Assembly: GCF_001522585.2 (NCBI RefSeq)
Contig: NZ_CP013372.1
Span: 2,232,001 to 2,296,000, forward strand
From: Burkholderia sp. NRF60-BP8
GTDB taxonomy: Bacteria; Pseudomonadota; Gammaproteobacteria; Burkholderiales; Burkholderiaceae
DNA: 64,000 bases
Direction: 5' to 3'
Positions 1 to 64,000 of the stretch are shown here, piece by piece (position 1 is the first letter of the stretch; each line of letters opens with the position of its first letter). The notes under the pieces are model-generated. The model worked only from the letters and a program-made list of their open reading frames with translations, ran no database searches and was not told the DNA's origin. The position numbers and the translations under genes are program-made.

Positions 1-415
1 TTAATATTTTTTAAATACCCATATTAGCCAGTTAATCGATAAATCATAAATAACTCTGTCAATCTTTGTCACGAGAAGTATTCGCAAAAATCAGACTGGA
101 TAGAATGCTGGTGCGTTGTCACCGATCAGCTTTCTTCCAAAAAACAATCTGCTTCCGACGAAGCAAATTGAGCAGCTGACGTGACTCTGCGAGATCCGAG
201 CCTGTTCACGCCAATAGCGACCGAACGGGACCATTGAATCCAGCAAACGGGGAATCGGCACGGAAGATTTCCTGGCCGTATGCGTGGTCGCCCGAAATCA
301 CCTCGTACTCGACGAGGCAACTCCACTTATCCGGCATATTCGACTCGTTATTGGCGTGGGCAGGCTCGGCATACTAATCAGAGGCGCAGTGCCTCAACCA
401 GCGAAGGAGTTCCAG
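1..415. other. AT-rich leader upstream of the fimbrial operon
   Basis: No convincing gene. The first 120 bases are clearly richer in A and T than the genes that follow, as is common for horizontally acquired or H-NS-bound surface loci. A TAGAAT hexamer at 101-106 could be a -10 box, but no -35 element sits at good spacing. Reading frames here look like chance frames. The only strong signal is the Shine-Dalgarno GAAGGAGT at 402-409 ahead of the first fimbrial start. Confidence 0.5.
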
Positions 416-991
416 ATGAGCAAAAAAATCCTTGGACCGTTATCGGTGAGTGCGGTGGCATTGGCCATCGCCATGCCGGGCATTTCGCATGCGGCGGACG
501 GCACGGTCAATTTCAACGGCGAAGTCGTCTCGCAGACCTGCACGATCAATGGCAACAACACCGGCAAGAGCGACTTCACCGTCACGCTCAAATCGGTGCC
601 GACGTCGGCGCTCAAGAAGGATGGCGATACCGCCGAGCGTACGCCGTGGACCATTGCGCTGACCAATTGCACGCCCGCATCGGGCAACGTGACGGTCTAC
701 TTCGAACCCGGCCCGCAGGTCGACTTCAACACCGGTCGGCTCAAGAACAATACCGGCACGGCTACCAACGGCAAAGCGTATGCCACCAACGTCGAAGTGG
801 GCTTGCTGAACAGCGGGTTCCAGCCGATCACGTTGGGTAATGATCCTAGCACTCAGGGTGCCGACGTCGTGGCGATCGGCGCGGACGGGACGGCCACGCT
901 GAAGTTCTACGCACAGTATGTGGCAACGGGCGGAGCGGCAACGCCCGGCCCGGTGCAAGCCCAAGTCATGTACACGCTGAACTTCAGCTGA
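416..991 (+). CDS. Type 1 fimbrial shaft subunit
   Basis: Structural pilin of a chaperone-usher fimbria, 191 residues. A signal peptide runs to about residue 26 (ending in SHA). The mature part has the pilin cysteine pair (Cys42 and Cys85) and the closing alternating hydrophobic strand (VMYTLNF at the end) used for donor-strand exchange. ATG 416 is chosen because GAAGGAGT lies 6 bases upstream and a signal peptide starts at once; the upstream extension of the frame is non-coding in character. It is first in an operon with chaperone, usher, adhesin-like subunit and a second subunit. The protein at 5733-6284 is a clear paralogue (both share YFEPGP and the same cysteine spacing). Export is by Sec, then polymerisation at the cell surface. 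Confidence 0.9.
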   Translation: MSKKILGPLSVSAVALAIAMPGISHAADGTVNFNGEVVSQTCTINGNNTGKSDFTVTLKSVPTSALKKDGDTAERTPWTIALTNCTPASGNVTVYFEPGPQVDFNTGRLKNNTGTATNGKAYATNVEVGLLNSGFQPITLGNDPSTQGADVVAIGADGTATLKFYAQYVATGGAATPGPVQAQVMYTLNFS

Positions 992-1070
992 TCGAAACAC
1001 ATCGGCATGAACCCCGCCCCCTTGTCAGTGGGCCTTCGCATTCCTAATCATCAGAATCGGATTCTCAGAC

Positions 1071-1817
1071 ATGTTCCCATGGAAGACAGCAGCGCGTTCC
1101 GCCGTCGCGGTGTTGCTGACGTGCGTTTCGACGGCGTACGGCAGTGTCGTGATCATGGGCACACGGGTGATCTACCCCGCCGGAGAGCGCGAGGTCTCCA
1201 TCAAGCTCAGCAACGAAGGATCGTCGCCCGCACTGGTGCAGACGTGGCTCGATAAAGGCGATCCCAAAGCGCAACCTGGGGCCGTCCAGCTGCCGTTCAC
1301 GTTGATGCCGCCGCTGTTCCGCATGGAACCCAGGAAAGGTCAGACGCTCCGCCTCATTTACACCGGAGAGCCGCTGCCGCAGGACAAGGAGTCCGTCTTC
1401 TGGCTGAACGTACTCGAAGTTCCACCCAAGGCGCAGGTGTCGACGGAAAACGAGAACCTGATGCAATTGGCATTCCGCTACCGCATCAAGATATTTTTCA
1501 GGCCAAAGGCGCTGCCGGATAACCCCGACGCAGCCGCCACTCAGCTGACATGGACGCCCGTGCCGGAAGGCGGCGAAATGAAAGTGCGGGTCGACAATCC
1601 CTCTGCCTATCACGTGACGATCGTGAACATCGACGCCGGAATCGACGGCAAGTCGTATTCGGACAGCGTGGGCGGCATGGTCGACCCAGGAGGGAACACG
1701 ACGTTCCTCCTGAAGAAGTCCGCCGTCACGCCCGCCGCCGGGCCGTTCGAAGTCAAGTATCGCTATATCAACGACTACGGCGCGGAAATCAACGCGACAT
1801 TCCCAAAGAGCAAGTAG
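1071..1817 (+). CDS. Fimbrial periplasmic chaperone (PapD/FimC family)
   Basis: Periplasmic chaperone that caps pilin subunits by donor-strand complementation and delivers them to the usher. It is 248 residues with a signal peptide to about residue 24 (TAYG). Family marks are the early strand with TRVIYPAGEREVSI, the FRMEPRKGQTLRL segment holding conserved basic residues, the G1-like stretch ESVFWLNVLEVPPK, and FRYRIKIFFRP at the start of the second Ig-like domain. Length fits the family. It lies 79 bases after the first pilin and 75 before the usher, the classical subunit-chaperone-usher order. No strong Shine-Dalgarno is seen before ATG 1071, but the signal peptide supports this start. Confidence 0.9.
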   Translation: MFPWKTAARSAVAVLLTCVSTAYGSVVIMGTRVIYPAGEREVSIKLSNEGSSPALVQTWLDKGDPKAQPGAVQLPFTLMPPLFRMEPRKGQTLRLIYTGEPLPQDKESVFWLNVLEVPPKAQVSTENENLMQLAFRYRIKIFFRPKALPDNPDAAATQLTWTPVPEGGEMKVRVDNPSAYHVTIVNIDAGIDGKSYSDSVGGMVDPGGNTTFLLKKSAVTPAAGPFEVKYRYINDYGAEINATFPKSK

Positions 1818-1892
1818 CGACGCGCGTCGTGCCCTCCGTCGCTCGCTGCTCGAGCGACGACGCATGCGGCGCCCCAAGCCGCTCTCCCGATC

Positions 1893-4541
1893 ATGTTCGC
1901 GGGTCATTCAAGTTCTCCCATCATCATGTATTCGTATTCGCTCGACTCCGGAAGCAAACGCATCGTCACGAGACCGTTGGTGGCGTTGCTCACGCTATGC
2001 GCAGCCAGCGTGATGCAGCCGGTTCGTGCGAATGGCGACACGACGACGAAGGACGTCCAGTTCGACAGCCAGTTCCTGCTGGGGCCGGACGGACGCTCGA
2101 TCGACGTGAGCCGGTTCGAGAAAGGCAATCCGGTGGTCCCCGGTCAATATGTGGTCGACGTGATCGTGAACGGGAACTGGGTGGGCCGTCAGGCGGTGAA
2201 GTTCGGTGCTCGCAATGGCGCGAACGCCGCACTGTGCTTCGACCGCAAGCTCGGCGAGCGCATCGGCCTGAATTTCGACGTGCTGTCGCCGGAGAACCGC
2301 ACGCGATTCGCCTCCGCGAACGTCGACGAATGCCTGGACCTGAGATCCATGGTGGGCGACGCCAGCGTCGATTTCGACCCATCCGACCTGAGGCTGGATC
2401 TCACCGTTCCGCAAATCGCGGTGAAGCAGAACCCGCACGGCTACGTGAGTCCGGAGCTTTGGGATGCCGGCGTGCCGTCGGCGACACTGGCCTACAACTT
2501 CACGGGTTCGCGTTCGACAGGAGGCGAGTCGCCCGACTCCCAGGGCTACCTCGGACTGAACGCGGGAATCAACATCGGCAGCTGGCACGTCAGGCACAAC
2601 GGCTCGATGTCGTGGTCGACGGGGCGAACGCGCGAGTATCAAAGCATCGTCACGTACCTGCAGCACGACGTGCCGTCCCTGCGGAGCCAGGTGAAGATCG
2701 GCGACACGTATACCGACGGGCAGTTCTTCGACAGTTTCGGTGTGCGCGGCATTCAACTGGCCACCGACGATCAGATGCTGCCGGAATCGATGCGCGGCTA
2801 TGCGCCGATCATTCGCGGCGTCGCGAACTCCAATGCCCGTGTGACCGTCACGCAGAACGGCATCAAGCTTTACGAAACGATCGTGACGCCCGGTACGTTC
2901 GAGATCAAGGATCTCTATGCGACGGGATACGGCGGCAATCTGCTGGTGACGATCACCGAGGCGGACGGAAGCCAGCGAAGTTTCGCCGTGCCGTACGCGT
3001 CGGTCGTGCAGTTGCTGCGTCCGGGAATCTATCGCGTCACGGCCTCCGCGGGCGAGTTGCGCGACCAGCAAATCACATCGAAGGTGAAGGTGCTGCAGTC
3101 GACCGTCCAGCGCGGGTTCACCAATCTGCTGACGGGATATACGGGCGCGATTGTCGCGCAGAATTATTACTCGGCGCTCGTGGGCGTGGCCGTCAACACG
3201 GATTTCGGCGCGGTCGCCTTCGACGTCACCCATGCACACGCCGAGATCGGCCCGGCAAACAACAGCAGCGGACAAAGTTTCCGCGTGAGTTTCAGCAAGT
3301 CCGTGCCGGTCACTCAAACGCTCGTCAACGCATCCGCATCTCGATACTCGTCCAGCGGATTCTGGACGTTCCGCGACGCGATGCTTGCGCGACAGGCGAT
3401 CGAACGCGGCAACGACATACAGTGGGCCGGTCGGCCTCGTTCGCGGTTGCAGGTATCGCTGTCGCAATCGTTCGGACAACGCTGGGGGACCGTCTTCATG
3501 TCGGGCAACCGCGTGGATTATTGGGGGCGTGGCGGCAACGATACGTTCTACAACGCCGGCTATAGCAATTCGTTCCGCAGCATCGGCTACTCCGTGTCGG
3601 TATCGCGGCAGCGGGTGGGCACGACGTCGGCCATGAGCAACCAGATTTTCGCGAGCATTTCCGTGCCGCTCGGCGGTAACGGGCATACGTCGACCCTCAC
3701 CACGACCTTCACGCGCGACGATGACGCGGGCTCGACGCTGCAGGCCATGTACAACGGCAGCGCGGGCGACTACAACGAGTTCAGCTACGGGCTGACCGCG
3801 ACGCGCGCCCGCCCCGGATCGAGCGCCGACGCGAATGCGCAATATGCGAGCCCGTACACGACGATCGGCGGCAGCATCAGCCGCGGCAACGGGTATAGCC
3901 GGGCAACGGCGACCCTGTCCGGCGCCGTGGTGGCGCACCCGGGCGGTGTGACGCTGGCGCCGAGCATGGGCGACACCGTAGGCGTGGTCGACGCGCCGGA
4001 TGCCGCCGGCGCGCGCGTCGAGAATGCGCCCGGCGTGGCGGTCGACGGGCACGGATACGCAATCGTGCCTTTCCTCACGCCGTACAGCCTGAATACCGTT
4101 TCACTCGATCCACGCGGCTTGCCGCTGGACGTCCAGCTGGATACGACCGCTCAACAGATCGCGCCGAGAGCGAACTCGGTCGTGATGCTGCACTTCAAGA
4201 CGGTGAGCGGCCGCACGGCGTTGGTCACGGTCCACCTGCCGAATGGGAAGTCGCCGCCGTTCGGTGCGGCGGTACAGGACGAAAAAGGCAGCGACATCGG
4301 AATCATCGGCCAAGGCGGAAAGTTCTTCTTGCAAGGTGCGACCGACAACGGCCGGCTCACCGTGAAGTGGGGCAACGCGCCGGACGAGACATGCGAATTT
4401 TCCTACAGCCTGCCGCCGCGAGACCGCAAGCAGTTGGTCTACACGTCGCTCGACTCGATTTGCACGGCGAAAGCATCCAGGACGGAACACGTGACCGAGG
4501 CGGCGCATATCGTCGGTTCACCCGACGCTTCCAACAAATAG
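1893..4541 (+). CDS. Fimbrial outer-membrane usher (FimD/PapC family)
   Basis: Outer-membrane assembly platform: it binds chaperone-subunit complexes and secretes the growing pilus through a plugged 24-strand pore. It is 882 residues, a typical length. The N-terminal domain begins after a signal peptide ending near VRA. Long alternating beta-strands fill the middle, and the conserved plug region is visible around MRGYAPIIRGVANSNARV. The C-terminal domain carries the usual cysteine pair (DETCEF and DSICTA). ATG 1926 (MYSYSLDSG) is an equally plausible start because 1893 only adds residues before the signal peptide. Downstream is the tip-like subunit. Confidence 0.92.
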   Translation: MFAGHSSSPIIMYSYSLDSGSKRIVTRPLVALLTLCAASVMQPVRANGDTTTKDVQFDSQFLLGPDGRSIDVSRFEKGNPVVPGQYVVDVIVNGNWVGRQAVKFGARNGANAALCFDRKLGERIGLNFDVLSPENRTRFASANVDECLDLRSMVGDASVDFDPSDLRLDLTVPQIAVKQNPHGYVSPELWDAGVPSATLAYNFTGSRSTGGESPDSQGYLGLNAGINIGSWHVRHNGSMSWSTGRTREYQSIVTYLQHDVPSLRSQVKIGDTYTDGQFFDSFGVRGIQLATDDQMLPESMRGYAPIIRGVANSNARVTVTQNGIKLYETIVTPGTFEIKDLYATGYGGNLLVTITEADGSQRSFAVPYASVVQLLRPGIYRVTASAGELRDQQITSKVKVLQSTVQRGFTNLLTGYTGAIVAQNYYSALVGVAVNTDFGAVAFDVTHAHAEIGPANNSSGQSFRVSFSKSVPVTQTLVNASASRYSSSGFWTFRDAMLARQAIERGNDIQWAGRPRSRLQVSLSQSFGQRWGTVFMSGNRVDYWGRGGNDTFYNAGYSNSFRSIGYSVSVSRQRVGTTSAMSNQIFASISVPLGGNGHTSTLTTTFTRDDDAGSTLQAMYNGSAGDYNEFSYGLTATRARPGSSADANAQYASPYTTIGGSISRGNGYSRATATLSGAVVAHPGGVTLAPSMGDTVGVVDAPDAAGARVENAPGVAVDGHGYAIVPFLTPYSLNTVSLDPRGLPLDVQLDTTAQQIAPRANSVVMLHFKTVSGRTALVTVHLPNGKSPPFGAAVQDEKGSDIGIIGQGGKFFLQGATDNGRLTVKWGNAPDETCEFSYSLPPRDRKQLVYTSLDSICTAKASRTEHVTEAAHIVGSPDASNK

Positions 4542-4626
4542 CACGTTACGCAACGTGCGCGTCCAGTCACGAAGAACACACCAGAGACCGAAATATATTT
4601 CATGAACACGGATGGCGAGGTAAGCA

Positions 4627-5676
4627 ATGAAGCGTTTGATCAATTATTTTTGTTTGATACCTCTGGTAGCGGTACTGTGGTCGCCATCCATCGCAAACGC
4701 AGCATTCTGCTGGGGTCTGCCCGGATTCAGTACGAATGTAATAAATTTCCCGGGGAAGACGATCAACCCGGATCGTAACGCCACTGTCGGCACCGTTCTC
4801 GACACGATCACGGTCTTTCTTCCGACGAGATGGTCGAACGTCGTTCAATGCAGTGCACCTCAAGTACCGATGACCGTCAACCACAGCGGAAATCTCACGA
4901 GCCTTGGCAACTATATTTATCAGACAAATGCCCCCGGAATCGGCATCAGAATCAAAACAGTCGTCGACGGCCCGGCATGGGCAAATGGAAATTCCCGTGG
5001 GCAAACGTATTACGAGGATTTGGATAAAGGCGCCACGCTAACGTCTGATCCGTGGAATTTTCTTGGACCATTTACATGGATCGCCTACGGTGGAACATTC
5101 ACGCTGGAAATTATCAAAACGGGCGAAATTCAGCCTGGAACAGTTTTCAGTGCTCAAATTGGAGAGGTTGCTGCCGGCGGGGTCGTATTCAGGCGATTCA
5201 ATCTTTCCGGCAACATCGTCGTTCAATATGCGTCGTGCAAAGTCATGTCATCGTCGATTCGAGTACCGTTGGGCAGCGTGCCGCAGCGGAAATTCAAAGG
5301 CCCCGGCACGACGAGCGATCCGGTGAATTTCTCGATTCCCATCGATTGCACCGGCGTCACGCGCAATGTCTACATGACGTTTACCGACAACGCGAATCCC
5401 GCCAACACCGGCAACACCCTGCCGCTCACCCGCGATTCGACCGCGCGCGGCATCGGAATCCAGATCCTGCCCGACAGCGCAACCGGGATCTCCTCCCCGA
5501 TCGCATTCGGCCCGGAATCCGGCGCGATCAATCAGCAACTCGTCGCAAGTCTTGGGCGCCAATCGGATATCGGACGGGTCGACGTCAAATTGCGCGCACG
5601 CTACGTTCAGACCGAAGCTAGGGTCGTTCCGGGGACCGCGAACGGAATCTTGACTTATACGTTGTCCTATCAATGA
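4627..5676 (+). CDS. Fimbrial tip adhesin-like protein (two domains)
   Basis: A 349-residue secreted protein, about twice a pilin, as expected for a tip adhesin with an N-terminal lectin-like domain and a C-terminal pilin domain. The signal peptide ends about residue 25 (ANA). The C-terminal half (after about residue 195) is pilin-like: a cysteine in QYASCKVM, a second in IPIDCTGV, and the closing strand GILTYTLSY. The N-terminal half has cysteines (AFCWGL, VVQCSAP) but no domain I can name. Its 5' half is visibly more AT-rich than the usher gene, consistent with rapid turnover of the binding domain. Its stop overlaps a possible ATGA start of the next gene at 5673. The receptor cannot be predicted from sequence. 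Confidence 0.8.
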   Translation: MKRLINYFCLIPLVAVLWSPSIANAAFCWGLPGFSTNVINFPGKTINPDRNATVGTVLDTITVFLPTRWSNVVQCSAPQVPMTVNHSGNLTSLGNYIYQTNAPGIGIRIKTVVDGPAWANGNSRGQTYYEDLDKGATLTSDPWNFLGPFTWIAYGGTFTLEIIKTGEIQPGTVFSAQIGEVAAGGVVFRRFNLSGNIVVQYASCKVMSSSIRVPLGSVPQRKFKGPGTTSDPVNFSIPIDCTGVTRNVYMTFTDNANPANTGNTLPLTRDSTARGIGIQILPDSATGISSPIAFGPESGAINQQLVASLGRQSDIGRVDVKLRARYVQTEARVVPGTANGILTYTLSYQ

Positions 5677-5732
5677 TCATGAACATCCGTCGCTGCCGCA
5701 GAGTCATTCGATTTCATATGGGGAGAATATCG

Positions 5733-6284
5733 ATGCGTCGCTTGCTGTTCGTCGTGCCGTTCGCGGTCGCCATCCCCACCGCTTTCCACTTGCTGCCCGC
5801 AGCGCGCGCGGAAGATGGACTGGTGAACTTTCAAGGGCAGGTTGAAGGAGCGACTTGCAAGATCAATGGCGCGGAAGCCGAAAATTCCTCCTTCGACGTC
5901 AAGGTGGGGACGCTCCCGGTTGCATCATTTCGCTATGTCGGCGATCCGCCCACCATGACGCGCCCGTACAAGATCACGTTGAGCGATTGCACGCCGCCGT
6001 CCGGACGCGTATCGGTCTATTTCGAACCGGGTCCGACCGTCGATCAGAACACGGGTCAGCTCATCAACATGGGAACGGCGAAGAATGTCCAGCTGTCGAT
6101 CATGAACAGCGATTTCTCGAAGATCAATCTTGCAGGCGCCCGCGGTGCGCAAAACTCGCAGTCGTTCAACATCGTGGACGGCTCCGCTACCCTCGTATAC
6201 TTTGCCGGATATGTTGCTACGTCGCTTCCGGTAGTTGCGGGGACCTTCAATACCTCGGTGACATATATCCTGAATTTTGAGTGA
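5733..6284 (+). CDS. Second fimbrial subunit
   Basis: Pilin-family subunit, 183 residues from ATG 5733, with signal peptide to about residue 25 (ARA). It closely parallels the first subunit at 416-991: both have a cysteine after a short strand (GATCKING here), then LSDCTPPSG and VSVYFEPGP, and end with a strand motif YILNFE. An in-frame ATG at 5673 overlaps the stop of the previous gene and would give a longer protein, but GGGGAGAAT at 5720-5728 and the signal peptide favour 5733. Being at the far end of the operon it may be a minor or alternative shaft subunit. Confidence 0.88.
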   Translation: MRRLLFVVPFAVAIPTAFHLLPAARAEDGLVNFQGQVEGATCKINGAEAENSSFDVKVGTLPVASFRYVGDPPTMTRPYKITLSDCTPPSGRVSVYFEPGPTVDQNTGQLINMGTAKNVQLSIMNSDFSKINLAGARGAQNSQSFNIVDGSATLVYFAGYVATSLPVVAGTFNTSVTYILNFE

Positions 6285-6390
6285 TTCCCTTCCCGCGCTG
6301 CCGGAGCGGCGATCGTCAGGTTCGTCCCAGGAAGAGCAGAGGCGGACGCAGCCGTCTCGTCAGATCCGGATAACCGCGCCCGCCCGCAAC

Positions 6391-6657
6391 ATGAGCGTCG
6401 TGCCGCCTCGTACCGCCTCTGCGGAAATCGTCTCGATCTGGCGGGTCGTGACGCCCACCATCGCCTATACGATCGAGGCACGCTCGGATCGGACCTGGCT
6501 ACCGTACTCGATCGACTCGTACCGGCGTCATCATTCGTGGACGATGTGTCCGCTCACGCCGCAGCCGGCCACGGACGACGTGAAAACGGCGATCCTGGCA
6601 TGGGCCAATACGCTCGACGAAGCATATAAGCTGTACTGCATATGGCGCGCGAATTGA
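6391..6657 (+). CDS. Possible small protein after the fimbrial operon, unknown
   Basis: An 88-residue frame from ATG 6391 (a TTG at 6277 would add 38 residues and overlap the pilin stop). The C-terminal half reads like real protein, with an amphipathic helix around DDVKTAILAWANTLDEAYKLY, but no signal peptide, motif or family is recognised and no clear ribosome binding site is present. It may be a conserved small protein or a chance frame. Confidence 0.35.
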   Translation: MSVVPPRTASAEIVSIWRVVTPTIAYTIEARSDRTWLPYSIDSYRRHHSWTMCPLTPQPATDDVKTAILAWANTLDEAYKLYCIWRAN

Positions 6658-6960
6658 CGTTTGTCGAATACGGCGTTGTTCCGATGTAGCCCGTCCATCG
6701 AGCCAGCAACGCCCCACCAGCCAACCTTCCTTCTCGCGAGCCGCCAGCAGCGGAGTGTTCGCTCAATGCGCGGCGCCTCATTTCGATTCGATGTATCGTG
6801 ATTGCTCTGTTATGCGAAACATCTGACGTGCTGCGATTCCGGTAAAGCGCATCCCGCAGCGGCAATGCCGATCCAGCCGTGGCTTGGCAATTCCGCTTTG
6901 ACCACGCCACGGTCGCCGCCAGCTGTGGGAAATGGATATGAATCGCCTTTCCGACGTGCG
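6658..6960. other. Intergenic region between fimbrial operon and SDR gene
   Basis: About 300 bases between convergent genes. I see no gene and no strong hairpin with a T-run; the region must contain the transcription ends of both sides. Confidence 0.4.
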
Positions 6961-7785
6961 CTACTTCGTCGTATAACCACCGTTGATCAGAATCGTCTGA
7001 CCGGTAATCCACCAGCCGTCGGTCACGAGATGACGGATGAACGGCACGACATCCTCGATGTCGGTGAGGCCCGTCCTGCTGAACGGCGACAGCGCGGCGG
7101 CAGTCTTGTGATAGGCGACCGCGTCGGCCCCTTCGGCCGGATAGAAGAATGGTGTGTCCATCGGGCCCGGCCCGACCGCCGTCACGGAGATGCCGCGCGC
7201 GCCGAACTCCTTCGCCGCCGCACGCGTGAAGTGCTCGACTGGCGCCTTGGTTCCCGCGTAGGCCGCGTAGAACGGCGTGAACGCGCCGAGCAGAGAAGTG
7301 ACCAGCGTGACGATCTTGCCATTGTCGTTGACGTGTCTGCCCGCCTCGCGCAGGAAAAAGAACGCGGACTTCGAGTTCACTGCGGCCATTTCGTCATACT
7401 CGGCCTCGCTGATCTCCGTGAACGGCTTTTTCAACACCTTGCCGACCGTATTGATCGCGACGTCCGGACGCCCGAACGTCGCGATCGTGTCCAGAAACAG
7501 CGCTTCCATCGCACCCGCGCTCGTCAGATTCGCGTGGAAAGCGGCTGCTTCGCACCCTGCCGCCTCGATAGCCGCGACCGTCGCGTCGGCTTCCGCCTTC
7601 GAACTCGCGCTGTTGTAGTGAATCGCTATCGCCTTCGCGCCATGGCTCGCCAGGTCTCGCGCGATCAGACCGCCGAGATTCTTTGCGCCGCCTGCGATCA
7701 GGACGACCTTGCCCTTGATGTCGTGATTGCCCACCGCTCCTCCGATATGAATGACCTTTCCGACCATCGAACCGAGCATCGACAT
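6961..7785 (-). CDS. Short-chain dehydrogenase/reductase
   Basis: NAD(P)-dependent oxidoreductase of the SDR superfamily, 274 residues from the ATG at 7785 (an ATG at 7767 is also possible; TTG 7842 only adds non-conserved residues). The Rossmann start is KVVLIAGGAKNLGG, a variant of TGxxxGIG in which the glycine-rich loop reads AGGAKNLGG. The active site has the serine in VTSLLG and the YAGTK tetrad motif. The C-terminal end WWITGQTILINGGY is the standard SDR closing strand. A GGAGG at 7799-7804 (minus sense) lies a little far upstream. It lies just downstream of, and in the same direction as, the sensor kinase gene, so it may be co-transcribed. Substrate unknown. Confidence 0.85.
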   Translation of the reverse strand: MSMLGSMVGKVIHIGGAVGNHDIKGKVVLIAGGAKNLGGLIARDLASHGAKAIAIHYNSASSKAEADATVAAIEAAGCEAAAFHANLTSAGAMEALFLDTIATFGRPDVAINTVGKVLKKPFTEISEAEYDEMAAVNSKSAFFFLREAGRHVNDNGKIVTLVTSLLGAFTPFYAAYAGTKAPVEHFTRAAAKEFGARGISVTAVGPGPMDTPFFYPAEGADAVAYHKTAAALSPFSRTGLTDIEDVVPFIRHLVTDGWWITGQTILINGGYTTK

Positions 7786-7857
7786 TAGTGCAAAAATCGC
7801 CTCCGCGTGGCGGTGCCAACCAAATTTAACAGTCGCGAACACGCGAACTTAATAGCT

Positions 7858-9249
7858 TCAATTCGGCGTCGGGAATGTGAGCGTGAAGACGGTCTCTCCG
7901 TCGGCGCTGACGACACCGACCGTGCCACGATGCAGTTCCATGATCGATTTGACGATGGCCAGACCGAGACCGGAATTCTTCGACGAGCCGTAGCGCGACG
8001 GATCGGCTCGATAGAAGCGCTCGAACAGGCGGGCCGCATGTTCGGCCGGTATATCCTCTCCCTCGTTTCGGACACCGATCGACGTCGATCCTCCCTGCCG
8101 GGCAATGGCGATACGAACGATCGTACCGGGCCGCGCGTGCTCGACCGCATTCGACAGCAAGTTCGCGACCGCACGCTGGAACAACATTTCATCCGCGACG
8201 ACGGTACCGGCGCCATCGAAAGCGATCCGGATATTCCGGTCGCTCGCGATCTCGTTGTAGTACATGACGATCTTCGCGAGCGCCTCGCCGACATCGAAGC
8301 GTTCGAGCGTGACATGCTGCGTCGCATGATCGGAGCGCGCGAGAAACAGCATGTTGTCGAGCATTCTCTTGAGCCGTTTGCACTCCTCCAGATTGGATTC
8401 GATCAGCGTTTCGTATTCGGCACGTTCCCGTTCGCGTGACAAAATCACTTGCGATGCGCCGATGATGTTCGCGAGCGGCGTGCGCATGTCATGCGCGACA
8501 TCCGACGAGAAACGCGACAATTGATCGAATGCAAGCTGCAGGCGATCCAGCATTCGGTTGATCGATCGGGTAATTTCGGCGAGCTCCTCCGGGGCATGGT
8601 CCATGCTCAGCCGTTCGTCGAGTCGGCTCGCCTCGATGCGCGTCGCGTGCCGGCCGATTTCGCGGACCGGATGCAGCCCGCTGCGCATGATCGCATAACC
8701 GAGCGCGGCGATCGACAGCGCACCGACTGCGGCCGCAACCACGACATGGATCAAATAGGCATGCATGAGTGAGGTCCGGTCGCCCGCGCTTCGCACGATC
8801 GCGACCGTCACGGTATTGCCGTCCGCCAGCAGCACCGGGCCATGCATGCATTCGGCCGGACCGATGCCGGGCGGCGCACACGCGTACGCCCGGTTGGGTT
8901 CATGCTCGCTGGCGATGCGCGCGTCCAGCGCGACGCCCGCCGCCTCCGAATGCTGGATGACCGACTCGCCGTTGACGCCGAACACGGCGACGAACAAGCC
9001 CGAATGCGCCTGCAACGCTTCGTGAAACAACGGCCCAGCCTGCCGGACGCCATCGAGCGTCCGGGACTCGTGCAAGATTTGTCCGATCTGCTTCAGTTTG
9101 TCGGAAATCTCGCCGTCGTCGCGTTGTCGGAGCTGCGTGGACAGCGCCTGGTACAGAAACGTGCCGATCAGGAATAGCACGACGACGCCAGCCAGCGCGA
9201 ACGCCATGGTCAGCCGACCGAGCAGCGAATAGGACTGCGAGCGCGTCAT
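7858..9249 (-). CDS. Heavy-metal-type sensor histidine kinase
   Basis: Inner-membrane sensor of a two-component system, 463 residues. TM1 covers about residues 11-35, a periplasmic sensor about 36-165, TM2 about 166-188, then HAMP, the dimerisation domain with phospho-acceptor His253 ([11 protein letters not shown]), an N box ([10 protein letters not shown]) and a G box (SGLGLAIV). Layout and sequence resemble the CusS/CopS/IrlS group that senses copper, cadmium or zinc. The start at 9249 overlaps the response regulator stop by four bases (ATGA), showing translational coupling. The multicopper oxidase remnant just beyond the regulator supports copper as the original signal, but the ligand is inferred. 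Confidence 0.92.
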
Positions 9250-9917
9250 GAGGAGCGATCTTCCAGCACGTAGCCCATGCCACGCACCGTGTGCAGCAGC
9301 TTCGGGTCCTGATCGTCGATCTTCAGACGCAGCCGGCGGATCGCGACGTCGACGACGTTCGTGTCGCTGTCGAAATTCATGTCCCATACCTGCGACGTGA
9401 TGAACGCGCGCGTCAGGATCTCGCCCGCGCGTTCGACCAGCAACTGCAACAGCGCAAATTCCTGTGCGGTCAATTCGATGCGTGCGCCGCCACGCGTTAC
9501 ACGTCGCTTGATGATGTCGACCTCGAGATTCGAGATCTTCAACACGGTGCGATTGTCCCGGCGCGTCCGGCGCAATAGCGAACGAATGCGCGCGAGCAGT
9601 TCGGCGTAGTCGAAAGGCTTCGGCAGGTAATCGTCCGCGCCGAGCTCGAGCCCCTCCACCTTGTCGGTGATCGTGTCGCGCGCGGTGAGCAGCAGCACTG
9701 GCGTGTGTTTCTGTTTCCGCAATCGGCGCAACACTTCGAAACCGTCGACGACGGGCAACATCACGTCGAGGATCACCAGATCGAAATCCTCGCTCAATGC
9801 CATGAACAGTCCGTCCTCGCCGTTGCTCGCCGTGGCGACGCCGTAGCTCGCCTCCGTCAGGCCCTTGTGCAAGTACGACCGCATTTTTTCTTCGTCTTCG
9901 ACAATCAGGATGCGCAT
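9246..9917 (-). CDS. Heavy-metal-type OmpR-family response regulator
   Basis: Transcription factor partner of the adjacent kinase, 223 residues. The receiver domain starts [10 protein letters not shown] with acidic residues for Mg2+, phospho-acceptor Asp51 (VILDVMLP), the conserved Thr/Lys switch positions (LLLTARD, LPKPFDY), followed by a winged-helix domain ending [11 protein letters not shown]. The pattern is that of CusR/CopR/IrlR. The 240 bases upstream separate it from the divergent multicopper oxidase remnant and hold an ATGA-N8-TCAT dyad at 10021-10036 that could be part of a binding site, but it is short. Confidence 0.93.
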
Positions 9918-10157
9918 GGTCTCGAGGCGGGCCCGGGTGGGGTTGACCGATATTTATGCGGCGCGGGCGCTGCACATCGAAAAGATAGCGCCAAAGACGG
10001 CAATTTTCCAGACAACGAACATGAACGGATTGTCATCTGGCAGCAATTTAGCTGATGTCGCTTCGTCGCTAATCTCGTCCCAAGCTCGACGGGCGGCGTT
10101 CTCGGGAAATCAGCCGTCGGTGATCGCGCGCCAGGACAACCGGACTTCATTCAGGTC

Positions 10158-10658
10158 ATGCATCCAGATTTCGGCAGACGCACCTCGTCACCCGCATTGG
10201 CGCCGTCTGCCTCGCAGGCGGGTTCGGCCTGTGGCGGCCAGACGTATGGGCGCTCGCGCACGGCGACGACTGTGAACGGCACGCTGCCGGGACCGCTCGT
10301 GCGTGGGCGCGAAGGCGGCACCGTCGCGCTGCGCGTCGCCAGCCGGACGAACGAACCGGCGTCGATCCACTGGCACGGCTTACGCGGCAACGGTCGGCCC
10401 GTGCTGACGCACGCGGATTTACGGGGTGCATTTCCGGACCCCGTTGGCCGTGCGCCGACGCGCACGATCGAATTGCGCCTCATTGGCCATATGGAGAAAT
10501 TCGTGTGGTCTTTCGACGGTTTGAAGTTGGCCGACGTGCAGCCGCGGCGCCTGCGTTTCGGAGAGCGCGTGTGGATTGTGCTCGTCGGCATGCGCCTCGC
10601 TCGTCCTGCTCGCCGTCGCCGCGCTGGGCGTGCGGAATCCTCGCCAAAGTCAATTTAA
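10158..10658 (+). pseudogene. Remnant of a CopA-type multicopper oxidase
   Basis: The frame carries two separate pieces of a CopA-like periplasmic multicopper oxidase joined together. The first piece (about 10265-10385) reads VNGTLPGPLVRGREGGTVAL then SIHWHGL, the first type-3 copper ligand motif. It jumps directly to a segment from much later in the protein, LRGAFPDPVGRAPTRTIELR followed by WSFDGLKLADVQP (about 10410-10545), so a large internal part including most of the first two cupredoxin domains is missing. The C-terminal type-1 copper ligands are absent: after RVWIVLVG the frame degenerates into Arg/Ala-rich text. The start is also eroded. It is divergent from the metal-type two-component genes, the usual arrangement of copA and copRS, so it marks a lost copper-detoxification gene. 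Confidence 0.75.
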
Positions 10659-10881
10659 TACATTAATAAAACGGAGAATGGTCAACAATGTAAATATCAA
10701 AAACATAAGCCAAAAAAACACACCAGACCGTCGCTATACTTTCAACGTGCAGCACAACCCAGAAGCGACAGGTTAATAGCCCAGACAAGATATATCACGA
10801 ACATCGAATACAAAGTTGCCAAGCCCGCCCCATCGGAAGCGCAACGATGCTCGTTACGTTAAGTTGCCGAGTGAGGTCAAA

Positions 10882-11175
10882 ATGACTGAATTCTCCAATT
10901 TCTTGAACAGAAAGGCCTCGCTCGAGGCGCAGATCAACGAAGAGCGATTTCTCTGTCGTAAAAAAGTATTGTCGGAAATCCTGATCGCTATTGAAGAGTT
11001 CAAGTTCGTCCCGGAAGAGGTGTTCCCGCGCAGCGAAAAACGCAAGGTTCGACCGCGCTATTTCGATCCCAAGTCTGGTGCAATCTGGAGCGGCAGAGGA
11101 AAAGAGCCACACTGGATTCGCGGCAAGGATCGCCGGATGTTCGAACTGGAAAGCGATTCGCTACAAATGAAGTGA
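10882..11175 (+). CDS. Short H-NS-like nucleoid protein (copy 1)
   Basis: A 97-residue protein of the H-NS histone family. The N-terminal half is helical and charged, consistent with a short oligomerisation segment. The C-terminal half has the DNA-binding motif region RPRYFDPKSGAIWSGRGKEP followed by HWIRGKDRRMFEL, in which SGRG is the AT-hook-like minor-groove loop. The ATG at 10882 has GAGTGAG just upstream; a TTG at 10816 is in frame but adds an unrelated stretch. Its close paralogue sits at 16776-17078 and the two bracket the autotransporter gene. Surroundings are AT-rich. Likely role: local silencing or modulation of the adhesin locus (inference). A 14-bp stem terminator follows. Confidence 0.85.
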   Translation: MTEFSNFLNRKASLEAQINEERFLCRKKVLSEILIAIEEFKFVPEEVFPRSEKRKVRPRYFDPKSGAIWSGRGKEPHWIRGKDRRMFELESDSLQMK

Positions 11176-11276
11176 AGAAGGCTTGCCAATCTCCATATTA
11201 ATAAAAATACGTGAAGGCACCGCCAGAAGCGCCTTCATAGCGCAGAGACAGCCAATACAAACCATAGCGAGATGAA

Positions 11277-11314
11277 CAATCAACTTCGGCATACGCCGAA
11301 GTTGATTGCTTTTT
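11277..11314 (+). terminator. Intrinsic terminator after H-NS-like gene 1
   Basis: A perfect 14-bp inverted repeat, CAATCAACTTCGGC at 11277-11290 and its complement at 11295-11308, with a four-base loop ATAC and followed by CTTTTTGC. It lies 100 bases after the H-NS-like stop and about 60 before the autotransporter start, so it separates the two transcripts. Confidence 0.85.
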
Positions 11315-11371
11315 GCATCGACGAGATTTATTTGTCGATTTCTTACAATCAATATTCAACGCATCGTTAAC

Positions 11372-14300
11372 ATGAACAAGATATACAAGATCATATGGTC
11401 CCACGTCTCATCCGGATGGGTGGTCGTGTCGGAAGGGGCAAAACAGCGAGGCAAGACCGCTTCGACCAAGGAAGCACCGCAGCTGAGCAGGGAATTTCAT
11501 CACGCGGTTCGGGCCGGCAGACTGGGCATCGTCCCACTACTGCTTCTTTCCGCATTCTCCCCGAGCGTATTTGCCCAGCAAATTCCGACGGTGATTTCAG
11601 GATTAATTCAAACCAACAGCTTCAACAGCAATTCGTACATAGCGGCTTACCAGCTCATCGCCAACAGCGATAACCAAACCCAGGGCCTTCCCGAGGGCGT
11701 TTTGTTAAGTGGATTCGGAACCGGAACGACGATCCGAAACTACTTTTATGGGTATACCGACTTAAACGGACTCACCCATACAATTATCGGCGACAGTACC
11801 GGGGATACCGGCAACAATTCGCTTTTCCAGGTAAATGCGGGGCGTATTCAGATCGGGAATGGGGCGAGCGCTGGCCCGAGTTCATCTATCGCGATCGGCG
11901 CCAATGCCACGGCGTCGGTTAGCTCTGGCATAGCGCTCGGCACCAATGCCTCGGCATCGGCTAATTCCGGCGATGTTGCCCTTGGGTCGGGATCGGTTAC
12001 AGGCGCGACAAATCCGACCGCTAGCGTAACAATTGGATCCACGACCTATGGCGGTTTCGCTGGCACCAATCCGACGAGCGTCGTCAGTGTCGGTAAGGGC
12101 GGATCCGAGCGCCAGATTACTAATGTCGCCGCGGGGAGAATCACAGCGACAAGTACAGACGCAATCAACGGCAGTCAACTTTACTCGCTTGCCAGCACTA
12201 CAACTAGTTCAATTACTTCGCTGTCCTCCGGTCTGAGCTCCGCCAATAGTAACGTCTCGTCGTTGTCGACGGGCCTGAGCTCGACCAGCAGCAATGTTTC
12301 GTCGCTGTCGACCGGACTTAGTTCCATCAACAGCAACGTCTCGTCGTTGTCGAGCGGTCTGAGCTCGACCAACAGCAATGTCTCGTCGCTATCGACTGGC
12401 CTGAGCTCCACCAACAGCAACGTCTCGTCGTTGTCGACCGGCCTGAGCTCGACCAACAGCAATGTTTCGTCACTGTCGACTGGCCTGAGCTCCACCAACA
12501 GCAACGTCTCATCGCTGTCGACCGGTCTGAGCTCGACCAACAGAAACGTCTCGTCGCTGTCGACCGGTCTGAGCTCGACTAACAGCAACGTCTCGTCGTT
12601 GTCGACCGGTTTGAGCTCCACTAACAGCAATGTCTCGTCGTTGTCGTCGGGGCTAAGCTCCACCAACAGCAATGTTTCGTCGCTGTCGACCGGCCTGAGT
12701 TCCACCAACAGCAACGTCTCGTCGCTGTCGACAAGCCTGATCTCCACCAACAGCAATGTTTCGTCGCTGTCGACCGGCCTGAGCTCGACTAACAGCAACG
12801 TCTCGTCATTGTCGACGGGTCTGAGCTCCACCAACAGCAACGTCTCGTCATTGTCGACGGGTCTGAGCTCCACCAACAGCAACGTCTCATCGCTGTCGAC
12901 CGGTCTGAGCTCGACCAACAGCAATGTTTCGTCACTGTCGACCGGTTTGAGCTCGACCAACAGCAATGTTTCGTCGCTATCGACCGGTCTGAGCTCGACC
13001 AACAGTAATGTTTCGTCACTGTCGACCGGTCTGAGCTCCACTAACAGCAACGTTTCGTCGCTGTCCTCCGGTCTGAGCTCGACCAACAGCAACGTCTCGT
13101 CGCTGTCGACGGGCCTGAGCTCGACCAACAGCAATGTTTCATCGCTGTCGACCGGACTGAGCTCCACCAACAGCAACGTCTCGTCGCTGTCGACCGGTCT
13201 GAGTTCCACCAACAGCAACGTCTCGTCGTTGTCGACCGGTCTGAGCTCTACCAACAGTAATGTTTCGTCACTGTCGACCGGCCTGAGCTCGACCAACAGC
13301 AATGTCTCGTCGCTATCCTCCGGACTGAGCTCTACCAACAGCAACGTCTCGTCGCTGTCGACCGGTCTGAGTTCCACCAACAGCAACGTCTCGTCGTTGT
13401 CGACCGGCCTGAGCTCCACCAACAGCAATGTCTCGTCGCTGTCGACCGGACTGAGTTCCACCAACAGCAACGTCTCGTCGTTGTCGACCGGACTGAGCTC
13501 GACCAACAGCAATGTTTCGTCGCTGTCCACCGGTTTGAGCTCGACGAACAGCAATGTTTCATCGTTGTCGACCGGACTGAGCTCGACCAACAGCAATGTT
13601 TCGTCGCTGTCCTCCGGACTGAGCTCCACGAACAGCAACGTCTCGTCGCTGTCGACGGGCCTGAGCTCGACCAACAGCAATGTCTCGTCGCTGTCGACCG
13701 GACTGAGTTCCACCAACAGCAATGTTTCGTCGCTGTCCTCCGGCCTGAGCTCGACCAACAGCAACGTCTCGTCGTTGTCGACCGGTCTGAGCTCGACCAA
13801 CAGCAATGTTTCGTCGTTGTCGACCGGTCTGAGCTCGACCAACAGCAATGTTTCGTCGCTGTCCACCGGCCTGAGCTCAACCAACAGCAACGTCTCGTCG
13901 CTGTCGACCGGCCTGAGTTCCACCAACAGCAACGTCTCGTCGTTGTCGACCGGACTGAGTTCCACCGACAGCAACGTCTCGTCGTTGTCGACCGGACTGA
14001 GCTCGACCAACAGCAATGTTTCGTCGCTGTCCACCGGTTTGAGCTCGACGAACAGCAATGTTTCATCGCTGTCGACTGGCCTGAGCTCCACCAACAGCAA
14101 CGTCTCATCGCTGTCGACCGGTCTGAGCTCGACCAACAGCAACGTCTCGTCGCTGTCCTCCGGTCTGAGCTCAACCAACAGCAACGTCTCGTCGTTGTCG
14201 ACCGGTCTGAGCTCCACCAACAGCAACGTCTCGTCGCTGTCCACCAGCCTGAGCTCGACCAACAGCAATGTCTCGTCGCTGTCCACCGGCCTGAGCTCCA

Positions 14301-15988
14301 CCAACAGCTTGCTGACATCGATGTCGACGTCGACGTCGGCCGCGATCGATGCCGCGAAGACGCACTACTACAGCGTCAACGACAACGGCACGCAGCAGGG
14401 CAACTACGACAACAAGGGCGCAACGGCACCCAACGCACTCGCCGCAGGTGTCGGCGCCTCCGCAACGGGCATCAGCAGCGTCGCCGTCGGCGACAGCGCC
14501 AACGCTTCTGCGGACGGCGCGGTCGCCATCGGCCAGAATGCGTCGGCAACGAGCGGCAAGGCAGTCTCGGTCGGCTCCGGCAACACGGCGAGCGGCGACG
14601 GCGCGGTAGCGATGGGTGCGAACGACACGGCGACCGGCAACGGCGCAGTGGCGCTCGGCAACGCGAACACCGCAACCGGCACGAGCGCACTCGCCCTCGG
14701 CACGTCGAACCAGGCCACCGCAGACAACACGATTGCGCTGGGCAACCAGTCCACGGCCAGCGCGGCCAACGCGCTCGCCCTCGGCTCGAACGCCACCGCG
14801 AACGTCGCCAACTCGATCGCGCTCGGCGCGGGCTCGGTCACGGGCAACGCGGTCGGCGTGTCGACCGTCACGGTCGGCGGCATCACGTATCCGGTCTACG
14901 GAACCAAACCGGTCGGAGTGCTGAGTATCGGTTCACCGGGTCATGAGCGCCAGATCACGAACCTCGCTGCCGGTCAGGTCAATGCCACCAGCACGGACGC
15001 GATCAACGGCAGCCAGCTCAACGCGACGAACCTGGCAGTCGACGCGCTGTCCGCCGGCTTGAGCTCGACCAACAGCAACGTGGCGTCGCTGTCCACGTCG
15101 ACCTCGACCGCGATCAGTTCGCTGTCGACCGGGCTCAGTTCGACGAGCAGCAGCATTACGTCGTTGTCGACAGGCCTGAGTTCGACAACCAGCAACGTCG
15201 CATCGCTGTCGACCGGCCTTTCGACGACCAACGCCAGCCTGTCGTCCCTTTCGACCGCGGTCGCGCCGCTGATCTCGATCAAAACGCAGACGACGGACGG
15301 CAGCACCGCAATCGGTTCAGGATCGTCGGCATCCGCGAATTCGACGGCGGTCGGCCATAGTGCGACCGCGTCGGGCGCGAATTCGACCGCAGTGGGCAAA
15401 GACGCAATGGCGTCGGGACAGAACTCGACCGCCGTGGGCCAAGGGGCAATCGCTTCGGGGAAAAACTCGAAGGCCGACGGCCAAGCCGCAGCCGCAACGG
15501 GCGACAATTCGACGGCACTGGGGCAAGGATCGACGGCTTCGGGAGCCAATACGACCGCGGTAGGCCAGGGCAGCATGGCAAGCGCCCCGAACTCCGTTGC
15601 GATCGGCACGGGCTCGGTGGCCTCCGCGCCGAACACCGTGTCTTTCGGATCCCCGGGCAATGAACGTCGGCTGACGAACGTGGCGCCTGGCATCGACGGC
15701 ACGGACGCCGCGAACATGAATCAACTGTGGGGCGTCCAATCCACCGTCAACGAGGTGGCCCGTCGTGCGTACTCAGGCGTCGCCGCGGCAACCGCGTTGA
15801 CGATGATTCCGGAAGTCGACCCGGGAAAAACGATCGCGGTCGGGATCGGCGGCGGCAGCTACCAAGGGTACTCGGCGTCGGCAATCGGCGTGTCCGTCCG
15901 CTTCAGCGACAACCTGAAGGCAAAGCTCGGTGTCGGGATCAGCAGCAATGGCAGTACTTACGGTGGAGGCGTCTCCTATCAGTGGTAA
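11372..15988 (+). CDS. YadA-type trimeric autotransporter adhesin
   Basis: Type Vc secreted adhesin, 1538 residues from ATG 11372. It begins with an extended signal peptide region (MNKIYKIIWSHVSSGWVVVS) and a signal peptide cleaved near residue 69 (SVFA-QQ). A first YadA-like head has SIAIGANATA and GIALGTNASA repeats, then a neck (GGSERQITNVAAG, TDAINGSQL). The stalk consists of 50 units of 14 residues, consensus SLSTGLSSTNSNVS. A second head (AVAIGQNASA type repeats), neck (RQITNLAAGQ, TDAINGSQLN), short stalk, third head (TAVGHSATASG type repeats) and neck (ERRLTNVAPGIDGTDAANMN) follow. The last 90 residues form the membrane anchor, ending GSTYGGGVSYQW. ATG 11372 is preferred over TTG 11306 because the signal region starts there. 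Likely functions in adhesion or autoaggregation; receptor unknown. Confidence 0.95.
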   Translation: MNKIYKIIWSHVSSGWVVVSEGAKQRGKTASTKEAPQLSREFHHAVRAGRLGIVPLLLLSAFSPSVFAQQIPTVISGLIQTNSFNSNSYIAAYQLIANSDNQTQGLPEGVLLSGFGTGTTIRNYFYGYTDLNGLTHTIIGDSTGDTGNNSLFQVNAGRIQIGNGASAGPSSSIAIGANATASVSSGIALGTNASASANSGDVALGSGSVTGATNPTASVTIGSTTYGGFAGTNPTSVVSVGKGGSERQITNVAAGRITATSTDAINGSQLYSLASTTTSSITSLSSGLSSANSNVSSLSTGLSSTSSNVSSLSTGLSSINSNVSSLSSGLSSTNSNVSSLSTGLSSTNSNVSSLSTGLSSTNSNVSSLSTGLSSTNSNVSSLSTGLSSTNRNVSSLSTGLSSTNSNVSSLSTGLSSTNSNVSSLSSGLSSTNSNVSSLSTGLSSTNSNVSSLSTSLISTNSNVSSLSTGLSSTNSNVSSLSTGLSSTNSNVSSLSTGLSSTNSNVSSLSTGLSSTNSNVSSLSTGLSSTNSNVSSLSTGLSSTNSNVSSLSTGLSSTNSNVSSLSSGLSSTNSNVSSLSTGLSSTNSNVSSLSTGLSSTNSNVSSLSTGLSSTNSNVSSLSTGLSSTNSNVSSLSTGLSSTNSNVSSLSSGLSSTNSNVSSLSTGLSSTNSNVSSLSTGLSSTNSNVSSLSTGLSSTNSNVSSLSTGLSSTNSNVSSLSTGLSSTNSNVSSLSTGLSSTNSNVSSLSSGLSSTNSNVSSLSTGLSSTNSNVSSLSTGLSSTNSNVSSLSSGLSSTNSNVSSLSTGLSSTNSNVSSLSTGLSSTNSNVSSLSTGLSSTNSNVSSLSTGLSSTNSNVSSLSTGLSSTDSNVSSLSTGLSSTNSNVSSLSTGLSSTNSNVSSLSTGLSSTNSNVSSLSTGLSSTNSNVSSLSSGLSSTNSNVSSLSTGLSSTNSNVSSLSTSLSSTNSNVSSLSTGLSSTNSLLTSMSTSTSAAIDAAKTHYYSVNDNGTQQGNYDNKGATAPNALAAGVGASATGISSVAVGDSANASADGAVAIGQNASATSGKAVSVGSGNTASGDGAVAMGANDTATGNGAVALGNANTATGTSALALGTSNQATADNTIALGNQSTASAANALALGSNATANVANSIALGAGSVTGNAVGVSTVTVGGITYPVYGTKPVGVLSIGSPGHERQITNLAAGQVNATSTDAINGSQLNATNLAVDALSAGLSSTNSNVASLSTSTSTAISSLSTGLSSTSSSITSLSTGLSSTTSNVASLSTGLSTTNASLSSLSTAVAPLISIKTQTTDGSTAIGSGSSASANSTAVGHSATASGANSTAVGKDAMASGQNSTAVGQGAIASGKNSKADGQAAAATGDNSTALGQGSTASGANTTAVGQGSMASAPNSVAIGTGSVASAPNTVSFGSPGNERRLTNVAPGIDGTDAANMNQLWGVQSTVNEVARRAYSGVAAATALTMIPEVDPGKTIAVGIGGGSYQGYSASAIGVSVRFSDNLKAKLGVGISSNGSTYGGGVSYQW
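12218..14317 (+). repeat. 50 tandem 42-bp units encoding the adhesin stalk
   Basis: Fifty in-register 42-bp units, each coding 14 residues of consensus SLSTGLSSTNSNVS; the fiftieth is degenerate (SLLT). Units vary at synonymous sites (GTC/GTT, AGC/AGT, GGC/GGT/GGA). About every two to nine units the STG triplet is replaced by SSG, suggesting larger blocks were duplicated. Two heptads per unit fit a trimeric coiled coil with serine-rich surface. Because 42 is divisible by three, gain or loss of units keeps the frame. None of the long frames on the opposite strand here are genes. Confidence 0.95.
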
Positions 15989-16775
15989 GCGGTAGGTACA
16001 CAGCGCCCCGGGCGTCGCAGTTGCGACTGCCGCTCGGGGCGTCATTGCATGACGGAGGCGGAAACGGACCGGCGCACAGTATGCCGCCGTCACGCCGATC
16101 GCGATCCCTTGCGTCGCGTCTCCCGCTCGCGTGAGCGTGGCTTGCACCGACCGACGCCTTGCAGACATCCCTTGTCGCGGCATCCGCACTCGTCTTCCGC
16201 AGCCTGTAACCGGCCGCCAGACGAGCCGCTCGTGCGCGCCGACTCGCACACGACGCTCCCGGTGTTACGCGTGTCATTCGGTCGACATCGCGTCGATACA
16301 CCGCGTGACGATCAGCCCGCCCCCCTCGTTCCGAGCGGCATTCGTTCTCCGGAACGGCCCCGATTTGTTCCTCGTTCCGCCCGCGCCCTCGATACATCGC
16401 CTCCAGGTGTGGTCATCGCCCAACTCGTCTATGCACCAATATCGTGAAAATCCACGACACTCAGGATTGGAAAATAAATCAATTAAACAAAACGACAACT
16501 GCAAATCATGTAAAGATATTTATTTAAAGAACCAGCCACAAACAATCCGTCGATATAATTTCACACATCCCACTGGAAGTTCGCCAGTTCATAAAAAATC
16601 AACACAAAATTACATATTTGAACTTATAGAATCACACTTTCGACAAGCGTTGAAGTATCGAAACCTGCCAGTACGGAGAATCGAGGAATAGTCGAATTCG
16701 GCTCGACGACTTCCGATCCGGTCATGACGTTCCTCCATACCCAATTTCAATATCAATTCGCCACACGAGACCAAG
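15989..16775. other. Intergenic region between adhesin and H-NS-like gene 2
   Basis: About 790 bases without a credible gene. A hairpin lies at 16004-16041. From about 16440 to 16640 the sequence turns strikingly AT-rich, with runs such as TTTATTTAAAG, in contrast to the GC-rich part before it. This resembles a promoter and H-NS-binding region for the downstream H-NS-like gene. Confidence 0.5.
16004..16041 (+). terminator. Hairpin after the autotransporter gene
   Basis: Arms CGCCCCGGGCG (16004-16014) and CGCTCGGGGCG (16031-16041) pair with one G-U, and an inner TCGCA/TGCGA stem extends the structure. It starts 15 bases after the adhesin stop. No T-run follows, so it may act as a weak or Rho-aided terminator. 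Confidence 0.5.
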
Positions 16776-17078
16776 ATGAACGAGCCTTCAGATTGCCCGG
16801 CGAGAAAATCCGCGCCAAAGGAAAAGGTCAATGAGAATAAATTTTCCTGTCGAAAGAAAGTGTTGGCGGAGATCCTGAAGGCGGTCGTGGAATTTCAATT
16901 CACCCTGGACGAACTGTTCCCGGACATCCGGAAGCGCAAGGCTCGTCCACGCTACTTCGATCCGGTCAGCGGAGCAACGTGGAGCGGGCGTGGAAGAGAA
17001 CCTCACTGGATTCGCGGCAAGGATCGCAGGAAGTTCGAACTCGATAGCGGCACGCCGACAAACGAGCCGGAACGCTGA
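16776..17078 (+). CDS. Short H-NS-like nucleoid protein (copy 2)
   Basis: A 100-residue H-NS-family protein, paralogue of 10882-11175. Both share CRKKVLxEIL, then EF-F---E-FP, and the C-terminal RPRYFDP-SGA-WSGRG-EP motif followed by HWIRGKDRR-FEL. The start is ATG 16776, with only a weak upstream purine stretch. The N-terminus is slightly different and there is a short C-terminal tail (NEPER). It closes the adhesin locus on its 3' side and is preceded by an AT-rich region. It could form hetero-oligomers with copy 1 or act as an antagonist of full-length H-NS (inference). Confidence 0.83.
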   Translation: MNEPSDCPARKSAPKEKVNENKFSCRKKVLAEILKAVVEFQFTLDELFPDIRKRKARPRYFDPVSGATWSGRGREPHWIRGKDRRKFELDSGTPTNEPER

Positions 17079-17371
17079 GACGCCGTCGATCGAACTTGCG
17101 TTCGTCACCGTGTCGGCGCGAGCGCGCCCTTCACCGAATCGCGGCCAAACACTCGCGACCGTCGCCTTGTCGACCGGCGGGAGCGTCGGCAGGAACCGCA
17201 CTTCGTCGCCCAAGCCGGCGCCGGGGCCCGACAGGTGACGTATCCGCCGCTGGCTGACTGCAACCAGTTGTCGAATCTGCAAGCGCCGGCTTCGAGATCC
17301 GCGAAGTGAAGGCGGTCGAGCGGCACGATCGCCGCATCGACCGAAGGTATGGCGTGCGATGCCATATTCAT
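17079..17371. other. Intergenic region, possible eroded coding sequence
   Basis: About 290 bases between two convergent genes. On the minus strand, parts of two frames look protein-like (for example LHFADLEAGACRFDNWLQ near 17270-17320, and GLGDEVRFLPTLPPVDKAT near 17160-17220 in another frame), which could be a frameshifted, decayed gene. I cannot name a family. Confidence 0.3.
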
Positions 17372-18463
17372 TCAGTCTCCGGAAAACCGTACCCGCGTAG
17401 CGGCCCGCACACGTTTCGCGCGCACGATCGGATTCGATCGCGACGTCAGGCTCATCGCGCCGCGTAGCCGATCGAACGCGACATCCTCCTTCATCCCGAA
17501 GCGGTTGACCGCCGGCCACGCGAGCGCTTCGTCGAGCCAGGCTTGCCACGCGTCTCCATGAAAACGCCGCGCGAACTCGCGCACCAAGCCCGGCGCCGCG
17601 ATCACGATGCCCGCGAGCAGGTAATACGCCCAGAAGCTGCCCGCGCCGACGAGCCGGTCGAGCCGGCACACGGACACCGCCGCGAGCAGCCCGTCCACCG
17701 ACGCGAGATCGGCGCGTCGTTCACGAATCGCCCGTGCCACCAGATTGTGCTGACCGCCGTACGCGGCGAAGGAAATCTCCTTGCCGGCCGCCAACTCCGC
17801 GCAGAACATCGCGAGCGCGGCCATCTCGTCGATGCGCGCTGCATCGTCGCGCGGCCCGCAGACGCGCAGCACGATCGCGTCGATGACGGCCCCCGGCCGG
17901 GCCGACGGCTCCACGCAGGCCGCCGCGGCGGTGGCGCGTCGTTCTCTCAGGTTCTTCGCCAGCGGCGGCACTTCACCGTTCGCGAGCCGCTCCCGCGTTT
18001 CGTGCGTGTCGACCTCGTCGCTGTCGGGCGCGACGCCGTCGGCAATCCGCTCGAGCGCGGCCCAGCCGTCGTTCGGATCGTCGAAGGCCCACGCATCGAT
18101 GAAGCCATGCGCCGCATCGAATGCCGCGCGCGATCCCGGGCAGTATCGTTCCGCACGCGCGAGCTGCCGTGCGTCGGGAACGTGCATGCACACATCGGTC
18201 GCATCGCATGCGCAACCGCCACCGTCCGTCGCAATCCACGGCGCGAGTTCGTGCAGGACACCGATCGCTTCATGCGACAGATTCGCGCCGGCGCGCACGC
18301 GTGCCGCGTGCGTCGGCGTAGCGGCCGGCGCGCAGATGTCGCCCGTCGCCACGCAAGTCGCTTCGTTCAGGTAGTCGATCAGGTACTGCAGCCACGCGGC
18401 CGTGCGCAGCCGGTCGGGCGTCGCGCCGCGGGCATCGCCATACTTCGCTGGGTCGGTGAGCAT
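17372..18463 (-). CDS. Hypothetical protein, unknown
   Basis: A 363-residue protein from ATG 18463. No signal peptide. The N-terminal part is cysteine-containing (TCVATGDICAP, GGGCACDATDVCMHV), then an Ala/Arg-rich helical middle and a C-terminal part with a hydrophobic segment around SFWAYYLLAGIVIAAPGL followed by FARRFHGDAWQAWLDEAL. I do not recognise the family. GC content and codon use match the neighbouring chromosomal genes. It faces the second H-NS-like gene tail to tail. Confidence 0.6.
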   Translation of the reverse strand: MLTDPAKYGDARGATPDRLRTAAWLQYLIDYLNEATCVATGDICAPAATPTHAARVRAGANLSHEAIGVLHELAPWIATDGGGCACDATDVCMHVPDARQLARAERYCPGSRAAFDAAHGFIDAWAFDDPNDGWAALERIADGVAPDSDEVDTHETRERLANGEVPPLAKNLRERRATAAAACVEPSARPGAVIDAIVLRVCGPRDDAARIDEMAALAMFCAELAAGKEISFAAYGGQHNLVARAIRERRADLASVDGLLAAVSVCRLDRLVGAGSFWAYYLLAGIVIAAPGLVREFARRFHGDAWQAWLDEALAWPAVNRFGMKEDVAFDRLRGAMSLTSRSNPIVRAKRVRAATRVRFSGD

Positions 18464-18704
18464 GGGTGGTCCGGAATGGTTCTGGCAAATCGAAATGATT
18501 GTTCTATGTCCATCGACGCAGGTGGCACGGTGCGTCTCGCCCGCCCCTGCATGGCCGCCCGCATCGGATCGCGAAGCAGGCGGCCAGCCGGTCGTCACGC
18601 CGATACGCGCGACGACGCGAATGCATCGCGAAACCGGATCGCCCGCCGTGCATCGTTGCACGGTCTTCGTCCATGGCGGACGCCCGGCTCCGCTCGCGCG
18701 ACGC

Positions 18705-19208
18705 TTACTGCACGTGGAACTTCGGCGACGTCAGGACGGTACCGCCCACCGTACAGTCCGGCGTCAGCGCGGCGTTGTTGAACGTCAGCGACGAGTTCGC
18801 ATCGCTCCACGCCGTCACGACCTTGCTCGGCCCGCAGGTGCCGAGCAAGGTGACGTTCACCTTCACGTTGTTGATCGACAGTTGCGTCGTGCTGTCGGCT
18901 TGCCCCGTCCACGGCGACGTGCTGCTCGCGCTGCCGCTGATCAGGCCGCACGTCGCGCCGCCCGAGAACGTCGTCGACGTGATGTTGACGATACCGGTCG
19001 ACGTGATCGTGCCGTTGAAGGTCGCGTTGCAGTTTGCGTTGATCGATCCCTTGGCAAGGGTCGTCAGCCCCGTCGCCGAGAACGGCTCGCCGTTCGGATT
19101 CATCGGCTGGCCATCGGCACGCGAAACGGTGACGGCGAAAGCAGGCGCGGCCGAGACCGCGGTGAAAGCCACTGCAGCAACAAGCGATACGATTGTGCGA
19201 ATGCTCAT
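18705..19208 (-). CDS. PraB-like secreted protein
   Basis: A 167-residue exported protein with a signal peptide to about residue 25 (APAFA). The mature part is rich in Thr, Ser, Asn and beta-strand, with cysteines in NANCNATFNG, GATCGLISG, LGTCGPSK and TPDCTVGG. This resembles PraB, the secreted protein named from alkane oxidation in Pseudomonas, and its Burkholderia relatives; the name gives little functional information. It is last in a minus-strand set with an OmpW-family protein 121 bases upstream and two lipoproteins before that, so co-transcription is likely. The assignment is by overall look rather than a catalytic motif. Confidence 0.6.
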   Translation of the reverse strand: MSIRTIVSLVAAVAFTAVSAAPAFAVTVSRADGQPMNPNGEPFSATGLTTLAKGSINANCNATFNGTITSTGIVNITSTTFSGGATCGLISGSASSTSPWTGQADSTTQLSINNVKVNVTLLGTCGPSKVVTAWSDANSSLTFNNAALTPDCTVGGTVLTSPKFHVQ

Positions 19209-19329
19209 TTGAACTGCCCCCTCTCTTCACGAATGGCGGCACGCCGCCAGGAACGCGACCTTCCGGCCGGAACGAGCCGGCCGGCCGGTCGCAGGAAGCC
19301 GCCGGCACGCGTCATGCGCGCCGGTCGGC

Positions 19330-20154
19330 TCAGAACTTGTAGGAAATCCCGACGAACGTGATCAGCGGGTCGGCCTTCAACTTCGTGCGCGTGGTCGCGA
19401 GCGTCGACCCGTCGGCCGCCTTGATCACGAGCGACGAGTAGGTCTTCAGCGGCATGTACGTCAGCGTCGCCGTGAGCCCCCAGTGCTTGTCGATCGCATA
19501 GCTCGCGCCGATGTTGTAGACCGGCGTGAACGACGACGACGCCTTGCCCTCCACCGACGTCGCCCCCGGCTTGCCGGCGCCGGCGGCGAGCACGCTGCCG
19601 AGGTTCTCGTTGATGTCCTTCGCGAAGTTGCCGTTCAGTTCGATGTTGCTGAACCAGCTGTAGGCCACGCCGATCCCGACGAACGGGCGGAACTTCGCCG
19701 TCGACGAATTGAAGTAGTACTGCAGAATGATCGTCGGGCTCCACTGCCGCGCGTTCTTCACGGCCGGCTGGTTCGCCGACTTGTCCATGTCGACGTTGCC
19801 GAGCGCGCCGGCCGGACCCGGCGGCCTGATCACGCCGTGCCCGGTGAGCGTGAACTCGGGCGGCACGCCGAGCACCGACGTCACCGCGATGTGGTCGGTG
19901 AAGAAGTGCGTGAGCGTGAGGCCGACCGTATCGGCGTTGTTGACCGTCAGGCTCGTGCCCGGCGACGTGAACGAACCGGGCAGGCGCAACGGTCCGTTGA
20001 TCGGCATGTTCGCGAGATTCGTCGTCAGCCCGTTGGTCGAATCCTGCGGCATGATGTGCAGCCAACCCAGCGTCGCGACGTTGTCGCCTGCCTGCTGGGC
20101 CAATGCGAGCGTCGATACGCCTGCGACGACACCCGCGACAATCAGCTTCTTCAT
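19330..20154 (-). CDS. OmpW-family outer-membrane protein
   Basis: A 274-residue eight-stranded outer-membrane beta-barrel. The signal peptide ends at LALA (about residue 19). Family features are the early GWLHIMPQDS, the LTHFFTDHIAV and VLGVPPEFTLTGHG strands, TIILQYYFN, FRPFVGIGVAYSWF, and the terminal LITFVGISYKF with aromatic C-terminus for BAM recognition. OmpW-type barrels form narrow hydrophobic channels that move small apolar compounds into the membrane, which would suit a partner of PraB-like and lipoprotein genes in hydrocarbon or fatty-compound handling (inference). There is a 73-base gap to the lipoprotein gene upstream. Confidence 0.92.
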   Translation of the reverse strand: MKKLIVAGVVAGVSTLALAQQAGDNVATLGWLHIMPQDSTNGLTTNLANMPINGPLRLPGSFTSPGTSLTVNNADTVGLTLTHFFTDHIAVTSVLGVPPEFTLTGHGVIRPPGPAGALGNVDMDKSANQPAVKNARQWSPTIILQYYFNSSTAKFRPFVGIGVAYSWFSNIELNGNFAKDINENLGSVLAAGAGKPGATSVEGKASSSFTPVYNIGASYAIDKHWGLTATLTYMPLKTYSSLVIKAADGSTLATTRTKLKADPLITFVGISYKF

Positions 20155-20227
20155 GAAGTCTCCCCCTCATTCCGTCCGGGCGCCGCGCATTCGCGCGCGG
20201 CGCCGCCGTGTCTCCATCCGCACGCGG

Positions 20228-21481
20228 TCACTGCACGAACGCGCCGACCGTGAAGTGCGGGTTGCTCGTATCGGCCATGTCGAGGAACCCGAACACGCCG
20301 CCGGTGAACACGAACTTGCCGGTCGCCGGCCCCGACGCCGCATCCGCATGCACGGTCGTCACGACGCCCGGCACCTTCTGCGTGTAGTCGAGGTTCAGCG
20401 CGCGCGTGAGCGCGGCCTGCGACGCGTTGAACGGATCGAGCAGCGTGGCCTGTGCGCCGACGAGCGCGGTCGCGCGGTAGTTGAACGCGCTGTCGACGCC
20501 CGTGTACTCGCCGTCCTGCGAGCCCTGCGCGATCGCCGTCTGCGGGCTCAGGAACGAAATGCCCGATTCGTCGTCCGCGCTCGGCGGGCCTTGCGTGAGG
20601 TCCGCATTCGCGGCGCCGGTACGGATGAAGATCGGCACGAGCTGGTTGCGCAGCTTGCCGACGATCAGGATCCCCTTGCCGGCCTTCGCCGGATCCAGCG
20701 CGGCAAGCGTCGGCGGAATCTGCGGCTGGTAGTTGAGCGACTGGAATGCCGGCGCATCGGGACGCAGCGTGAACGGCTGGTTCACGGTCGCGCTCGACGC
20801 AAGCGGCTGCCCGCCGTTCTTCTTGCCGAAGTTGTCGGTTTCCGTATAGCTGCCGTCCGCGTCGATCGTCACCTTCTGGTCGAGCGCCACCGGCTGGAAG
20901 TTCTGCGACGGCACCTGGTGATAGCCGAGCTGGTTGTACGTGCCGGCGATCTTCGTCAGGTCGGTTTCGAGCGACGAGAAGCTGATGAACGGGTAGTACG
21001 GGAACGTCGTCTTCGGGATCTTGCCGACGCCGATCACGCCGTCGAACTGGATCGTCGCGCCGGGGATCGCGCCGCCCAGCACGCCTTCGCCGAGGAACAG
21101 CCGTGCGGGTCGGCTCGGGTCGAGGCTTGCGTTCTGCATCCGGAACGTGCACTGGTTCAGCTTCACCGTCGGCAGCCCCGTTTCGTCGGCCAGCGTGCCG
21201 TCGACCACGTTGGCGGGCGCCGTGTCGCGGGTCGGCTGCACGGTGCCCGTCGCGGTCGGCACCGGCGACGCGAGGTAGGTCATCCGGTACGTCATCTTCG
21301 TCGTGTCGAGCTGCACCTTCACGAGCTCGCCCGACCCGGAGCCGCCGATGAACACCGTGTTGTAGTCGATCGTCTGCGGGCACAGCCGCACCGCCGGCGC
21401 GGGCGGCGGGTCGCCGTCGCCGCCGCATGCGGCCAGCACGGGCGCGAGCGACGCCGCGGCCATCCAATGTTTCACATTCAT
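20228..21481 (-). CDS. DUF2957-like lipoprotein (copy 1)
   Basis: A 417-residue lipoprotein: a short signal peptide with lipobox LAAC (Cys19) followed by GGDGDPPP, a flexible tether. The mature protein is beta-rich. It looks like the Burkholderiales family DUF2957, of unknown function. It is a paralogue of the protein at 21553-23166: both start the mature part with RLCPQTIDYNT / KLCPDALDYTT, share TKMTYRM / TKLTYQM, and end HFTVGAFVQ / FFTVGAFVQ. Tandem paralogues next to OmpW and a PraB-like protein suggest an envelope complex (inference). Confidence 0.7.
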   Translation of the reverse strand: MNVKHWMAAASLAPVLAACGGDGDPPPAPAVRLCPQTIDYNTVFIGGSGSGELVKVQLDTTKMTYRMTYLASPVPTATGTVQPTRDTAPANVVDGTLADETGLPTVKLNQCTFRMQNASLDPSRPARLFLGEGVLGGAIPGATIQFDGVIGVGKIPKTTFPYYPFISFSSLETDLTKIAGTYNQLGYHQVPSQNFQPVALDQKVTIDADGSYTETDNFGKKNGGQPLASSATVNQPFTLRPDAPAFQSLNYQPQIPPTLAALDPAKAGKGILIVGKLRNQLVPIFIRTGAANADLTQGPPSADDESGISFLSPQTAIAQGSQDGEYTGVDSAFNYRATALVGAQATLLDPFNASQAALTRALNLDYTQKVPGVVTTVHADAASGPATGKFVFTGGVFGFLDMADTSNPHFTVGAFVQ

Positions 21482-21552
21482 AGGAATCCTCTTGAAATTC
21501 GATTCGCCGGCGGCGACGCATGCGCCGCCGGTGTTACGTGTTCAATGCAGGG

Positions 21553-23166
21553 TTACTGGACGAACGCGCCGACCGTGAAGAACGGGTTGACCTTGTTGTT
21601 GTCGACGACCATCGCGTAGACGTTGCCGGCCGTCACGAGCCAGCCCGTGTCGCCCTTGCTGAAGATCGCGACGTCGCCGGTCGTACCCTTCGCGTTGAAG
21701 CCCTGCGTGGCCGTGACCTTGATCTTGCCGGGCGTGGCCTGCGTATAGTCGAGCGAGAACTGCGAGGTGACCGACGACGTCTGCGGATCGATGAACGCCG
21801 CGGTATTGCCCTGGAACAGCGTGGACGTATAGTTCGCGGCGATCGTCGACACGGCGGTGCCGTCGTTGCAGGTGCCGGCTTCGGGCAGGAAGAAACCGCC
21901 GCTGAAGGTACCCGGCAAGTCCGGATGCGGAATAGTGATGTCGAAGCTCGGGCCGCCTGTCGCAATGGCACCGGTCGGGCCATCGGAGGTCACGATACCG
22001 CACGCCGACGCGCTGGTTGCGCCGATGTACCCGCCTTTCAGCGAATTCGCCGCGATCGCCTTGGTCGACGAGAGCATCGAGATACCGACTTCGGCATCGG
22101 CAACCGACGCAAGGACGTTGCTCTCGTCGACGTGCGTGTAACCGACACGAATCACCACCGGCACCAGCACGCCATTCAGCTTGCCGACGATCATGATCCC
22201 CTTCGCCTGGCTGGGAGCCAGGATCACGATGGCCGACCCCTGTCCGGCAAACGGATAGACGACCGAGCCGAGCGCGCTGGCCTTCGCATTGCTCACGAAG
22301 ACGTTGTCGGCCGATCCGTCCGCGTTCTTGCGCAATGTCCACGGCGTTCCGGTGGTCTGACACGAGTAGTCGCTGCTCGGCGTGATCGTGCACGATCCGT
22401 CTGCGTTGAGCGTCTGGTTCCAGTTGATGACGTCGGGCTGCCAGCCGACGGGCCCGAGAAAATTCTGATAGTTGGAGCCGACCGGCGACAGGTGAATGCC
22501 GACCTCGTTGTAGTTGCCGGCGACCTTCGTGAAGTCGGTTTCCGTTTCGACGAAGCCGATGAACGGATAAAAATCGAACGTGCGCGACGGCACGACCCCG
22601 AGCACCAGACCCGGAATCGGCTCGAGGCCCTTGAACGCAATCGTCGCGCCCGGAATGCCGCCGCCCACCACGCCGTTGCCGACGAACAGCATCGGCGGAT
22701 CCGAGCGATTGATCGTCACCGAATACGCGCCGTCGCTCGTCGCGCCGCTGTCGAGCACGAACGCACAGCGATTCTGTTCGGCCGTCGGAAGATTGGTCGG
22801 ATGATGAAACGCGCCGCTGATCGTCAGGCCCGCGCGCGTAGTGTTGACCTGCCCTGCCGAGGTCGGCACCGACGATTCGATGAACTGCATCTGATAGGTG
22901 AGCTTCGTCGTATCGAATTTCACCTTCACGTACTCGCCGCTGCCGGCGCCGCCCGTATACGTCGTCGTGTAATCGAGCGCGTCGGGGCACAGCTTCGTCA
23001 CGACGGGCGGCGTCGTTTCCGCGCCGCTCGGCCCGCATGCGCTGCCCGAGCACTGCGGCACGGTGATCGGCCCCGGATCGTCGCCGCCGCCGCAACCGGC
23101 GACGAACGGCAGCGCCAGCACCGCGCACGCCAGGATCGCCTTCCGCCATTCAGGAATGCAAATCAT
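21553..23166 (-). CDS. DUF2957-like lipoprotein (copy 2)
   Basis: A 537-residue lipoprotein with lipobox VAGC (about residue 25) followed by GGGDDPG. It is about 120 residues longer than its paralogue at 20228-21481, with extra sequence mostly in the middle (including cysteines such as GSCTITPSSDYSC and GTCNDGTA that may form disulfides). It is first of the four-gene minus-strand set; 71 bases separate it from copy 1. No catalytic motif is visible. Function unknown. Confidence 0.7.
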   Translation of the reverse strand: MICIPEWRKAILACAVLALPFVAGCGGGDDPGPITVPQCSGSACGPSGAETTPPVVTKLCPDALDYTTTYTGGAGSGEYVKVKFDTTKLTYQMQFIESSVPTSAGQVNTTRAGLTISGAFHHPTNLPTAEQNRCAFVLDSGATSDGAYSVTINRSDPPMLFVGNGVVGGGIPGATIAFKGLEPIPGLVLGVVPSRTFDFYPFIGFVETETDFTKVAGNYNEVGIHLSPVGSNYQNFLGPVGWQPDVINWNQTLNADGSCTITPSSDYSCQTTGTPWTLRKNADGSADNVFVSNAKASALGSVVYPFAGQGSAIVILAPSQAKGIMIVGKLNGVLVPVVIRVGYTHVDESNVLASVADAEVGISMLSSTKAIAANSLKGGYIGATSASACGIVTSDGPTGAIATGGPSFDITIPHPDLPGTFSGGFFLPEAGTCNDGTAVSTIAANYTSTLFQGNTAAFIDPQTSSVTSQFSLDYTQATPGKIKVTATQGFNAKGTTGDVAIFSKGDTGWLVTAGNVYAMVVDNNKVNPFFTVGAFVQ

Positions 23167-23794
23167 CTACCCCTCCTTTTCAGGTACGACAAGTCTCGTC
23201 CGGCCGGGCTGCATGGCCCGCCGGTTGGTATCGCGCCGCCGCCCGAAAGGCGCGGCGCATGACGATGCACGCAAGGCGGCCGCGATGCCGGTCGGGCACA
23301 TGCAGCAGACGAGCGCGCTCCCGCGGCGCCGTCATGCGGCACGGCGCCGTCGGAACGATCGAAACGGAAAGTGGCTTGCCGCTACGGCTTGCCGCTATGG
23401 CTCGCCGCTACACGGCGACGTGACGATGCAGCCGCGCGACCTGCGTCGCGCCTGCATTCAGCGAAATATCGGAAAACGGCAGTCCCGCTGGCCCTGCGGA
23501 TAGGCGTCTCATGGCGTGGTCTCCATACGTACGCTTGATTCGTTATCGTGATGCGTCGTTTGTCGAGACTATGATCGGACGCTTCCCACAAGTAAATGGA
23601 TGCAGAGTTCCAAACGAATGAAACCGCGCGATCCTAGCGCTTGCACGGTATTTGACAGTTTTTCAAACGGCCTTCATTTTATTTGCTCAGACAAATACCG
23701 GGCCGTGGAACACGCGTTTGAACGGCAACCGCCGATCCGCGCCGAGCCAGGCCGGCCGGCCTTCGGCGGCCCGCACGCATGCTGCGCCGCAACC
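23167..23794. other. Intergenic region with a triple 13-bp repeat
   Basis: About 630 bases without a gene, upstream of the minus-strand lipoprotein operon. Three tandem near-identical 13-mers (GGCTTGCCGCTAC, GGCTTGCCGCTAT, GGCTCGCCGCTAC) occupy 23373-23411. The stretch 23510-23700 is less GC-rich and is the likely promoter area for the lipoprotein operon; no box is clear enough to call. Confidence 0.45.
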
Positions 23795-24091
23795 TCAGAC
23801 GTCGATGATCGCGAGTGTGCCGTGGCTGCCGGGCAGCACCGCGTGGCGCGTGCCGGCGCGCGCGAGATACATCTGCCCGGCCCCGACCGCGACCGTTTCC
23901 GCGTCGACTTCCAGCATCAGCGTGCCGTCGAGCACCAGCAGCCCCTCGTCGTAGTCATGCACTTCCGCTTCGTAAGGCTGCGCATCCATGCGCAGCACCT
24001 TGATCCGGGCCGGCCCGACTTCGCCGACGATCGTGGATTTCCATGCAGTCGCCTGTGCATCCGCCACGGATTTGAAATCGATCAAGGACAT
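23795..24091 (-). CDS. Small cupin-domain protein
   Basis: A 98-residue single cupin barrel from ATG 24091, with GGAGCGG a few bases upstream on the minus strand. Cupin motif 1 is degenerate (EAEVHDYDEGLLVLDGTLML, with His and two acidic residues but not the full HxH...E set), and motif 2 is shortened to RAGTRHAVLPGSHG, keeping one His. It may bind a metal or a small ligand, or have lost catalysis. The longer frame upstream of 24091 lacks cupin character and is not used. Confidence 0.8.
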   Translation of the reverse strand: MSLIDFKSVADAQATAWKSTIVGEVGPARIKVLRMDAQPYEAEVHDYDEGLLVLDGTLMLEVDAETVAVGAGQMYLARAGTRHAVLPGSHGTLAIIDV

Positions 24092-24512
24092 TCGCCGCTC
24101 CGTATCACCGTGAAAGGAACGCATTATCGCGAGCGCCACGCGTGCCGTCCCGGTACGGCACGCGGGCCGGCAGGCAGCACAGTCGGCCGGGCCGCCGAGC
24201 GGGCGCGCGGTCGCGGCCGGTTCGCGGAAAACTCTCCGCATTGTTCGCTTCGCTCGAATAAAGCACCGAATCATGAGTCGATATCGCCGCCATTCACGCA
24301 AATCCGGCACCGGCACGACCCGGCCTTTCCACCGAAATGCATTTCGATCTGCCGATTGCTAATATGGCGGTCCCGCGATCCCGCACCACAATACCGTTCG
24401 ACATGACGCCCGTTCGCCATGCCGTCCCCGGTCCCGGCCGCTTCGCAGCGGCGGCGGCGCCGGGCACGCGCGGCGCCCGCCGTCGCGCCGGGCGGCCGTG
24501 CCATCCGTGAGC
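24092..24512. other. Intergenic region before the ABC-2 exporter
   Basis: About 420 bases between the minus-strand cupin gene and the plus-strand transporter, so divergent promoters must lie here. No gene, hairpin or clear promoter boxes were recognised. The last 100 bases are very GC-rich and open in several frames. Confidence 0.4.
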
Positions 24513-25457
24513 ATGCAACCGATCCTTTCCGTCTCAGACCTCTCCAAGACTTACGCGTCCGGCTTCCAGGCGCTGAAGCACGTGACCCTCGACATCCGCC
24601 CCGGCGAGATCTTCGCGCTGCTCGGGCCGAACGGCGCCGGCAAGACGACGCTGATCGGCTCGATCTGCGGTATCGTCACGCCGACCGAAGGCCGCGTGAC
24701 GGTCGGCGGCCACGACATCCGCGATCAATACCGCGCGGCCCGCGAAATGATCGGCCTCGTGCCGCAGGAGCTGACCACCGACGCGTTCGAAACCGTCTGG
24801 GCCACCGTGTCGTTCAGCCGCGGCCTGTTCGGCAAGGCGCCCGATCCCGCCTACATCGAGAAGACGCTGAAGGCGCTGTCGCTGTGGGACAAGCGCGACA
24901 ACAAGCTGATGACGCTGTCGGGCGGCATGAAGCGCCGCGTGATGATCGCGAAGGCGCTGTCGCACGAACCGCGCATCCTGTTCCTCGACGAACCGACGGC
25001 CGGCGTCGACGTCGAGCTGCGCCGCGACATGTGGAAGCTCGTCGATTCGCTACGCGAAAGCGGCGTGACGATCCTGCTGACCACGCACTACATCGAGGAG
25101 GCCGAAGAGATGGCCGATCGGATCGGCATCATCCTCGGCGGCGAACTCGTGCTCGTCGAGGAAAAGCGCGAACTGATGCGCAAGCTCGGCAAGAAACAGC
25201 TCACCGTGCAGCTCGAGCAGCCGCTCGCGGACGTGCCGCCCGCGCTCGCGCCGTTCGGGCTCGAACGCGCGGAGGACGGCGCCGCGCTCGTCTACACGTA
25301 CGATTCGCAGCGCGACGACGCGAGCATCGCGAAGCTGATCAACGCGCTCGGCTCGGCCGGCATCGGCTTTCGCGACCTGCACACGACGCAGAGTTCGCTC
25401 GAGGATATTTTCGTCAGCCTGATCGACAATCGCCGCAACGGCGCACAAGGGGCCTAA
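24513..25457 (+). CDS. ABC-2 exporter ATP-binding subunit
   Basis: Cytoplasmic ATPase of an ABC-2 type exporter, 314 residues from ATG 24513 (in-frame GTGs at 24498 and 24507 are less likely). Walker A is GPNGAGKT (residues 38-45), signature LSGGM, Walker B ILFLDEP, and a switch His in [11 protein letters not shown]. The C-terminal extension of about 90 residues is typical of the NodI/DrrA-like group. The permease starts 5 bases after its stop, so the two form one operon. The substrate could be a drug, lipid or polysaccharide precursor; sequence does not decide. Confidence 0.93.
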
Positions 25458-25462
25458 CGCAC

Positions 25463-26233
25463 ATGGCGAACTGGAATTTTCACGGCATCCGCGCGATCTA
25501 TCGCGCAGAAATGGCCCGCACGCGCCGTACGCTGATGCAGAGCATCATCGCGCCGGTGATCTCGACGTCGCTGTATTTCGTCGTGTTCGGCTCGGCGATC
25601 GGCTCGCGCATCAGCGACGTGAACGGCATCGGCTACGGGTCGTTCATCGTGCCGGGCCTCGTGATGCTGTCGCTGCTGTCGCAGAGCATCTCGAACGCGT
25701 CGTTCGGCATCTACTTCCCGCGCTTCACCGGGACGATCTACGAGATCCTGTCCGCACCCGTGTCGTACTGGGAAATCGTGATCGCGTACGTCGGCGCGGC
25801 CGCGTCGAAGTCGATCCTGCTCGGCGTGATCATCCTCGCCACGGCCGGCCTGTTCGTGCCGCTGCACATCCTGCATCCGTTCTGGATGGTGCTGTTCCTG
25901 GTGCTGACGGCCGTCACGTTCAGCCTGTTCGGCTTCGTGATCGGCATCTGGGCCGACAGCTTCGAGAAACTGCAGCTCGTGCCGCTGCTGATCATCACGC
26001 CGCTCACGTTCCTCGGCGGCAGCTTCTATTCGGTCGACATGCTGCCGCCCGCGTGGCGCGTGATCACGCTGTTCAATCCGATCGTCTACCTGATCAGCGG
26101 CTTCCGCTGGTCGTTCTACGGGATCGCCGACGTGCACGTGTGGATCAGTCTCGCCGCGACCGCGCTGTTCCTCGTGATCCTGCTCGCGATCGTCGCGTGG
26201 ATGTTCCGCACCGGCTACAAACTGAAGAATTGA
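25463..26233 (+). CDS. ABC-2 exporter permease
   Basis: A 256-residue integral membrane protein with about six hydrophobic segments (for example [49 protein letters not shown]). The ABC-2 signature shows in [20 protein letters not shown] followed by [13 protein letters not shown]. The start is ATG 25463; the much longer open frame continuing upstream overlaps the ATPase gene in another frame and is not coding. It pairs with the ATPase at 24513-25457. Confidence 0.93.
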
Positions 26234-26236
26234 CGA

Positions 26237-26264
26237 CGGCGGGCGTCACGCGCGCCGCCCGCCG
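26237..26264 (+). terminator. GC-rich hairpin after the ABC-2 operon
   Basis: Arms CGGCGGGCG (26237-26245) and CGCCCGCCG (26256-26264) are exact complements, starting 3 bases after the permease stop. No T-run follows immediately. Confidence 0.45.
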
Positions 26265-26394
26265 ATGACGCATTTGGGCAAGCAGGCGGCGCTTTTCCTC
26301 TGATGCGGCAGTTTGTGGTCGCGTCTACTGAATACGAAGCATCGGGGCCCTGGAGCATGCGCTGCGCGGCCCCTTTTTCATTTCAGAGGACGCC

Positions 26395-27819
26395 ATGCCC
26401 GCCGCCACCGCTCCCGCCTCCGCCGCCGCCCGGCTCGAACGCCTGCCGTTCTCCGGCTATCACAAGCGCATCTTCTTCATCATCGCGATCGCGTTCTTCT
26501 TCGATTCGGTCGACCTCGGCACGATGACGTTCGTGCTCGGCTCGATCCGCAAGGAGTTCGGGCTGTCGACCGCGGCCGCCGGCCTCGTCGCGAGCGCGAG
26601 CTTCTTCGGGATGGTGCTCGGCGCGGCCGTCGCCGGCCTGCTCGCCGACCGCTTCGGCCGCCGGCCCGTTTTCCAGTGGAGCATGGTGCTGTGGGGCGCC
26701 GCGTCGTACCTGTGCTCGACCGCACAGAGCGTCGACGCGCTGATCGTCTATCGCGTGCTGCTCGGCATCGGGATGGGCATGGAGTTTCCGGTCGCGCAGA
26801 CGCTGCTGTCCGAATTCGTGCCGACCGAGAAGCGCGGCCGCCTGATCGCGCTGATGGACGGCTTCTGGCCGCTCGGCTTCATCACGGCCGGCATCGTCGC
26901 GTATTTCGTGCTGCCGCAATTCGGCTGGCGCACCGTGTTCGCGCTGCTCGCGATTCCGGCCGTGTTCGTGCTCGTCGTGCGCCGTATCGTGCCGGAATCG
27001 CCGCGCTGGCTCGAACATGCGGGCCGGCACGCGCAAGCCGACACGGTGATGCAGTCGATCGAGGCAAAGGTGATGCGCTCGGCCGGCGTCGCGACGCTGC
27101 CGCCGCCGTCGCGGCTCGCGGAGCCGGCCGTCGCCCGTGGCCGCGGCGCATGGCGCGAGATCTGGAGCGGCGTGTACCGCCGCCGCACGGTGATGGTATG
27201 GCTGCTGTGGTTCTTCGCGCTGCTCGGCTTCTACGGCCTCACGTCGTGGCTCGGCGCACTGCTGCAGCAGGCCGGCTTCGAAGTCACGAAATCGGTGTTC
27301 TACACGGTGCTGATCTCGCTCGGCGGCGTGCCGGGCTTCCTGTGCGCCGCGTGGCTCGTCGAACGCTGGGGCCGCAAGCCCACCTGCATCGCCTCGCTGA
27401 TCGGCGGCGGCGCGATGGCGTACGCGTACGGCCAGAGCGCGCTGTACGGCGGCAGCACGACGCTGCTGATCGTCACGGGCCTCGCGATGCAGTTCTTCCT
27501 GTTCGGGATGTGGGCGGCGCTGTACACGTACACGCCCGAACTGTACGGCACCGGCGCACGCGCGACGGGTTCGGGCTTCGCGTCGGCGATCGGCCGGATC
27601 GGCTCGCTGATCGGGCCTTACGTGGTCGGCGTCGTGTTGCCGGTGTTCGGTCAGGGCGGCGTGTTCACGCTCGGTGCGCTGTCGTTCGTCGCGGCGGCCA
27701 TCGCCGTATGGACGCTCGGGATCGAGACGAAGGGGCTCGCGCTGGAGCAACTGGCGGCAGGCGACGAGACGGGCGGCGGCGGCCGGTATCCGGCGGCGGC
27801 GGCGGACGAGGCGTCCTGA
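26395..27819 (+). CDS. MFS transporter (sugar / aromatic acid symporter type)
   Basis: A 474-residue major facilitator with twelve predicted membrane segments. Signature loops are DRFGRRPVFQWS after TM2 and ERWGRKPT after TM8; the loop RRIVPESPRWLEHAGR before the central cytoplasmic loop is characteristic of sugar-porter and aromatic-acid proton symporter families, which also include NiaP-type niacin carriers. ATG 26395 is preceded by CAGAGGA. It is a single gene with no catabolic neighbour to indicate the substrate. The C-terminal 30 residues are Gly/Ala-rich and poorly conserved in look. Confidence 0.88.
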   Translation: MPAATAPASAAARLERLPFSGYHKRIFFIIAIAFFFDSVDLGTMTFVLGSIRKEFGLSTAAAGLVASASFFGMVLGAAVAGLLADRFGRRPVFQWSMVLWGAASYLCSTAQSVDALIVYRVLLGIGMGMEFPVAQTLLSEFVPTEKRGRLIALMDGFWPLGFITAGIVAYFVLPQFGWRTVFALLAIPAVFVLVVRRIVPESPRWLEHAGRHAQADTVMQSIEAKVMRSAGVATLPPPSRLAEPAVARGRGAWREIWSGVYRRRTVMVWLLWFFALLGFYGLTSWLGALLQQAGFEVTKSVFYTVLISLGGVPGFLCAAWLVERWGRKPTCIASLIGGGAMAYAYGQSALYGGSTTLLIVTGLAMQFFLFGMWAALYTYTPELYGTGARATGSGFASAIGRIGSLIGPYVVGVVLPVFGQGGVFTLGALSFVAAAIAVWTLGIETKGLALEQLAAGDETGGGGRYPAAAADEAS

Positions 27820-27981
27820 TCGCGGCGGTCGTTTTTTGCGCCGTTTCGGGCGGGCGAGCGTTCGGTGCCGCCCGGCGGGCTGCATGAATCGCGCGTGCTC
27901 GCCGGCGCGATCGCCCATTGCGAAGCCGCCGCCGCGTAACGCGCGGCGGCGGTCATCCGACAGCGGTGCGGCCGCGGCCGG

Positions 27982-28212
27982 TCAGGCGTCGGCGACGATG
28001 AATTCTTCGGCCGCCTTGCGCTGGATCGCGGCCATCACGGCCAGTTCACGCTTGCTGCGCGCGTCGCCGGACACGACGCCCGTCGCATGCTTCGCCTTCG
28101 CGCCCAGCGGGAAAAAGACGAACGACGCGCCGGCCGGGGCCGCCGGCTCCGCACGCAGGCGTTTGTTCAGGATTTTCAGGTACTTCTTCTTCGAGACTTC
28201 CTTGGCAGCCAT
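27982..28212 (-). CDS. Small basic conserved protein, unknown
   Basis: A 76-residue protein from ATG 28212 (a start at 28230 adds six residues). It opens MAAKEVSKKKYLKILNKRL, strongly basic, followed by FVFFPLGAKAKHATGVVSGD and a C-terminal helix KRELAVMAAIQRKAAEEFIV. It has no signal peptide. The basic N-terminus could contact nucleic acid, but I recognise no family. Confidence 0.6.
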   Translation of the reverse strand: MAAKEVSKKKYLKILNKRLRAEPAAPAGASFVFFPLGAKAKHATGVVSGDARSKRELAVMAAIQRKAAEEFIVADA

Positions 28213-28440
28213 GGCACCCTCCACGTACACGTGATGCGGGCCAGCATACCAGTTTTGCCGATGCGCTCCGTGACAGCGGCCGCGCGGCGCTCCCCACCGC
28301 TTCGATCGCGCGTGAACAATTTTTCGCTCGCGATGTCGATTCGCGTCGCCGTCGCGCGTCGTATCGTCGTAACCGATCGTTTTGCCGTCGCACCGCCGGC
28401 AAGCGCCCTATTCACTATTCACGTTCGAGGAGATACGACA

Positions 28441-28830
28441 ATGCGCGTCATGGTCATCGTCAAAGCCACCGCCGATTCCGAATCCGGCCGAATGCCCGAC
28501 CCCGACATGCTGGGCGCGATGGGCCAGTTCAACGAGGAACTGATGAAAGCCGGCATCCTGCTCGCGGCCGACGGGTTGCGCCCGAGCAGCCACGGCAAGC
28601 GCGTGCACTTTTCCGGCAAGAGCCGCACGGTGATCGACGGCCCGTTCGCCGAAACGAAGGAACTCGTCGCCGGCTACTGGGTGTGGCGGGTGAAATCGAT
28701 GGAGGAAGCCGTCGAATGGGTGAAGCGCTGCCCGAACCCGATGCCCGGCGACTCCGAAATCGAGATCCGCCCGCTGTTCGAGGCCGAGGATTTCAGCCCC
28801 GCATTCACCCCCGGGCTGCAGAAGCCATAA
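28441..28830 (+). CDS. YCII-related protein
   Basis: A 129-residue protein of the YciI-like alpha/beta fold: MRVMVIVKATADSE start, an early helix MLGAMGQFNEELMKAG, then ILLAADGLRPSSHGKRV, TVIDGPFAETKELVAGYWVW, and SMEEAVEWVKRCPNP. The pattern GPFAETKELVAGY is typical of the DGPF-domain proteins often encoded next to ECF sigma factors, though none is adjacent here. GAGGAGA lies a few bases before ATG 28441. The biochemical role is not established for the group. A 24-bp palindrome separates it from the next gene. Confidence 0.88.
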   Translation: MRVMVIVKATADSESGRMPDPDMLGAMGQFNEELMKAGILLAADGLRPSSHGKRVHFSGKSRTVIDGPFAETKELVAGYWVWRVKSMEEAVEWVKRCPNPMPGDSEIEIRPLFEAEDFSPAFTPGLQKP

Positions 28831-28848
28831 GCGCCCGAACGTGACGGT

Positions 28849-28907
28849 TGACGGAGCCCGGTCGAGTAACGTATCGTTTTGACACGTTACTCGACCGGGC
28901 TCCGTCA
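28849..28907. repeat. Perfect 24-bp inverted repeat abutting a start codon
   Basis: Positions 28849-28872 and 28884-28907 are exact reverse complements (24 bp; core GGAGCCCGGTCGAGTAACG) around an 11-base spacer ATCGTTTTGAC. The right arm ends on the A of the downstream ATG at 28907. It could be a terminator for the upstream gene, an operator, or an RNA structure covering the translation start; there is no T-run after it. Confidence 0.9.
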
Positions 28908-29713
28908 TGCATTCCCGTTTCGACCGTTTCCGCTCGACCGCGCTCGGCGCCCAGCTCGAAGCGTTGATCGATCGGCCCGAGCGCTATCTCGAGTTCGCGG
29001 CGCTGTCGCGTGTCGGCGTCGCCGCGATCGGCGCGATCCAGGACGAGATCGCGCGCACCTTCCCCGAAGTCGAAGCCGACACGACGGCCCGCCAGTTCTG
29101 CGGCGCGATGGTCGCCGACGTCATGCGCCGGCACGGCCATGAAGTCGTGCAGGCGCGCGGGCGGCTCGGCGGCGCGCCGTTCAGTTATGGCGCGGTATTC
29201 AGCGCGTACCCGCACCGGCTGCCGTTCGCCGACGTCGTCGCCGCGCTGGCACGCATGCCCGCCCGGCTCGTCGCCTATGCGGCGCATGTGCCGGCGGCGC
29301 TGGCCACACGCCGCCCGGCCGGCACCGGCTTCTCGCTCGTCGAACATGCATGCCACCTGCGCGATCTCGATGCGGTGTTCGCCGCGCGCATCGACGCCGT
29401 GCGCACGGCCGAGCTGCCCGCGATCGAATCCGTCGACGGCACCGCGCTCGCCGCGCAACGCGACTATCTCGCGCAGCCGCTCGAGCTCGCGGTGGCGGCG
29501 TTCGGCCGCGGCCGCGCCGCGCTGTGCGCCACCGCGGCCGCGCTGGAACCGTCGCAACTCGCCCGCTGCGGGCTGCGCGACGGCATCCGCCGCATGTCGC
29601 TCGACGAACTCGTGCGCGAGCTGCTCGACCACGACCGCACGCACGCGCTCGAACTCGACGAACTGCTCGCCGAACTCGAATTGCCGCCGCTTCCTTCGAT
29701 GCACGCCGCATGA
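28907..29713 (+). CDS. DinB-like protein
   Basis: A 268-residue protein whose C-terminal two thirds resemble the DinB/YfiT four-helix bundle family: helix motifs FSLVEHACHLRDLD and LVRELLDHDRTHALELDELL supply the usual three histidines (His of EHACH, LLDHD, RTHAL) for a divalent metal site. The N-terminal 90 residues form a separate alpha/beta part. DinB-fold proteins include mycothiol-, bacillithiol- and glutathione-dependent transferases, but the substrate here is unknown. The stop overlaps the next gene's start (ATGA at 29710), so the two are translationally coupled. The start sits at the edge of the 24-bp inverted repeat, with no Shine-Dalgarno outside it. Confidence 0.8.
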   Translation: MHSRFDRFRSTALGAQLEALIDRPERYLEFAALSRVGVAAIGAIQDEIARTFPEVEADTTARQFCGAMVADVMRRHGHEVVQARGRLGGAPFSYGAVFSAYPHRLPFADVVAALARMPARLVAYAAHVPAALATRRPAGTGFSLVEHACHLRDLDAVFAARIDAVRTAELPAIESVDGTALAAQRDYLAQPLELAVAAFGRGRAALCATAAALEPSQLARCGLRDGIRRMSLDELVRELLDHDRTHALELDELLAELELPPLPSMHAA

Positions 29714-30450
29714 TCCCGTCCACGCCCGTCGTCTTCATTCACGGTTTCATCGGCACGTTCGACGTGCGCGGATGGAACGGCCCGCATCTCTGCCCCGACC
29801 TGCTCGGCTACGGCGCGCATCGCGCCACGCCGCCCGACGCGATCTCGCTTGCCGCGCAGGTCGAGCACGTGCGGCAAACCGTCGATGCGTCCTTCGGCAT
29901 GCAGCCGGTCGATGTCGTCGGCCATTCGGTCGGCGGCGCGATCGCGATGCTGTTCGCGCGGGCGCACCCCGAACGCGTGCGGCGCGTCGTCAACGTCGAA
30001 GGCAATTTCACGCTCGACGATGCGTTCTGGTCGGCATCGGTCGGCCGCATGACGCCCGGCGAAGCCGATGCGATGCTCGACGGGCTGCGCGCAGCGCCGC
30101 TCGACTGGCTGCGCGGCGCGATCGACGCACCGTCGCCGCGCCAGCTCGACGATGCACGCCGCTGGCTCGCGCATCAGCCGGCATCGACGCTGCGGGCGAT
30201 GGGCCGCTCGGTGATCGAGACGACCGGCGCCGCGGGCTACCTGCCTGCGCTCGCGCAGGTGTTCGAGCGTCACCCCGTCTGGCTGATCGCCGGCGAACGC
30301 TCGCGCGCCGGCTGGCACGTGCCCGCACACGCGCTCGCACGCTGCGCCGGCTTCGACACGATCGCCGACAGCGGGCACCTGATCGCGGCCGAGCAGCCCG
30401 ATGCGTTGCGCGCCGCCCTCGCGCGCATCGTATGCAAGCCGTCCGCCTGA
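29710..30450 (+). CDS. Alpha/beta hydrolase
   Basis: A 246-residue alpha/beta-hydrolase fold enzyme. VVFIHGFIGT is the oxyanion-hole strand, VVGHSVGGAIAM holds the nucleophile Ser, and SGHLIAAEQP holds the catalytic His; an Asp is expected near the IAGE segment. It is coupled to the DinB-like gene by a 4-base overlap. It resembles small esterases or haloperoxidase-like hydrolases; substrate unknown. Confidence 0.87.
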   Translation: MIPSTPVVFIHGFIGTFDVRGWNGPHLCPDLLGYGAHRATPPDAISLAAQVEHVRQTVDASFGMQPVDVVGHSVGGAIAMLFARAHPERVRRVVNVEGNFTLDDAFWSASVGRMTPGEADAMLDGLRAAPLDWLRGAIDAPSPRQLDDARRWLAHQPASTLRAMGRSVIETTGAAGYLPALAQVFERHPVWLIAGERSRAGWHVPAHALARCAGFDTIADSGHLIAAEQPDALRAALARIVCKPSA

Positions 30451-30546
30451 CAACCCGTAGGATTCGCCGAAATATGGTTGAAAGGCGCGGTTGCTAGAGT
30501 CGCCGGAACAGGGTTTTCCCGGCCTCCGGCCGGACTGGGTCGACAC

Positions 30547-31425
30547 ATGCAAGGATCGATGCGCCTGGCACGTACCTTCTGGCTGCTTCTGCTGCTCGCC
30601 GTCACGAGCCCTGCTTTCGCCTTCCATGCGCGGGTCGTCGCGATCCCGAGCGCCGCGATGAGCGAGACGCTGAAGGCCACCATCGTGCTGCCCGACGATT
30701 ACGCGCGCGACAACCACGGCGAACGTTACCCCGTCGTCTATCTGCTGCACGGCTCGGGCGGCGACCATACCGACTGGACGTCGAACACGCACATCGCCGC
30801 GCTGGCCGACCGCTATCGCGTGATCCTCGTGATGCCCGACGGCGGACACGAAAGCTGGTACATCGACAGCCCGTTCGATTCGGGCAGCCGCTACGAGACC
30901 TTCGTCGGCGACGAAGTCGTGTCCTATGTCGACCTGCATTTCCGCACGATCGCGGCCCAGCACGCGCGCGCGATCACCGGGCTCAGCATGGGCGGCTTCG
31001 GCGCACTGCGCATCGCGCTCGACCGGCCCGACACGTTCGGCGCGGTCGGCAGCATCAGCGGCGCGGTCGATCCGCGCTGCTGCACGGACGAGCCGGGGAT
31101 CGCCCACGTGTTCGGCGATCCCGATCGCCATCCGTCGTTCTGGAATCGCAACGTGATCGTCGAAAGCGCGCGGGCGTTCGTGCGCGCACATCTCGACCTG
31201 ACGATCGATTGCGGCCGCGACGATGCATTCGTCGGCTCGAACCGCACGCTGCATGAACGGCTCGTCGCGCTCGGCGTACCGCACGATTATGCGGAGCGGC
31301 CGGGCGGCCATACGTGGGATTACTGGGCGAATGCGATCCGCTACCAGATGCGGTTCTTCGCGACGTCGTTCCAGCATCGAGGCTACGCGTCCCGTGCCGC
31401 GCCGGGCACGACGCGCGCGGGCTGA
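30547..31425 (+). CDS. Secreted esterase (esterase D / FrmB-like)
   Basis: A 292-residue exported esterase. A signal peptide ends near FAFHA. Catalytic residues: nucleophile Ser in TGLSMGGFG, Asp probably in DCGRDDAFVG, His in RPGGHTWDYW. The fold is the putative-esterase group that includes S-formylglutathione hydrolase and antigen 85; YPVVYLLHGSGGDHTDW is the conserved early strand with oxyanion loop. The signal peptide argues for a periplasmic or secreted esterase. An alternative ATG at 30559 has AAGGA just upstream and may be the true start. It is separated from the preceding hydrolase by about 95 bases. Confidence 0.85.
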   Translation: MQGSMRLARTFWLLLLLAVTSPAFAFHARVVAIPSAAMSETLKATIVLPDDYARDNHGERYPVVYLLHGSGGDHTDWTSNTHIAALADRYRVILVMPDGGHESWYIDSPFDSGSRYETFVGDEVVSYVDLHFRTIAAQHARAITGLSMGGFGALRIALDRPDTFGAVGSISGAVDPRCCTDEPGIAHVFGDPDRHPSFWNRNVIVESARAFVRAHLDLTIDCGRDDAFVGSNRTLHERLVALGVPHDYAERPGGHTWDYWANAIRYQMRFFATSFQHRGYASRAAPGTTRAG

Positions 31426-31578
31426 CGCACGGCTCCCGTTACGGCGGCGATCCGCGCCGACGCCTGCCCGACGCCGGAAATCGAAACGGGATGACGAACC
31501 GGCATGCCGGGCATGCGTGCCCGGCAAGAAGATGAATGCGCGTCGCTCGACGCGCGACAAAGCGCAACGCCGGAACCG

Positions 31579-31809
31579 TCAGTTGTCCTGCGCGGCGCTC
31601 GCGCCGACGATGCGATCGAAGAATTCCTGTGCACGCGCCAGCTCGTCGAGCGCGCGATCGAGACGCGACATCGCGCGTGCGTATTCGGCCGACGAGCCGT
31701 CGTCGTCGCTTTCGCCGCGCACCGCGCGAAACGCCTGATCCACGTTGCGCGTCGCTTCGACGAAGCGTTGTGCGGCTCGCGCTTCCCGCGAACAGATGTG
31801 GGTCGACAT
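31579..31809 (-). CDS. Small helical protein, unknown
   Basis: A 76-residue protein with a strong GAGGAGTG ribosome binding site before ATG 31809. It is nearly all helix (EARAAQRFVEATRNVDQAFR; ARAMSRLDRALDELARAQEF), acidic and basic heptads suggesting a coiled coil or helical hairpin. No family recognised. It stands alone on the minus strand. Confidence 0.6.
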   Translation of the reverse strand: MSTHICSREARAAQRFVEATRNVDQAFRAVRGESDDDGSSAEYARAMSRLDRALDELARAQEFFDRIVGASAAQDN

Positions 31810-32016
31810 CGACACTCCTCCCTCAGGATTGCAGTGTGAAGCACGCCGACGCTCAGTGTGCGTGGTACGCATGTCGGCGGCGTGAACCACGCCCCGTCGC
31901 GTGGCGACGTACCGGCCGCGGCACCGCGCGCTTCGTGCCGATTGTCGCTCCGCGTTCGCCGATCCGCTACGGCGAGATTGCAACAAATTCTTGCGCGAAC
32001 GATTTCGCGCGTGGCG

Positions 32017-32916
32017 TCACGCGCGCCCGATGCGCGGATGGGCGAGCCCGGCGAATGCGGCTGCCTCGCCCGGCGACAGGTCGAACAGATCGCCGGTGAG
32101 ATCGCGCGGATGCTCGGCCGCCGGCCGGTTGCGCATGCGCGCGACATGCGTGGGCGCTACATACGCGGCCGCCGTTTCGATCGGCGGCACATCGAACAGA
32201 TCGCGCGTGACGCCGCGCACGGCGTCCGTCGGCGAACGGCCGCGCAAGCGCGCGACCAGCTCGACGAAGCGATCGAAATCGCCTGCGCGCGTGGCCTTGT
32301 TCACTTCCGCGAGATCGCGCGCCTTCAGCACGCATGGCTGCGCGAGCCGCACGAAATACGGCGCTTCGAGCTCCACCGACAGCGCGAGCGGATAGCTCTT
32401 GCCCGTCTGCTCCTTCGCACGTCCGATGCAGTCGACCACGGCCGCGCCCTGCGCGGCGCCCAGCGGCCTGCCGGTGCTCACGCTGCGCAGGTGGTCGGGA
32501 AACACGCGCAACTGCGTGCCGACCGTCAGCGCGGTGGACGATGCGCACACGAGCGCGTAGTGCTGCTCGCGGCGCCGGCCCGACGGCAACGTCGAACGGC
32601 TGGCGATGAACGTGTGCGGCGGCAAAGGCCGCACCTGCCCGCTTGCGTCGATCCACGCATTCCACAGCAACGCGTCCTTGCGCTCGCCCGCGCGCGGGCG
32701 CGACGCGACCGGCGAAAACAGCGCGAGCAGCGAGCCCGTGCGATGCGCGGCGACTTGCGCGCTGCTGCCGAGCGGCTGGTTGATGCCCCACAGAAAGCGC
32801 CCGCCCCCGAGCCGGCGCTCCCATTCCTTGCGGAGCACGACGGTCGGCAGTTCCTCGCCGGACTCGGTACCGATCTTGGTCCAGCAGAACGTGGGTGGGA
32901 GGTGTTTCAGTGTCAT
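32017..32916 (-). CDS. Conserved protein of unknown function next to an HTH regulator
   Basis: A 299-residue protein from ATG 32916. The N-terminus has a distinctive block, LPPTFCWTKIGTESGE then LRKEWERRLGGGRFLWGINQ, which I believe recurs in unannotated proteins of many proteobacteria; no function is known to me. Later blocks are LLWNAWIDASGQVRPLPPHT, YALVCASS and LEAPYFVRLAQP. The C-terminal third is helical and Arg-rich. It has no signal peptide or membrane segment. The divergent neighbour 80 bases away encodes a small HTH protein, which may regulate it. Proteins with such a fixed N-terminal block and a private regulator are candidates for defence or nucleic-acid modification functions, but this is a guess. 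Confidence 0.65.
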   Translation of the reverse strand: MTLKHLPPTFCWTKIGTESGEELPTVVLRKEWERRLGGGRFLWGINQPLGSSAQVAAHRTGSLLALFSPVASRPRAGERKDALLWNAWIDASGQVRPLPPHTFIASRSTLPSGRRREQHYALVCASSTALTVGTQLRVFPDHLRSVSTGRPLGAAQGAAVVDCIGRAKEQTGKSYPLALSVELEAPYFVRLAQPCVLKARDLAEVNKATRAGDFDRFVELVARLRGRSPTDAVRGVTRDLFDVPPIETAAAYVAPTHVARMRNRPAAEHPRDLTGDLFDLSPGEAAAFAGLAHPRIGRA

Positions 32917-32958
32917 CAACTTTCTCGGGATACAGCCTCGCTGTCGACAGCAAGCCCA

Positions 32959-32987
32959 TTCAACAGCCGTAACTGTATAGGTATAAT
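32959..32987 (+). promoter_or_regulatory. Sigma-70 promoter for the HTH gene, probably leaderless
   Basis: A perfect TATAAT at 32982-32987 with a weak TTCAAC at 32959-32964, spacer 17. Transcription would start about 32994, at the ATG at 32995, so the mRNA would have almost no leader. A CTGTATAGGTATAATG stretch at 32973-32988 overlaps the -10 and resembles half of a LexA-type site. Confidence 0.6.
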
Positions 32988-32994
32988 GCATCGC

Positions 32995-33333
32995 ATGGAA
33001 GCCCCGGACCAAGATTTTCCCGTTCAAGACCTGTTGCGCCGCTTGATGGCGGATACACGCTCGTCCAGCGAAATCGCGCGACTTTCCGGGGTCAGCCAGC
33101 CAACCGTATCGCGCCTTCGGCTGTCGAACGGGCGCCGGCTGCGCCGCAGCGCGCCATTCAACAAGCTATGCAGTTTCTATGGTGTCGATACGGAGCCGTC
33201 GCGCCGCCGGTACAACGAGCTGCTGCGCGACGCGATCGTCGACGCGTGGGACGGCTCGGACGAGCACGGCCGGGCGCTGCTGGTCGTGATTCAAGGGTTG
33301 AAGGATTTGCAGGCGAAGGCCGACGACGGGTGA
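32995..33333 (+). CDS. Small HTH DNA-binding protein
   Basis: A 112-residue protein from ATG 32995; ATG 32986 is in frame but overlaps the -10 box. A helix-turn-helix is visible around SSSEIARLSGVSQPTVSRLR, typical of the Cro/CI or LacI-like group, then GRRLRRSAPFNKLCSFYGVD, which resembles helices closing a Cro-like domain. The C-terminal half is helical (YNELLRDAIVDAWDGSDEHG) and may dimerise. It is divergent from the unknown gene at 32017-32916; probable autoregulator of the shared 80-bp region. Confidence 0.75.
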   Translation: MEAPDQDFPVQDLLRRLMADTRSSSEIARLSGVSQPTVSRLRLSNGRRLRRSAPFNKLCSFYGVDTEPSRRRYNELLRDAIVDAWDGSDEHGRALLVVIQGLKDLQAKADDG

Positions 33334-33351
33334 TGTCGCCGACGTGGCCGG

Positions 33352-33603
33352 TCATTCGTCGAGATTGAACGTGATCGGTGCGCGCGGCCGCATCGGCGAC
33401 GGCGCACCGTTTTCCGCGTGCGTCGCGCAGCGGTTCGCCAGCACCGCGTCGCGCGCCGCGGCATCGAGGTGCGGACAGCCGCTGCCGGTCGCGATACGCA
33501 CGGCGACCATCCGGCCTGCCGCATCGGGCCCCCGTCCGGCGTTCAGCCGTCCTCGCACGCGCAAATCGCGCGTCGCCAAGGGTATGAAGAGGACTGCGTA
33601 TCA
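33352..33603 (-). pseudogene. TonB C-terminal domain fragment
   Basis: The minus frame reads VRGRLNAGRGPD, then GRMVAVRIATGSGCPHLDAA, then AVLANRC and PITFNLDE before a stop. This is the pattern of the C-terminal TonB domain (gain-of-basic strand, LDxAA helix, closing strand). In this frame a stop codon lies just upstream (about 33601-33603), and no TonB membrane anchor or Pro-rich spacer is encoded, so this is either a truncated remnant or a very short protein started from TTG 33579. It lies 67 bases after pqqE in the same direction. Confidence 0.55.
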
Positions 33604-33669
33604 ATCGTCCCGATATCCATCGCGTCGCGCTGTGTCGCTCGCCCTGTCACTGTCCGTGGCCGTACCCCG

Positions 33670-34809
33670 TCAGCCGTCGCACGCCGCGCCGCATTGCGCG
33701 AGCGAATTCTCCCTGCTGCGAAATACCAGCGGCTGTTCGTCGCGCGGCGCGCGACGCCGCGCGAACTGCACGGCCTGTTCGATCCGGTCGTGATGCGCGG
33801 ACTTCGCGCACACCGGATCGGCCTCTTTCGGGTCGCCGGTCAGCAGGTAAGCCTGGCACCGGCAACCGCCATGATCCGCATGACGCTCGTCGCACGTACG
33901 GCACGGCTCGCTCATCCAGTCTTCGCCGCGAAACGCGTTGAACGCATCGCTGTCGTACCAGATCTCCCGCAGCGACCGGTCGCGCACGTTCGGCAGCGCG
34001 AGCCCCGGCAGCGACCGCGCGGCATGACACGGCAGCGCGGTGCCGTCCGGCGCGACGCCGAGGAACACCGAGCCCCAGCCGTTCATGCAGGCCTTCGGGC
34101 GGCGCTCGAAATAGTCGGGCACGACGAACAGGATCTTGCAGCGCTCGCCGATCAGCTTGCGATAGCGGTTGACCGTTTCCTCGGCCTCGCGCACCTGCTC
34201 GACGGTCGGCATCAGTTGGTCGCGATTGAGCATCGCCCAGCCGTAATACTGCGTGTTTGCCAGTTCCAGGTAATCGGCGCCAAGATCGAGCGCCATCTCG
34301 ATGATCTGCCCCACGTGCGGCAGGTTGTAGCGATGCAGCACGCAGTTGAGCACCATCGGGTAGCCGTGCGCCTTGATCAGCCGCGCCACGTCGCGCTTCA
34401 GCCCGAACGTGCGCGTGCTGGTCAGGAAGTCGTTCAGCTCGCGCGTCGAATCCTGCAGCGACAACTGGATGTGGTCGAGCCCGGCGGCCTTGAGCCGTTC
34501 GATGCGCGCGACGTTCAGCCCGATGCCCGACGTGATCAGGTTCGTATAGAAGCCAAGGCCGCGCGCATGCGCGACGAGCGTCTCGAGGTCGCCGCGCTGC
34601 AGCGGCTCGCCGCCCGAGAAGCCGATTTGCGCGGCGCCGAGCGCGCGCGCATCGCCGATGACCGTGCGCCACGTGTCGGTGTCGAGTTCCGCGCCGTGCG
34701 TCGCGAAATCGACCGGGTTGTAGCAGAACGCGCAGTGCAGCGGGCAGCGATACGTGAGTTCCGCGAGCAGCCACAGCGGCGCGGACGGACGGGGCGTGTC
34801 GGGCGTCAT
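33670..34809 (-). CDS. pqqE: PqqA peptide cyclase (radical SAM)
   Basis: Radical SAM enzyme that forms the carbon-carbon bond between Glu16 and Tyr20 of PqqA, the first step of PQQ synthesis. It is 379 residues. The AdoMet cluster motif CxxxCxxC appears as CPLHCAFC near the N-terminus, the glycine-rich GGEPLQRGD follows, and the C-terminal SPASM region has cysteines in ACMNGWG, LPCHAA, CRTCDERHADHGGCRCQAY and DPVCAKS. The start at 34809 is 1 base from the pqqD stop. It is last of pqqABCDE; no pqqF protease gene lies in the window. Confidence 0.97.
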   Translation of the reverse strand: MTPDTPRPSAPLWLLAELTYRCPLHCAFCYNPVDFATHGAELDTDTWRTVIGDARALGAAQIGFSGGEPLQRGDLETLVAHARGLGFYTNLITSGIGLNVARIERLKAAGLDHIQLSLQDSTRELNDFLTSTRTFGLKRDVARLIKAHGYPMVLNCVLHRYNLPHVGQIIEMALDLGADYLELANTQYYGWAMLNRDQLMPTVEQVREAEETVNRYRKLIGERCKILFVVPDYFERRPKACMNGWGSVFLGVAPDGTALPCHAARSLPGLALPNVRDRSLREIWYDSDAFNAFRGEDWMSEPCRTCDERHADHGGCRCQAYLLTGDPKEADPVCAKSAHHDRIEQAVQFARRRAPRDEQPLVFRSRENSLAQCGAACDG

Positions 34810-34810
34810 G

Positions 34811-35092
34811 TCAGTCCAACCAGCCGCGCAGTCGCGCATGATCGAGGAAACGGTAGACGTCGGTCGCGAGATCCGATTGCATGAACAGGCGCTCGAGCTC
34901 GCCGATGATGTCGTCCAGTTCGCGCGTACCGTCGCAGCGCGCGAGAATCTCGCCCGCGCTCGGATTGAGCTTGACCATCCCCTCCGGATAGAGGAGCACG
35001 TACGCATCCTGGGCCGCCTCCCATTGCAGGCGGTACATGCCCCTGAGGCAGGGGCGCAGCGGCACGCCGCTGGCGGCTTCGATCGCGTTCAT
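34811..35092 (-). CDS. pqqD: PqqA-binding chaperone
   Basis: A 93-residue peptide chaperone (RiPP recognition element) that binds PqqA and presents it to PqqE. Family features are [35 protein letters not shown] and [14 protein letters not shown]. It overlaps the pqqC stop by four bases (ATGA at 35089-35092) and ends 1 base before the pqqE start, so the three are translationally coupled. Confidence 0.97.
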
Positions 35093-35808
35093 TGGGGGTA
35101 GGCCTTTTCGACGGCGTCGAGCATCGACCACAGGATGTCGAGCTTGAATTGCAGAATGCCGAGCGCGCGCTGCTGGGCGTCCGGTGTCGTGAAATGCTGC
35201 AACGTGACCGCGAGCCCATGCTCGACGTCGCGCTGCGCGAGCGGCACGCGGCTGCGGAAGTAATGCAGCCCGGCCGGCTCGATCCACGGGTAATGCGACG
35301 GCCAGCCCGCGAGCCGGTCGAGATGGATCTGCGGTGCGAACATCTCGGTCAGCGACGAGCACACGGCTTCCTGCCACGGCGCGCGGCGCGCGAAATTCAC
35401 GTACGCATCCACCGCGAAACGCACGCCGGGCAGCACGTGTTCGAGCGACCACAGTTCGGCACGCGTGAGGCCGCACGCCTCGCCGAGCCGCACCCACGCC
35501 TCGATGCCGCCTTCGTCGTCGCCCTGCCCGTCGTGGTCGATCAGCCGCTGGATCCAGCGGCGCCGCGTATCGCGATCGGTGCAGTTCGACAGGATCGCCG
35601 CATCCTTGAGCGGGATGCAGATCTGGTAGTAGAAGCGGTTCGCGACCCAGCCGCGGATCTGCGCGGGCGAACAGGCGCCGCTGTTGAGCCGCCGGTTGAA
35701 CGGATGATGGATGTGATAGCGCGATTCGAGCGCGCGCAGGCGCGCCTCGAATTCGGTCGCGGTCCAGGGCGTCGCGTGCAACGCCGTAGCGGGGATCGGT
35801 GCGTTCAT
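35089..35808 (-). CDS. pqqC: Pyrroloquinoline-quinone synthase
   Basis: Cofactor-free oxidase that carries out the final eight-electron oxidation and ring closure to PQQ. It is 239 residues. Conserved stretches are [34 protein letters not shown] and [20 protein letters not shown], with active-site His and Tyr residues in [11 protein letters not shown]. The start 35808 is two bases from the pqqB stop. Confidence 0.97.
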
Positions 35809-35810
35809 CG

Positions 35811-36734
35811 TCAGACCTGGAATTGCATGCCGTCGTGCGCGACGTCGATGCCGTGCGCGCGCAGGTGCGCGTGTTCGACGGAATGCGGATCGAGAATCGG
35901 GTTCGTGTTGTTGATGTGCGTGAGCACCTTGCGCGTTCGCGCGGGCAGCAGGTCGAGCCAGTCGATCATGCCGGGCCGCCCGGCTTCCGCGCACTGCGCG
36001 AGATGCCCCATGTCGGCCGCGTGCTTGCCCGACAGGCCGAGGTCGATCATCTCGGTCCCGGTCCAGAACGTGCCGTCCACCAGCACGAGATCGGCGCCGT
36101 CCATTGCCGCGCGCACGTCGTCGGTGACCGACGCGAGCCCCGGCGCATAGAACGCACGCCGCCCGCTCGCGACGTCTTCGATCGACAGCGCGATGTTGTC
36201 GCCGGGCGCGGCCGCCGCACGCCGCGGCGAATACGGCGGCGGCTTGCTGTCGACGGCGATCGCGGTGAAACGGATCCCGCCCGCCGCCGGCACCGCGAAC
36301 GGCTCGCCGGGCACGATCGTATGCGCGGCGACGCCGCAGTAATGACCGAGCAGCGGCACGAGCGGCAAGCCGGTCGACAGGTCGTCCAGCACCGGCGCGC
36401 TCGCGTAGAGCGGCAGCGGCGTCGAGCGCTCGCGCAGCATCAGCAGGCCCGTCACGTGATCGATCTGCGCGTCGCACAGCACGACAGCGGCGATGCCGCT
36501 GTCGCGGATCGCGCGCGCCGGTTGCAGGTCCGGATCCGCGCGCAACTGGGAAAGAATGTCGGGCGACGCGTTGACGAGAACCCAGTCGACGCCGTCTTCG
36601 CTGACCGCGATCGACGACTGCGTGCGCGGCAGCACGTGACCGCTTCCGCCGCGCGCACGGCGGCAGTTCGCGCAATTGCAGTTCCATTGCGGCAGGCCGC
36701 CGCCGGCTCCCGAGCCGAGTATCTTGATCTTCAT
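35811..36734 (-). CDS. pqqB: PqqB, PQQ biosynthesis hydroxylase
   Basis: Metallo-beta-lactamase-fold iron enzyme that hydroxylates the tyrosine of the processed PqqA dipeptide. It is 307 residues. The start block is [20 protein letters not shown], with the structural zinc cysteines in CNCANC. The metal-binding region shows [10 protein letters not shown], a family variant of HxHxDH, and [23 protein letters not shown]. Length fits PqqB. It follows pqqA by 61 bases. Confidence 0.96.
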
Positions 36735-36795
36735 GGGCGTCAGTTCCCGAGGCCGCCCGCGCCGACCACGGCGAAACGGGCGGCACGCACGGCGA

Positions 36796-36870
36796 TCAGC
36801 GGTTGGCGATGTACATCGTGATTTCGAAGCCGAAGCGCAGGTCGGTGTAAGACGGTGTCGTCCATTGCAT
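36796..36870 (-). CDS. pqqA: PqqA precursor peptide
   Basis: A 24-residue peptide starting [16 protein letters not shown], the ribosomal precursor of PQQ. Glu16 and Tyr20, the residues crosslinked by PqqE, are at exactly the expected positions (FGFEITMY). A GGAGAC Shine-Dalgarno precedes ATG 36870. A sigma-54-type promoter lies 86-100 bases upstream (36956-36970). It is translated far more strongly than the enzymes in known systems; no attenuator hairpin was identified between pqqA and pqqB. Confidence 0.97.
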
Positions 36871-36955
36871 GGTGTGTCTCCTGTCGAGTTGATGAGTCGA
36901 TGTGTTGCCGGATGAGTCGAACGACCGCGGCAATCGAGCGGCCGGTTCCTCTTCA

Positions 36956-36970
36956 GCAAGGAGCGTGCCG
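36956..36970 (-). promoter_or_regulatory. Sigma-54 promoter for pqqABCDE
   Basis: On the minus strand the sequence is CGGCACGCTCCTTGC. It matches the -24/-12 consensus TGGCACG-N4-TTGC at every position except the first, with the obligatory GG-N10-GC spacing. It faces pqqA. Confidence 0.8.
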
Positions 36971-37108
36971 AAGCCACGCTGCGGCGGCGCGGCGACGGTA
37001 GACGGCCGTCGCCCGGGCATCGGGACGCGATCCTTACGAATAGCCGACACGATTCGCGCGAATGCGGTCCGCCACCCCGGCGGCGCGATGTCCGCGAGTG
37101 GTCAGGAG

Positions 37109-37146
37109 TGTTGAATCGTTGAACACCGGTGTTGCAACTTGACACA
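37109..37146. promoter_or_regulatory. Two TGT-N11-ACA dyads upstream of pqqA (putative activator sites)
   Basis: TGTTGAATCGTTGAACA (37109-37125) and TGTTGCAACTTGACACA (37130-37146) share the form TGTTG-N9-ACA. Centres are 21 bp apart, two helical turns, about 160 bp upstream of the sigma-54 promoter. Two matching sites are found at 43124-43172. Between and beside them are AACACCGGTGTT (37122-37133) and CACACCGGCTGTG (37143-37155), which may belong to the same binding region. Confidence 0.65.
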
Positions 37147-37185
37147 CCGGCTGTGACAGGTCGCGCACCGCGCGACGGCCGCGCG

Positions 37186-39216
<2,031 letters not shown>

Positions 39217-39526
39217 TGTCTCCTCCGGGGGATCCTTCCGGTCAACTGCCGGACTCTTTGCCGTCATTGCAAGCAAGCATCGGGCCACGCCGGCGCCCCG
39301 GATACGAATTGAAAGCCGGATGTAATAAATCGCACGGGCGCGGCGCGTGTCGCGTCGCGCGACGCGCCAAGCTTTCGTGATACCGCGATTTCCCGACGCG
39401 CGACTACCCGTGCGAATCCGGAGCTTCTTAGCTGGCGCGTTTCTGGCTTCATCGCGGGACCTATCCGGTCGCCGTGCGCGACCGAGTGACGGTTGCCGCC
39501 TCCGATTCCGCCGGAACCCTATCGAC
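39217..39526. other. Divergent intergenic region: regulator / aminopeptidase
   Basis: About 310 bases between two divergent genes. No -24/-12 element and no TGT-N11-ACA pair was noticed here, so the regulator is probably expressed from an ordinary promoter that I could not place. Confidence 0.35.
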
Positions 39527-40552
39527 ATGACGCATCGCCCGATTCCGTCCACGCCGTCGCCCGCGCCGCGGGCCTTGCCCGATACGCCGGTGTCGCCGAT
39601 GTCGGCGCCCGCGCCCGTGCGCCTACGCCTGCACCGCGACGCGCATTCGATCGCATTCGCCGTGGCCGGCGCCGCGCACGGCCATCCGGTCGTCGTGCTG
39701 CACGGCGGGCCCGGCAGCGGCAGCCACGCCGGTATCCTGAGGCTGTTCGATCTCGCCTGCGTGCGCGTCGTGCTCGTCGACCAGCGCGGCGCGGGCGCAT
39801 CCGCGCCACGCGGCGGCACGCGCCACAACAACACCGCGCAGTTGATCGCGGATCTGGAGGCGGTGCGCAAGCAGCTCGGCGTTGCACGCTGGGGCGTCGT
39901 CGGCGGATCGTGGGGCGCCGCGCTCGCACTCGCGTATGCGGGCACGCATCCGGAGCGGGTGACGGGCGTCGTGCTGCGCGGCCTGTTCCTGACGTCGCCC
40001 CGCGAAGTCCGCGGGCTCTTCACGACTTCCCGTTCGCGTGCGCCGCGCGAATGGCGACGCCTGCATGCAGCGGCCGGCGGCGGCCGGCCGGATCGCCTGC
40101 TGTCGCGCTGCGCGCAGCGGCTGCGCCACGGCGCGGGCGCGGGCGGGCAGCGCGCCGTGGCGCTCGCGTGGCGCGCGTACGAAAACGCCGTCCTCGCATC
40201 GGCACGCACGCGCCGCTCGCCCGTGCGCGCGATCCGCTCGGACCAGACCGTCGGCCGGCTGATCGACAAATACCGGATCCAGGCGCACTACCTGCAACAC
40301 GATTGCTGGCTCGGCGAGCGCCGCGTGCTCGCACTCGCGCGACGGGCCGCACAAGCCGGCGTGCCGCTGTTCGCCGCGCACGGGATGCGCGATCCCGTTT
40401 GCCCGGTCGACAACGTCGTGCGGCTCGCGCGAGCCGCTCCCGACGCGGAGATCGAATGCGTGAATGCCGGGCATCTGGCAAGCGAGCCTGCGTTGGCGCG
40501 CAGCGTCGCACGCGCCGTGCATGCGATGTTCGCGACGGCGCCGTTCGCGTGA
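39527..40552 (+). CDS. Proline iminopeptidase-like alpha/beta hydrolase
   Basis: A 341-residue S33-family alpha/beta hydrolase from ATG 39527 (ATG 39599 is also possible). Signature elements are VVVLHGGPGSGSHAG (oxyanion loop HGGPG), VLVDQRGAGAS, nucleophile Ser in GVVGGSWGAALALAYA, and His in CVNAGHLASEP. The order matches proline iminopeptidases. The cap region is Arg-rich and unusual (SRAPREWRRLHAA) compared with textbook enzymes, so peptide specificity is uncertain. It converges on the TonB receptor gene 54 bases away and is probably not part of the PQQ system. Confidence 0.82.
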   Translation: MTHRPIPSTPSPAPRALPDTPVSPMSAPAPVRLRLHRDAHSIAFAVAGAAHGHPVVVLHGGPGSGSHAGILRLFDLACVRVVLVDQRGAGASAPRGGTRHNNTAQLIADLEAVRKQLGVARWGVVGGSWGAALALAYAGTHPERVTGVVLRGLFLTSPREVRGLFTTSRSRAPREWRRLHAAAGGGRPDRLLSRCAQRLRHGAGAGGQRAVALAWRAYENAVLASARTRRSPVRAIRSDQTVGRLIDKYRIQAHYLQHDCWLGERRVLALARRAAQAGVPLFAAHGMRDPVCPVDNVVRLARAAPDAEIECVNAGHLASEPALARSVARAVHAMFATAPFA

Positions 40553-40606
40553 CGACTCCGCGCCCATTCGCGTCGTGACGCGATCACGCACGCGGCCGCG
40601 CACCGC

Positions 40607-42937
40607 TCAATCCCATGCATAGCGCACGCCGACCCACGCGCCGCGCGGCGCGCCCGGCCCGACGAACTGCTCGTTCACCGGATGGGCGCCGTCGAACGTG
40701 TGGTTCGGCCCGTTGAAGAAATTCTGGCCGAGCGCGCCGAAGCTTGCGTAGCGCTTGTCGAACAGGTTCGTCACGCTCGCGAACACCTCGAACCGCTTCG
40801 TGGCCCGGTAACGCATGTCGAGATCGACCAGCACGTAGCCCGCGATCCGGCCGTTCGCGTCGGCGTTGTTCTCGTCGCCGCGCGCGTACACGTCGCTGCG
40901 CCACGTGACGTTCGCGCCGACGTCCCACGCGCGCGTCGCCGCGTAGTCGAGCCGCAGCTTCACCGTATGCGCCGGAATGCCGGGCACGCGGTCGCCCGGC
41001 TTGACCGTCACGTTGCCGTTCGCGTCGGCCGCCGAGTTCGCGGGGCTGTGTTCGGTCCACGACGACCGGTAGGTCGCGTCGACATGGCTGTACGACAGCC
41101 CGACACCGAGCGGACCGAACCGCGTGCGGCCGGTGAGCTCGACACCCTGCCGCCGCGTGTCGCCGACGTTGCGGAAATAGCCCTGCGCGCTGACCGGGCT
41201 GCTGATGAAGTGAATGTCGTCGGTCAGCGTCGTGCGGTAGGCGGCGGCGCTCCAGGTCGTCGCCGCGCCGATGCGGCCGCGCACGCCGGCTTCGAACGTC
41301 TTCGAGATCACGGGCTTGAGCGCCGGGTCGGCGATGAAATCGTTCGGCAGCGAACACGGTGCGGCCGGATCCGCGCATGCAAGCTCGATCGCGGTCGGCG
41401 AACGCATGCCTTCGTTGTAGGCCGCATACGCGGTGAAACCCGCGTCCGGGTTCCAGTCGACCCCGACGGCCGGGTTGAAGCGGGAGAACACTTGGTTGCC
41501 GTCGAGCAGCGGCTGCACGCCGCTCTCGTCGCCGATCCGTGCGTTCGACCAGTCGTAGCGGCCCGACAGCGTCAGCGTCCAGTGCGGCGTCAGCGACAAC
41601 GCATCGCTCAGGTACGCGCCGACATTCGCGTTGCGCGTCTTCGCGCGGGTCTGCCGGACGAAATCGCCGATGCCGATCGCCGCGCGCGCGTCGGTGAAAG
41701 ACGCGTCCTGCGACGACGCGACGTAGCTCGAGTTCGCGATATCGGCCGACACGCCCGCGACCAGTTGATTCTCCATCCCGCCGAGCTTGCCGAGCAGCGT
41801 GAGCTGCACGCTGCCGCCGTAGCTGTCGGTGACGATCGTCGATTGCGCGTTGCGGCCCTGCACCGTGTCGACCGTCCCGTCCTCGTCTACCGATCCGTAG
41901 TCCGTATTGTTGTTGCTGCTCGTATTGGCGTTGCGCAGGTGCCGGTAGTACGCATTGCCGCTCAACTCGACGTGCTCGCCGAAAAAGCGGTCGCCCGACA
42001 GCGTCAGGTAGCCGGCGCCGTTGCGGTTGCGGTCCGGATACGTATACGCCTGCTTCGGGTTGCCGAGGAACGAGCGCGGGATCGTCTGGGTGCCGGACAG
42101 CGTGTTGTCCGCGCCGCCTGCGGCGATCGACAGCGTCGTGTCCGCATCGGTGTAGCGCAGCTTGCCGAACGCCTGCCTCACGCGGCTCGCGTTGTGGTCG
42201 GCCCAGCCGCCTTCGTTCGCGACGTTCGCGCTCGCGTAGTAGTCGAGGTTCGGGCCGATCGTCCCGCCCTGCTCGATGCCCGCGGTCTTGCGGCCCCACG
42301 CGCCGCCCGACACCTCCGCTTCGCCGCCCGGGTTCGAGCGGCCGTTCTTCGTCGCGATCGCGAGCGCACCCCCGAGCGTATTGCGGCCGTACACCGGGTT
42401 GGAGCCCGGAATCAGCTGCACGCGGTCGATCGCCTGCATGGGCAGGATGTCCCAGTTCACGACATCGCCGAACGGCTCGTTCACGCGCACGCCGTCGACG
42501 AACACCGACAAGCCCTGCGGCGTGCCGAGCAGCGGCGACGCAGTGAAGCCGCGATAGTTGACGTCCGTCTGGTACGGGTTGCCCTGCGCGTCCGAGATCG
42601 TCACGCTCTGCAGGTTCGCGGCGAAGAAATCGGCGAGCGTCGCGCGGTGCTGCACGTCGATCTCGGCCGCCCGCACCGTCTGCACGTTCGCCGGCACCTT
42701 CGACAGCGGCATGCCGATCCCGAGCAGCGGCGTCGTGCCGACGACGACCACCGCGGGCAGCACGACGGTCGAGGCGGACAGCGCGACCGCGGCGCCATCC
42801 GCCTGCTGCTGCGCGCGCACGCTGCCGGGCGGCAGGCCGAACAGCGCCAGCGCGCCGACGGTCGTGCCGACGCATCGCACACGCCGGCCACGCCGCGTCA
42901 CGCCGTCGCGCCCGGCTGCCTTTGGTCTTCTGATCAT
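40607..42937 (-). CDS. TonB-dependent outer-membrane receptor (possible PQQ or lanthanide receptor)
   Basis: A 776-residue TonB-dependent receptor. Signal peptide to about residue 43 (SVRA), a TonB box near VVLPAVVVVGTTPL, a plug with FRGF-like YRGFTASPLLGTPQGLSVFV and VNEPFGDVVNWDILP, then GSNPVYGRNTLGGALAI, and a 22-strand barrel ending GAWVGVRYAWD. The block TASPLLGTPQG is one I associate with the receptor group that includes LutH, implicated in lanthanide uptake, as well as other members. It is divergent from the PQQ dehydrogenase and has its own -24/-12 promoter. Candidate cargo: a lanthanide complex or PQQ itself; sequence alone cannot tell. Confidence 0.88.
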   Translation of the reverse strand: MIRRPKAAGRDGVTRRGRRVRCVGTTVGALALFGLPPGSVRAQQQADGAAVALSASTVVLPAVVVVGTTPLLGIGMPLSKVPANVQTVRAAEIDVQHRATLADFFAANLQSVTISDAQGNPYQTDVNYRGFTASPLLGTPQGLSVFVDGVRVNEPFGDVVNWDILPMQAIDRVQLIPGSNPVYGRNTLGGALAIATKNGRSNPGGEAEVSGGAWGRKTAGIEQGGTIGPNLDYYASANVANEGGWADHNASRVRQAFGKLRYTDADTTLSIAAGGADNTLSGTQTIPRSFLGNPKQAYTYPDRNRNGAGYLTLSGDRFFGEHVELSGNAYYRHLRNANTSSNNNTDYGSVDEDGTVDTVQGRNAQSTIVTDSYGGSVQLTLLGKLGGMENQLVAGVSADIANSSYVASSQDASFTDARAAIGIGDFVRQTRAKTRNANVGAYLSDALSLTPHWTLTLSGRYDWSNARIGDESGVQPLLDGNQVFSRFNPAVGVDWNPDAGFTAYAAYNEGMRSPTAIELACADPAAPCSLPNDFIADPALKPVISKTFEAGVRGRIGAATTWSAAAYRTTLTDDIHFISSPVSAQGYFRNVGDTRRQGVELTGRTRFGPLGVGLSYSHVDATYRSSWTEHSPANSAADANGNVTVKPGDRVPGIPAHTVKLRLDYAATRAWDVGANVTWRSDVYARGDENNADANGRIAGYVLVDLDMRYRATKRFEVFASVTNLFDKRYASFGALGQNFFNGPNHTFDGAHPVNEQFVGPGAPRGAWVGVRYAWD

Positions 42938-43013
42938 TTTCGTTGTCTCCGCACGTGCATTGCGCCGGCCCGTGCGATGCACCGCGCGGCGACGGGTGTC
43001 GCGAAGCCGGCGT

Positions 43014-43028
43014 GCGAGAACCGTGCCA
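43014..43028 (-). promoter_or_regulatory. Sigma-54 promoter for the TonB-dependent receptor
   Basis: On the minus strand: TGGCACGGTTCTCGC. The -24 element TGGCACG is perfect and the GG-N10-GC spacing is exact; the -12 reads TCGC rather than TTGC. The ATG of the receptor is about 80 bases downstream. Confidence 0.7.
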
Positions 43029-43123
43029 GCGCCCCGAGCAAGAGCGGCGCGCACTGCCCCGCACATCGCGTCGGACCGGCATGCGCGCGACTGACGGCCC
43101 GCTGTTCCGCGAACTGCGTCACC

Positions 43124-43172
43124 TGTCATGTTTGGCAACACTTCGCGCACGACGGTGTACCTGAATGCAACA
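43124..43172. promoter_or_regulatory. Two TGT-N11-ACA dyads between divergent sigma-54 promoters
   Basis: TGTCATGTTTGGCAACA (43124-43140) and TGTACCTGAATGCAACA (43156-43172), centres 32 bp apart (three helical turns). Read on the other strand they are TGTTGCC-N7-ACA and TGTTGCA-N7-ACA, like the pair upstream of pqqA. They lie almost midway between the receptor promoter and the dehydrogenase promoter, as expected for shared activator sites. Confidence 0.65.
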
Positions 43173-43260
43173 CCTTCGCCGGGCCGATGGCGCGATGCGT
43201 CGCTCGACGCCCCACCTGCGATGCGCCGGTGTGCCGCGCCGCGCCGGCTTCCGGCCGCGA

Positions 43261-43275
43261 TGGCATGCGACTTGC
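43261..43275 (+). promoter_or_regulatory. Sigma-54 promoter for the PQQ dehydrogenase operon
   Basis: TGGCATGCGACTTGC: -24 TGGCATG (one mismatch to TGGCACG) and perfect -12 TTGC with GG-N10-GC spacing. The expected start of transcription is about 43287, some 80 bases before the dehydrogenase ATG. Confidence 0.78.
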
Positions 43276-43367
43276 GTGACGGGCAGTGCACTCGGCCCGG
43301 AACCCCAACCGTGCCGGCGCGACGAATCGTTCGCGGCGGTGCGACCACAATGACCCAGGAGACAACC

Positions 43368-45089
43368 ATGAAGAAACTCTCGGCTTCAGCGCGCCGGCTG
43401 GCGACGATCGGCATCGCGGTGGCAGCCGCCGTCGCGCTGAACCCCGGCCTCGTCGAAGCGGCCGCGGACTACCCGGCCGTGACCTACCAGCGCCTGACCG
43501 ATGCACACGGCGACCCGGGCTGGCTGACCTACTACCGCACCTACGACGGCCGCTCGCATTCGCCGCTCAAGCAGATCGACACGTCGAACGCGAAGGATCT
43601 CAAGCAGGTGTGGGCGTACAAATTCCCCGCCGACCTGAAGCAGGGCTTCGAGGCCACGCCGATCGTCAACGGCAACTACCTGTTCGTGACGACGCCGAAG
43701 GACAACGTCTACGCGTTCGATGCGAAGACCGGCAAGCAGCTGTGGAAATACGAGCCGAAGCTCGGCGCCGCATCCTTCAAGACCGCGTGCTGCGACGTCG
43801 TCAACCGCGGCGTCGCGCTGTACGGCAAGAACGTCTACATCGCGATGCTGAACGGCGAAATCGCGGCGCTCGACGCGCAGAGCGGCAATCTCGTGTGGAA
43901 GAAGCAGATGTTCGAGCCGGGCCTCGGCTACGCGTTCTCGCTGGCGCCGCTCGCGATCGACGGTGCGATCGTCGTCGGCACGTCCGGCGGCGAATACGGC
44001 ATTCGCGGCTACATCGCCGCGCTGAATCCGGAGGACGGCTCGCAGATCTGGAAACGCTACACGATCCCCGCCGCCGGCGAAAAGGGCGCGGAAACCTGGC
44101 CCGACGGCATGCAGAGCCATGGCGGCGGCGCAGCATGGCTCACCGGCACGTACGACGCCGCGTCGCGCACGCTGTACTGGGGTGTCGGCAACCCCGGCCC
44201 ATGGCTCGCGGCGCTGCGTCCCGGCGACAACCTGTATTCCGACTCGCTGCTCGCGCTCGATGCGAAGAGCGGCAACCTGAAGTGGCACTACCAGTACACG
44301 AACAACGACACGTGGGACTACGACGGCGTGAACGCGGCCGTCCTCGCGGACATCAAGTACAAGGGCAAGGACTACGACGCGATCATCCATGCCGACCGCA
44401 ACGGCTTCTTCCACGCGATCGACCGCACGACCGGCAAGCTGATCTACGCGACGCCGTTCGTGAAGGCGTTGTCGGTCACCGGCTACACGGCCGACGGCAA
44501 GCCGATCCAGGACGCGTCGAAGTTTCCGAAGGCCGGCACGACGATCGAAACGTGCCCGAGCTTCCTCGGCGGCAAGAACTGGTGGTCGATCTCGTACGAC
44601 CAGCAGCGCAACATCGCGGTCGTGCCCGCGCTGCACGCGTGCATGAGCCTGACCGGCAAGTCGGTCAGCTACATGGAAGGCCTGCCGTACCTCGGCGAAG
44701 GCTTCGAGATCAAGCCCGAGCCGGGCAGCGAAGGCTACGGAGAACTGACGGCCATCGACGTGAACACCGGCAAGAAGCTGTGGAGCCACTGGTCGAAGAA
44801 GCCGTGGAACGGCGGCGTCGCGACCACGGCGAGCGGCCTCGCGTTCAGCGGCTCGCTCGACGGCCACCTGTACGCGTTCGATACGGCGACCGGCAAGGTG
44901 CTGTGGGAAAGCCCGCAACTGGCGAGCGGCATCATTTCGCAGCCGTCGGTGTACGAGGTCGACGGCAAGGAGTATGTCGCCGTGCTCGCCGGCTACGGCG
45001 GCGCGAACCCGATCTGGGGCGGCCCGATGGCCGACATCGCGAAGGACGTTCCGCGCGGCGGCACGCTCTACGTGTTCGCGCTCGACTGA
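43368..45089 (+). CDS. PQQ-dependent alcohol dehydrogenase, lanthanide-type active site
   Basis: Periplasmic quinoprotein alcohol dehydrogenase, 573 residues with signal peptide to about residue 32. It forms an eight-bladed propeller with tryptophan docking repeats such as ALDAQSGNLVWKK and AFDAKTGKQLWKY. Active-site features: vicinal disulfide Cys141-Cys142, metal ligands Glu209 (GGEYGIRGY) and Asn275 (VGNPGPW), catalytic Asp317 and an Asp two residues later, Asp319 (NDTWDYDGV). This second Asp is the hallmark of lanthanide-dependent enzymes (XoxF, ExaF, PedH); calcium enzymes have Ala, Ser or Thr there. AGGAGA precedes ATG 43368. It is followed by its probable cytochrome partner and a HiPIP. 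Substrate (methanol, ethanol or other alcohol) is not determined. Confidence 0.93.
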   Translation: MKKLSASARRLATIGIAVAAAVALNPGLVEAAADYPAVTYQRLTDAHGDPGWLTYYRTYDGRSHSPLKQIDTSNAKDLKQVWAYKFPADLKQGFEATPIVNGNYLFVTTPKDNVYAFDAKTGKQLWKYEPKLGAASFKTACCDVVNRGVALYGKNVYIAMLNGEIAALDAQSGNLVWKKQMFEPGLGYAFSLAPLAIDGAIVVGTSGGEYGIRGYIAALNPEDGSQIWKRYTIPAAGEKGAETWPDGMQSHGGGAAWLTGTYDAASRTLYWGVGNPGPWLAALRPGDNLYSDSLLALDAKSGNLKWHYQYTNNDTWDYDGVNAAVLADIKYKGKDYDAIIHADRNGFFHAIDRTTGKLIYATPFVKALSVTGYTADGKPIQDASKFPKAGTTIETCPSFLGGKNWWSISYDQQRNIAVVPALHACMSLTGKSVSYMEGLPYLGEGFEIKPEPGSEGYGELTAIDVNTGKKLWSHWSKKPWNGGVATTASGLAFSGSLDGHLYAFDTATGKVLWESPQLASGIISQPSVYEVDGKEYVAVLAGYGGANPIWGGPMADIAKDVPRGGTLYVFALD

Positions 45090-45180
45090 ACCGGCGCCAC
45101 GCCCGAATCGCCCTCGAGTCGCGCCCGCATGCGCCCGATGCGGGCGCGACGCCCCACACGCTTGAACCGGATACACGACC

Positions 45181-46386
45181 ATGAATACTCGCCTCACTTC
45201 CGTTACCGTCGCCAGTCTGCTCGCCGTGGGCGTGGCGCTGACACCGGCAGCCGCGTCGGCCGACGTGCGCGTCTGCACGTTGCCCGGCAGCCCCACCACG
45301 GCGCTCGACCGCTCGGTTGCGCGCGAAGTGTTCCGCACCGCGGGCATCGCCGCGACCTTCAACAGCCGCGGCGTCGACGACAACGGCGACGACGACGGCA
45401 TCTCCGCGAGCGAGCTGACCAAATCGCTCGAACGCGACTGCGACGTGATCGCGGGCTTCCCGCGTTCGGCGATCGCCGATGCATCGGAATCCAAAATGAC
45501 GTTCTCGCGCGGCTATCTGCGCTCCGGCTACGTCAGCGTGTCGCTGCGCGACGCGCAAGCGCCGACCGGCGCGAAGGAAACGATCGCGGCCACGTACGGC
45601 AGCCCGTCGCAACTGATCGCCGCGCAGCAGGCGAACGCCCGCTTCGACCTCGAAAACACGAGCGAAAGGACGATCGGCGCGCTCGCCGCGGGCCGCGCGC
45701 AGCGTGCGATCGTCTGGTATCCGAGCGTCGTCGCCTACGAGCATGCGCACCCGCGACAACGGTTCAAGGTGGCGGCGACGTCGTCGCCGTACTCGGACTG
45801 GCAACTGTCGTTCGCATTCGGGCCGGGCAAGGACGCGCTGCAAAAACGCATCGACGCCACGCTGTCGCGGATGAGCGGCAACGGCCACCTCGCGTCGCTC
45901 ACGCGCGGCTGGACGCTTCCCGACGACATCGCGCAAGCCGCCGCCACGCCCGTGCGCGGCCGGTTTCTCGATGGCGCGATCGCGGCCGCTCGGCGGCCGG
46001 CAAAAAGCGGCTTCATCAAGGTTTCGACGAGCGAAGGCAGCGGCGTCCCGCCGTTCGACCAGGCGCAGGTGCAACACGGCAAGAAGCTCTATACCGATGC
46101 ATGCGCGAAATGCCACGGCGACCAGCTCGAGGGCAATACCGCCCCCGCGCTGAGCGGGGAATCGTTCGCGCCCGAGGGCAAGTCGCACATCACGGTCGGC
46201 GGCATCTTCCTGTACATGTCGAGCAACATGCCGGCCGATCGCCCCGGCAAGATGACCGCCCAGGAATACGAGGACCTGATGGCGTTCCTGCTGTACTCGA
46301 ACGGCTACGACGCGTCGAAGACCAAGCTGACCGCCGATATCGCCAACGCGTCGAAGGCGCCGCTCGTCGCCGGCCCGCGCAAGTAA
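45181..46386 (+). CDS. Fusion of quinoprotein-associated binding protein and cytochrome c (XoxJ-XoxG-like)
   Basis: A 401-residue periplasmic protein with signal peptide to about residue 27. Residues about 28-250 resemble the family 3 solute-binding proteins associated with quinoprotein dehydrogenases (XoxJ type): VRVCTLPGSPTTALDRSVAR, CDVIAGFPRSAI, SPYSDWQLSFAFGPGKD. Residues about 290-400 are a class I cytochrome c with haem motif CAKCH (308-312) and a candidate axial Met in LYMSSNMPADRPG. In methylotrophs these are separate genes xoxJ and xoxG next to xoxF. An acidic loop DDNGDDDGISASE at residues 66-78 resembles an EF-hand. It is 91 bases after the dehydrogenase and probably in the same transcript. 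Confidence 0.85.
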   Translation: MNTRLTSVTVASLLAVGVALTPAAASADVRVCTLPGSPTTALDRSVAREVFRTAGIAATFNSRGVDDNGDDDGISASELTKSLERDCDVIAGFPRSAIADASESKMTFSRGYLRSGYVSVSLRDAQAPTGAKETIAATYGSPSQLIAAQQANARFDLENTSERTIGALAAGRAQRAIVWYPSVVAYEHAHPRQRFKVAATSSPYSDWQLSFAFGPGKDALQKRIDATLSRMSGNGHLASLTRGWTLPDDIAQAAATPVRGRFLDGAIAAARRPAKSGFIKVSTSEGSGVPPFDQAQVQHGKKLYTDACAKCHGDQLEGNTAPALSGESFAPEGKSHITVGGIFLYMSSNMPADRPGKMTAQEYEDLMAFLLYSNGYDASKTKLTADIANASKAPLVAGPRK

Positions 46387-46483
46387 CTTCCCGCCCGCTT
46401 TCGTTTCGGTCGACCTTCGCGCCCGGCAGCATGCCCGGCGCGCGGGTCGGACTTTTTCTCGTCATTTCATTCAGGATAACATC

Positions 46484-46798
46484 ATGATCTCCCGCCATCG
46501 CAGAACCTTCATCGTGCAGGCCGCCGGCCTGTGCGCCGCGCTCGCGGCCGGCACGCGCGCATTCGCGGCCGCCCCGCCCGTCGACGAGAACGACGCCGCA
46601 GCGAAGACGCTCGGCTACCGCGCAAAGGCCACGGCCGTCGATACCGGCAAGTTCCCGAAGTATCAGGCCGGACAGACCTGTTCGAACTGCCGCTTCTACA
46701 AGGCCGCCGCGGGCGAATCCTTCGGTACGTGCCCGATGTTCGCGGGCAAGACGGTTGCCGCGGAAGGCTGGTGCAACGTCTACGCCAAGCTCGCTTGA
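46484..46798 (+). CDS. High-potential iron-sulfur protein (HiPIP)
   Basis: A 104-residue exported HiPIP. The N-terminus RHRRTFIVQAAG is a twin-arginine signal, as expected for a protein folded with its cluster before export. Four cysteines bind one 4Fe-4S cluster: CSNC, GTCPMF and GWCN. HiPIPs shuttle single electrons in the periplasm at high potential. Its position after a quinoprotein dehydrogenase and a cytochrome c suggests it takes electrons from the cytochrome domain towards the respiratory chain (inference). It lies about 97 bases after the fusion gene. Confidence 0.92.
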   Translation: MISRHRRTFIVQAAGLCAALAAGTRAFAAAPPVDENDAAAKTLGYRAKATAVDTGKFPKYQAGQTCSNCRFYKAAAGESFGTCPMFAGKTVAAEGWCNVYAKLA

Positions 46799-46929
46799 CG
46801 CCGGACCCGCTCGCGAGCGCGAAGGCGCGTTCCCCGACGGCGCGGCATGCAGGCGGCCCGCATCGCTTTCGCCATCGACATTTTAATTAGTCGTACGTAT
46901 TACAACACTCAAAAAAACGGAGACAGACG

Positions 46930-48000
46930 ATGAAGAGCAGGACATGGACGATTTGCGCGGCGCTGCTCGGCGCGGCGGCAAGCCCGAACGGTTTCGCGCA
47001 GAGCAGCGTCACGCTGTACGGCGACCTCGACGCCGCGTTGCTCTATACGAACCGATCGCTCGATTCGGCAACCGGCGGCAACGCCGGCCGCCAGTTCGCG
47101 CTGACCGATACGGGCATGACGCCGACCAACTTCGGCATCACGGGCATCGAGGATCTCGGCGGCGGGCTGCACGCGAGATTCAAGCTGGAAAGCGGCTTCA
47201 ACGTCACGGACGGCGCGTTCGGCCATTCGAACGGCAACTTCTTCGGCCGCCAGGCGTGGGTCGGAATCGACGGCGGCTTCGGCGAAACGAAGGTCGGCCT
47301 GCAGTTCTCGCCGTTCGTGCTCGCGATACTCGGATCGGATCCGCGCAACGTCTCGCACTTCGGCGCCGCGCTCGTGCCGTATGTCGACAACGTGCTCGTC
47401 ACGGGCCTCTTCAACCCGAACGCGATTTCGTACACGAGCCCCACGATCGCCGGGCTGACGGCCAGCGCGATGTTCGGTTTCGGCGGAAAGGCCGGCGACT
47501 TCCAGGCAGGACGCCAGTACTCCGGCAGCCTCACCTATACGAACGGCGGCTTCATGCTCAACGCGGCGCTCTACGACGGCAACGGCGGCACGTCGCCGAC
47601 GCCGGTGCCGAGCACGGTCGCGTTCGTCGGCCGCACGATCGGCACCGCCTATACGTTCGGGCCGGTGACCGGCAAGGCGTCGTTCACGCGCTACAAGGTC
47701 GCCGGCTCGTTCAGCAACGACGTGTACAGCGCCGGCCTCGACTATCGCGTCACGCCGGCCCTCGACCTGAACACCGGCGCGTGGTACACGACCGACCGCA
47801 ACGATTCGCACAATCATTCGCTGCTTGCCGCGATCGGCGCCGACTACAGCCTGTCGAAACGAACGGGCCTGTACGCGCAGGTTGGCGTGGTCAACAACCA
47901 CGGTGCGATGAATACGGGCCTCGGCATCACGGGCGGCGCGTTGTACGGGTTGCCGGGCACGACGGTCGGCGTCAACGCCGGCATCCACCACGTGTTCTGA
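46930..48000 (+). CDS. Outer-membrane porin (Burkholderia OmpC-like)
   Basis: A 356-residue trimeric porin. Signal peptide to about residue 23 (GFA-QSSVTLYG). Family marks: YGDLDAALLY start, FGITGIEDLGGGLHARFKLE, FGRQAWVGIDGGFGETKVGL, and terminal GVNAGIHHVF with aromatic C-terminus. GGAGACAG precedes ATG 46930; a hairpin follows the stop. The region before it (46799-46929) includes an AT-rich TTTTAATTAG that may be its own promoter, so it may not belong to the dehydrogenase operon. Confidence 0.94.
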   Translation: MKSRTWTICAALLGAAASPNGFAQSSVTLYGDLDAALLYTNRSLDSATGGNAGRQFALTDTGMTPTNFGITGIEDLGGGLHARFKLESGFNVTDGAFGHSNGNFFGRQAWVGIDGGFGETKVGLQFSPFVLAILGSDPRNVSHFGAALVPYVDNVLVTGLFNPNAISYTSPTIAGLTASAMFGFGGKAGDFQAGRQYSGSLTYTNGGFMLNAALYDGNGGTSPTPVPSTVAFVGRTIGTAYTFGPVTGKASFTRYKVAGSFSNDVYSAGLDYRVTPALDLNTGAWYTTDRNDSHNHSLLAAIGADYSLSKRTGLYAQVGVVNNHGAMNTGLGITGGALYGLPGTTVGVNAGIHHVF

Positions 48001-48014
48001 CGCAGCGCCTGCGC

Positions 48015-48040
48015 ACGGGCGGTCGCCGCGCGCCGCCCGT
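48015..48040 (+). terminator. Hairpin after the porin gene
   Basis: Arms ACGGGCGG (48015-48022) and CCGCCCGT (48033-48040) are exact complements, 15 bases after the stop; there is no T-run. Confidence 0.45.
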
Positions 48041-48237
48041 CGGCTCTCCACCGCGGCCCCGCCGCCGCGAAAACATGGCGCAAGCGCATCCCGGCCGGCA
48101 TCGGTCCGACCATCGGGCATGCCGATCTCGATGTTTACCCGACCTCAAGTCCGCGGCCGTGCGGCCGTCAAGTCAGGAACGCACGCGCAACCTCCGCCGG
48201 GAACCCGGCGCGCATGCCCTCAAGGAGACCCACCAAC

Positions 48238-49644
48238 GTGAACCTCTTCGGAATCGGCCGCGGCCGCCGTTCGTCGCGCGCGCTCGTCGTCGACATCGCC
48301 GAACAGGCCGGCAGGCTCGGCATCGAGATCTGCGACGTGTCGGGCCACGTCGAGGAAGTCGCGGCCCGCGTCGCCCGGCAGGCGCAGGTGTGCCATACGC
48401 TGCGCGAATCGGCCGCGCTCACGCTGCGCGGCAACCACCGGATCGCCGAGGCCGCGCAGCAGGTGCGCGACGTCAGCGCCAATGCGTCGAATGCGGTTCG
48501 GCAGTCGCAGCAGACGATCGAGGCATCGCTCGCCGACATTCACGGGCTCGTCGAGGGCGTCACCACGATCGGCGACCAGATGGGCGCGCTGCGCGACGCG
48601 CTCGATCACGTACGGGCCGTGTCCGAGGAAATCTCCGTCATCGCGCGCCAGACCCACCTGCTCGCGCTGAACGCCGCGATCGAGGCCGCGCGCGCCGGCG
48701 AATCGGGACGCAGCTTCGCGGTCGTCGCGGCCGAGGTCAAGAACCTGTCCGCGAAGACCGGGCAGGCGACGGCCCAGATCGAGACGACCCTCGCGCGGCT
48801 CGCCGAACAGACCGAACACCTGATCGCGGAAGGCACCGACAACGCCGCCCGCGCGCATCGCGTGCGCGAGGGCACGCGTACGATCGGCGAGGTCGTGCAC
48901 GCGACCGGCCACGCGATCACCGAGCTCGCCGGCGAAGCCGAACAGATCGCGTCGCTGACGGACGAGATCGAGACGCAGTGCCACCGTCTCGACGAGCAAG
49001 TGGGCGAGATGGCGTCCGGCGTCGAGACCTCGGCCGACAACTTCTCGCAGGCCAAGGACCGGCTCGGCAATCTGCTCTCCGTTTCCGAGACGCTGATCGA
49101 GCTCACGGCCGCGACCGGCATCGAATCGCCCGACACGCGCCTGATCGACACCGCGCGGCGCACGGCCGCCGCGATCGGCAAGTTGTTCGAGGACGCGGTC
49201 GCCCGCGGCGATATCGCGCTCGACGCGCTCTTCGATACGCACTACGAACCGATTCCCGGCACCGACCCGCAGCAGTTCATGACGCGCTTCACGGCGTTCA
49301 CCGATCGCGTGCTGCCCGCCATCCAGGAGCCGGTGCTCGACATGGACGACCGCGTCGTCTATTGCGCGAGCTTCGACCGCCAGTGCTACCTGCCGACCCA
49401 CAACCGGAAGTTTTCGCTGCCCCAGCGCGCGGACGCCGCCTGGAACGCGGCGAATTGCCGGAACCGCCGGATCTACACGGACCGCACGGCGCGCATGTCG
49501 GTATCGCATAACAAGCCGTTCCTGTTGCAGACCTATCGGCGCGACATGGGCAACGGCCAGTTCGTGCTGATGAAGGACGTGTCCGCGCCGATCGTCGTCG
49601 GCGGCCGGCCATGGGGTGTGCTGCGGATCGGCTACAGCGTCTGA
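48238..49644 (+). CDS. Soluble methyl-accepting chemotaxis protein with C-terminal sensor
   Basis: A 468-residue chemoreceptor without membrane segments. GTG 48238 is favoured by AAGGAG at 48222-48227; ATG 48214 would place that site inside the gene. Residues about 20-300 are the methyl-accepting coiled coil, with the hairpin tip in ISVIARQTHLLALNAAIEAA, GESGRSFAVVAAEVKNLSAK. The C-terminal 160 residues form a globular domain (FTAFTDRVLPAIQEPVLDMD, PTHNRKFSLPQRAD, DVSAPIVVGGRPWGVLRIGY), reminiscent of a Cache- or PAS-like sensor. The order is reversed relative to most receptors, where sensors are N-terminal. It probably senses a cytoplasmic cue. Confidence 0.88.
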   Translation: MNLFGIGRGRRSSRALVVDIAEQAGRLGIEICDVSGHVEEVAARVARQAQVCHTLRESAALTLRGNHRIAEAAQQVRDVSANASNAVRQSQQTIEASLADIHGLVEGVTTIGDQMGALRDALDHVRAVSEEISVIARQTHLLALNAAIEAARAGESGRSFAVVAAEVKNLSAKTGQATAQIETTLARLAEQTEHLIAEGTDNAARAHRVREGTRTIGEVVHATGHAITELAGEAEQIASLTDEIETQCHRLDEQVGEMASGVETSADNFSQAKDRLGNLLSVSETLIELTAATGIESPDTRLIDTARRTAAAIGKLFEDAVARGDIALDALFDTHYEPIPGTDPQQFMTRFTAFTDRVLPAIQEPVLDMDDRVVYCASFDRQCYLPTHNRKFSLPQRADAAWNAANCRNRRIYTDRTARMSVSHNKPFLLQTYRRDMGNGQFVLMKDVSAPIVVGGRPWGVLRIGYSV

Positions 49645-49670
49645 ATCGGCGCCGGGCCGCGCCTACTGCT

Positions 49671-49866
49671 TCAGCCCCACCCCAGCGGCCGCTGGTCGCT
49701 GCGCCCGTGATCGTCGACGCCCCGCACCGTATAACTGACGGCCGTGCGCGGCTGCCAGTACGTACGGGCCGAGCACGTCGGCCGTCCATGCATCGCGGAA
49801 CGACCACGACGTGCCGATCTTCCAGTACACGGGCACGTTCGACGGCCGACCGGATGCTGGGCGCCA
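49671..49866 (-). pseudogene. Remnant of penicillin-binding protein 1C
   Basis: On the minus strand one frame reads VPVYWKIGTSWSFRDAWTAD followed by VLGPYV, which is the transpeptidase KTGTS region of PbpC (here KIGTS). Just downstream, in another frame, YWQPRTAVSYTVRGVDDHGR followed by SDQRPLGWG and a stop at 49671-49673 resembles the C-terminal end of PbpC. Everything that should lie between these segments is deleted and the frames do not match. It is a fossil of a pbpC gene, non-functional. Confidence 0.6.
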
Positions 49867-50029
49867 TTACCGACCAGACCCGAAACGATGGAAATATCGG
49901 CGAGCCGGCGCGCCACGCCGACGCCCGCCCGGTCGGACGGATATTCACGGGTTTCCGACCGCCATCCGCCCTCTGCACGCGCTCGCGCCGCGTTCGCTAG
50001 AATGCGCGGCTCGGCAGGATCGAATCGAA

Positions 50030-51202
50030 ATGAAAGGAAACCGCTTGAAACTCCCGTTCGAATGGCAGATCGGGCTGCGCTACGCGCGCGGCGGCCGGCG
50101 CTCGGCCGGCGACGGCTTCGTGTCGTTCATCGCCGGCGCCGCGATGGCCGGCATCGCGCTTGGCGTGGCTGCGCTGATCGTCGTGCTGTCGGTGATGAAC
50201 GGCTTTCGCACCGAGGTGCGCGACCGGATGCTGGCGGTGCTCGCGCACGTGGAAATCTTCTCGCCGTCCGGCTCGATGCCCGACTGGCGGTTGACCGCGC
50301 ACGAATCGTTACAGAACGGCGCGGTGCGTGCCGTCGCGCCCTATGTCGACGCGCAGGCGCTGCTGACGAACGCGGGCAACGTGACGGGCGTCGCGCTGCG
50401 CGGCATCGATCCCGTGCTCGAGCCGCGCGTGTCCGAGATCGCCCGCAAGCTGAAGACGGGGCGCCTCGACGCGCTCGTGCCGGGCGAGATGGGCATCGTG
50501 CTCGGCGCCGCGCTCGCCGACGCGCTCCACGCGAAGATCGGCGACCGCGTCACGTTCTTCGCACCGGGCAACACCGCGCGCCCGGGCGACGCGCAGCAAC
50601 TGGCCAACGTGAGCGCGCCGACCGGCATCCGGCTGCGCGTCGACGATCTGCAGCGCGCGCCGGAGATCGCGCTCGCGCTGTCGCGCACGCTGTCGGGCAA
50701 CCTGTACATTCGCGACTGGACGCGGCAGAACCGCACGTGGTTCGAAGCCGAGCGGCTGCAGAAACGGATGCTGTCGCTGATCCTGATGCTGATCGTCGCG
50801 GTCGCCGCGTTCAACCTCGTGTCGTCGCTCGTGATGACGGTCACGCAGAAGCAGGGCGACATCGCGATCCTGCGCACGCTCGGCGCGCCGCCCCGCTCGA
50901 TCATGAAGATCTTCGCGATCCAGGGGATGACGATCGGCCTCGCCGGCACGCTGGCGGGCGTCGCGCTCGGCTGTGCGATCGCGGTGAGCATCCCGGTGGT
51001 GCTGCCGGCGATCGAGCAGTGGCTCGGCATCCGCTTCCTGACGCCGTCCGTGTATTTCCTCAGCGCGCTGCCGTCGAAGCTGTCGGCGATCGACGTGATC
51101 GAGATCGCGTCGGCCGCGTTCCTGATGTCGTGCGTCGCGACCCTGTACCCGAGCTGGCGCGCCGCGCGGGTGCGGCCGGCCGAGGCGCTGCGCGACGAGT
51201 AG
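50030..51202 (+). CDS. LolC/E-like lipoprotein-releasing permease, shortened
   Basis: Inner-membrane FtsX-type permease of the LolCDE family, 390 residues. N-terminal LPFEWQIGLRYARGGRR and FVSFIAGAAMAGIALGVAAL, then a periplasmic domain, then MLSLILMLIVAVAAFNLVSSL, LVMTVTQKQGDIAILRTLGA and LYPSWRAARVRPAEALRDE. Usual members are about 415 residues. The periplasmic part passes from DRVTFFAPGNTARPGDAQQL almost directly to SAPTGIRLRVDDLQ, so a stretch of roughly 30-45 residues normally between these strands seems to be missing. No lolD ATPase gene is adjacent, so this is an orphan second copy that may be non-functional or specialised. Confidence 0.8.
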   Translation: MKGNRLKLPFEWQIGLRYARGGRRSAGDGFVSFIAGAAMAGIALGVAALIVVLSVMNGFRTEVRDRMLAVLAHVEIFSPSGSMPDWRLTAHESLQNGAVRAVAPYVDAQALLTNAGNVTGVALRGIDPVLEPRVSEIARKLKTGRLDALVPGEMGIVLGAALADALHAKIGDRVTFFAPGNTARPGDAQQLANVSAPTGIRLRVDDLQRAPEIALALSRTLSGNLYIRDWTRQNRTWFEAERLQKRMLSLILMLIVAVAAFNLVSSLVMTVTQKQGDIAILRTLGAPPRSIMKIFAIQGMTIGLAGTLAGVALGCAIAVSIPVVLPAIEQWLGIRFLTPSVYFLSALPSKLSAIDVIEIASAAFLMSCVATLYPSWRAARVRPAEALRDE

Positions 51203-51219
51203 GCGCGAGCGGCGCGGCA

Positions 51220-52032
51220 TTACGCGATCTCGTGGAAGCCGACGCTGTTGCCGCCGTCCGGCGCGTAGTCGGCGAGCACGTCGAAGCCGACGTTGACGAG
51301 CTCCGTGCGCATGCCGTAGGACACGTTGCCGGACGCGTCGATGAAAATCGCCGTGCCCGACGACAACTGGCGCGCGGTGTTCAGCAGCGCCAGCGTGCCG
51401 CGCGCGCTGCCGGCCGAGGGCGCGATCTTCAGCAGCGCGCCGTCCTGCGTGGTGAAGTGTCCGCCGGGCGGCACGGGCGGCGGGTTGTCCGCGACCGACC
51501 GGTTGAGCAGGCTCATGAAGTGAAAGCGCGCATCGGCGCCCCGGCTCGCCGCCGCGCGATCGGTGTCCGTGAACGTGTCGCCGCGCACGGCCGCGCGTTG
51601 CGCGGCGAGGTCGACGGCCTGCTCGTGAAAATCGCGCGTCGCGAGCACGAGGCCGGCGTTCGCGTTCAGCGTCGATTCGACCCACGCGCGGTCGCTGTCC
51701 GTCAGCGTCTCCGACACGACCTTGATCCGGCCGTTGTCGGTCGTGAAGTCGAACTGCGCATCGGCCAGATCGGGGCGCTTCGCGACGATGTCCTGCAGGC
51801 TCGTCGCGAGCGCGTCGGTCACGCCGCGCAGCTTCATCGACAGGTCGCCCACCATCGACAACTGTTTCGTCATCGCCGCCTGCATCGCCTCCGGGTCGAT
51901 CGCGCGGATGCTCATCGGCTCGTCTTGCGACGCGCCGGACTCGGTCGTGTCCGTTGTCCGGCGCCCATCGGGCACCGCCTGCGCCATTTGCGCGAGCGTC
52001 AGGCCGCCCGCCGCCGTGACCGGAATCGTCAT
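51220..52032 (-). CDS. Hypothetical protein, unknown
   Basis: A 270-residue protein, no signal peptide. N-terminal 40 residues are low-complexity (GGLTLAQMAQAVPDGRRT), then helical segments (AMTKQLSMVGDLSMKLRGVT, LATSLQDIVAKRPDLAD) and a beta-rich end (GTAIFIDASGNVSYGMRTEL). The N-terminus enriched in Ser, Thr and Ala could suit type III export, but no chaperone or secretion gene is nearby. No family recognised. Upstream are two GTTTGACA repeats (52126 and 52146). Confidence 0.55.
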   Translation of the reverse strand: MTIPVTAAGGLTLAQMAQAVPDGRRTTDTTESGASQDEPMSIRAIDPEAMQAAMTKQLSMVGDLSMKLRGVTDALATSLQDIVAKRPDLADAQFDFTTDNGRIKVVSETLTDSDRAWVESTLNANAGLVLATRDFHEQAVDLAAQRAAVRGDTFTDTDRAAASRGADARFHFMSLLNRSVADNPPPVPPGGHFTTQDGALLKIAPSAGSARGTLALLNTARQLSSGTAIFIDASGNVSYGMRTELVNVGFDVLADYAPDGGNSVGFHEIA

Positions 52033-52593
52033 TGCCCTCTCTCTCGTTTTTCAGCAAGTTTTTCACTGTTTACGGAGGGATTTCGCGGAAGTTGAGGCCG
52101 CCTTCCGCGTGCGGACCGAAACTTTGTTTGACATGAACTAAAAAAGTTTGACACGGACATTTCACTGCGATAACTTTTGCGCAAGCTTCCGGAAAGCAAT
52201 CCGGCCAGCGTGCGCGGCTCGCGTCGCGCTTTCCTGCCGTTGCAGCACCGTCGTTCGCAACATTCCCGCCTCATTGCATCGTGCCGTTCCGTTTCATCCG
52301 AAACCTGAAGGAAGCCCGGGCATGCCCGCATTCGATTCGCACTCCTGTATTCACGGCGTTCGCAGCGAACCGCCGCACTGACGATTTCCGTTCGGGGCGA
52401 TGCGCTCGCCTCGACGCCGGCCGGCTGCGCGTCGCCTGACGCGCGCGGGCACCGGGCGAGCGTCCCGTACGTCTCGCCCGTCGTTGTTCGATGGTGCAGT
52501 TCCGCTTCATCCGACGCAGCACCCGGCCAGGCCGCAGGGGGCGTATCGCGAGCCGGCCGGTTCCAGACAAACACAAGAGACGAGGTCGATTCA
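52033..52593. other. Divergent intergenic region with duplicated GTTTGACA
   Basis: About 560 bases between divergent genes. GTTTGACA occurs at 52126-52133 and 52146-52153, 20 bp apart, which could be two -35 boxes or a regulator site. A promoter is called at 52148-52176. I see no gene in the rest. Confidence 0.5.
52148..52176 (+). promoter_or_regulatory. Sigma-70-like promoter upstream of the peptidase gene
   Basis: TTGACA at 52148-52153 and TAACTT at 52171-52176 with a 17-base spacer, pointing towards the peptidase gene; its leader would be about 410 bases. Confidence 0.45.
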
Positions 52594-54558
52594 ATGAACA
52601 TTCATCGAACCGGAGTGCGGCGCGCATGGCTGCCCGCGCTCGTGGCGGCCGCGACGCTCGCCGCGTGCGGCGGCGACGACGGCAGCGTGGCGGGCGTGTC
52701 AGCGCTCGCGCAGGGCCAACGGGAGGGGGCCGCCGCCGCGGCCGATACGGCCGATACGGCCGATACGCAATCGCTCGCGTCGCATTTTTCGCCGTCCGGC
52801 GTTCCCTACGCGAATCCCGCGAGCAACGGACGCTACAAGCCGGTGATCAGCAACGGCCAGGTGCAGCCGTCGCTGTCGGGCGGCACGATCGAGGAGCACG
52901 CGTGGGTCGACACGCCGGTCGACTCCGACGGCGACGGCACGCGCGACCGTATCCACGTGCGCATCGTGCGGCCGTCCGAGACCGCGAACGGCGCACGCAC
53001 GCCCGTCATCGTGCTCGCGAGCCCGTATTACGCGGGGCTCGCCGACAGCCCCGACCACGACGTCGACGTCGAACTCGACGGCACGCCGCATCCGGCCGCG
53101 GCGGCCGGCGCCGCAGCCTCGGCGTCCACCCGCATCCTGGCCGCCGCGCCGCAATCGCGGATGCTGCAGCAGGTCGAGGCGGCCGCCGCCGGCCGCTCGT
53201 GGATCGAAAGCTACTTCGTGCCGCGCGGCTTCACGATCGTCTATGCGGATTCGCTCGGCACCGCCGGCTCGGACGGCTGCCCGACGATCCTGACGCGCGA
53301 CGAATCGGTCGCGATGGCGTCGGTGATCCGCTGGCTCGGCCGCGACGCGACCGCGAAGGACGCGAACGGCAAGACGGTCGTCGCGAACTGGTCGACCGGC
53401 CACGTCGGCATGTACGGCGTGTCGTACGACGGCACGCTGCCGAAGATGGTCGCGAGCCTGCGCACGCGCGGGCTCGACGCGATCGTGCCGATCGCCGGGC
53501 TGTCGAACATGTACGGCTACTACCGCTCGGGCGGGCTCGTGCGCGCGCCGGAAGGCTACCAGGGCGAGGATGTCGACGTGTACATCAAGGCGCTGCTGAC
53601 GAACGCGCATCCGGAGCGCTGCACGCACCTGATCGACGAAGCGCTGCAGCAGGAAGACCGCAAGACCGGCGACTATTCGCCGTTCTGGGCCGCGCGCGAC
53701 ATTCCGACCGCGTTCGCGGTCGCACCGGCGCTCGTCGCGCAGGGGCTCACCGACGACAACGTGCGGGTCGACCAGTCGACGTCGTGGTATCTGGCGATGC
53801 GACGCCAGGGCGTGCCGACCCAGCTGTGGCTGCATCGCCTGAAACACACCGATCCGACCCGTGTGCCGGCGATGGCCGACGCCTGGACCGCGGAGGTGAA
53901 CCGGTGGTTCACGCGCTACCTGATCGGCTATGACAACGGCGTCGAACGCGATCCGCGCGCGGTGATCGCGCAAGCGGACGGCACGCTGCTGAAGGAAGCC
54001 GACTGGGCCGCGCGGCACGCCACGCCGGTCACGTACTTCGCGGGCGGCGACGGCGCAACCACCGGCACGCTGCTGCGGCTGCCGAGCGGCGGCCCGCTCG
54101 CACGCTTCACCGACGATGCGCGCATTCCGGCGCTCACGCTGGCGAACACGCCGACGGGCGAAAACCGCAGCCGCTTCGAGACGGCCCCGCTGACGGCCGC
54201 GGCGCGCCTCTCCGGCGCCGCGACCGCGCGCGTCAGGCTGACCTTCACGGATGTCGCGAACGTGACGGCACTGCTGGTCGACCGCGCACCGGACGGCACG
54301 GCGACGATCGTCACGCGTGCGTGGACCGACCCGCGCAACCGGTTGTCCGAGTGGGTGTCGCAACCCGTGCTGCCCGGCATGCCGTACGACCTGAAGCTGA
54401 CCTTCATGCCGCGCGACTACAAGCTGGAAGCCGGCCACCGGCTGGGACTCGTCGTCCTCTCCAGCGACTACGAGGCGACGCTGCGGCCGACGCCCGGCAC
54501 GGGTTTGACGCTCGATCCGGCCGGCACGTCGGTGACGGTGCCGATCGCGGCCTCCTGA
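52594..54558 (+). CDS. S15-type Xaa-Pro dipeptidyl-peptidase-like lipoprotein
   Basis: A 654-residue lipoprotein with lipobox LAAC (about Cys25). Peptidase S15 features: VDSDGDGTRDRIHVRIVRP, nucleophile Ser in GMYGVSYDGTLP, YFVPRGFTIVYADSLGTAGS, and a C-terminal beta-sandwich (MPYDLKLTFMPRDYKLEAGH). The catalytic His probably lies in HRLKHTDPTR; Asp is not certain. The lipid anchor suggests a periplasmic or surface peptidase releasing X-Pro dipeptides. AAACACAAGAGACGAGG precedes ATG 52594. A stable hairpin terminator follows. Confidence 0.88.
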   Translation: MNIHRTGVRRAWLPALVAAATLAACGGDDGSVAGVSALAQGQREGAAAAADTADTADTQSLASHFSPSGVPYANPASNGRYKPVISNGQVQPSLSGGTIEEHAWVDTPVDSDGDGTRDRIHVRIVRPSETANGARTPVIVLASPYYAGLADSPDHDVDVELDGTPHPAAAAGAAASASTRILAAAPQSRMLQQVEAAAAGRSWIESYFVPRGFTIVYADSLGTAGSDGCPTILTRDESVAMASVIRWLGRDATAKDANGKTVVANWSTGHVGMYGVSYDGTLPKMVASLRTRGLDAIVPIAGLSNMYGYYRSGGLVRAPEGYQGEDVDVYIKALLTNAHPERCTHLIDEALQQEDRKTGDYSPFWAARDIPTAFAVAPALVAQGLTDDNVRVDQSTSWYLAMRRQGVPTQLWLHRLKHTDPTRVPAMADAWTAEVNRWFTRYLIGYDNGVERDPRAVIAQADGTLLKEADWAARHATPVTYFAGGDGATTGTLLRLPSGGPLARFTDDARIPALTLANTPTGENRSRFETAPLTAAARLSGAATARVRLTFTDVANVTALLVDRAPDGTATIVTRAWTDPRNRLSEWVSQPVLPGMPYDLKLTFMPRDYKLEAGHRLGLVVLSSDYEATLRPTPGTGLTLDPAGTSVTVPIAAS

Positions 54559-54591
54559 GCCGCGGCGGCGGCAGTACCGCGTTGAACTGAT

Positions 54592-54619
54592 CCGGGATGC
54601 CGGTACGCCGGCATCCCGG
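54592..54619 (+). terminator. 12-bp stem with UACG tetraloop
   Basis: CCGGGATGCCGG (54592-54603) pairs exactly with 54608-54619 around loop TACG, a UNCG-type stable tetraloop. It lies 33 bases after the peptidase stop. No T-run follows. Confidence 0.65.
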
Positions 54620-54741
54620 GTCATGTCGTTAGTCCGGTCCGATTTTCTGTTTTCCCGAAAAAAAGACGCGCCGGAATAATCATTCCGCATTTCATGAACC
54701 AAGCGACGCTTTAAATCAAAAAACGAAACGAATTCCGTCGC

Positions 54742-54769
54742 TTGACATCGAAATCCGATCGACTAGATT
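54742..54769 (+). promoter_or_regulatory. Sigma-70 promoter for the terpene operon
   Basis: TTGACA at 54742-54747, spacer 16, TAGATT at 54764-54769, in an AT-rich stretch (54650-54780). It points to the methyltransferase gene with a leader of about 275 bases in which no riboswitch-like structure was recognised. Confidence 0.55.
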
Positions 54770-55050
54770 TTGAAAATCGATAATCCGGACATTCGTAACC
54801 GGTCGCCCCCGGGGATTCCCTTTACCTGCATACCGTCTACCGTTTCCAGCCCGACCAGCGATTGCCGGCGTCGCGGCCCACGGCGATCGTTTGTTTTTTT
54901 GAATGGGGTGTCACCGATTCGCCATATCGATCGAAGAAATGGATGCGCCAGTTTCAATCACGCAATCGCAATTCAGCCGCAACCGGACTGGCCGGACACC
55001 GTAGTCCGGCCACCACGTGCATGACGTCGCGCCAGCCTCGGAGAATGGCA

Positions 55051-56013
55051 ATGAACACTATCAGCACGGAAACCGCCGTCGGATCGGGATCGCCATTGAG
55101 TGGCCGCGCGGGCAAGCCATTCGCGTCGATACGAGGCCGGGAACGAAACGACTATGAGGCGCGGGTCGCATTGGCCTACCAGGACGACCCGGAAAGCTGG
55201 AGCAGCGCGATCGGCGAGCGCCTGTGGTTCCAGTTCGGTATCTACGACCCTGCCCGATCGCCGGAACCGATCGACCTCGACGAATCCGGCCTCAGGTATT
55301 TCGAGCTGCAATTGAAGCTCGCCGGCCTGGACTCGCCCGGCCGCCCGCGCATCGACCGGGTACTCGACATCGGGTGCGGCTGGGGAACGGTGCTGCGGGA
55401 TCTGTCCGAACGGTTTCCCGACTGTCGTCGCCTGGACGGCATCAACATCAGCGAACGCCAGCTCGCATACTGCGCCGAAGTCAATGCCGCGCGCGCCTTG
55501 TCCGACAGGATCAACCTGTTCCGGTGTAATGCGCTGGATATCGATTTGCTCCCGGATGTCGAGCACCTCTACGATCTTGCGATCATGCGCGGGGTGATTT
55601 CCCATTTCCCCTACGATCTTTTCGAAATCGTGATGGCCAAATTGCGGCAACGGCTGTCCGCGAACGGAACGGTCGTCATTTCGGACAACTTGTATAACGT
55701 CGACCTCCAGGCATACCGCTCCGATACGCCCGATCTGGTCGACAGGCTGGCATGCAAGTATCGCAAGACGCCGGCGTACCTGCGCCAGGTGTTCGAGCAA
55801 AGCGGCTTTCGCGTCCACGACATGAGAATCCTGCCGAACCGGATGGACGCGACACGATGGCTGCTGAGCGTGCAGGAGAACATCGAGCGCCATTTTCCGG
55901 GGGGTGCCGTCGGCGCGCTGGAAGAACTGCGCGTGATGTGCGAGAGCCTGGCCGTCGCCATCGTGAAGCGCCAGGTGTCGATCTACAGCTTCGTGCTCAA
56001 GCGCGATCGATGA
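55051..56013 (+). CDS. SAM-dependent C-methyltransferase of a terpene pathway (SodC-like)
   Basis: A 320-residue class I methyltransferase. SAM motif I is VLDIGCGWGTVL (residues 104-115), followed by DGINISERQL, FRCNALDID, and MRGVISHFPYDLFEIVMAKL. The preceding part contains WFQFGIYDPARS, which in look resembles prenyl-diphosphate methyltransferases. It is immediately followed by a terpene cyclase in the same direction. This is the order of the sodorifen genes sodC and sodD, in which the methyltransferase methylates and cyclises farnesyl diphosphate before the cyclase acts. ATG 55051 is preceded by CGGAGA; ATG 55045 is too close. The prediction of a prenyl diphosphate substrate rests on the neighbour. 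Confidence 0.82.
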   Translation: MNTISTETAVGSGSPLSGRAGKPFASIRGRERNDYEARVALAYQDDPESWSSAIGERLWFQFGIYDPARSPEPIDLDESGLRYFELQLKLAGLDSPGRPRIDRVLDIGCGWGTVLRDLSERFPDCRRLDGINISERQLAYCAEVNAARALSDRINLFRCNALDIDLLPDVEHLYDLAIMRGVISHFPYDLFEIVMAKLRQRLSANGTVVISDNLYNVDLQAYRSDTPDLVDRLACKYRKTPAYLRQVFEQSGFRVHDMRILPNRMDATRWLLSVQENIERHFPGGAVGALEELRVMCESLAVAIVKRQVSIYSFVLKRDR

Positions 56014-56058
56014 AGGTCGCCCTTCCCGGACGCCCGCCCGCAAGCCCGAGAACCTGCC

Positions 56059-57162
56059 ATGAAAGAAATTCCCAACTTCGTTCGCGATCTCCCCGGCCTG
56101 CCGAAGCCCGGGGAAAAAATCTTCCACCCGGACTTCCATCTGCAGTTGAAGCCCATGTGGCATCCGCTCCACGACGAGGCGGAACGCCGGATCGCGCTCA
56201 CGGACAGCCCGTACATCCTCGCGTACTACGGCAGCCAGAAGGCCGTCGAACATTATCTGGCGCAAAGCATGCCGTCGTTCGGCGGCCTGTGCTATCCGCA
56301 CACCCGGAACGACAGGATCTACGATCTGGAGCGGATGATGAGCATCACCACGCTGATCGACGACACCATCACCAACCCCGACATGCTGGACCAGGCGCAC
56401 CGACGTTCGACGTTGCGGCAGCATTACTTCGACGCGATCGCCGGCGTCCGCCCGCCGGACAGCGCGCCGATCGCGCAGTTGCTGTATGAGGGGCTGCTTC
56501 CCATCAAGGAACAGCTGGCGTCGAAACCCCGCGTCTGGCAACGGCTGGAGGAATCGCTTCGCACGTTGATCGTCAGGCAGACGGATCCGTTGGCATTGAA
56601 GATGGACGAGCTCACGTTCGACGCGTATCTGGAGATGCGGCGCATCGACAATTACGGGGAATGGGCGGCCCTCATGACCGAATACGCGATCGACGTGGAC
56701 ATGACCGACCACCTGATCGCCGACCGGTCGCTGGCGGAAATGAGAACGGCCGCGATCGATTCGATTACGCTCGTCAACGACCCGTACTCGTTCCGCAAGG
56801 AGATTCACATCGCGGATTCGGTCAATTCCGTCTGGTTGCTGATGTACCGCGAAGGCCTGACGCTGCAGGACGCGTTGAACAAGCTCGCCACGCTGGTTGC
56901 CGAGAACGAGCGCAACCTGATCGCCGCGCGCGAGCGCGTCCTCGCCGGCCCGCTCGGACAGGACGCGGACGTGCGTGCATACGTGACCGAGCTGGAGCAT
57001 CTGGCGTCCGGCAACGCCGAATTTCACGCGATCAGCACGCGCTACCACGGCCGGGATTTCAAAGGAAAAAGGTTCATTTCGGGCGAGGTGACCATTCGGC
57101 CGCTACCGTCCACCGACGAAGTGGCGGCTGCGGACCTGGCAGGCGGCCGCCCCGCGAGCTGA
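56059..57162 (+). CDS. Class I terpene cyclase (SodD-like)
   Basis: A 367-residue bacterial class I terpene synthase. The first metal motif is DDTITNPD (residues 101-108), a variant of DDxxD in which the fifth position is Thr. The second motif NDPYSFRKE (240-248) fits NDxxSxxxE exactly. A C-terminal RY pair (STRYHG) and aromatic-rich pocket residues (MPSFGGLCYP) fit the fold. It follows the methyltransferase by 45 bases. By analogy with sodorifen synthase it may cyclise a methylated C16 diphosphate to a volatile hydrocarbon. The altered first motif is also found in unusual cyclases, so activity is expected but product is unknown. Confidence 0.87.
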   Translation: MKEIPNFVRDLPGLPKPGEKIFHPDFHLQLKPMWHPLHDEAERRIALTDSPYILAYYGSQKAVEHYLAQSMPSFGGLCYPHTRNDRIYDLERMMSITTLIDDTITNPDMLDQAHRRSTLRQHYFDAIAGVRPPDSAPIAQLLYEGLLPIKEQLASKPRVWQRLEESLRTLIVRQTDPLALKMDELTFDAYLEMRRIDNYGEWAALMTEYAIDVDMTDHLIADRSLAEMRTAAIDSITLVNDPYSFRKEIHIADSVNSVWLLMYREGLTLQDALNKLATLVAENERNLIAARERVLAGPLGQDADVRAYVTELEHLASGNAEFHAISTRYHGRDFKGKRFISGEVTIRPLPSTDEVAAADLAGGRPAS

Positions 57163-57199
57163 TCCGGCCTCGTTTCGCGCCGGCACCGCCGAGAGCCGC

Positions 57200-58129
57200 C
57201 TACACCGGCGTCAACACCGGCTGCCCGGCGAAATGCCGCGTCGCGTTGTCGAGAAACTGCCGCACCGAACGATCGAGCGCCTCGGGCGACCAGCCGCCCA
57301 TGTGCGGCGTCAGCACGACGCTGTCGAGATCCGTCAGCGCACGCGGCGGCTCCGGTTCGCCTTCGTACACGTCGAGCCCCGCCCCCGCGATGCGTCGTTC
57401 GCGCAGCGCGTCTGCCAAAGCAGCGGTATCGACAACGCTGCCGCGCGACACGTTGACGAGAAAGCCGCCGGGGCCGAGCGCGTCGAGCACGGTACGATCG
57501 ATCAGGTGCCGTGTGCCCGCGCCGCCCGGCGTCGCGACGATCAGGAAATCGGCCCACTGCGCGAGTGCGTCGATCCGGTCGAAATAGCGGTATGGCCCCG
57601 GCTTCTCCGACCGGTTGTGATAGCCGATCTCGATGTCGAAGCCGGCCGCGCGGCGCGCGCATTTCTCGCCGATCTTGCCGAGCCCGACGATGCCGAGCTT
57701 CTTGCCCGACACGTTCGGCGGCATCGGCAGCCCGTCGCGCCACACGCCCGCGCGGGCTTTCGCATCGAGCTGCACGACGTTGCGCACCGCCGCGAGCAGC
57801 AGCGCGAACGCGTGATCGGCGACGCAGTCGTCGTTGGTGCCGGCGCCCGTGACCACGACGATGCCGCGCGCCTTCGCGTGCGCGACATCGATGTGCTCGT
57901 AGCCCGCGCCGAGCGCGCTGACGAACGTGAGCTGCGGCAGCCGGTCGATCTCGGCGGCGGTCAACCCCGTGCTGCCGTTGGTCAGCACCGCGCGAATCGT
58001 GCTGCCGTGTGCGGCGATCGCGCGTTCGCGCTCGTCGGGCGTCGGGGCGTAGCGCACGTCGAACGACGCGGCGATCTCGCGATGCGCGTCGCCGCGCAAC
58101 GCGATGAGGACCAGCAGCTCGGGCTTCAT
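57200..58129 (-). CDS. D-2-hydroxyacid dehydrogenase
   Basis: A 309-residue NAD(P)-dependent oxidoreductase of the D-isomer-specific 2-hydroxyacid family. Nucleotide-binding loop GIVGLGKIGEK, followed by IEIGYHNRSEKPG (Arg after the second strand suggests NADPH). Active-site residues: Arg in VNVSRGSVVD, Glu in DVYEGEPEPP, His in LTPHMGGWS. It resembles glyoxylate/hydroxypyruvate reductases. It stands on the minus strand and its 3' end faces the terpene genes; no evident link to either side. Confidence 0.9.
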   Translation of the reverse strand: MKPELLVLIALRGDAHREIAASFDVRYAPTPDERERAIAAHGSTIRAVLTNGSTGLTAAEIDRLPQLTFVSALGAGYEHIDVAHAKARGIVVVTGAGTNDDCVADHAFALLLAAVRNVVQLDAKARAGVWRDGLPMPPNVSGKKLGIVGLGKIGEKCARRAAGFDIEIGYHNRSEKPGPYRYFDRIDALAQWADFLIVATPGGAGTRHLIDRTVLDALGPGGFLVNVSRGSVVDTAALADALRERRIAGAGLDVYEGEPEPPRALTDLDSVVLTPHMGGWSPEALDRSVRQFLDNATRHFAGQPVLTPV

Positions 58130-58296
58130 GTCAGCAAATGTCCGCAGGCGGGGAACGAATTTCAGTGTAACAAGCCCGCATGACGGGTGCGGGTTATCCC
58201 CACACCGGCTGTGGACACGCCGCCGCATGCGGTTTGCCAAAGCCGGCTCAGTCAAGTAACTTTCGGCGTACGCCCCCGTCCTGGAGATTGGCCCCG

Positions 58297-59220
58297 ATGA
58301 AGCTCGCCCTGCCCGCCCGGATCCTGGGCCTCGCGTTCGCCGCCGCCATCGCGGCGCCCGGCGCGCACGCCGACACGCCTGTCGTGGTGTCGTCGAAGAT
58401 CGACACCGAAGGCAATCTGCTCGGCAACCTCATTTCACAGGTGTTGAAGGCCCACGGCATTCCCGTCACCGAAAAGATCGCGCTCGGCACGACGCCGATC
58501 GTGCGCAAGGCGCTCACGAGCGGCGAGATCGACATCTACCCCGAATACACGGGTAACGCCGCGTTCTTCTTCAACAAGGCCGACGACCCGGTGTGGAAGA
58601 ACGCGAGCCAGGGCTACGACACCGCGAAGCAACTCGACTACGCGGCGAACCATCTCGTGTGGCTCGCCCCGGCGCCCGCGAACAACACGTGGGGCGTCGC
58701 GCTGCTCGCGCCCGTCGCACAGTCGCAGCACCTGAAGACCTTCTCCGACTTCGGCAAGTGGGTGGCCGGCGGCGGCAAGGTGAAGCTCGCGGCATCGGCC
58801 GAATTCGTAAACAGCGCGTCCGCGCTGCCGTCGTTCGAGAAAGCGTACGGCTTCAAGCTGAAGCCCGAGCAGCTCGTCGTGCTGTCCGGCGGCGACACGG
58901 CCGCGACGATCAAGGCCGCCGCGAACCAGACCGACGGCGTGAACGCCGCGATGGTCTACGGCACCGACGGCGGTATCGCGTCGAGCGGCCTCGCGGTGCT
59001 CGACGACGACAAGCACGTGCAGCCCGTCTATGCGCCGGCGCCGGTGATCCGCGAAGCCGCACTGAAAGCGCATCCGCAAATCGCCGAGTATTTGAAGCCC
59101 GTGTTCGCGAGCCTCGACCTGAAGACGCTGCAATCGCTGAACGCGCGCATCCAGCTCAACGGCGAGCCGGCTGCCGGCGTCGCGAAAAGCTACCTGAAAT
59201 CGAAGGGTTTCGTGAAATGA
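58297..59220 (+). CDS. osmF: Osmolyte ABC transporter substrate-binding protein (OsmF/YehZ-like)
   Basis: Periplasmic binding protein of the OpuC/OsmF family, 307 residues, signal peptide to about residue 26 (AHA). Motifs: VVSSKIDTEGNLLGNLISQV, EIDIYPEYTGNAAFFFNKAD (the EYTG motif typical of choline/betaine binding proteins). It recognises quaternary ammonium osmolytes in known relatives; the exact ligand here is not assured. Its stop overlaps the permease start by four bases; four genes form one coupled operon, 58297-62103. Confidence 0.9.
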   Translation: MKLALPARILGLAFAAAIAAPGAHADTPVVVSSKIDTEGNLLGNLISQVLKAHGIPVTEKIALGTTPIVRKALTSGEIDIYPEYTGNAAFFFNKADDPVWKNASQGYDTAKQLDYAANHLVWLAPAPANNTWGVALLAPVAQSQHLKTFSDFGKWVAGGGKVKLAASAEFVNSASALPSFEKAYGFKLKPEQLVVLSGGDTAATIKAAANQTDGVNAAMVYGTDGGIASSGLAVLDDDKHVQPVYAPAPVIREAALKAHPQIAEYLKPVFASLDLKTLQSLNARIQLNGEPAAGVAKSYLKSKGFVK

Positions 59221-60395
59221 CGGAGCGCGCGGCGGCGTCCGCGCGGCGCGTCACGCTCGACAAGGTCGGCATCCTGATCGGCGTACTGACGATCGTCGCC
59301 GTGTTCGGCCTGTCGTTCGCGGTGCTGCGGCCGAACCGGATCGCGGCCGGCACCGGGCTATCGGTGTTCGCCGCGCTGCCCGCGATGCAGGGCGCCGCGC
59401 TCGCCGCGCTATGGACCGCCGGCGCGCTGTGGACGATGACGGCGAGCCGTCCCGCGTGGCGGCTCGCGGCCGGCTGCGCGGGGCTCGCGACGCTCGCGTA
59501 TGCGGTCGGCGCGGCCGCGACGCACGTCGTCGCGCCCGACGACATGCTGGCCCGCGTGTCGCCCGACGCCGGCGTCTGGCTGCTGCTGTTCGCGTGGGCG
59601 GTGCTCATCGCCGACGCGCTCGCCCGCCTCGCGTTCGGCCCGTGGCGGCGCCTCGTCGCGCTCGCCGTCGCGATAGCGGCGGTTTCCGTGCCGCTTGCGA
59701 GCGGCTGGTGGGACGGCCTCTCCGTGATGCGCGAATACGCGGTGCGCAGCGACGATTTCTGGCGCGAAGCGATCCGTCACGTGTCGCTCGCGGGCGGCTC
59801 GGTCGCCGCCGCGCTCGTCGCGGGCGTGCCGCTCGGCATCGCGTGCGCGCGCATCGCGGCGGTGCGCACCGTCGCGATGCCCGTGCTCAATATCGTGCAG
59901 ACGATTCCCAGCATCGCGATGTACGGGCTGATGATGGCGCCGCTCGGCCTGCTCGCCGCACACGTGCCGCTCGCGGCCGCACTCGGCATCCGCGGCATCG
60001 GCGTCGCGCCGGCCGCGCTCGCGCTGTTCCTCTACTCGCTGCTGCCGATCGCATCGAGCGTCGTGGTCGGGCTCGGACAGGTGCCGCCGCACGTGACCGA
60101 AGCGGCGCGCGCGATGGGCATGACACGCGCGCAGCGGCTGCTGCGCGTCGATCTCGTGCTCGCGCTGCCGGTGATCCTGAGCGGCGTGCGCATCGTGCTC
60201 GTGCAGAACATCGGCCTGACCGCGGTGGCCGCGCTGATCGGCGGCGGCGGATTCGGCACGTTCATCTTCCAGGGGATCGGGCAATCGGCCGCCGATCTCG
60301 TGCTGCTCGGCGCGATCCCGACGATCGCGCTCGCACTGGCGGCCGCCGTCGTGTTCGAAGCCGCGACGTCGCTCGCGAAGGGGCGTACAGGATGA
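59217..60395 (+). CDS. yehY: Osmolyte ABC transporter permease (YehY-like)
   Basis: A 392-residue membrane protein. An N-terminal extension of four or five membrane segments precedes the transporter core, as in YehY/OsmY. The core starts near DDFWREAIRHVSLAGGSVAA and has MPVLNIVQTIPSIAMYGLMM; the EAA loop is TEAARAMGMTRAQRLLRVDL. It is coupled by 4-base overlaps to the binding protein (59217-59220) and the ATPase (60392-60395). Confidence 0.9.
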   Translation: MTERAAASARRVTLDKVGILIGVLTIVAVFGLSFAVLRPNRIAAGTGLSVFAALPAMQGAALAALWTAGALWTMTASRPAWRLAAGCAGLATLAYAVGAAATHVVAPDDMLARVSPDAGVWLLLFAWAVLIADALARLAFGPWRRLVALAVAIAAVSVPLASGWWDGLSVMREYAVRSDDFWREAIRHVSLAGGSVAAALVAGVPLGIACARIAAVRTVAMPVLNIVQTIPSIAMYGLMMAPLGLLAAHVPLAAALGIRGIGVAPAALALFLYSLLPIASSVVVGLGQVPPHVTEAARAMGMTRAQRLLRVDLVLALPVILSGVRIVLVQNIGLTAVAALIGGGGFGTFIFQGIGQSAADLVLLGAIPTIALALAAAVVFEAATSLAKGRTG

Positions 60396-61339
60396 TCGAG
60401 ATCGAACGGATCGGCAAACGCTTCGGCGACGTGGTCGCCGTCGACGACGTATCGCTGACGATGCAGCGCGGCACGATCACCGCGCTCGTGGGCGCATCGG
60501 GCAGCGGCAAGTCGACGCTCTTGCGCATGATCAACCGGCTGATCGCACCGACCAGCGGCACGATCCGCATCGACGGCGTCGATACGGCGACCGTCGCGCC
60601 GGAGCAACTGCGCCGCGGCATCGGCTACGCGATCCAGGGGCACGGGCTGTTTCCGCACTGGAGCGTCGCGCGCAACATCGCGACCGTGCCGCGCCTGCTC
60701 GGCTGGCCGGCCGCCCGCATCGACGCGCGCGTGAACGAACTGCTCGACCTGTTCCATCTCGCGCCGGCCGAATTCGCGGGCAAGCTGCCGCACGAACTGT
60801 CGGGCGGCCAGCAGCAGCGCGTCGGCGTTGCGCGCGCGCTCGCGGCCGAGCCCGCGATGCTGCTGATGGACGAACCGTTCGGCGCGCTCGATCCGATCAT
60901 CCGCAACAAGGCGCAGGACGACTTGTTCGCGCTGCAGCGCCGCCTCGGCATCACGGTCGTGATCGTCACGCACGATATCGAGGAGGCGCTGAAGCTCGGC
61001 GACACGATCGCGGTGATGGACGGCGGCCGGCTGCTGCAGGTCGCGCCGCCCGCCGAAATTCTCGGCAAGCCGGCAGCGGGTGTCGTCGAGCAGCTCGTCG
61101 CGGGCGTCGACCGTCCGCTGCGCCTGCTCGCGCTGACGCCGATCGACGCCGTGGCCGAAACCGGCCGCGCCGACGGCGAGCCGATCGCGGCGACGCGCAC
61201 GCTGCGCGATGCGGTGTCCGAATTGTTGTGGCGCGGTGTCGACGCGCTGCCCGTCGACGATACGGCCAACGGCACCGCGCACGGCCCCCGCCGCATCACG
61301 CTCGACGCGATCCGCTCGCACGCGAGGCAGCCCGCATGA
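60392..61339 (+). CDS. yehX: Osmolyte ABC transporter ATPase (YehX-like)
   Basis: A 315-residue ATPase. Walker A GASGSGKS, Q-loop YAIQGHGLFPH, signature LSGGQQQR, Walker B LLMDEPFGALDP, switch VTHDIEEAL. About 70 residues at the C-terminus may be a partial CBS-like regulatory tail (TLRDAVSELLWRGVDALPVD), as seen in osmoregulated OpuA/ProV-type ATPases. Coupled to both permeases by 4-base overlaps. Confidence 0.93.
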   Translation: MIEIERIGKRFGDVVAVDDVSLTMQRGTITALVGASGSGKSTLLRMINRLIAPTSGTIRIDGVDTATVAPEQLRRGIGYAIQGHGLFPHWSVARNIATVPRLLGWPAARIDARVNELLDLFHLAPAEFAGKLPHELSGGQQQRVGVARALAAEPAMLLMDEPFGALDPIIRNKAQDDLFALQRRLGITVVIVTHDIEEALKLGDTIAVMDGGRLLQVAPPAEILGKPAAGVVEQLVAGVDRPLRLLALTPIDAVAETGRADGEPIAATRTLRDAVSELLWRGVDALPVDDTANGTAHGPRRITLDAIRSHARQPA

Positions 61340-62103
61340 CGACGCGCGGCAGCGTGCGGCCCAAGCGGTCTTCGCTTGCCGCGTACGTCGCCCGCGCGGC
61401 CGCGCTCGCGCTGCTGCTCGTGCTGCTGTTGCGCCCCGCGTGGCTGCACGGCCTGTTCGCGCCGTTCGCGGACAACGGCGCGCCGGTGATCTACGATCGC
61501 GCGAGCCTGCTCGATCTCACGCTCGCGCATCTCGGCACGGTCGCGCTGTCGAGCCTGATCGGCACGATCGTCGCGGTCGCGGCCGGCATCGCGGTCACGC
61601 GGCGGTTCGGCGCAGATTTCCTGCCGGTCGCGCGCAGCGTCGTCGATATCGGCCAGACCTTCCCGCCGGTCGCCGTGCTCGCGCTTGCCGTGCCGGCGGT
61701 CGGCTTCGGATTGAAGCCCGTGCTGATCGCGCTCGTGCTGTACGGGCTCCTGCCGATTTTCGAAAGCACGATCGCCGGGCTCGAGGACGTGCCGCGCGAC
61801 GTCGTCGACGCCGCGCGCGGGATGGGCATGAGCGGCTGGCAGCAACTGGTGTCCGTCGAGCTGCCGCTCGCGTTCCCGGTGATCGTCAACGGCATCCGCC
61901 TCGCGGTCGTGATCAATCTCGGCACCGCGACGATCGGCTCGACGGTCGCCGCGCGCGGGCTCGGCGACGTGATCATCGCGGGCCTGCAGACGTCGAACAC
62001 CGCGTTCGTGCTGCAAGGCGGCGTGATCGTCGGCTTGCTCGCGGTACTCGTCAGCGACGCGATCGGCGCGATTGCGCGGGTGGCGAGCGCGCGACGCGCT
62101 TAG
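61336..62103 (+). CDS. yehW: Osmolyte ABC transporter permease (YehW-like)
   Basis: A 255-residue second permease: LTLAHLGTVALSSLIGTIVA, VARSVVDIGQTFPPVAVLAL, EAA-type loop VDAARGMGMSGWQQLVSVEL, and LGTATIGSTVAARGLG, typical of OpuB/OpuC-family permeases. It closes the four-gene operon. The operon order is binding protein, permease, ATPase, permease, which differs from the E. coli order. Confidence 0.92.
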   Translation: MTTRGSVRPKRSSLAAYVARAAALALLLVLLLRPAWLHGLFAPFADNGAPVIYDRASLLDLTLAHLGTVALSSLIGTIVAVAAGIAVTRRFGADFLPVARSVVDIGQTFPPVAVLALAVPAVGFGLKPVLIALVLYGLLPIFESTIAGLEDVPRDVVDAARGMGMSGWQQLVSVELPLAFPVIVNGIRLAVVINLGTATIGSTVAARGLGDVIIAGLQTSNTAFVLQGGVIVGLLAVLVSDAIGAIARVASARRA

Positions 62104-62135
62104 CATCGGTCACGGAATTTTTCGAAGGAGCCACC

Positions 62136-62531
62136 ATGTCTGTCCTGGACGCCGGCCCGTTTTTTCATGGCACGAAAGCGAATTTGCGGATCGGCGATTT
62201 GCTGACGGCGGGTTTCAGATCGAATTATCGGGACGACGTCGTCATGAATCACGTTTATTTCACGGCCCTGCCCAAAGGCGCGGGCCTGGCTGCGGAAATG
62301 GCCAAAGGCGAGGGTCGACCGCGCGTCTACATCGTCGAGCCCACCGGGGAATTCGAAAACGATCCGAACGTCACGGACAAGAAATTCCCGGGCAATCCGA
62401 CGCGATCGTATCGAAGTACCTCGCCTTTGAAAATCGTCGGCGAACTCGACAGCTGGGAACCCTACGATCCCGAGTTCATCCGGCAACTCAGAAGCCGCAT
62501 CGAAACCGGCATCGGCGAGATCATCAACTAG
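62136..62531 (+). CDS. arr: Rifampin ADP-ribosyltransferase (Arr family)
   Basis: A 131-residue enzyme of the Arr family that inactivates rifamycins by transferring ADP-ribose from NAD+ to the hydroxyl at C23. Features: FFHGTKANLRIGDLLTAGFR (His-Gly-Thr NAD-binding start), HVYFTALPKGAGLAAEMAKG, RVYIVEPTGEFENDPN, KKFPGNPTRSYRS, and LKIVGELDSWEP. GAAGGAG at 62124-62130 precedes ATG 62136. The length is close to known Arr. It lies only 33 bases after the osmolyte operon. Chromosomal arr genes occur widely in environmental bacteria; it may contribute to rifamycin tolerance. Confidence 0.92.
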   Translation: MSVLDAGPFFHGTKANLRIGDLLTAGFRSNYRDDVVMNHVYFTALPKGAGLAAEMAKGEGRPRVYIVEPTGEFENDPNVTDKKFPGNPTRSYRSTSPLKIVGELDSWEPYDPEFIRQLRSRIETGIGEIIN

Positions 62532-62688
62532 CGTTCGTCCGGACTCCGATGCGTGTCCGTGCAACGATCGGCGCGTCGATCGTCGTGGACGTCACAAGCC
62601 TACACATCGCTTTCATTCGAGCGGGCGCTCGACCGTCTTCCGCGATTGGCCGATATACTATGCGCCTCCCATTTCCCCGCACTCGACC

Positions 62689-63375
62689 ATGCGACGACGG
62701 TTCTTCTGGCTGATCGTGCTTTCGCTCGGCATTGCGCAACAGGCCGCGGCGCAGCAGGCGCCCGCATTGCCCGCCTCCGCGCCCGACGGACTGGCATCCG
62801 CGCCGACTGTCGCGTCCGCGCCGCTCGCGAACGCCAACGATCAGCCGAACGAAGCAAACCGCCGCATCACGTCCTACCTGACGAAGAAATTCGGCGTCGC
62901 AAGAGAAAAGGCTGCGAAGCTCGCCGATATCGTGAGCGTCACTGCGACGAAATATTCGCTGCCGCCGGCACTCGTTTACGCGATTATTTCGATCGAATCG
63001 CGCTTCCAGGAAAAGGCGCGGGGCCAGCATGGCGCGACCGGGTTGATGCAGGTCGTGCCGTCCGCGCACCGAGGCATGCTGCGCAACGTGAAGGATCTCA
63101 CCGAGCCGAATGCGAACGTCGACGCCGGCTCGCGCATTCTGTCGGGCTACGTGAAAGCGGCCGGCGGCAACGTGCAGGCCGGGCTGAAGAGCTACAGCGG
63201 CGGATCCAGTGCGTATGCGGCGAAGGTGATGCAGCGGGTCGATTCGTTCCGGTTCGTGCTCGAACCCGAGGACGACGCAAAAAGCGCGAATACCGGGAAC
63301 GACCCGAAGGCGCACATGGTGCCGGTCAGCGATCCTTCCGGCCCGGCGCCTGGCGCGAACCGCAACGCGAAGTAA
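62689..63375 (+). CDS. Lytic transglycosylase, SLT domain
   Basis: A 228-residue exported enzyme, signal peptide to about residue 21 (AAA-QQ). The SLT catalytic domain has Glu in YAIISIESRFQEKARG, then GATGLMQVVPSA, NVDAGSRILSGYVKA and GLKSYSGGSSAYAAKVM. It cleaves peptidoglycan between MurNAc and GlcNAc with anhydro-product formation. This compact type is typical of accessory muramidases for secretion systems or conjugation, but none lies nearby. It is followed 3 bases later by the LprI-like gene. Confidence 0.9.
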   Translation: MRRRFFWLIVLSLGIAQQAAAQQAPALPASAPDGLASAPTVASAPLANANDQPNEANRRITSYLTKKFGVAREKAAKLADIVSVTATKYSLPPALVYAIISIESRFQEKARGQHGATGLMQVVPSAHRGMLRNVKDLTEPNANVDAGSRILSGYVKAAGGNVQAGLKSYSGGSSAYAAKVMQRVDSFRFVLEPEDDAKSANTGNDPKAHMVPVSDPSGPAPGANRNAK

Positions 63376-63378
63376 GCA

Positions 63379-63795
63379 ATGGGCACCCGCGCTCGCACGG
63401 CTCCGGCCCGACGCTGCGCGGCCCGGCTGTTCGCCATTGTCGCGCTGTCGGCCGCTCCTGTATCGGCTTTCGCTGTCGTCGACTGCGAACAGGCAGGGCC
63501 GACGATGGACGCCGTGCGACGCTGCGTGCTCGATCAGCAGCAGCAGCAAGTCGACAGCGCATACCGGTCGCTCGCTCGCAAGCTACGCCAACGCAACCCC
63601 GACGCTGCCGCCCAACTCGCGAAATCGCAGACGAGTTGGGCCGGCTTTGCCGGCGATACTTGTAACTACGTGAAGACCGCCAATCCGCAGCAGACGATTC
63701 CGAGTGACGCCTGGCTCAACTGTTGGGTAGATTTCAGTCAGGCACGCGTGCGCATCCTGAAGAAGTGGGAAGCCCAGTTGACGCAGCCGAACTGA
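63379..63795 (+). CDS. LprI-like (DUF1311) exported protein
   Basis: A 138-residue secreted protein. Signal peptide to about residue 32 (FAVVDCEQ). The mature region has the pattern DCEQAGPTMDAVRRCVLDQQ, QQVDSAYRSLARKL, SQTSWAGFAGDTCNYV, WLNCWVDFSQARVRIL: four cysteines and helical repeats typical of the LprI lysozyme-inhibitor-like family. It starts 3 bases after the lytic transglycosylase stop, so the pair is probably one operon; one may modulate the other or protect against host lysozyme (inference). Confidence 0.82.
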   Translation: MGTRARTAPARRCAARLFAIVALSAAPVSAFAVVDCEQAGPTMDAVRRCVLDQQQQQVDSAYRSLARKLRQRNPDAAAQLAKSQTSWAGFAGDTCNYVKTANPQQTIPSDAWLNCWVDFSQARVRILKKWEAQLTQPN

Positions 63796-63878
63796 ACTGT
63801 CGCCCATCCCGTGGCGCCCGTCATTACTGCGCGCAACGCGCGCGCAGACGTGGCGTGCCGATGGTCGGTGAAGCACAC

Positions 63879-64000
63879 GCTCAGAGCAGCGCGGCGTCGA
63901 CCTTGGGCACCATAGGCGCAATACGCCTGACGCGTTCGGCCTGTGCTCGCACGTACTCGGCGATACGATGCACCCACGCGCGCTCGTCGCCCACATAGAC
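63879..64000 (-). CDS. Partial gene, C-terminus only
   Basis: The minus strand is open from the window edge to a TGA at 63879-63881 and reads VYVGDERAWVHRIAEYVRAQ followed by AERVRRIAP and KVDAALL. This helical C-terminal tail of about 39 residues has no recognisable motif. The 5' part lies outside the window. Confidence 0.5.

Follow-up and report, generated by a model that had tools for sequence, protein, structure and literature searches.

An AcoR-type activator has been linked to alcohol oxidation in Ralstonia solanacearum GMI1000. Passages of the study of that strain place the activator gene next to exaC (Rsc3129/Rsc3128), a predicted sigma-54 target, and state that growth on ethanol requires rpoN1 (PMC4676750). 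In Pseudomonas, according to the sections of PMC12997753 used here, the ped/exa circuit, with AgmR/ErbR and PedS2-PedR2, jointly regulates PQQ dehydrogenases and the pqq operon, which lies apart from them; PedH depends on rare earths, and P. putida is without a LutH homolog. Inverted TGT and ACA halves at fixed spacing are described, in excerpts of PMC6615313, for the TGT-N10-12-ACA operators of NifA/FhlA-like activators, which include alcohol regulators of Clostridiales. The legend to Figure 1 of PMC11845868 places a GAF-modulated sigma-54 regulator among methanol dehydrogenase genes in its overview of MxaFI/XoxF gene organisation. A TonB receptor, PqqU, lies close to PQQ synthesis genes in four Burkholderiales genomes, which the authors, in the passages concerned, regard as a hint of co-regulation (PMC12124388).

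Each of these systems resembles in part a locus in a 64,000-nt stretch of Burkholderia DNA (the window, to which positions below refer). To our knowledge, little is known about the regulation of lanthanide-type dehydrogenases outside methylotrophs and Pseudomonas. From comparison of sequences we conclude, with a probability of roughly 0.85, that the pqqA, dehydrogenase, receptor and regulator genes carry sigma-54-type elements and that the activator encoded at this locus would activate the promoters of the pqq, receptor and dehydrogenase genes through paired TGT-N11-ACA operators.

Results

The pqq cluster on the minus strand is headed by pqqA (36796..36870; TIGR02107, 46.5 bits, cut-off 20), which encodes a 24 aa precursor, and includes pqqB (35811..36734; TIGR02108, 390 bits, cut-off 245) and the pqqE reading frame (33670..35007; TIGR02109, 525 bits, cut-off 381). 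The true start of pqqE is probably downstream of the frame start, the family match beginning at residue 74. An AcoR-type sigma-54 activator gene does lie between the two promoter regions, as a preliminary description of this DNA had claimed (37186..39216, minus strand). By Pfam, its 676 aa product, P0002, has GAF, PAS-like, AAA+ and Fis-type helix-turn-helix domains (PF01590, PF00158, PF25601 and PF02954 above cut-off). The GAFTGA loop begins at residue 415 and is present in 80 of 81 aligned sequences, the other having GAFSGA; no AcoR model was found for P0002 among its best 25 of 27 NCBIfam matches.

The plus strand carries a quinoprotein alcohol dehydrogenase gene (P0001, 573 aa; 43368..45089; TIGR03075, 562 bits, cut-off 480), a gene for an apparent fusion of a substrate-binding domain (residues about 29-245) to a cytochrome c domain (295-371) (45181..46386), and a gene for a high-potential iron-sulfur protein, HiPIP (46484..46798; PF01355, 79 bits, cut-off 22). 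The substrate-binding domain is weakly MxaJ/XoxJ-like and has a solute-binding fold according to a structure model and Foldseek. Because the three genes are closely spaced, they probably form a single operon. P0001 has the motif WDYDG at 316-320, with an extra aspartate two residues past the catalytic one, and WD[YF]DG occurs in the dehydrogenase of 68/68 loci among the best 80 of 554 regulator relatives. The aligned lanthanide-type position is D in the quinoprotein ethanol dehydrogenase 6zcw_A and S in 1flg_A. Lanthanide use by P0001 is predicted from this aspartate. Among solved relatives, P0001 is closer to 6zcw_A (424 bits) than to the XoxF methanol dehydrogenase 6dam_A (323 bits).

Divergent from the dehydrogenase gene is that of a TonB-dependent receptor (P0004, 776 aa; 40607..42937, minus strand; PF00593, PF07715). 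With the NCBIfam PqqU model, P0004 scores 116 bits against a cut-off of 1200. A PDB sequence search returned eight weak siderophore-receptor matches, and the best 120 of its 7931 homologs bear generic TonB or iron/siderophore receptor names.

The preliminary description named three -24/-12 elements, and direct reading of the sequence located all of them, each with GG-N10-GC spacing: CGGCACGCTCCTTGC at pqqA (36956..36970, minus strand), TGGCACGGTTCTCGC at the receptor gene (43014..43028, minus strand; conserved in alignment A2) and TGGCATGCGACTTGC at the dehydrogenase gene (43261..43275, plus strand). They are near the consensus TGGCACG-N4-TTGC, as quoted in a passage of PMC4676750, and are predicted to act as promoters; the genome has two sigma-54 genes. 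The sigma-54 score used here is our own weighting of the published consensus, and its thresholds of 12 and 12.5 were picked after the first table of results. Since six elements scoring at least 13 occur in the window compared to 3.2 expected, the elements by themselves are weak proof, and it is conservation that carries the case.

Conservation was assessed in the best 80 of 554 confirmed regulator relatives (L001-L080), whose loci are related and not independent, with pqqA located by a peptide pattern of our own. In this set, an element scoring at least 12 lies within 200 bp of pqqA in 68/68 loci (random windows, 0.079), and one scoring at least 12.5 lies within 450 bp of the dehydrogenase gene in 68/68 (random windows, 0.084); in L026, L029, L035 and L036 the search around the regulator gene gave no pqqA. 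The receptor is less uniform. After exclusion of receptor alignments starting past residue 140, 27 loci offered a usable start of the receptor gene. Of these, 22 have an element of at least 12.5, and L012, L018, L019, L022 and L025 have neither such an element nor a dyad at the receptor gene. The receptor element in the window has TCGC in place of TTGC and falls outside the list of 64 strong genome-wide elements (pattern YGGCAYGNNNNTTGC).

A fourth sigma-54-like element, TGGCCCGATGCTTGC, absent from the three described previously, lies 57 bp before the regulator ATG (39273..39287, minus strand). It corresponds to a conserved TGGC..TTGC island in the alignment, and 69/80 of the best 80 of 554 loci have an element of at least 12.5 no more than 200 bp upstream of the regulator gene (random windows, 0.038). 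No dyad was found near it.

The four operator-like dyads were also found where the preliminary description placed them, three with TGTTGC and one with TGTTGA by direct reading. The pqqA pair, both predicted operators and both conserved islands in alignment A1, consists of TGTTGAATCGTTGAACA (37109..37125, plus strand) and TGTTGCAACTTGACACA (37130..37146, plus strand), 21 bp apart and about 139 and 160 bp upstream of the pqqA element. The second predicted pair, TGTTGCCAAACATGACA (43124..43140, minus strand) and TGTTGCATTCAGGTACA (43156..43172, minus strand), is 32 bp apart and lies between the divergent promoters, about 96 and 128 bp from the receptor element and 89 and 121 bp from the dehydrogenase element.

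Loose TGT-N11-ACA occurs at eight places in the window compared to 5.65 expected under a first-order Markov model, a background frequency, and was dismissed as evidence on its own. Strict TGTTG-N9-ACA occurs four times compared to 0.58 expected, in every case at the pqqA and receptor/dehydrogenase promoters. Over the whole genome, over-representation of the strict dyad was likewise dismissed (29 strand hits compared to 26 for a reversed-pattern control), so that of the two parts of the check proposed earlier, genome-wide enrichment failed and conservation in relatives held. The symmetric form with up to two mismatches gave 158 genome-wide hits compared to 121 in the control. An association of dyads with strong sigma-54 elements was found: six of 28 dyad places in the genome lie within 300 bp of one of the 64 strong elements, which was matched by 0 of 20,000 random placements. 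Four of these six are at this locus and one is at exaC on C2; the sixth, at C1:2202389, overlaps its own -12 box and was dismissed.

Among the best 80 of 554 relatives, dyads and elements are conserved upstream of the target genes (alignments A1 and A2). Strict dyads are 149-fold denser in target upstream DNA (147 in 52,360 bp) than in the remaining DNA of L001-L080 (30 in 1,589,284 bp), a comparison among related loci that are not independent. Spacing within pairs is nearly fixed: neighbouring TGT-N11-ACA sites are 20-22 bp apart in 25/26 cases at pqqA and 30-33 bp apart in 37/38 at the dehydrogenase gene, or about two and three helical turns. The strict dyad is absent at pqqA in 29/68 loci and at the dehydrogenase gene in 10/68 (best 80 of 554). 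In 25/29 and 9/10 of these, respectively, the two best sites of a dyad matrix stand at the usual spacing; the matrix was trained on strict dyads, and about 4% of random windows score as high as many of these sites. No matrix pair at usual spacing was found in L046, L064, L071 and L074 (pqqA) or in L052 (dehydrogenase), and no TGT-N11-ACA at all at pqqA in eight loci or at the dehydrogenase gene in one (68 loci each).

By eye, the dyads and the -24/-12 elements are the most conserved upstream islands in A1 and A2. This argues against main control by other regulators, such as the LuxR-type AgmR and PedR2 of Pseudomonas, with dyads and elements in a minor role, a reading that we consider highly improbable. 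In its favor, passages of PMC12997753 place the P. putida ped cluster and pqq operon under LuxR-type control. An inverted repeat in the pqqA leader, RCCGC-N9-GCGGT (36923..36943, minus strand), a candidate RNA hairpin, also suggests an influence on pqqA in addition to sigma-54: its five pairs form in 20/20 aligned loci, with one change on both sides, and this pairing was equalled by 26/500 shuffles. Rfam gave no match in 36500-47000.

The strongest argument for control by this activator is covariation. Recognition-helix residue 657 is Asn or Ala, and the half-site differs in step, TGTTGC or TGTCGC, at both promoters. Among regions holding TGT-N11-ACA, the TGTCGC half-site was found with Asn657 in 0/53 at pqqA and 0/60 at the dehydrogenase gene, compared to 7/7 and 6/7 with Ala657. 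Because the Ala657 group has a single origin on the tree, this covariation counts as one event. One of the seven Ala657 loci, L069, also carries a TGTTGC half, Asn-type operators often have C at position 4 of the second half (72/342 halves), and no operator was found at L198, which has Ala657. G037 combines Ala with TGTCTC halves and adds little support, since TGTCTC also occurs in 3/60 Asn dehydrogenase regions.

Regulator and dehydrogenase occur together. Of 37 same-genus genomes, 22 have both, 14 have neither and one, G032 (82% complete), has the dehydrogenase only (Fisher P 2.5e-9, uncorrected for kinship). Dyad and element are present in 23/23 same-genus pqq clusters of genomes with the module; neither was found at pqqA of G001, G052, G054 and G059, which lack a regulator ortholog. 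In G039, whose regulator is 57% identical, element and TGT-N11-ACA are found together at each of four places: exaC, pqqA, a dehydrogenase gene of 40% identity and an operon headed by the gene of cytochrome c-550 PedF (192 bits, cut-off 122).

These distributions bear on whether the sigma-54 promoters are real and are served by another AcoR-type paralog, for example the 53% one at C1:2109661 or that of exaC, the neighbouring regulator acting elsewhere. Several sigma-54 activators, AcoR-like or otherwise, are encoded in the genome (19 scored matches, of uneven quality). Paralogs adjacent to exaC have recognition helices that hardly differ from that of P0002. The 53% paralog has a TGTTGC dyad upstream in this genome, and 1/6 further loci retrieved for it (L109) has a similar one. 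However, the 53% paralog occurs in genus genomes without the dehydrogenase, whereas the P0002 ortholog co-occurs with it, and residue 657 of P0002 tracks the operators. We judge control by a paralog to be improbable.

A possibility that we rate higher, yet still consider unlikely, is that the circuit is a general alcohol and aldehyde response with exaC as its older core, which PQQ genes joined, and that the same activator serves exaC here. The exaC gene on C2 (acetaldehyde dehydrogenase; NF050026, 901.8 bits, cut-off 900) carries a strong element as well as TGT-N11-ACA dyads, among them one of the TGTTGC type. The TGTTGC dyad recurs at exaC in 5/30 fetched genus loci (30 of 37 genes were fetched and seven left out), and all five have the regulator. 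In eight loci exaC faces away from a regulator paralog of 73-75% identity at a distance of about 310 bp, and in nine an exaC-like gene (71-72%) with element and dyad is divergent from the dehydrogenase gene. However, the strong element is found at exaC in 30/30 fetched genus loci, regulator present or absent, and the common dyad there is TGTTC-type, so another AcoR-type protein probably serves exaC in most of these genomes, and exaC was dismissed as a certain regulon member.

Discussion

The single sigma-54 regulon proposed in the preliminary description finds support at pqqA and the dehydrogenase gene and in part at the receptor gene, whose membership is frequent yet variable. A single regulon is supported by conserved elements, fixed operator spacing, co-occurrence of regulator and dehydrogenase, the four ortholog-free genomes without dyad or element at pqqA, and covariation of regulator and operator at both promoters. 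The conserved elements, together with half-sites that track residue 657, make it likely that this activator co-switches the alcohol-oxidation genes.

We envisage that pairs of regulator dimers would bind along the same face of the DNA and that the GAF domain of the regulator would bind an effector, leading to oligomerisation. The GAFTGA loop and ATPase could then open promoter complexes held by sigma-54, and one enhancer in the region that separates the divergent genes for receptor and dehydrogenase may serve both. By analogy with AcoR-type regulators, the effector would most likely be an alcohol or its aldehyde. If all four gene sets are sigma-54-controlled, the cofactor, uptake of metal or cofactor, and the enzyme would be produced only when the effector is present.

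Slightly short of an even chance, in our estimation, is the broader proposal that Burkholderiales have an all-sigma-54 circuit for rare-earth alcohol oxidation, comprising activator gene, PQQ synthesis, dehydrogenase and uptake receptor, beside the LuxR-type and two-component control, with operators that co-evolved with one residue of an activator helix. A literature search by title and start of abstract found no sigma-54-controlled PQQ operon or lanthanide-type dehydrogenase, a weak absence given that subscription papers lie mostly outside such a search. The predicted operators, their activator and the pairing of residue 657 with the half-site are now specific enough to test, and the predicted circuit offers a route to the ligand of the receptor and to the inducing signal. 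The bacteria concerned include Paraburkholderia xenovorans LB400, a laboratory strain of environmental origin, which has regulator, pqqA and dehydrogenase (L043). LB400 and Trinickia soli (L063) represent the two natural operator types, and Paraburkholderia tropica (L016) carries the receptor gene in the divergent position.

Compared to known systems, the locus differs in its targets, its regulator or its operators. The target of the GMI1000 activator is an aldehyde dehydrogenase, and the relevant passages mention no operators of PQQ, dehydrogenase or receptor genes (PMC4676750). Pseudomonas ped/exa uses LuxR-type regulators, one within a two-component system, according to sections of PMC12997753. 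The MxaFI/XoxF legend names four methylotrophs, leaves the owner of the regulator unspecified and gives no promoters or operators (PMC11845868), and P0004 is far below the PqqU cut-off (116 compared to 1200 bits). The NifA/FhlA-like operators in the excerpts of PMC6615313 belong to other targets and lineages, whereas the Burkholderia sites have an N11 spacer, TGTTGC halves and a fixed pair spacing.

Results

In the 7.08-Mb, three-contig genome of Burkholderia sp. NRF60-BP8 (window, G000:C1:2232001-2296000), domain and sequence analysis assigned a gene for an AcoR-type sigma-54 activator (P0002; 37186-39216, minus strand), followed by pqqA, the first gene of the pqq cluster (36796-36870, minus; profile and sequence). 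A TonB receptor gene (40607-42937, minus; domain analysis) is divergent from a quinoprotein alcohol dehydrogenase gene (43368-45089, plus; profile). Domain analysis also identified an apparent substrate-binding/cytochrome c fusion (45181-46386, plus) and a HiPIP gene (46484-46798, plus). No regulon membership is claimed for the alpha/beta hydrolase gene between regulator and receptor (39527-40552, plus). The MoxJ-like match of the fusion's substrate-binding domain is weak (21.9 bits, below cut-off); a structural model (mean pLDDT 68.7) and Foldseek lend support to this first-domain fold. The genome has two sigma-54 genes (G000:C2:3013830 and C3:119383).

The three -24/-12 elements and four TGT-N11-ACA dyads of the preliminary description are all present in the sequence, read directly. 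That description also expected the dyads to exceed background across the genome and to be conserved in relatives; the first expectation failed and the second held. The loose dyad occurs at 8 places in the window compared to 5.65 expected, which is background, and the strict form, TGTTG-N9-ACA, shows no enrichment genome-wide (29 strand hits versus 26 for a reversed-pattern control). Within the window, four strict dyads were observed compared to 0.58 expected, all at the pqqA and dehydrogenase/receptor promoters. What sets the dyads apart is their place: 6 of 28 dyad places are no more than 300 bp from one of the 64 strong sigma-54 elements in the whole genome, where 0.11 dyad-element pairs are expected by chance, and none of 20,000 random placements reached six dyads. 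Of the six, four make up the pairs at pqqA and the dehydrogenase gene, a fifth is at the acetaldehyde dehydrogenase gene exaC, and the last overlaps its own promoter.

Conservation was assessed in the best 80 of 554 confirmed loci fetched with the regulator as query, from Burkholderia, Paraburkholderia, Caballeronia, Trinickia, and one uncultured Ralstonia; pqqA and the dehydrogenase gene were each found in 68 of these 80. The comparison of intergenic regions bore out conservation of the elements at both genes: an element scoring at least 12 lies within 200 bp of pqqA in 68/68 loci (7.9% of random windows), and one of at least 12.5 within 450 bp of the dehydrogenase gene in 68/68 (8.4%). Inspection by eye of alignments of 17 chosen sequences each shows that conservation ahead of the ribosome-binding region falls mainly in islands at the two dyads and the -24/-12 elements, with a leader repeat as a further island at pqqA. 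The 52,360 bp of target DNA hold 147 strict dyads and the remaining 1,589,284 bp hold 30, an approximately 149-fold difference in density that, the loci being related, implies no probability. At least one strict dyad occurs in 39/68 pqqA and 58/68 dehydrogenase regions. Neighboring TGT-N11-ACA sites are spaced 20-22 bp apart at pqqA (25 of 26 cases) and 30-33 bp at the dehydrogenase gene (37 of 38), about two and three DNA turns, as would be expected of two dimers on one face. In regions lacking a strict dyad, the two best weaker sites, scored by a matrix trained on strict sites, keep a spacing of 20-22 or 30-33 bp in 25/29 pqqA and 9/10 dehydrogenase regions, individual sites often scoring close to the top 4% of random windows; the matrix scan of these 29 and 10 regions found no such sites at the usual spacing in L046, L064, L071, and L074 (pqqA) or L052 (dehydrogenase).

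The pqqA leader repeat, RCCGC-N9-GCGGT (36923-36943, minus), is paired in 20/20 aligned loci, with a loop of 9 in 15 loci and 10-14 in 5, and a change on both sides once (L079). It has no Rfam match, its conservation was equaled by 26 of 500 shuffles, and it is a possible 5' RNA hairpin. Separately, a perfect TGTTGC-N5-GCAACA palindrome, perhaps a relic, stands behind the regulator in L035 (12111-12127), L036 (12063-12079), L026 (12046-12062), and L029 (12042-12058), loci in which pqqA was not found near the regulator.

Co-occurrence bears on which activator is involved. Among 37 same-genus genomes, a regulator ortholog (at least 87% identity) and the dehydrogenase (at least 83%) occur together in 22 and are both absent from 14; only G032, which is 82% complete, has the dehydrogenase without the regulator. 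In the same genus, each of the module's 23 clusters carries dyad and element at pqqA. Both are missing at pqqA in the ortholog-lacking genomes G001, G052, G054, and G059; in G037, pqqA lacks a dyad and has one weak element at a distance, and pqqA was not found in G027.

Recognition-helix residue 657 is Asn in 73 and Ala in 7 of the best 80 of 554 loci, the latter being six Trinickia and one Paraburkholderia MAG. Among regions holding TGT-N11-ACA, those of Asn657 loci have the half-site TGTTGC in 34/53 (pqqA) and 57/60 (dehydrogenase) and TGTCGC in 0/53 and 0/60; those of Ala657 loci have TGTCGC in 7/7 and 6/7 and TGTTGC in 1/7 and 0/7. Counted by halves, TGTTGC and TGTCGC make up 115/342 and 0/342 with Asn657, and 1/44 and 24/44 with Ala657. 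Asn operators frequently have C at position 4 alone in their weaker half (72/342); what tracks residue 657 is the whole half-site. Since the Ala657 group has a single origin on the tree (SH-aLRT 98), this covariation counts as one event. G037, labeled as a different family, has Ala at the same residue, and its dehydrogenase operator carries TGTCTC at either end; this genome contributes little, because TGTCTC also occurs in 3/60 Asn657 dehydrogenase regions. The strongest indication that the regulator reads both promoters is that they differ jointly with the protein.

A fourth element, TGGCCCGATGCTTGC (39273-39287, minus), lies 57 bp ahead of the regulator start. Of the best 80 of 554 loci, 69 have an element of at least 12.5 in the 200 bp preceding the regulator, compared to 3.8% of random windows, and an alignment of 27 sequences retains a TGGC..TTGC island. 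Because this conserved element precedes its start, the regulator gene is itself probably sigma-54-dependent. Among the 27, TGT-N11-ACA occurs within 260 bp only in L033, whose sites belong to the dehydrogenase. Between element and start lies another inverted repeat of a leader, TCCGG-N7-CCGGA (39237-39253, minus), and similar repeats were seen by eye in many relatives.

The receptor appears to be a looser member of the regulon. Among 27 loci with a usable start, 22 have an element of at least 12.5 and 19 have TGT-N11-ACA, at rough distances, as starts were extrapolated; neither was found in five Burkholderia loci. Both are present in L065, where the receptor is relocated next to pqqA. In nine loci an exaC-like gene with element and dyad takes the receptor's place, divergent from the dehydrogenase.

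In the host, exaC itself (G000:C2:167274-168967) is far from the window and has a strong sigma-54 element and TGT-N11-ACA dyads. Because the strong element is kept in 30/30 fetched same-genus loci, with or without the regulator, exaC is probably controlled by a relative; cross-talk may occur, as the recognition helices are nearly alike. In L053, L055, L056, L057, L060, L061, L066, and L067, exaC faces a divergently oriented regulator paralog of 73-75% identity at a distance of about 310 bp, and five of these eight have a TGTTCC-N5-GGAACA palindrome at exaC. G039, whose regulator is 57% identical to P0002, has a strong element and TGT-N11-ACA at exaC, pqqA, a 40% identical dehydrogenase (WDFDG), and an operon whose first gene encodes cytochrome c-550 PedF; the gene after the cytochrome encodes a solute-binding protein with a MoxJ-like family match below cut-off. 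In L197, L198, and L199, other, more distant PQQ dehydrogenases have further AcoR-type regulators (about 40% identical) in their vicinity.

Discussion

The dehydrogenase scores higher to the ethanol dehydrogenases 6zcw, which we take to be PedH, and 1flg than to XoxF. The lanthanide-marking aspartate, present in 68/68 loci, predicts a lanthanide-type enzyme; the title of a work cited by PMC12997753 gives this aspartate as essential.

We propose that sigma-54 polymerase would be poised at the -24/-12 elements and that the activator would sit as two dimers on the paired dyads, assembling, we infer, once its GAF domain is loaded; its GAFTGA loop would then open the promoters. The single enhancer between receptor and dehydrogenase could act in both directions. 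The outcome would be a periplasmic system for alcohol oxidation, complete with cofactor and electron acceptors.

Passages of earlier papers describe sigma-54 activators with TGT/ACA operators (PMC6615313), AcoR-exaC pairs (PMC4676750), and co-regulation of pqq and dehydrogenase genes (PMC12997753), and one figure on the MxaFI and XoxF genes depicts a GAF-type sigma-54 regulator (PMC11845868). Searches of an open-access library turned up no description of a sigma-54 activator, operators, and pqq and dehydrogenase genes combined; what appears to be new is the combination, each part being known separately.
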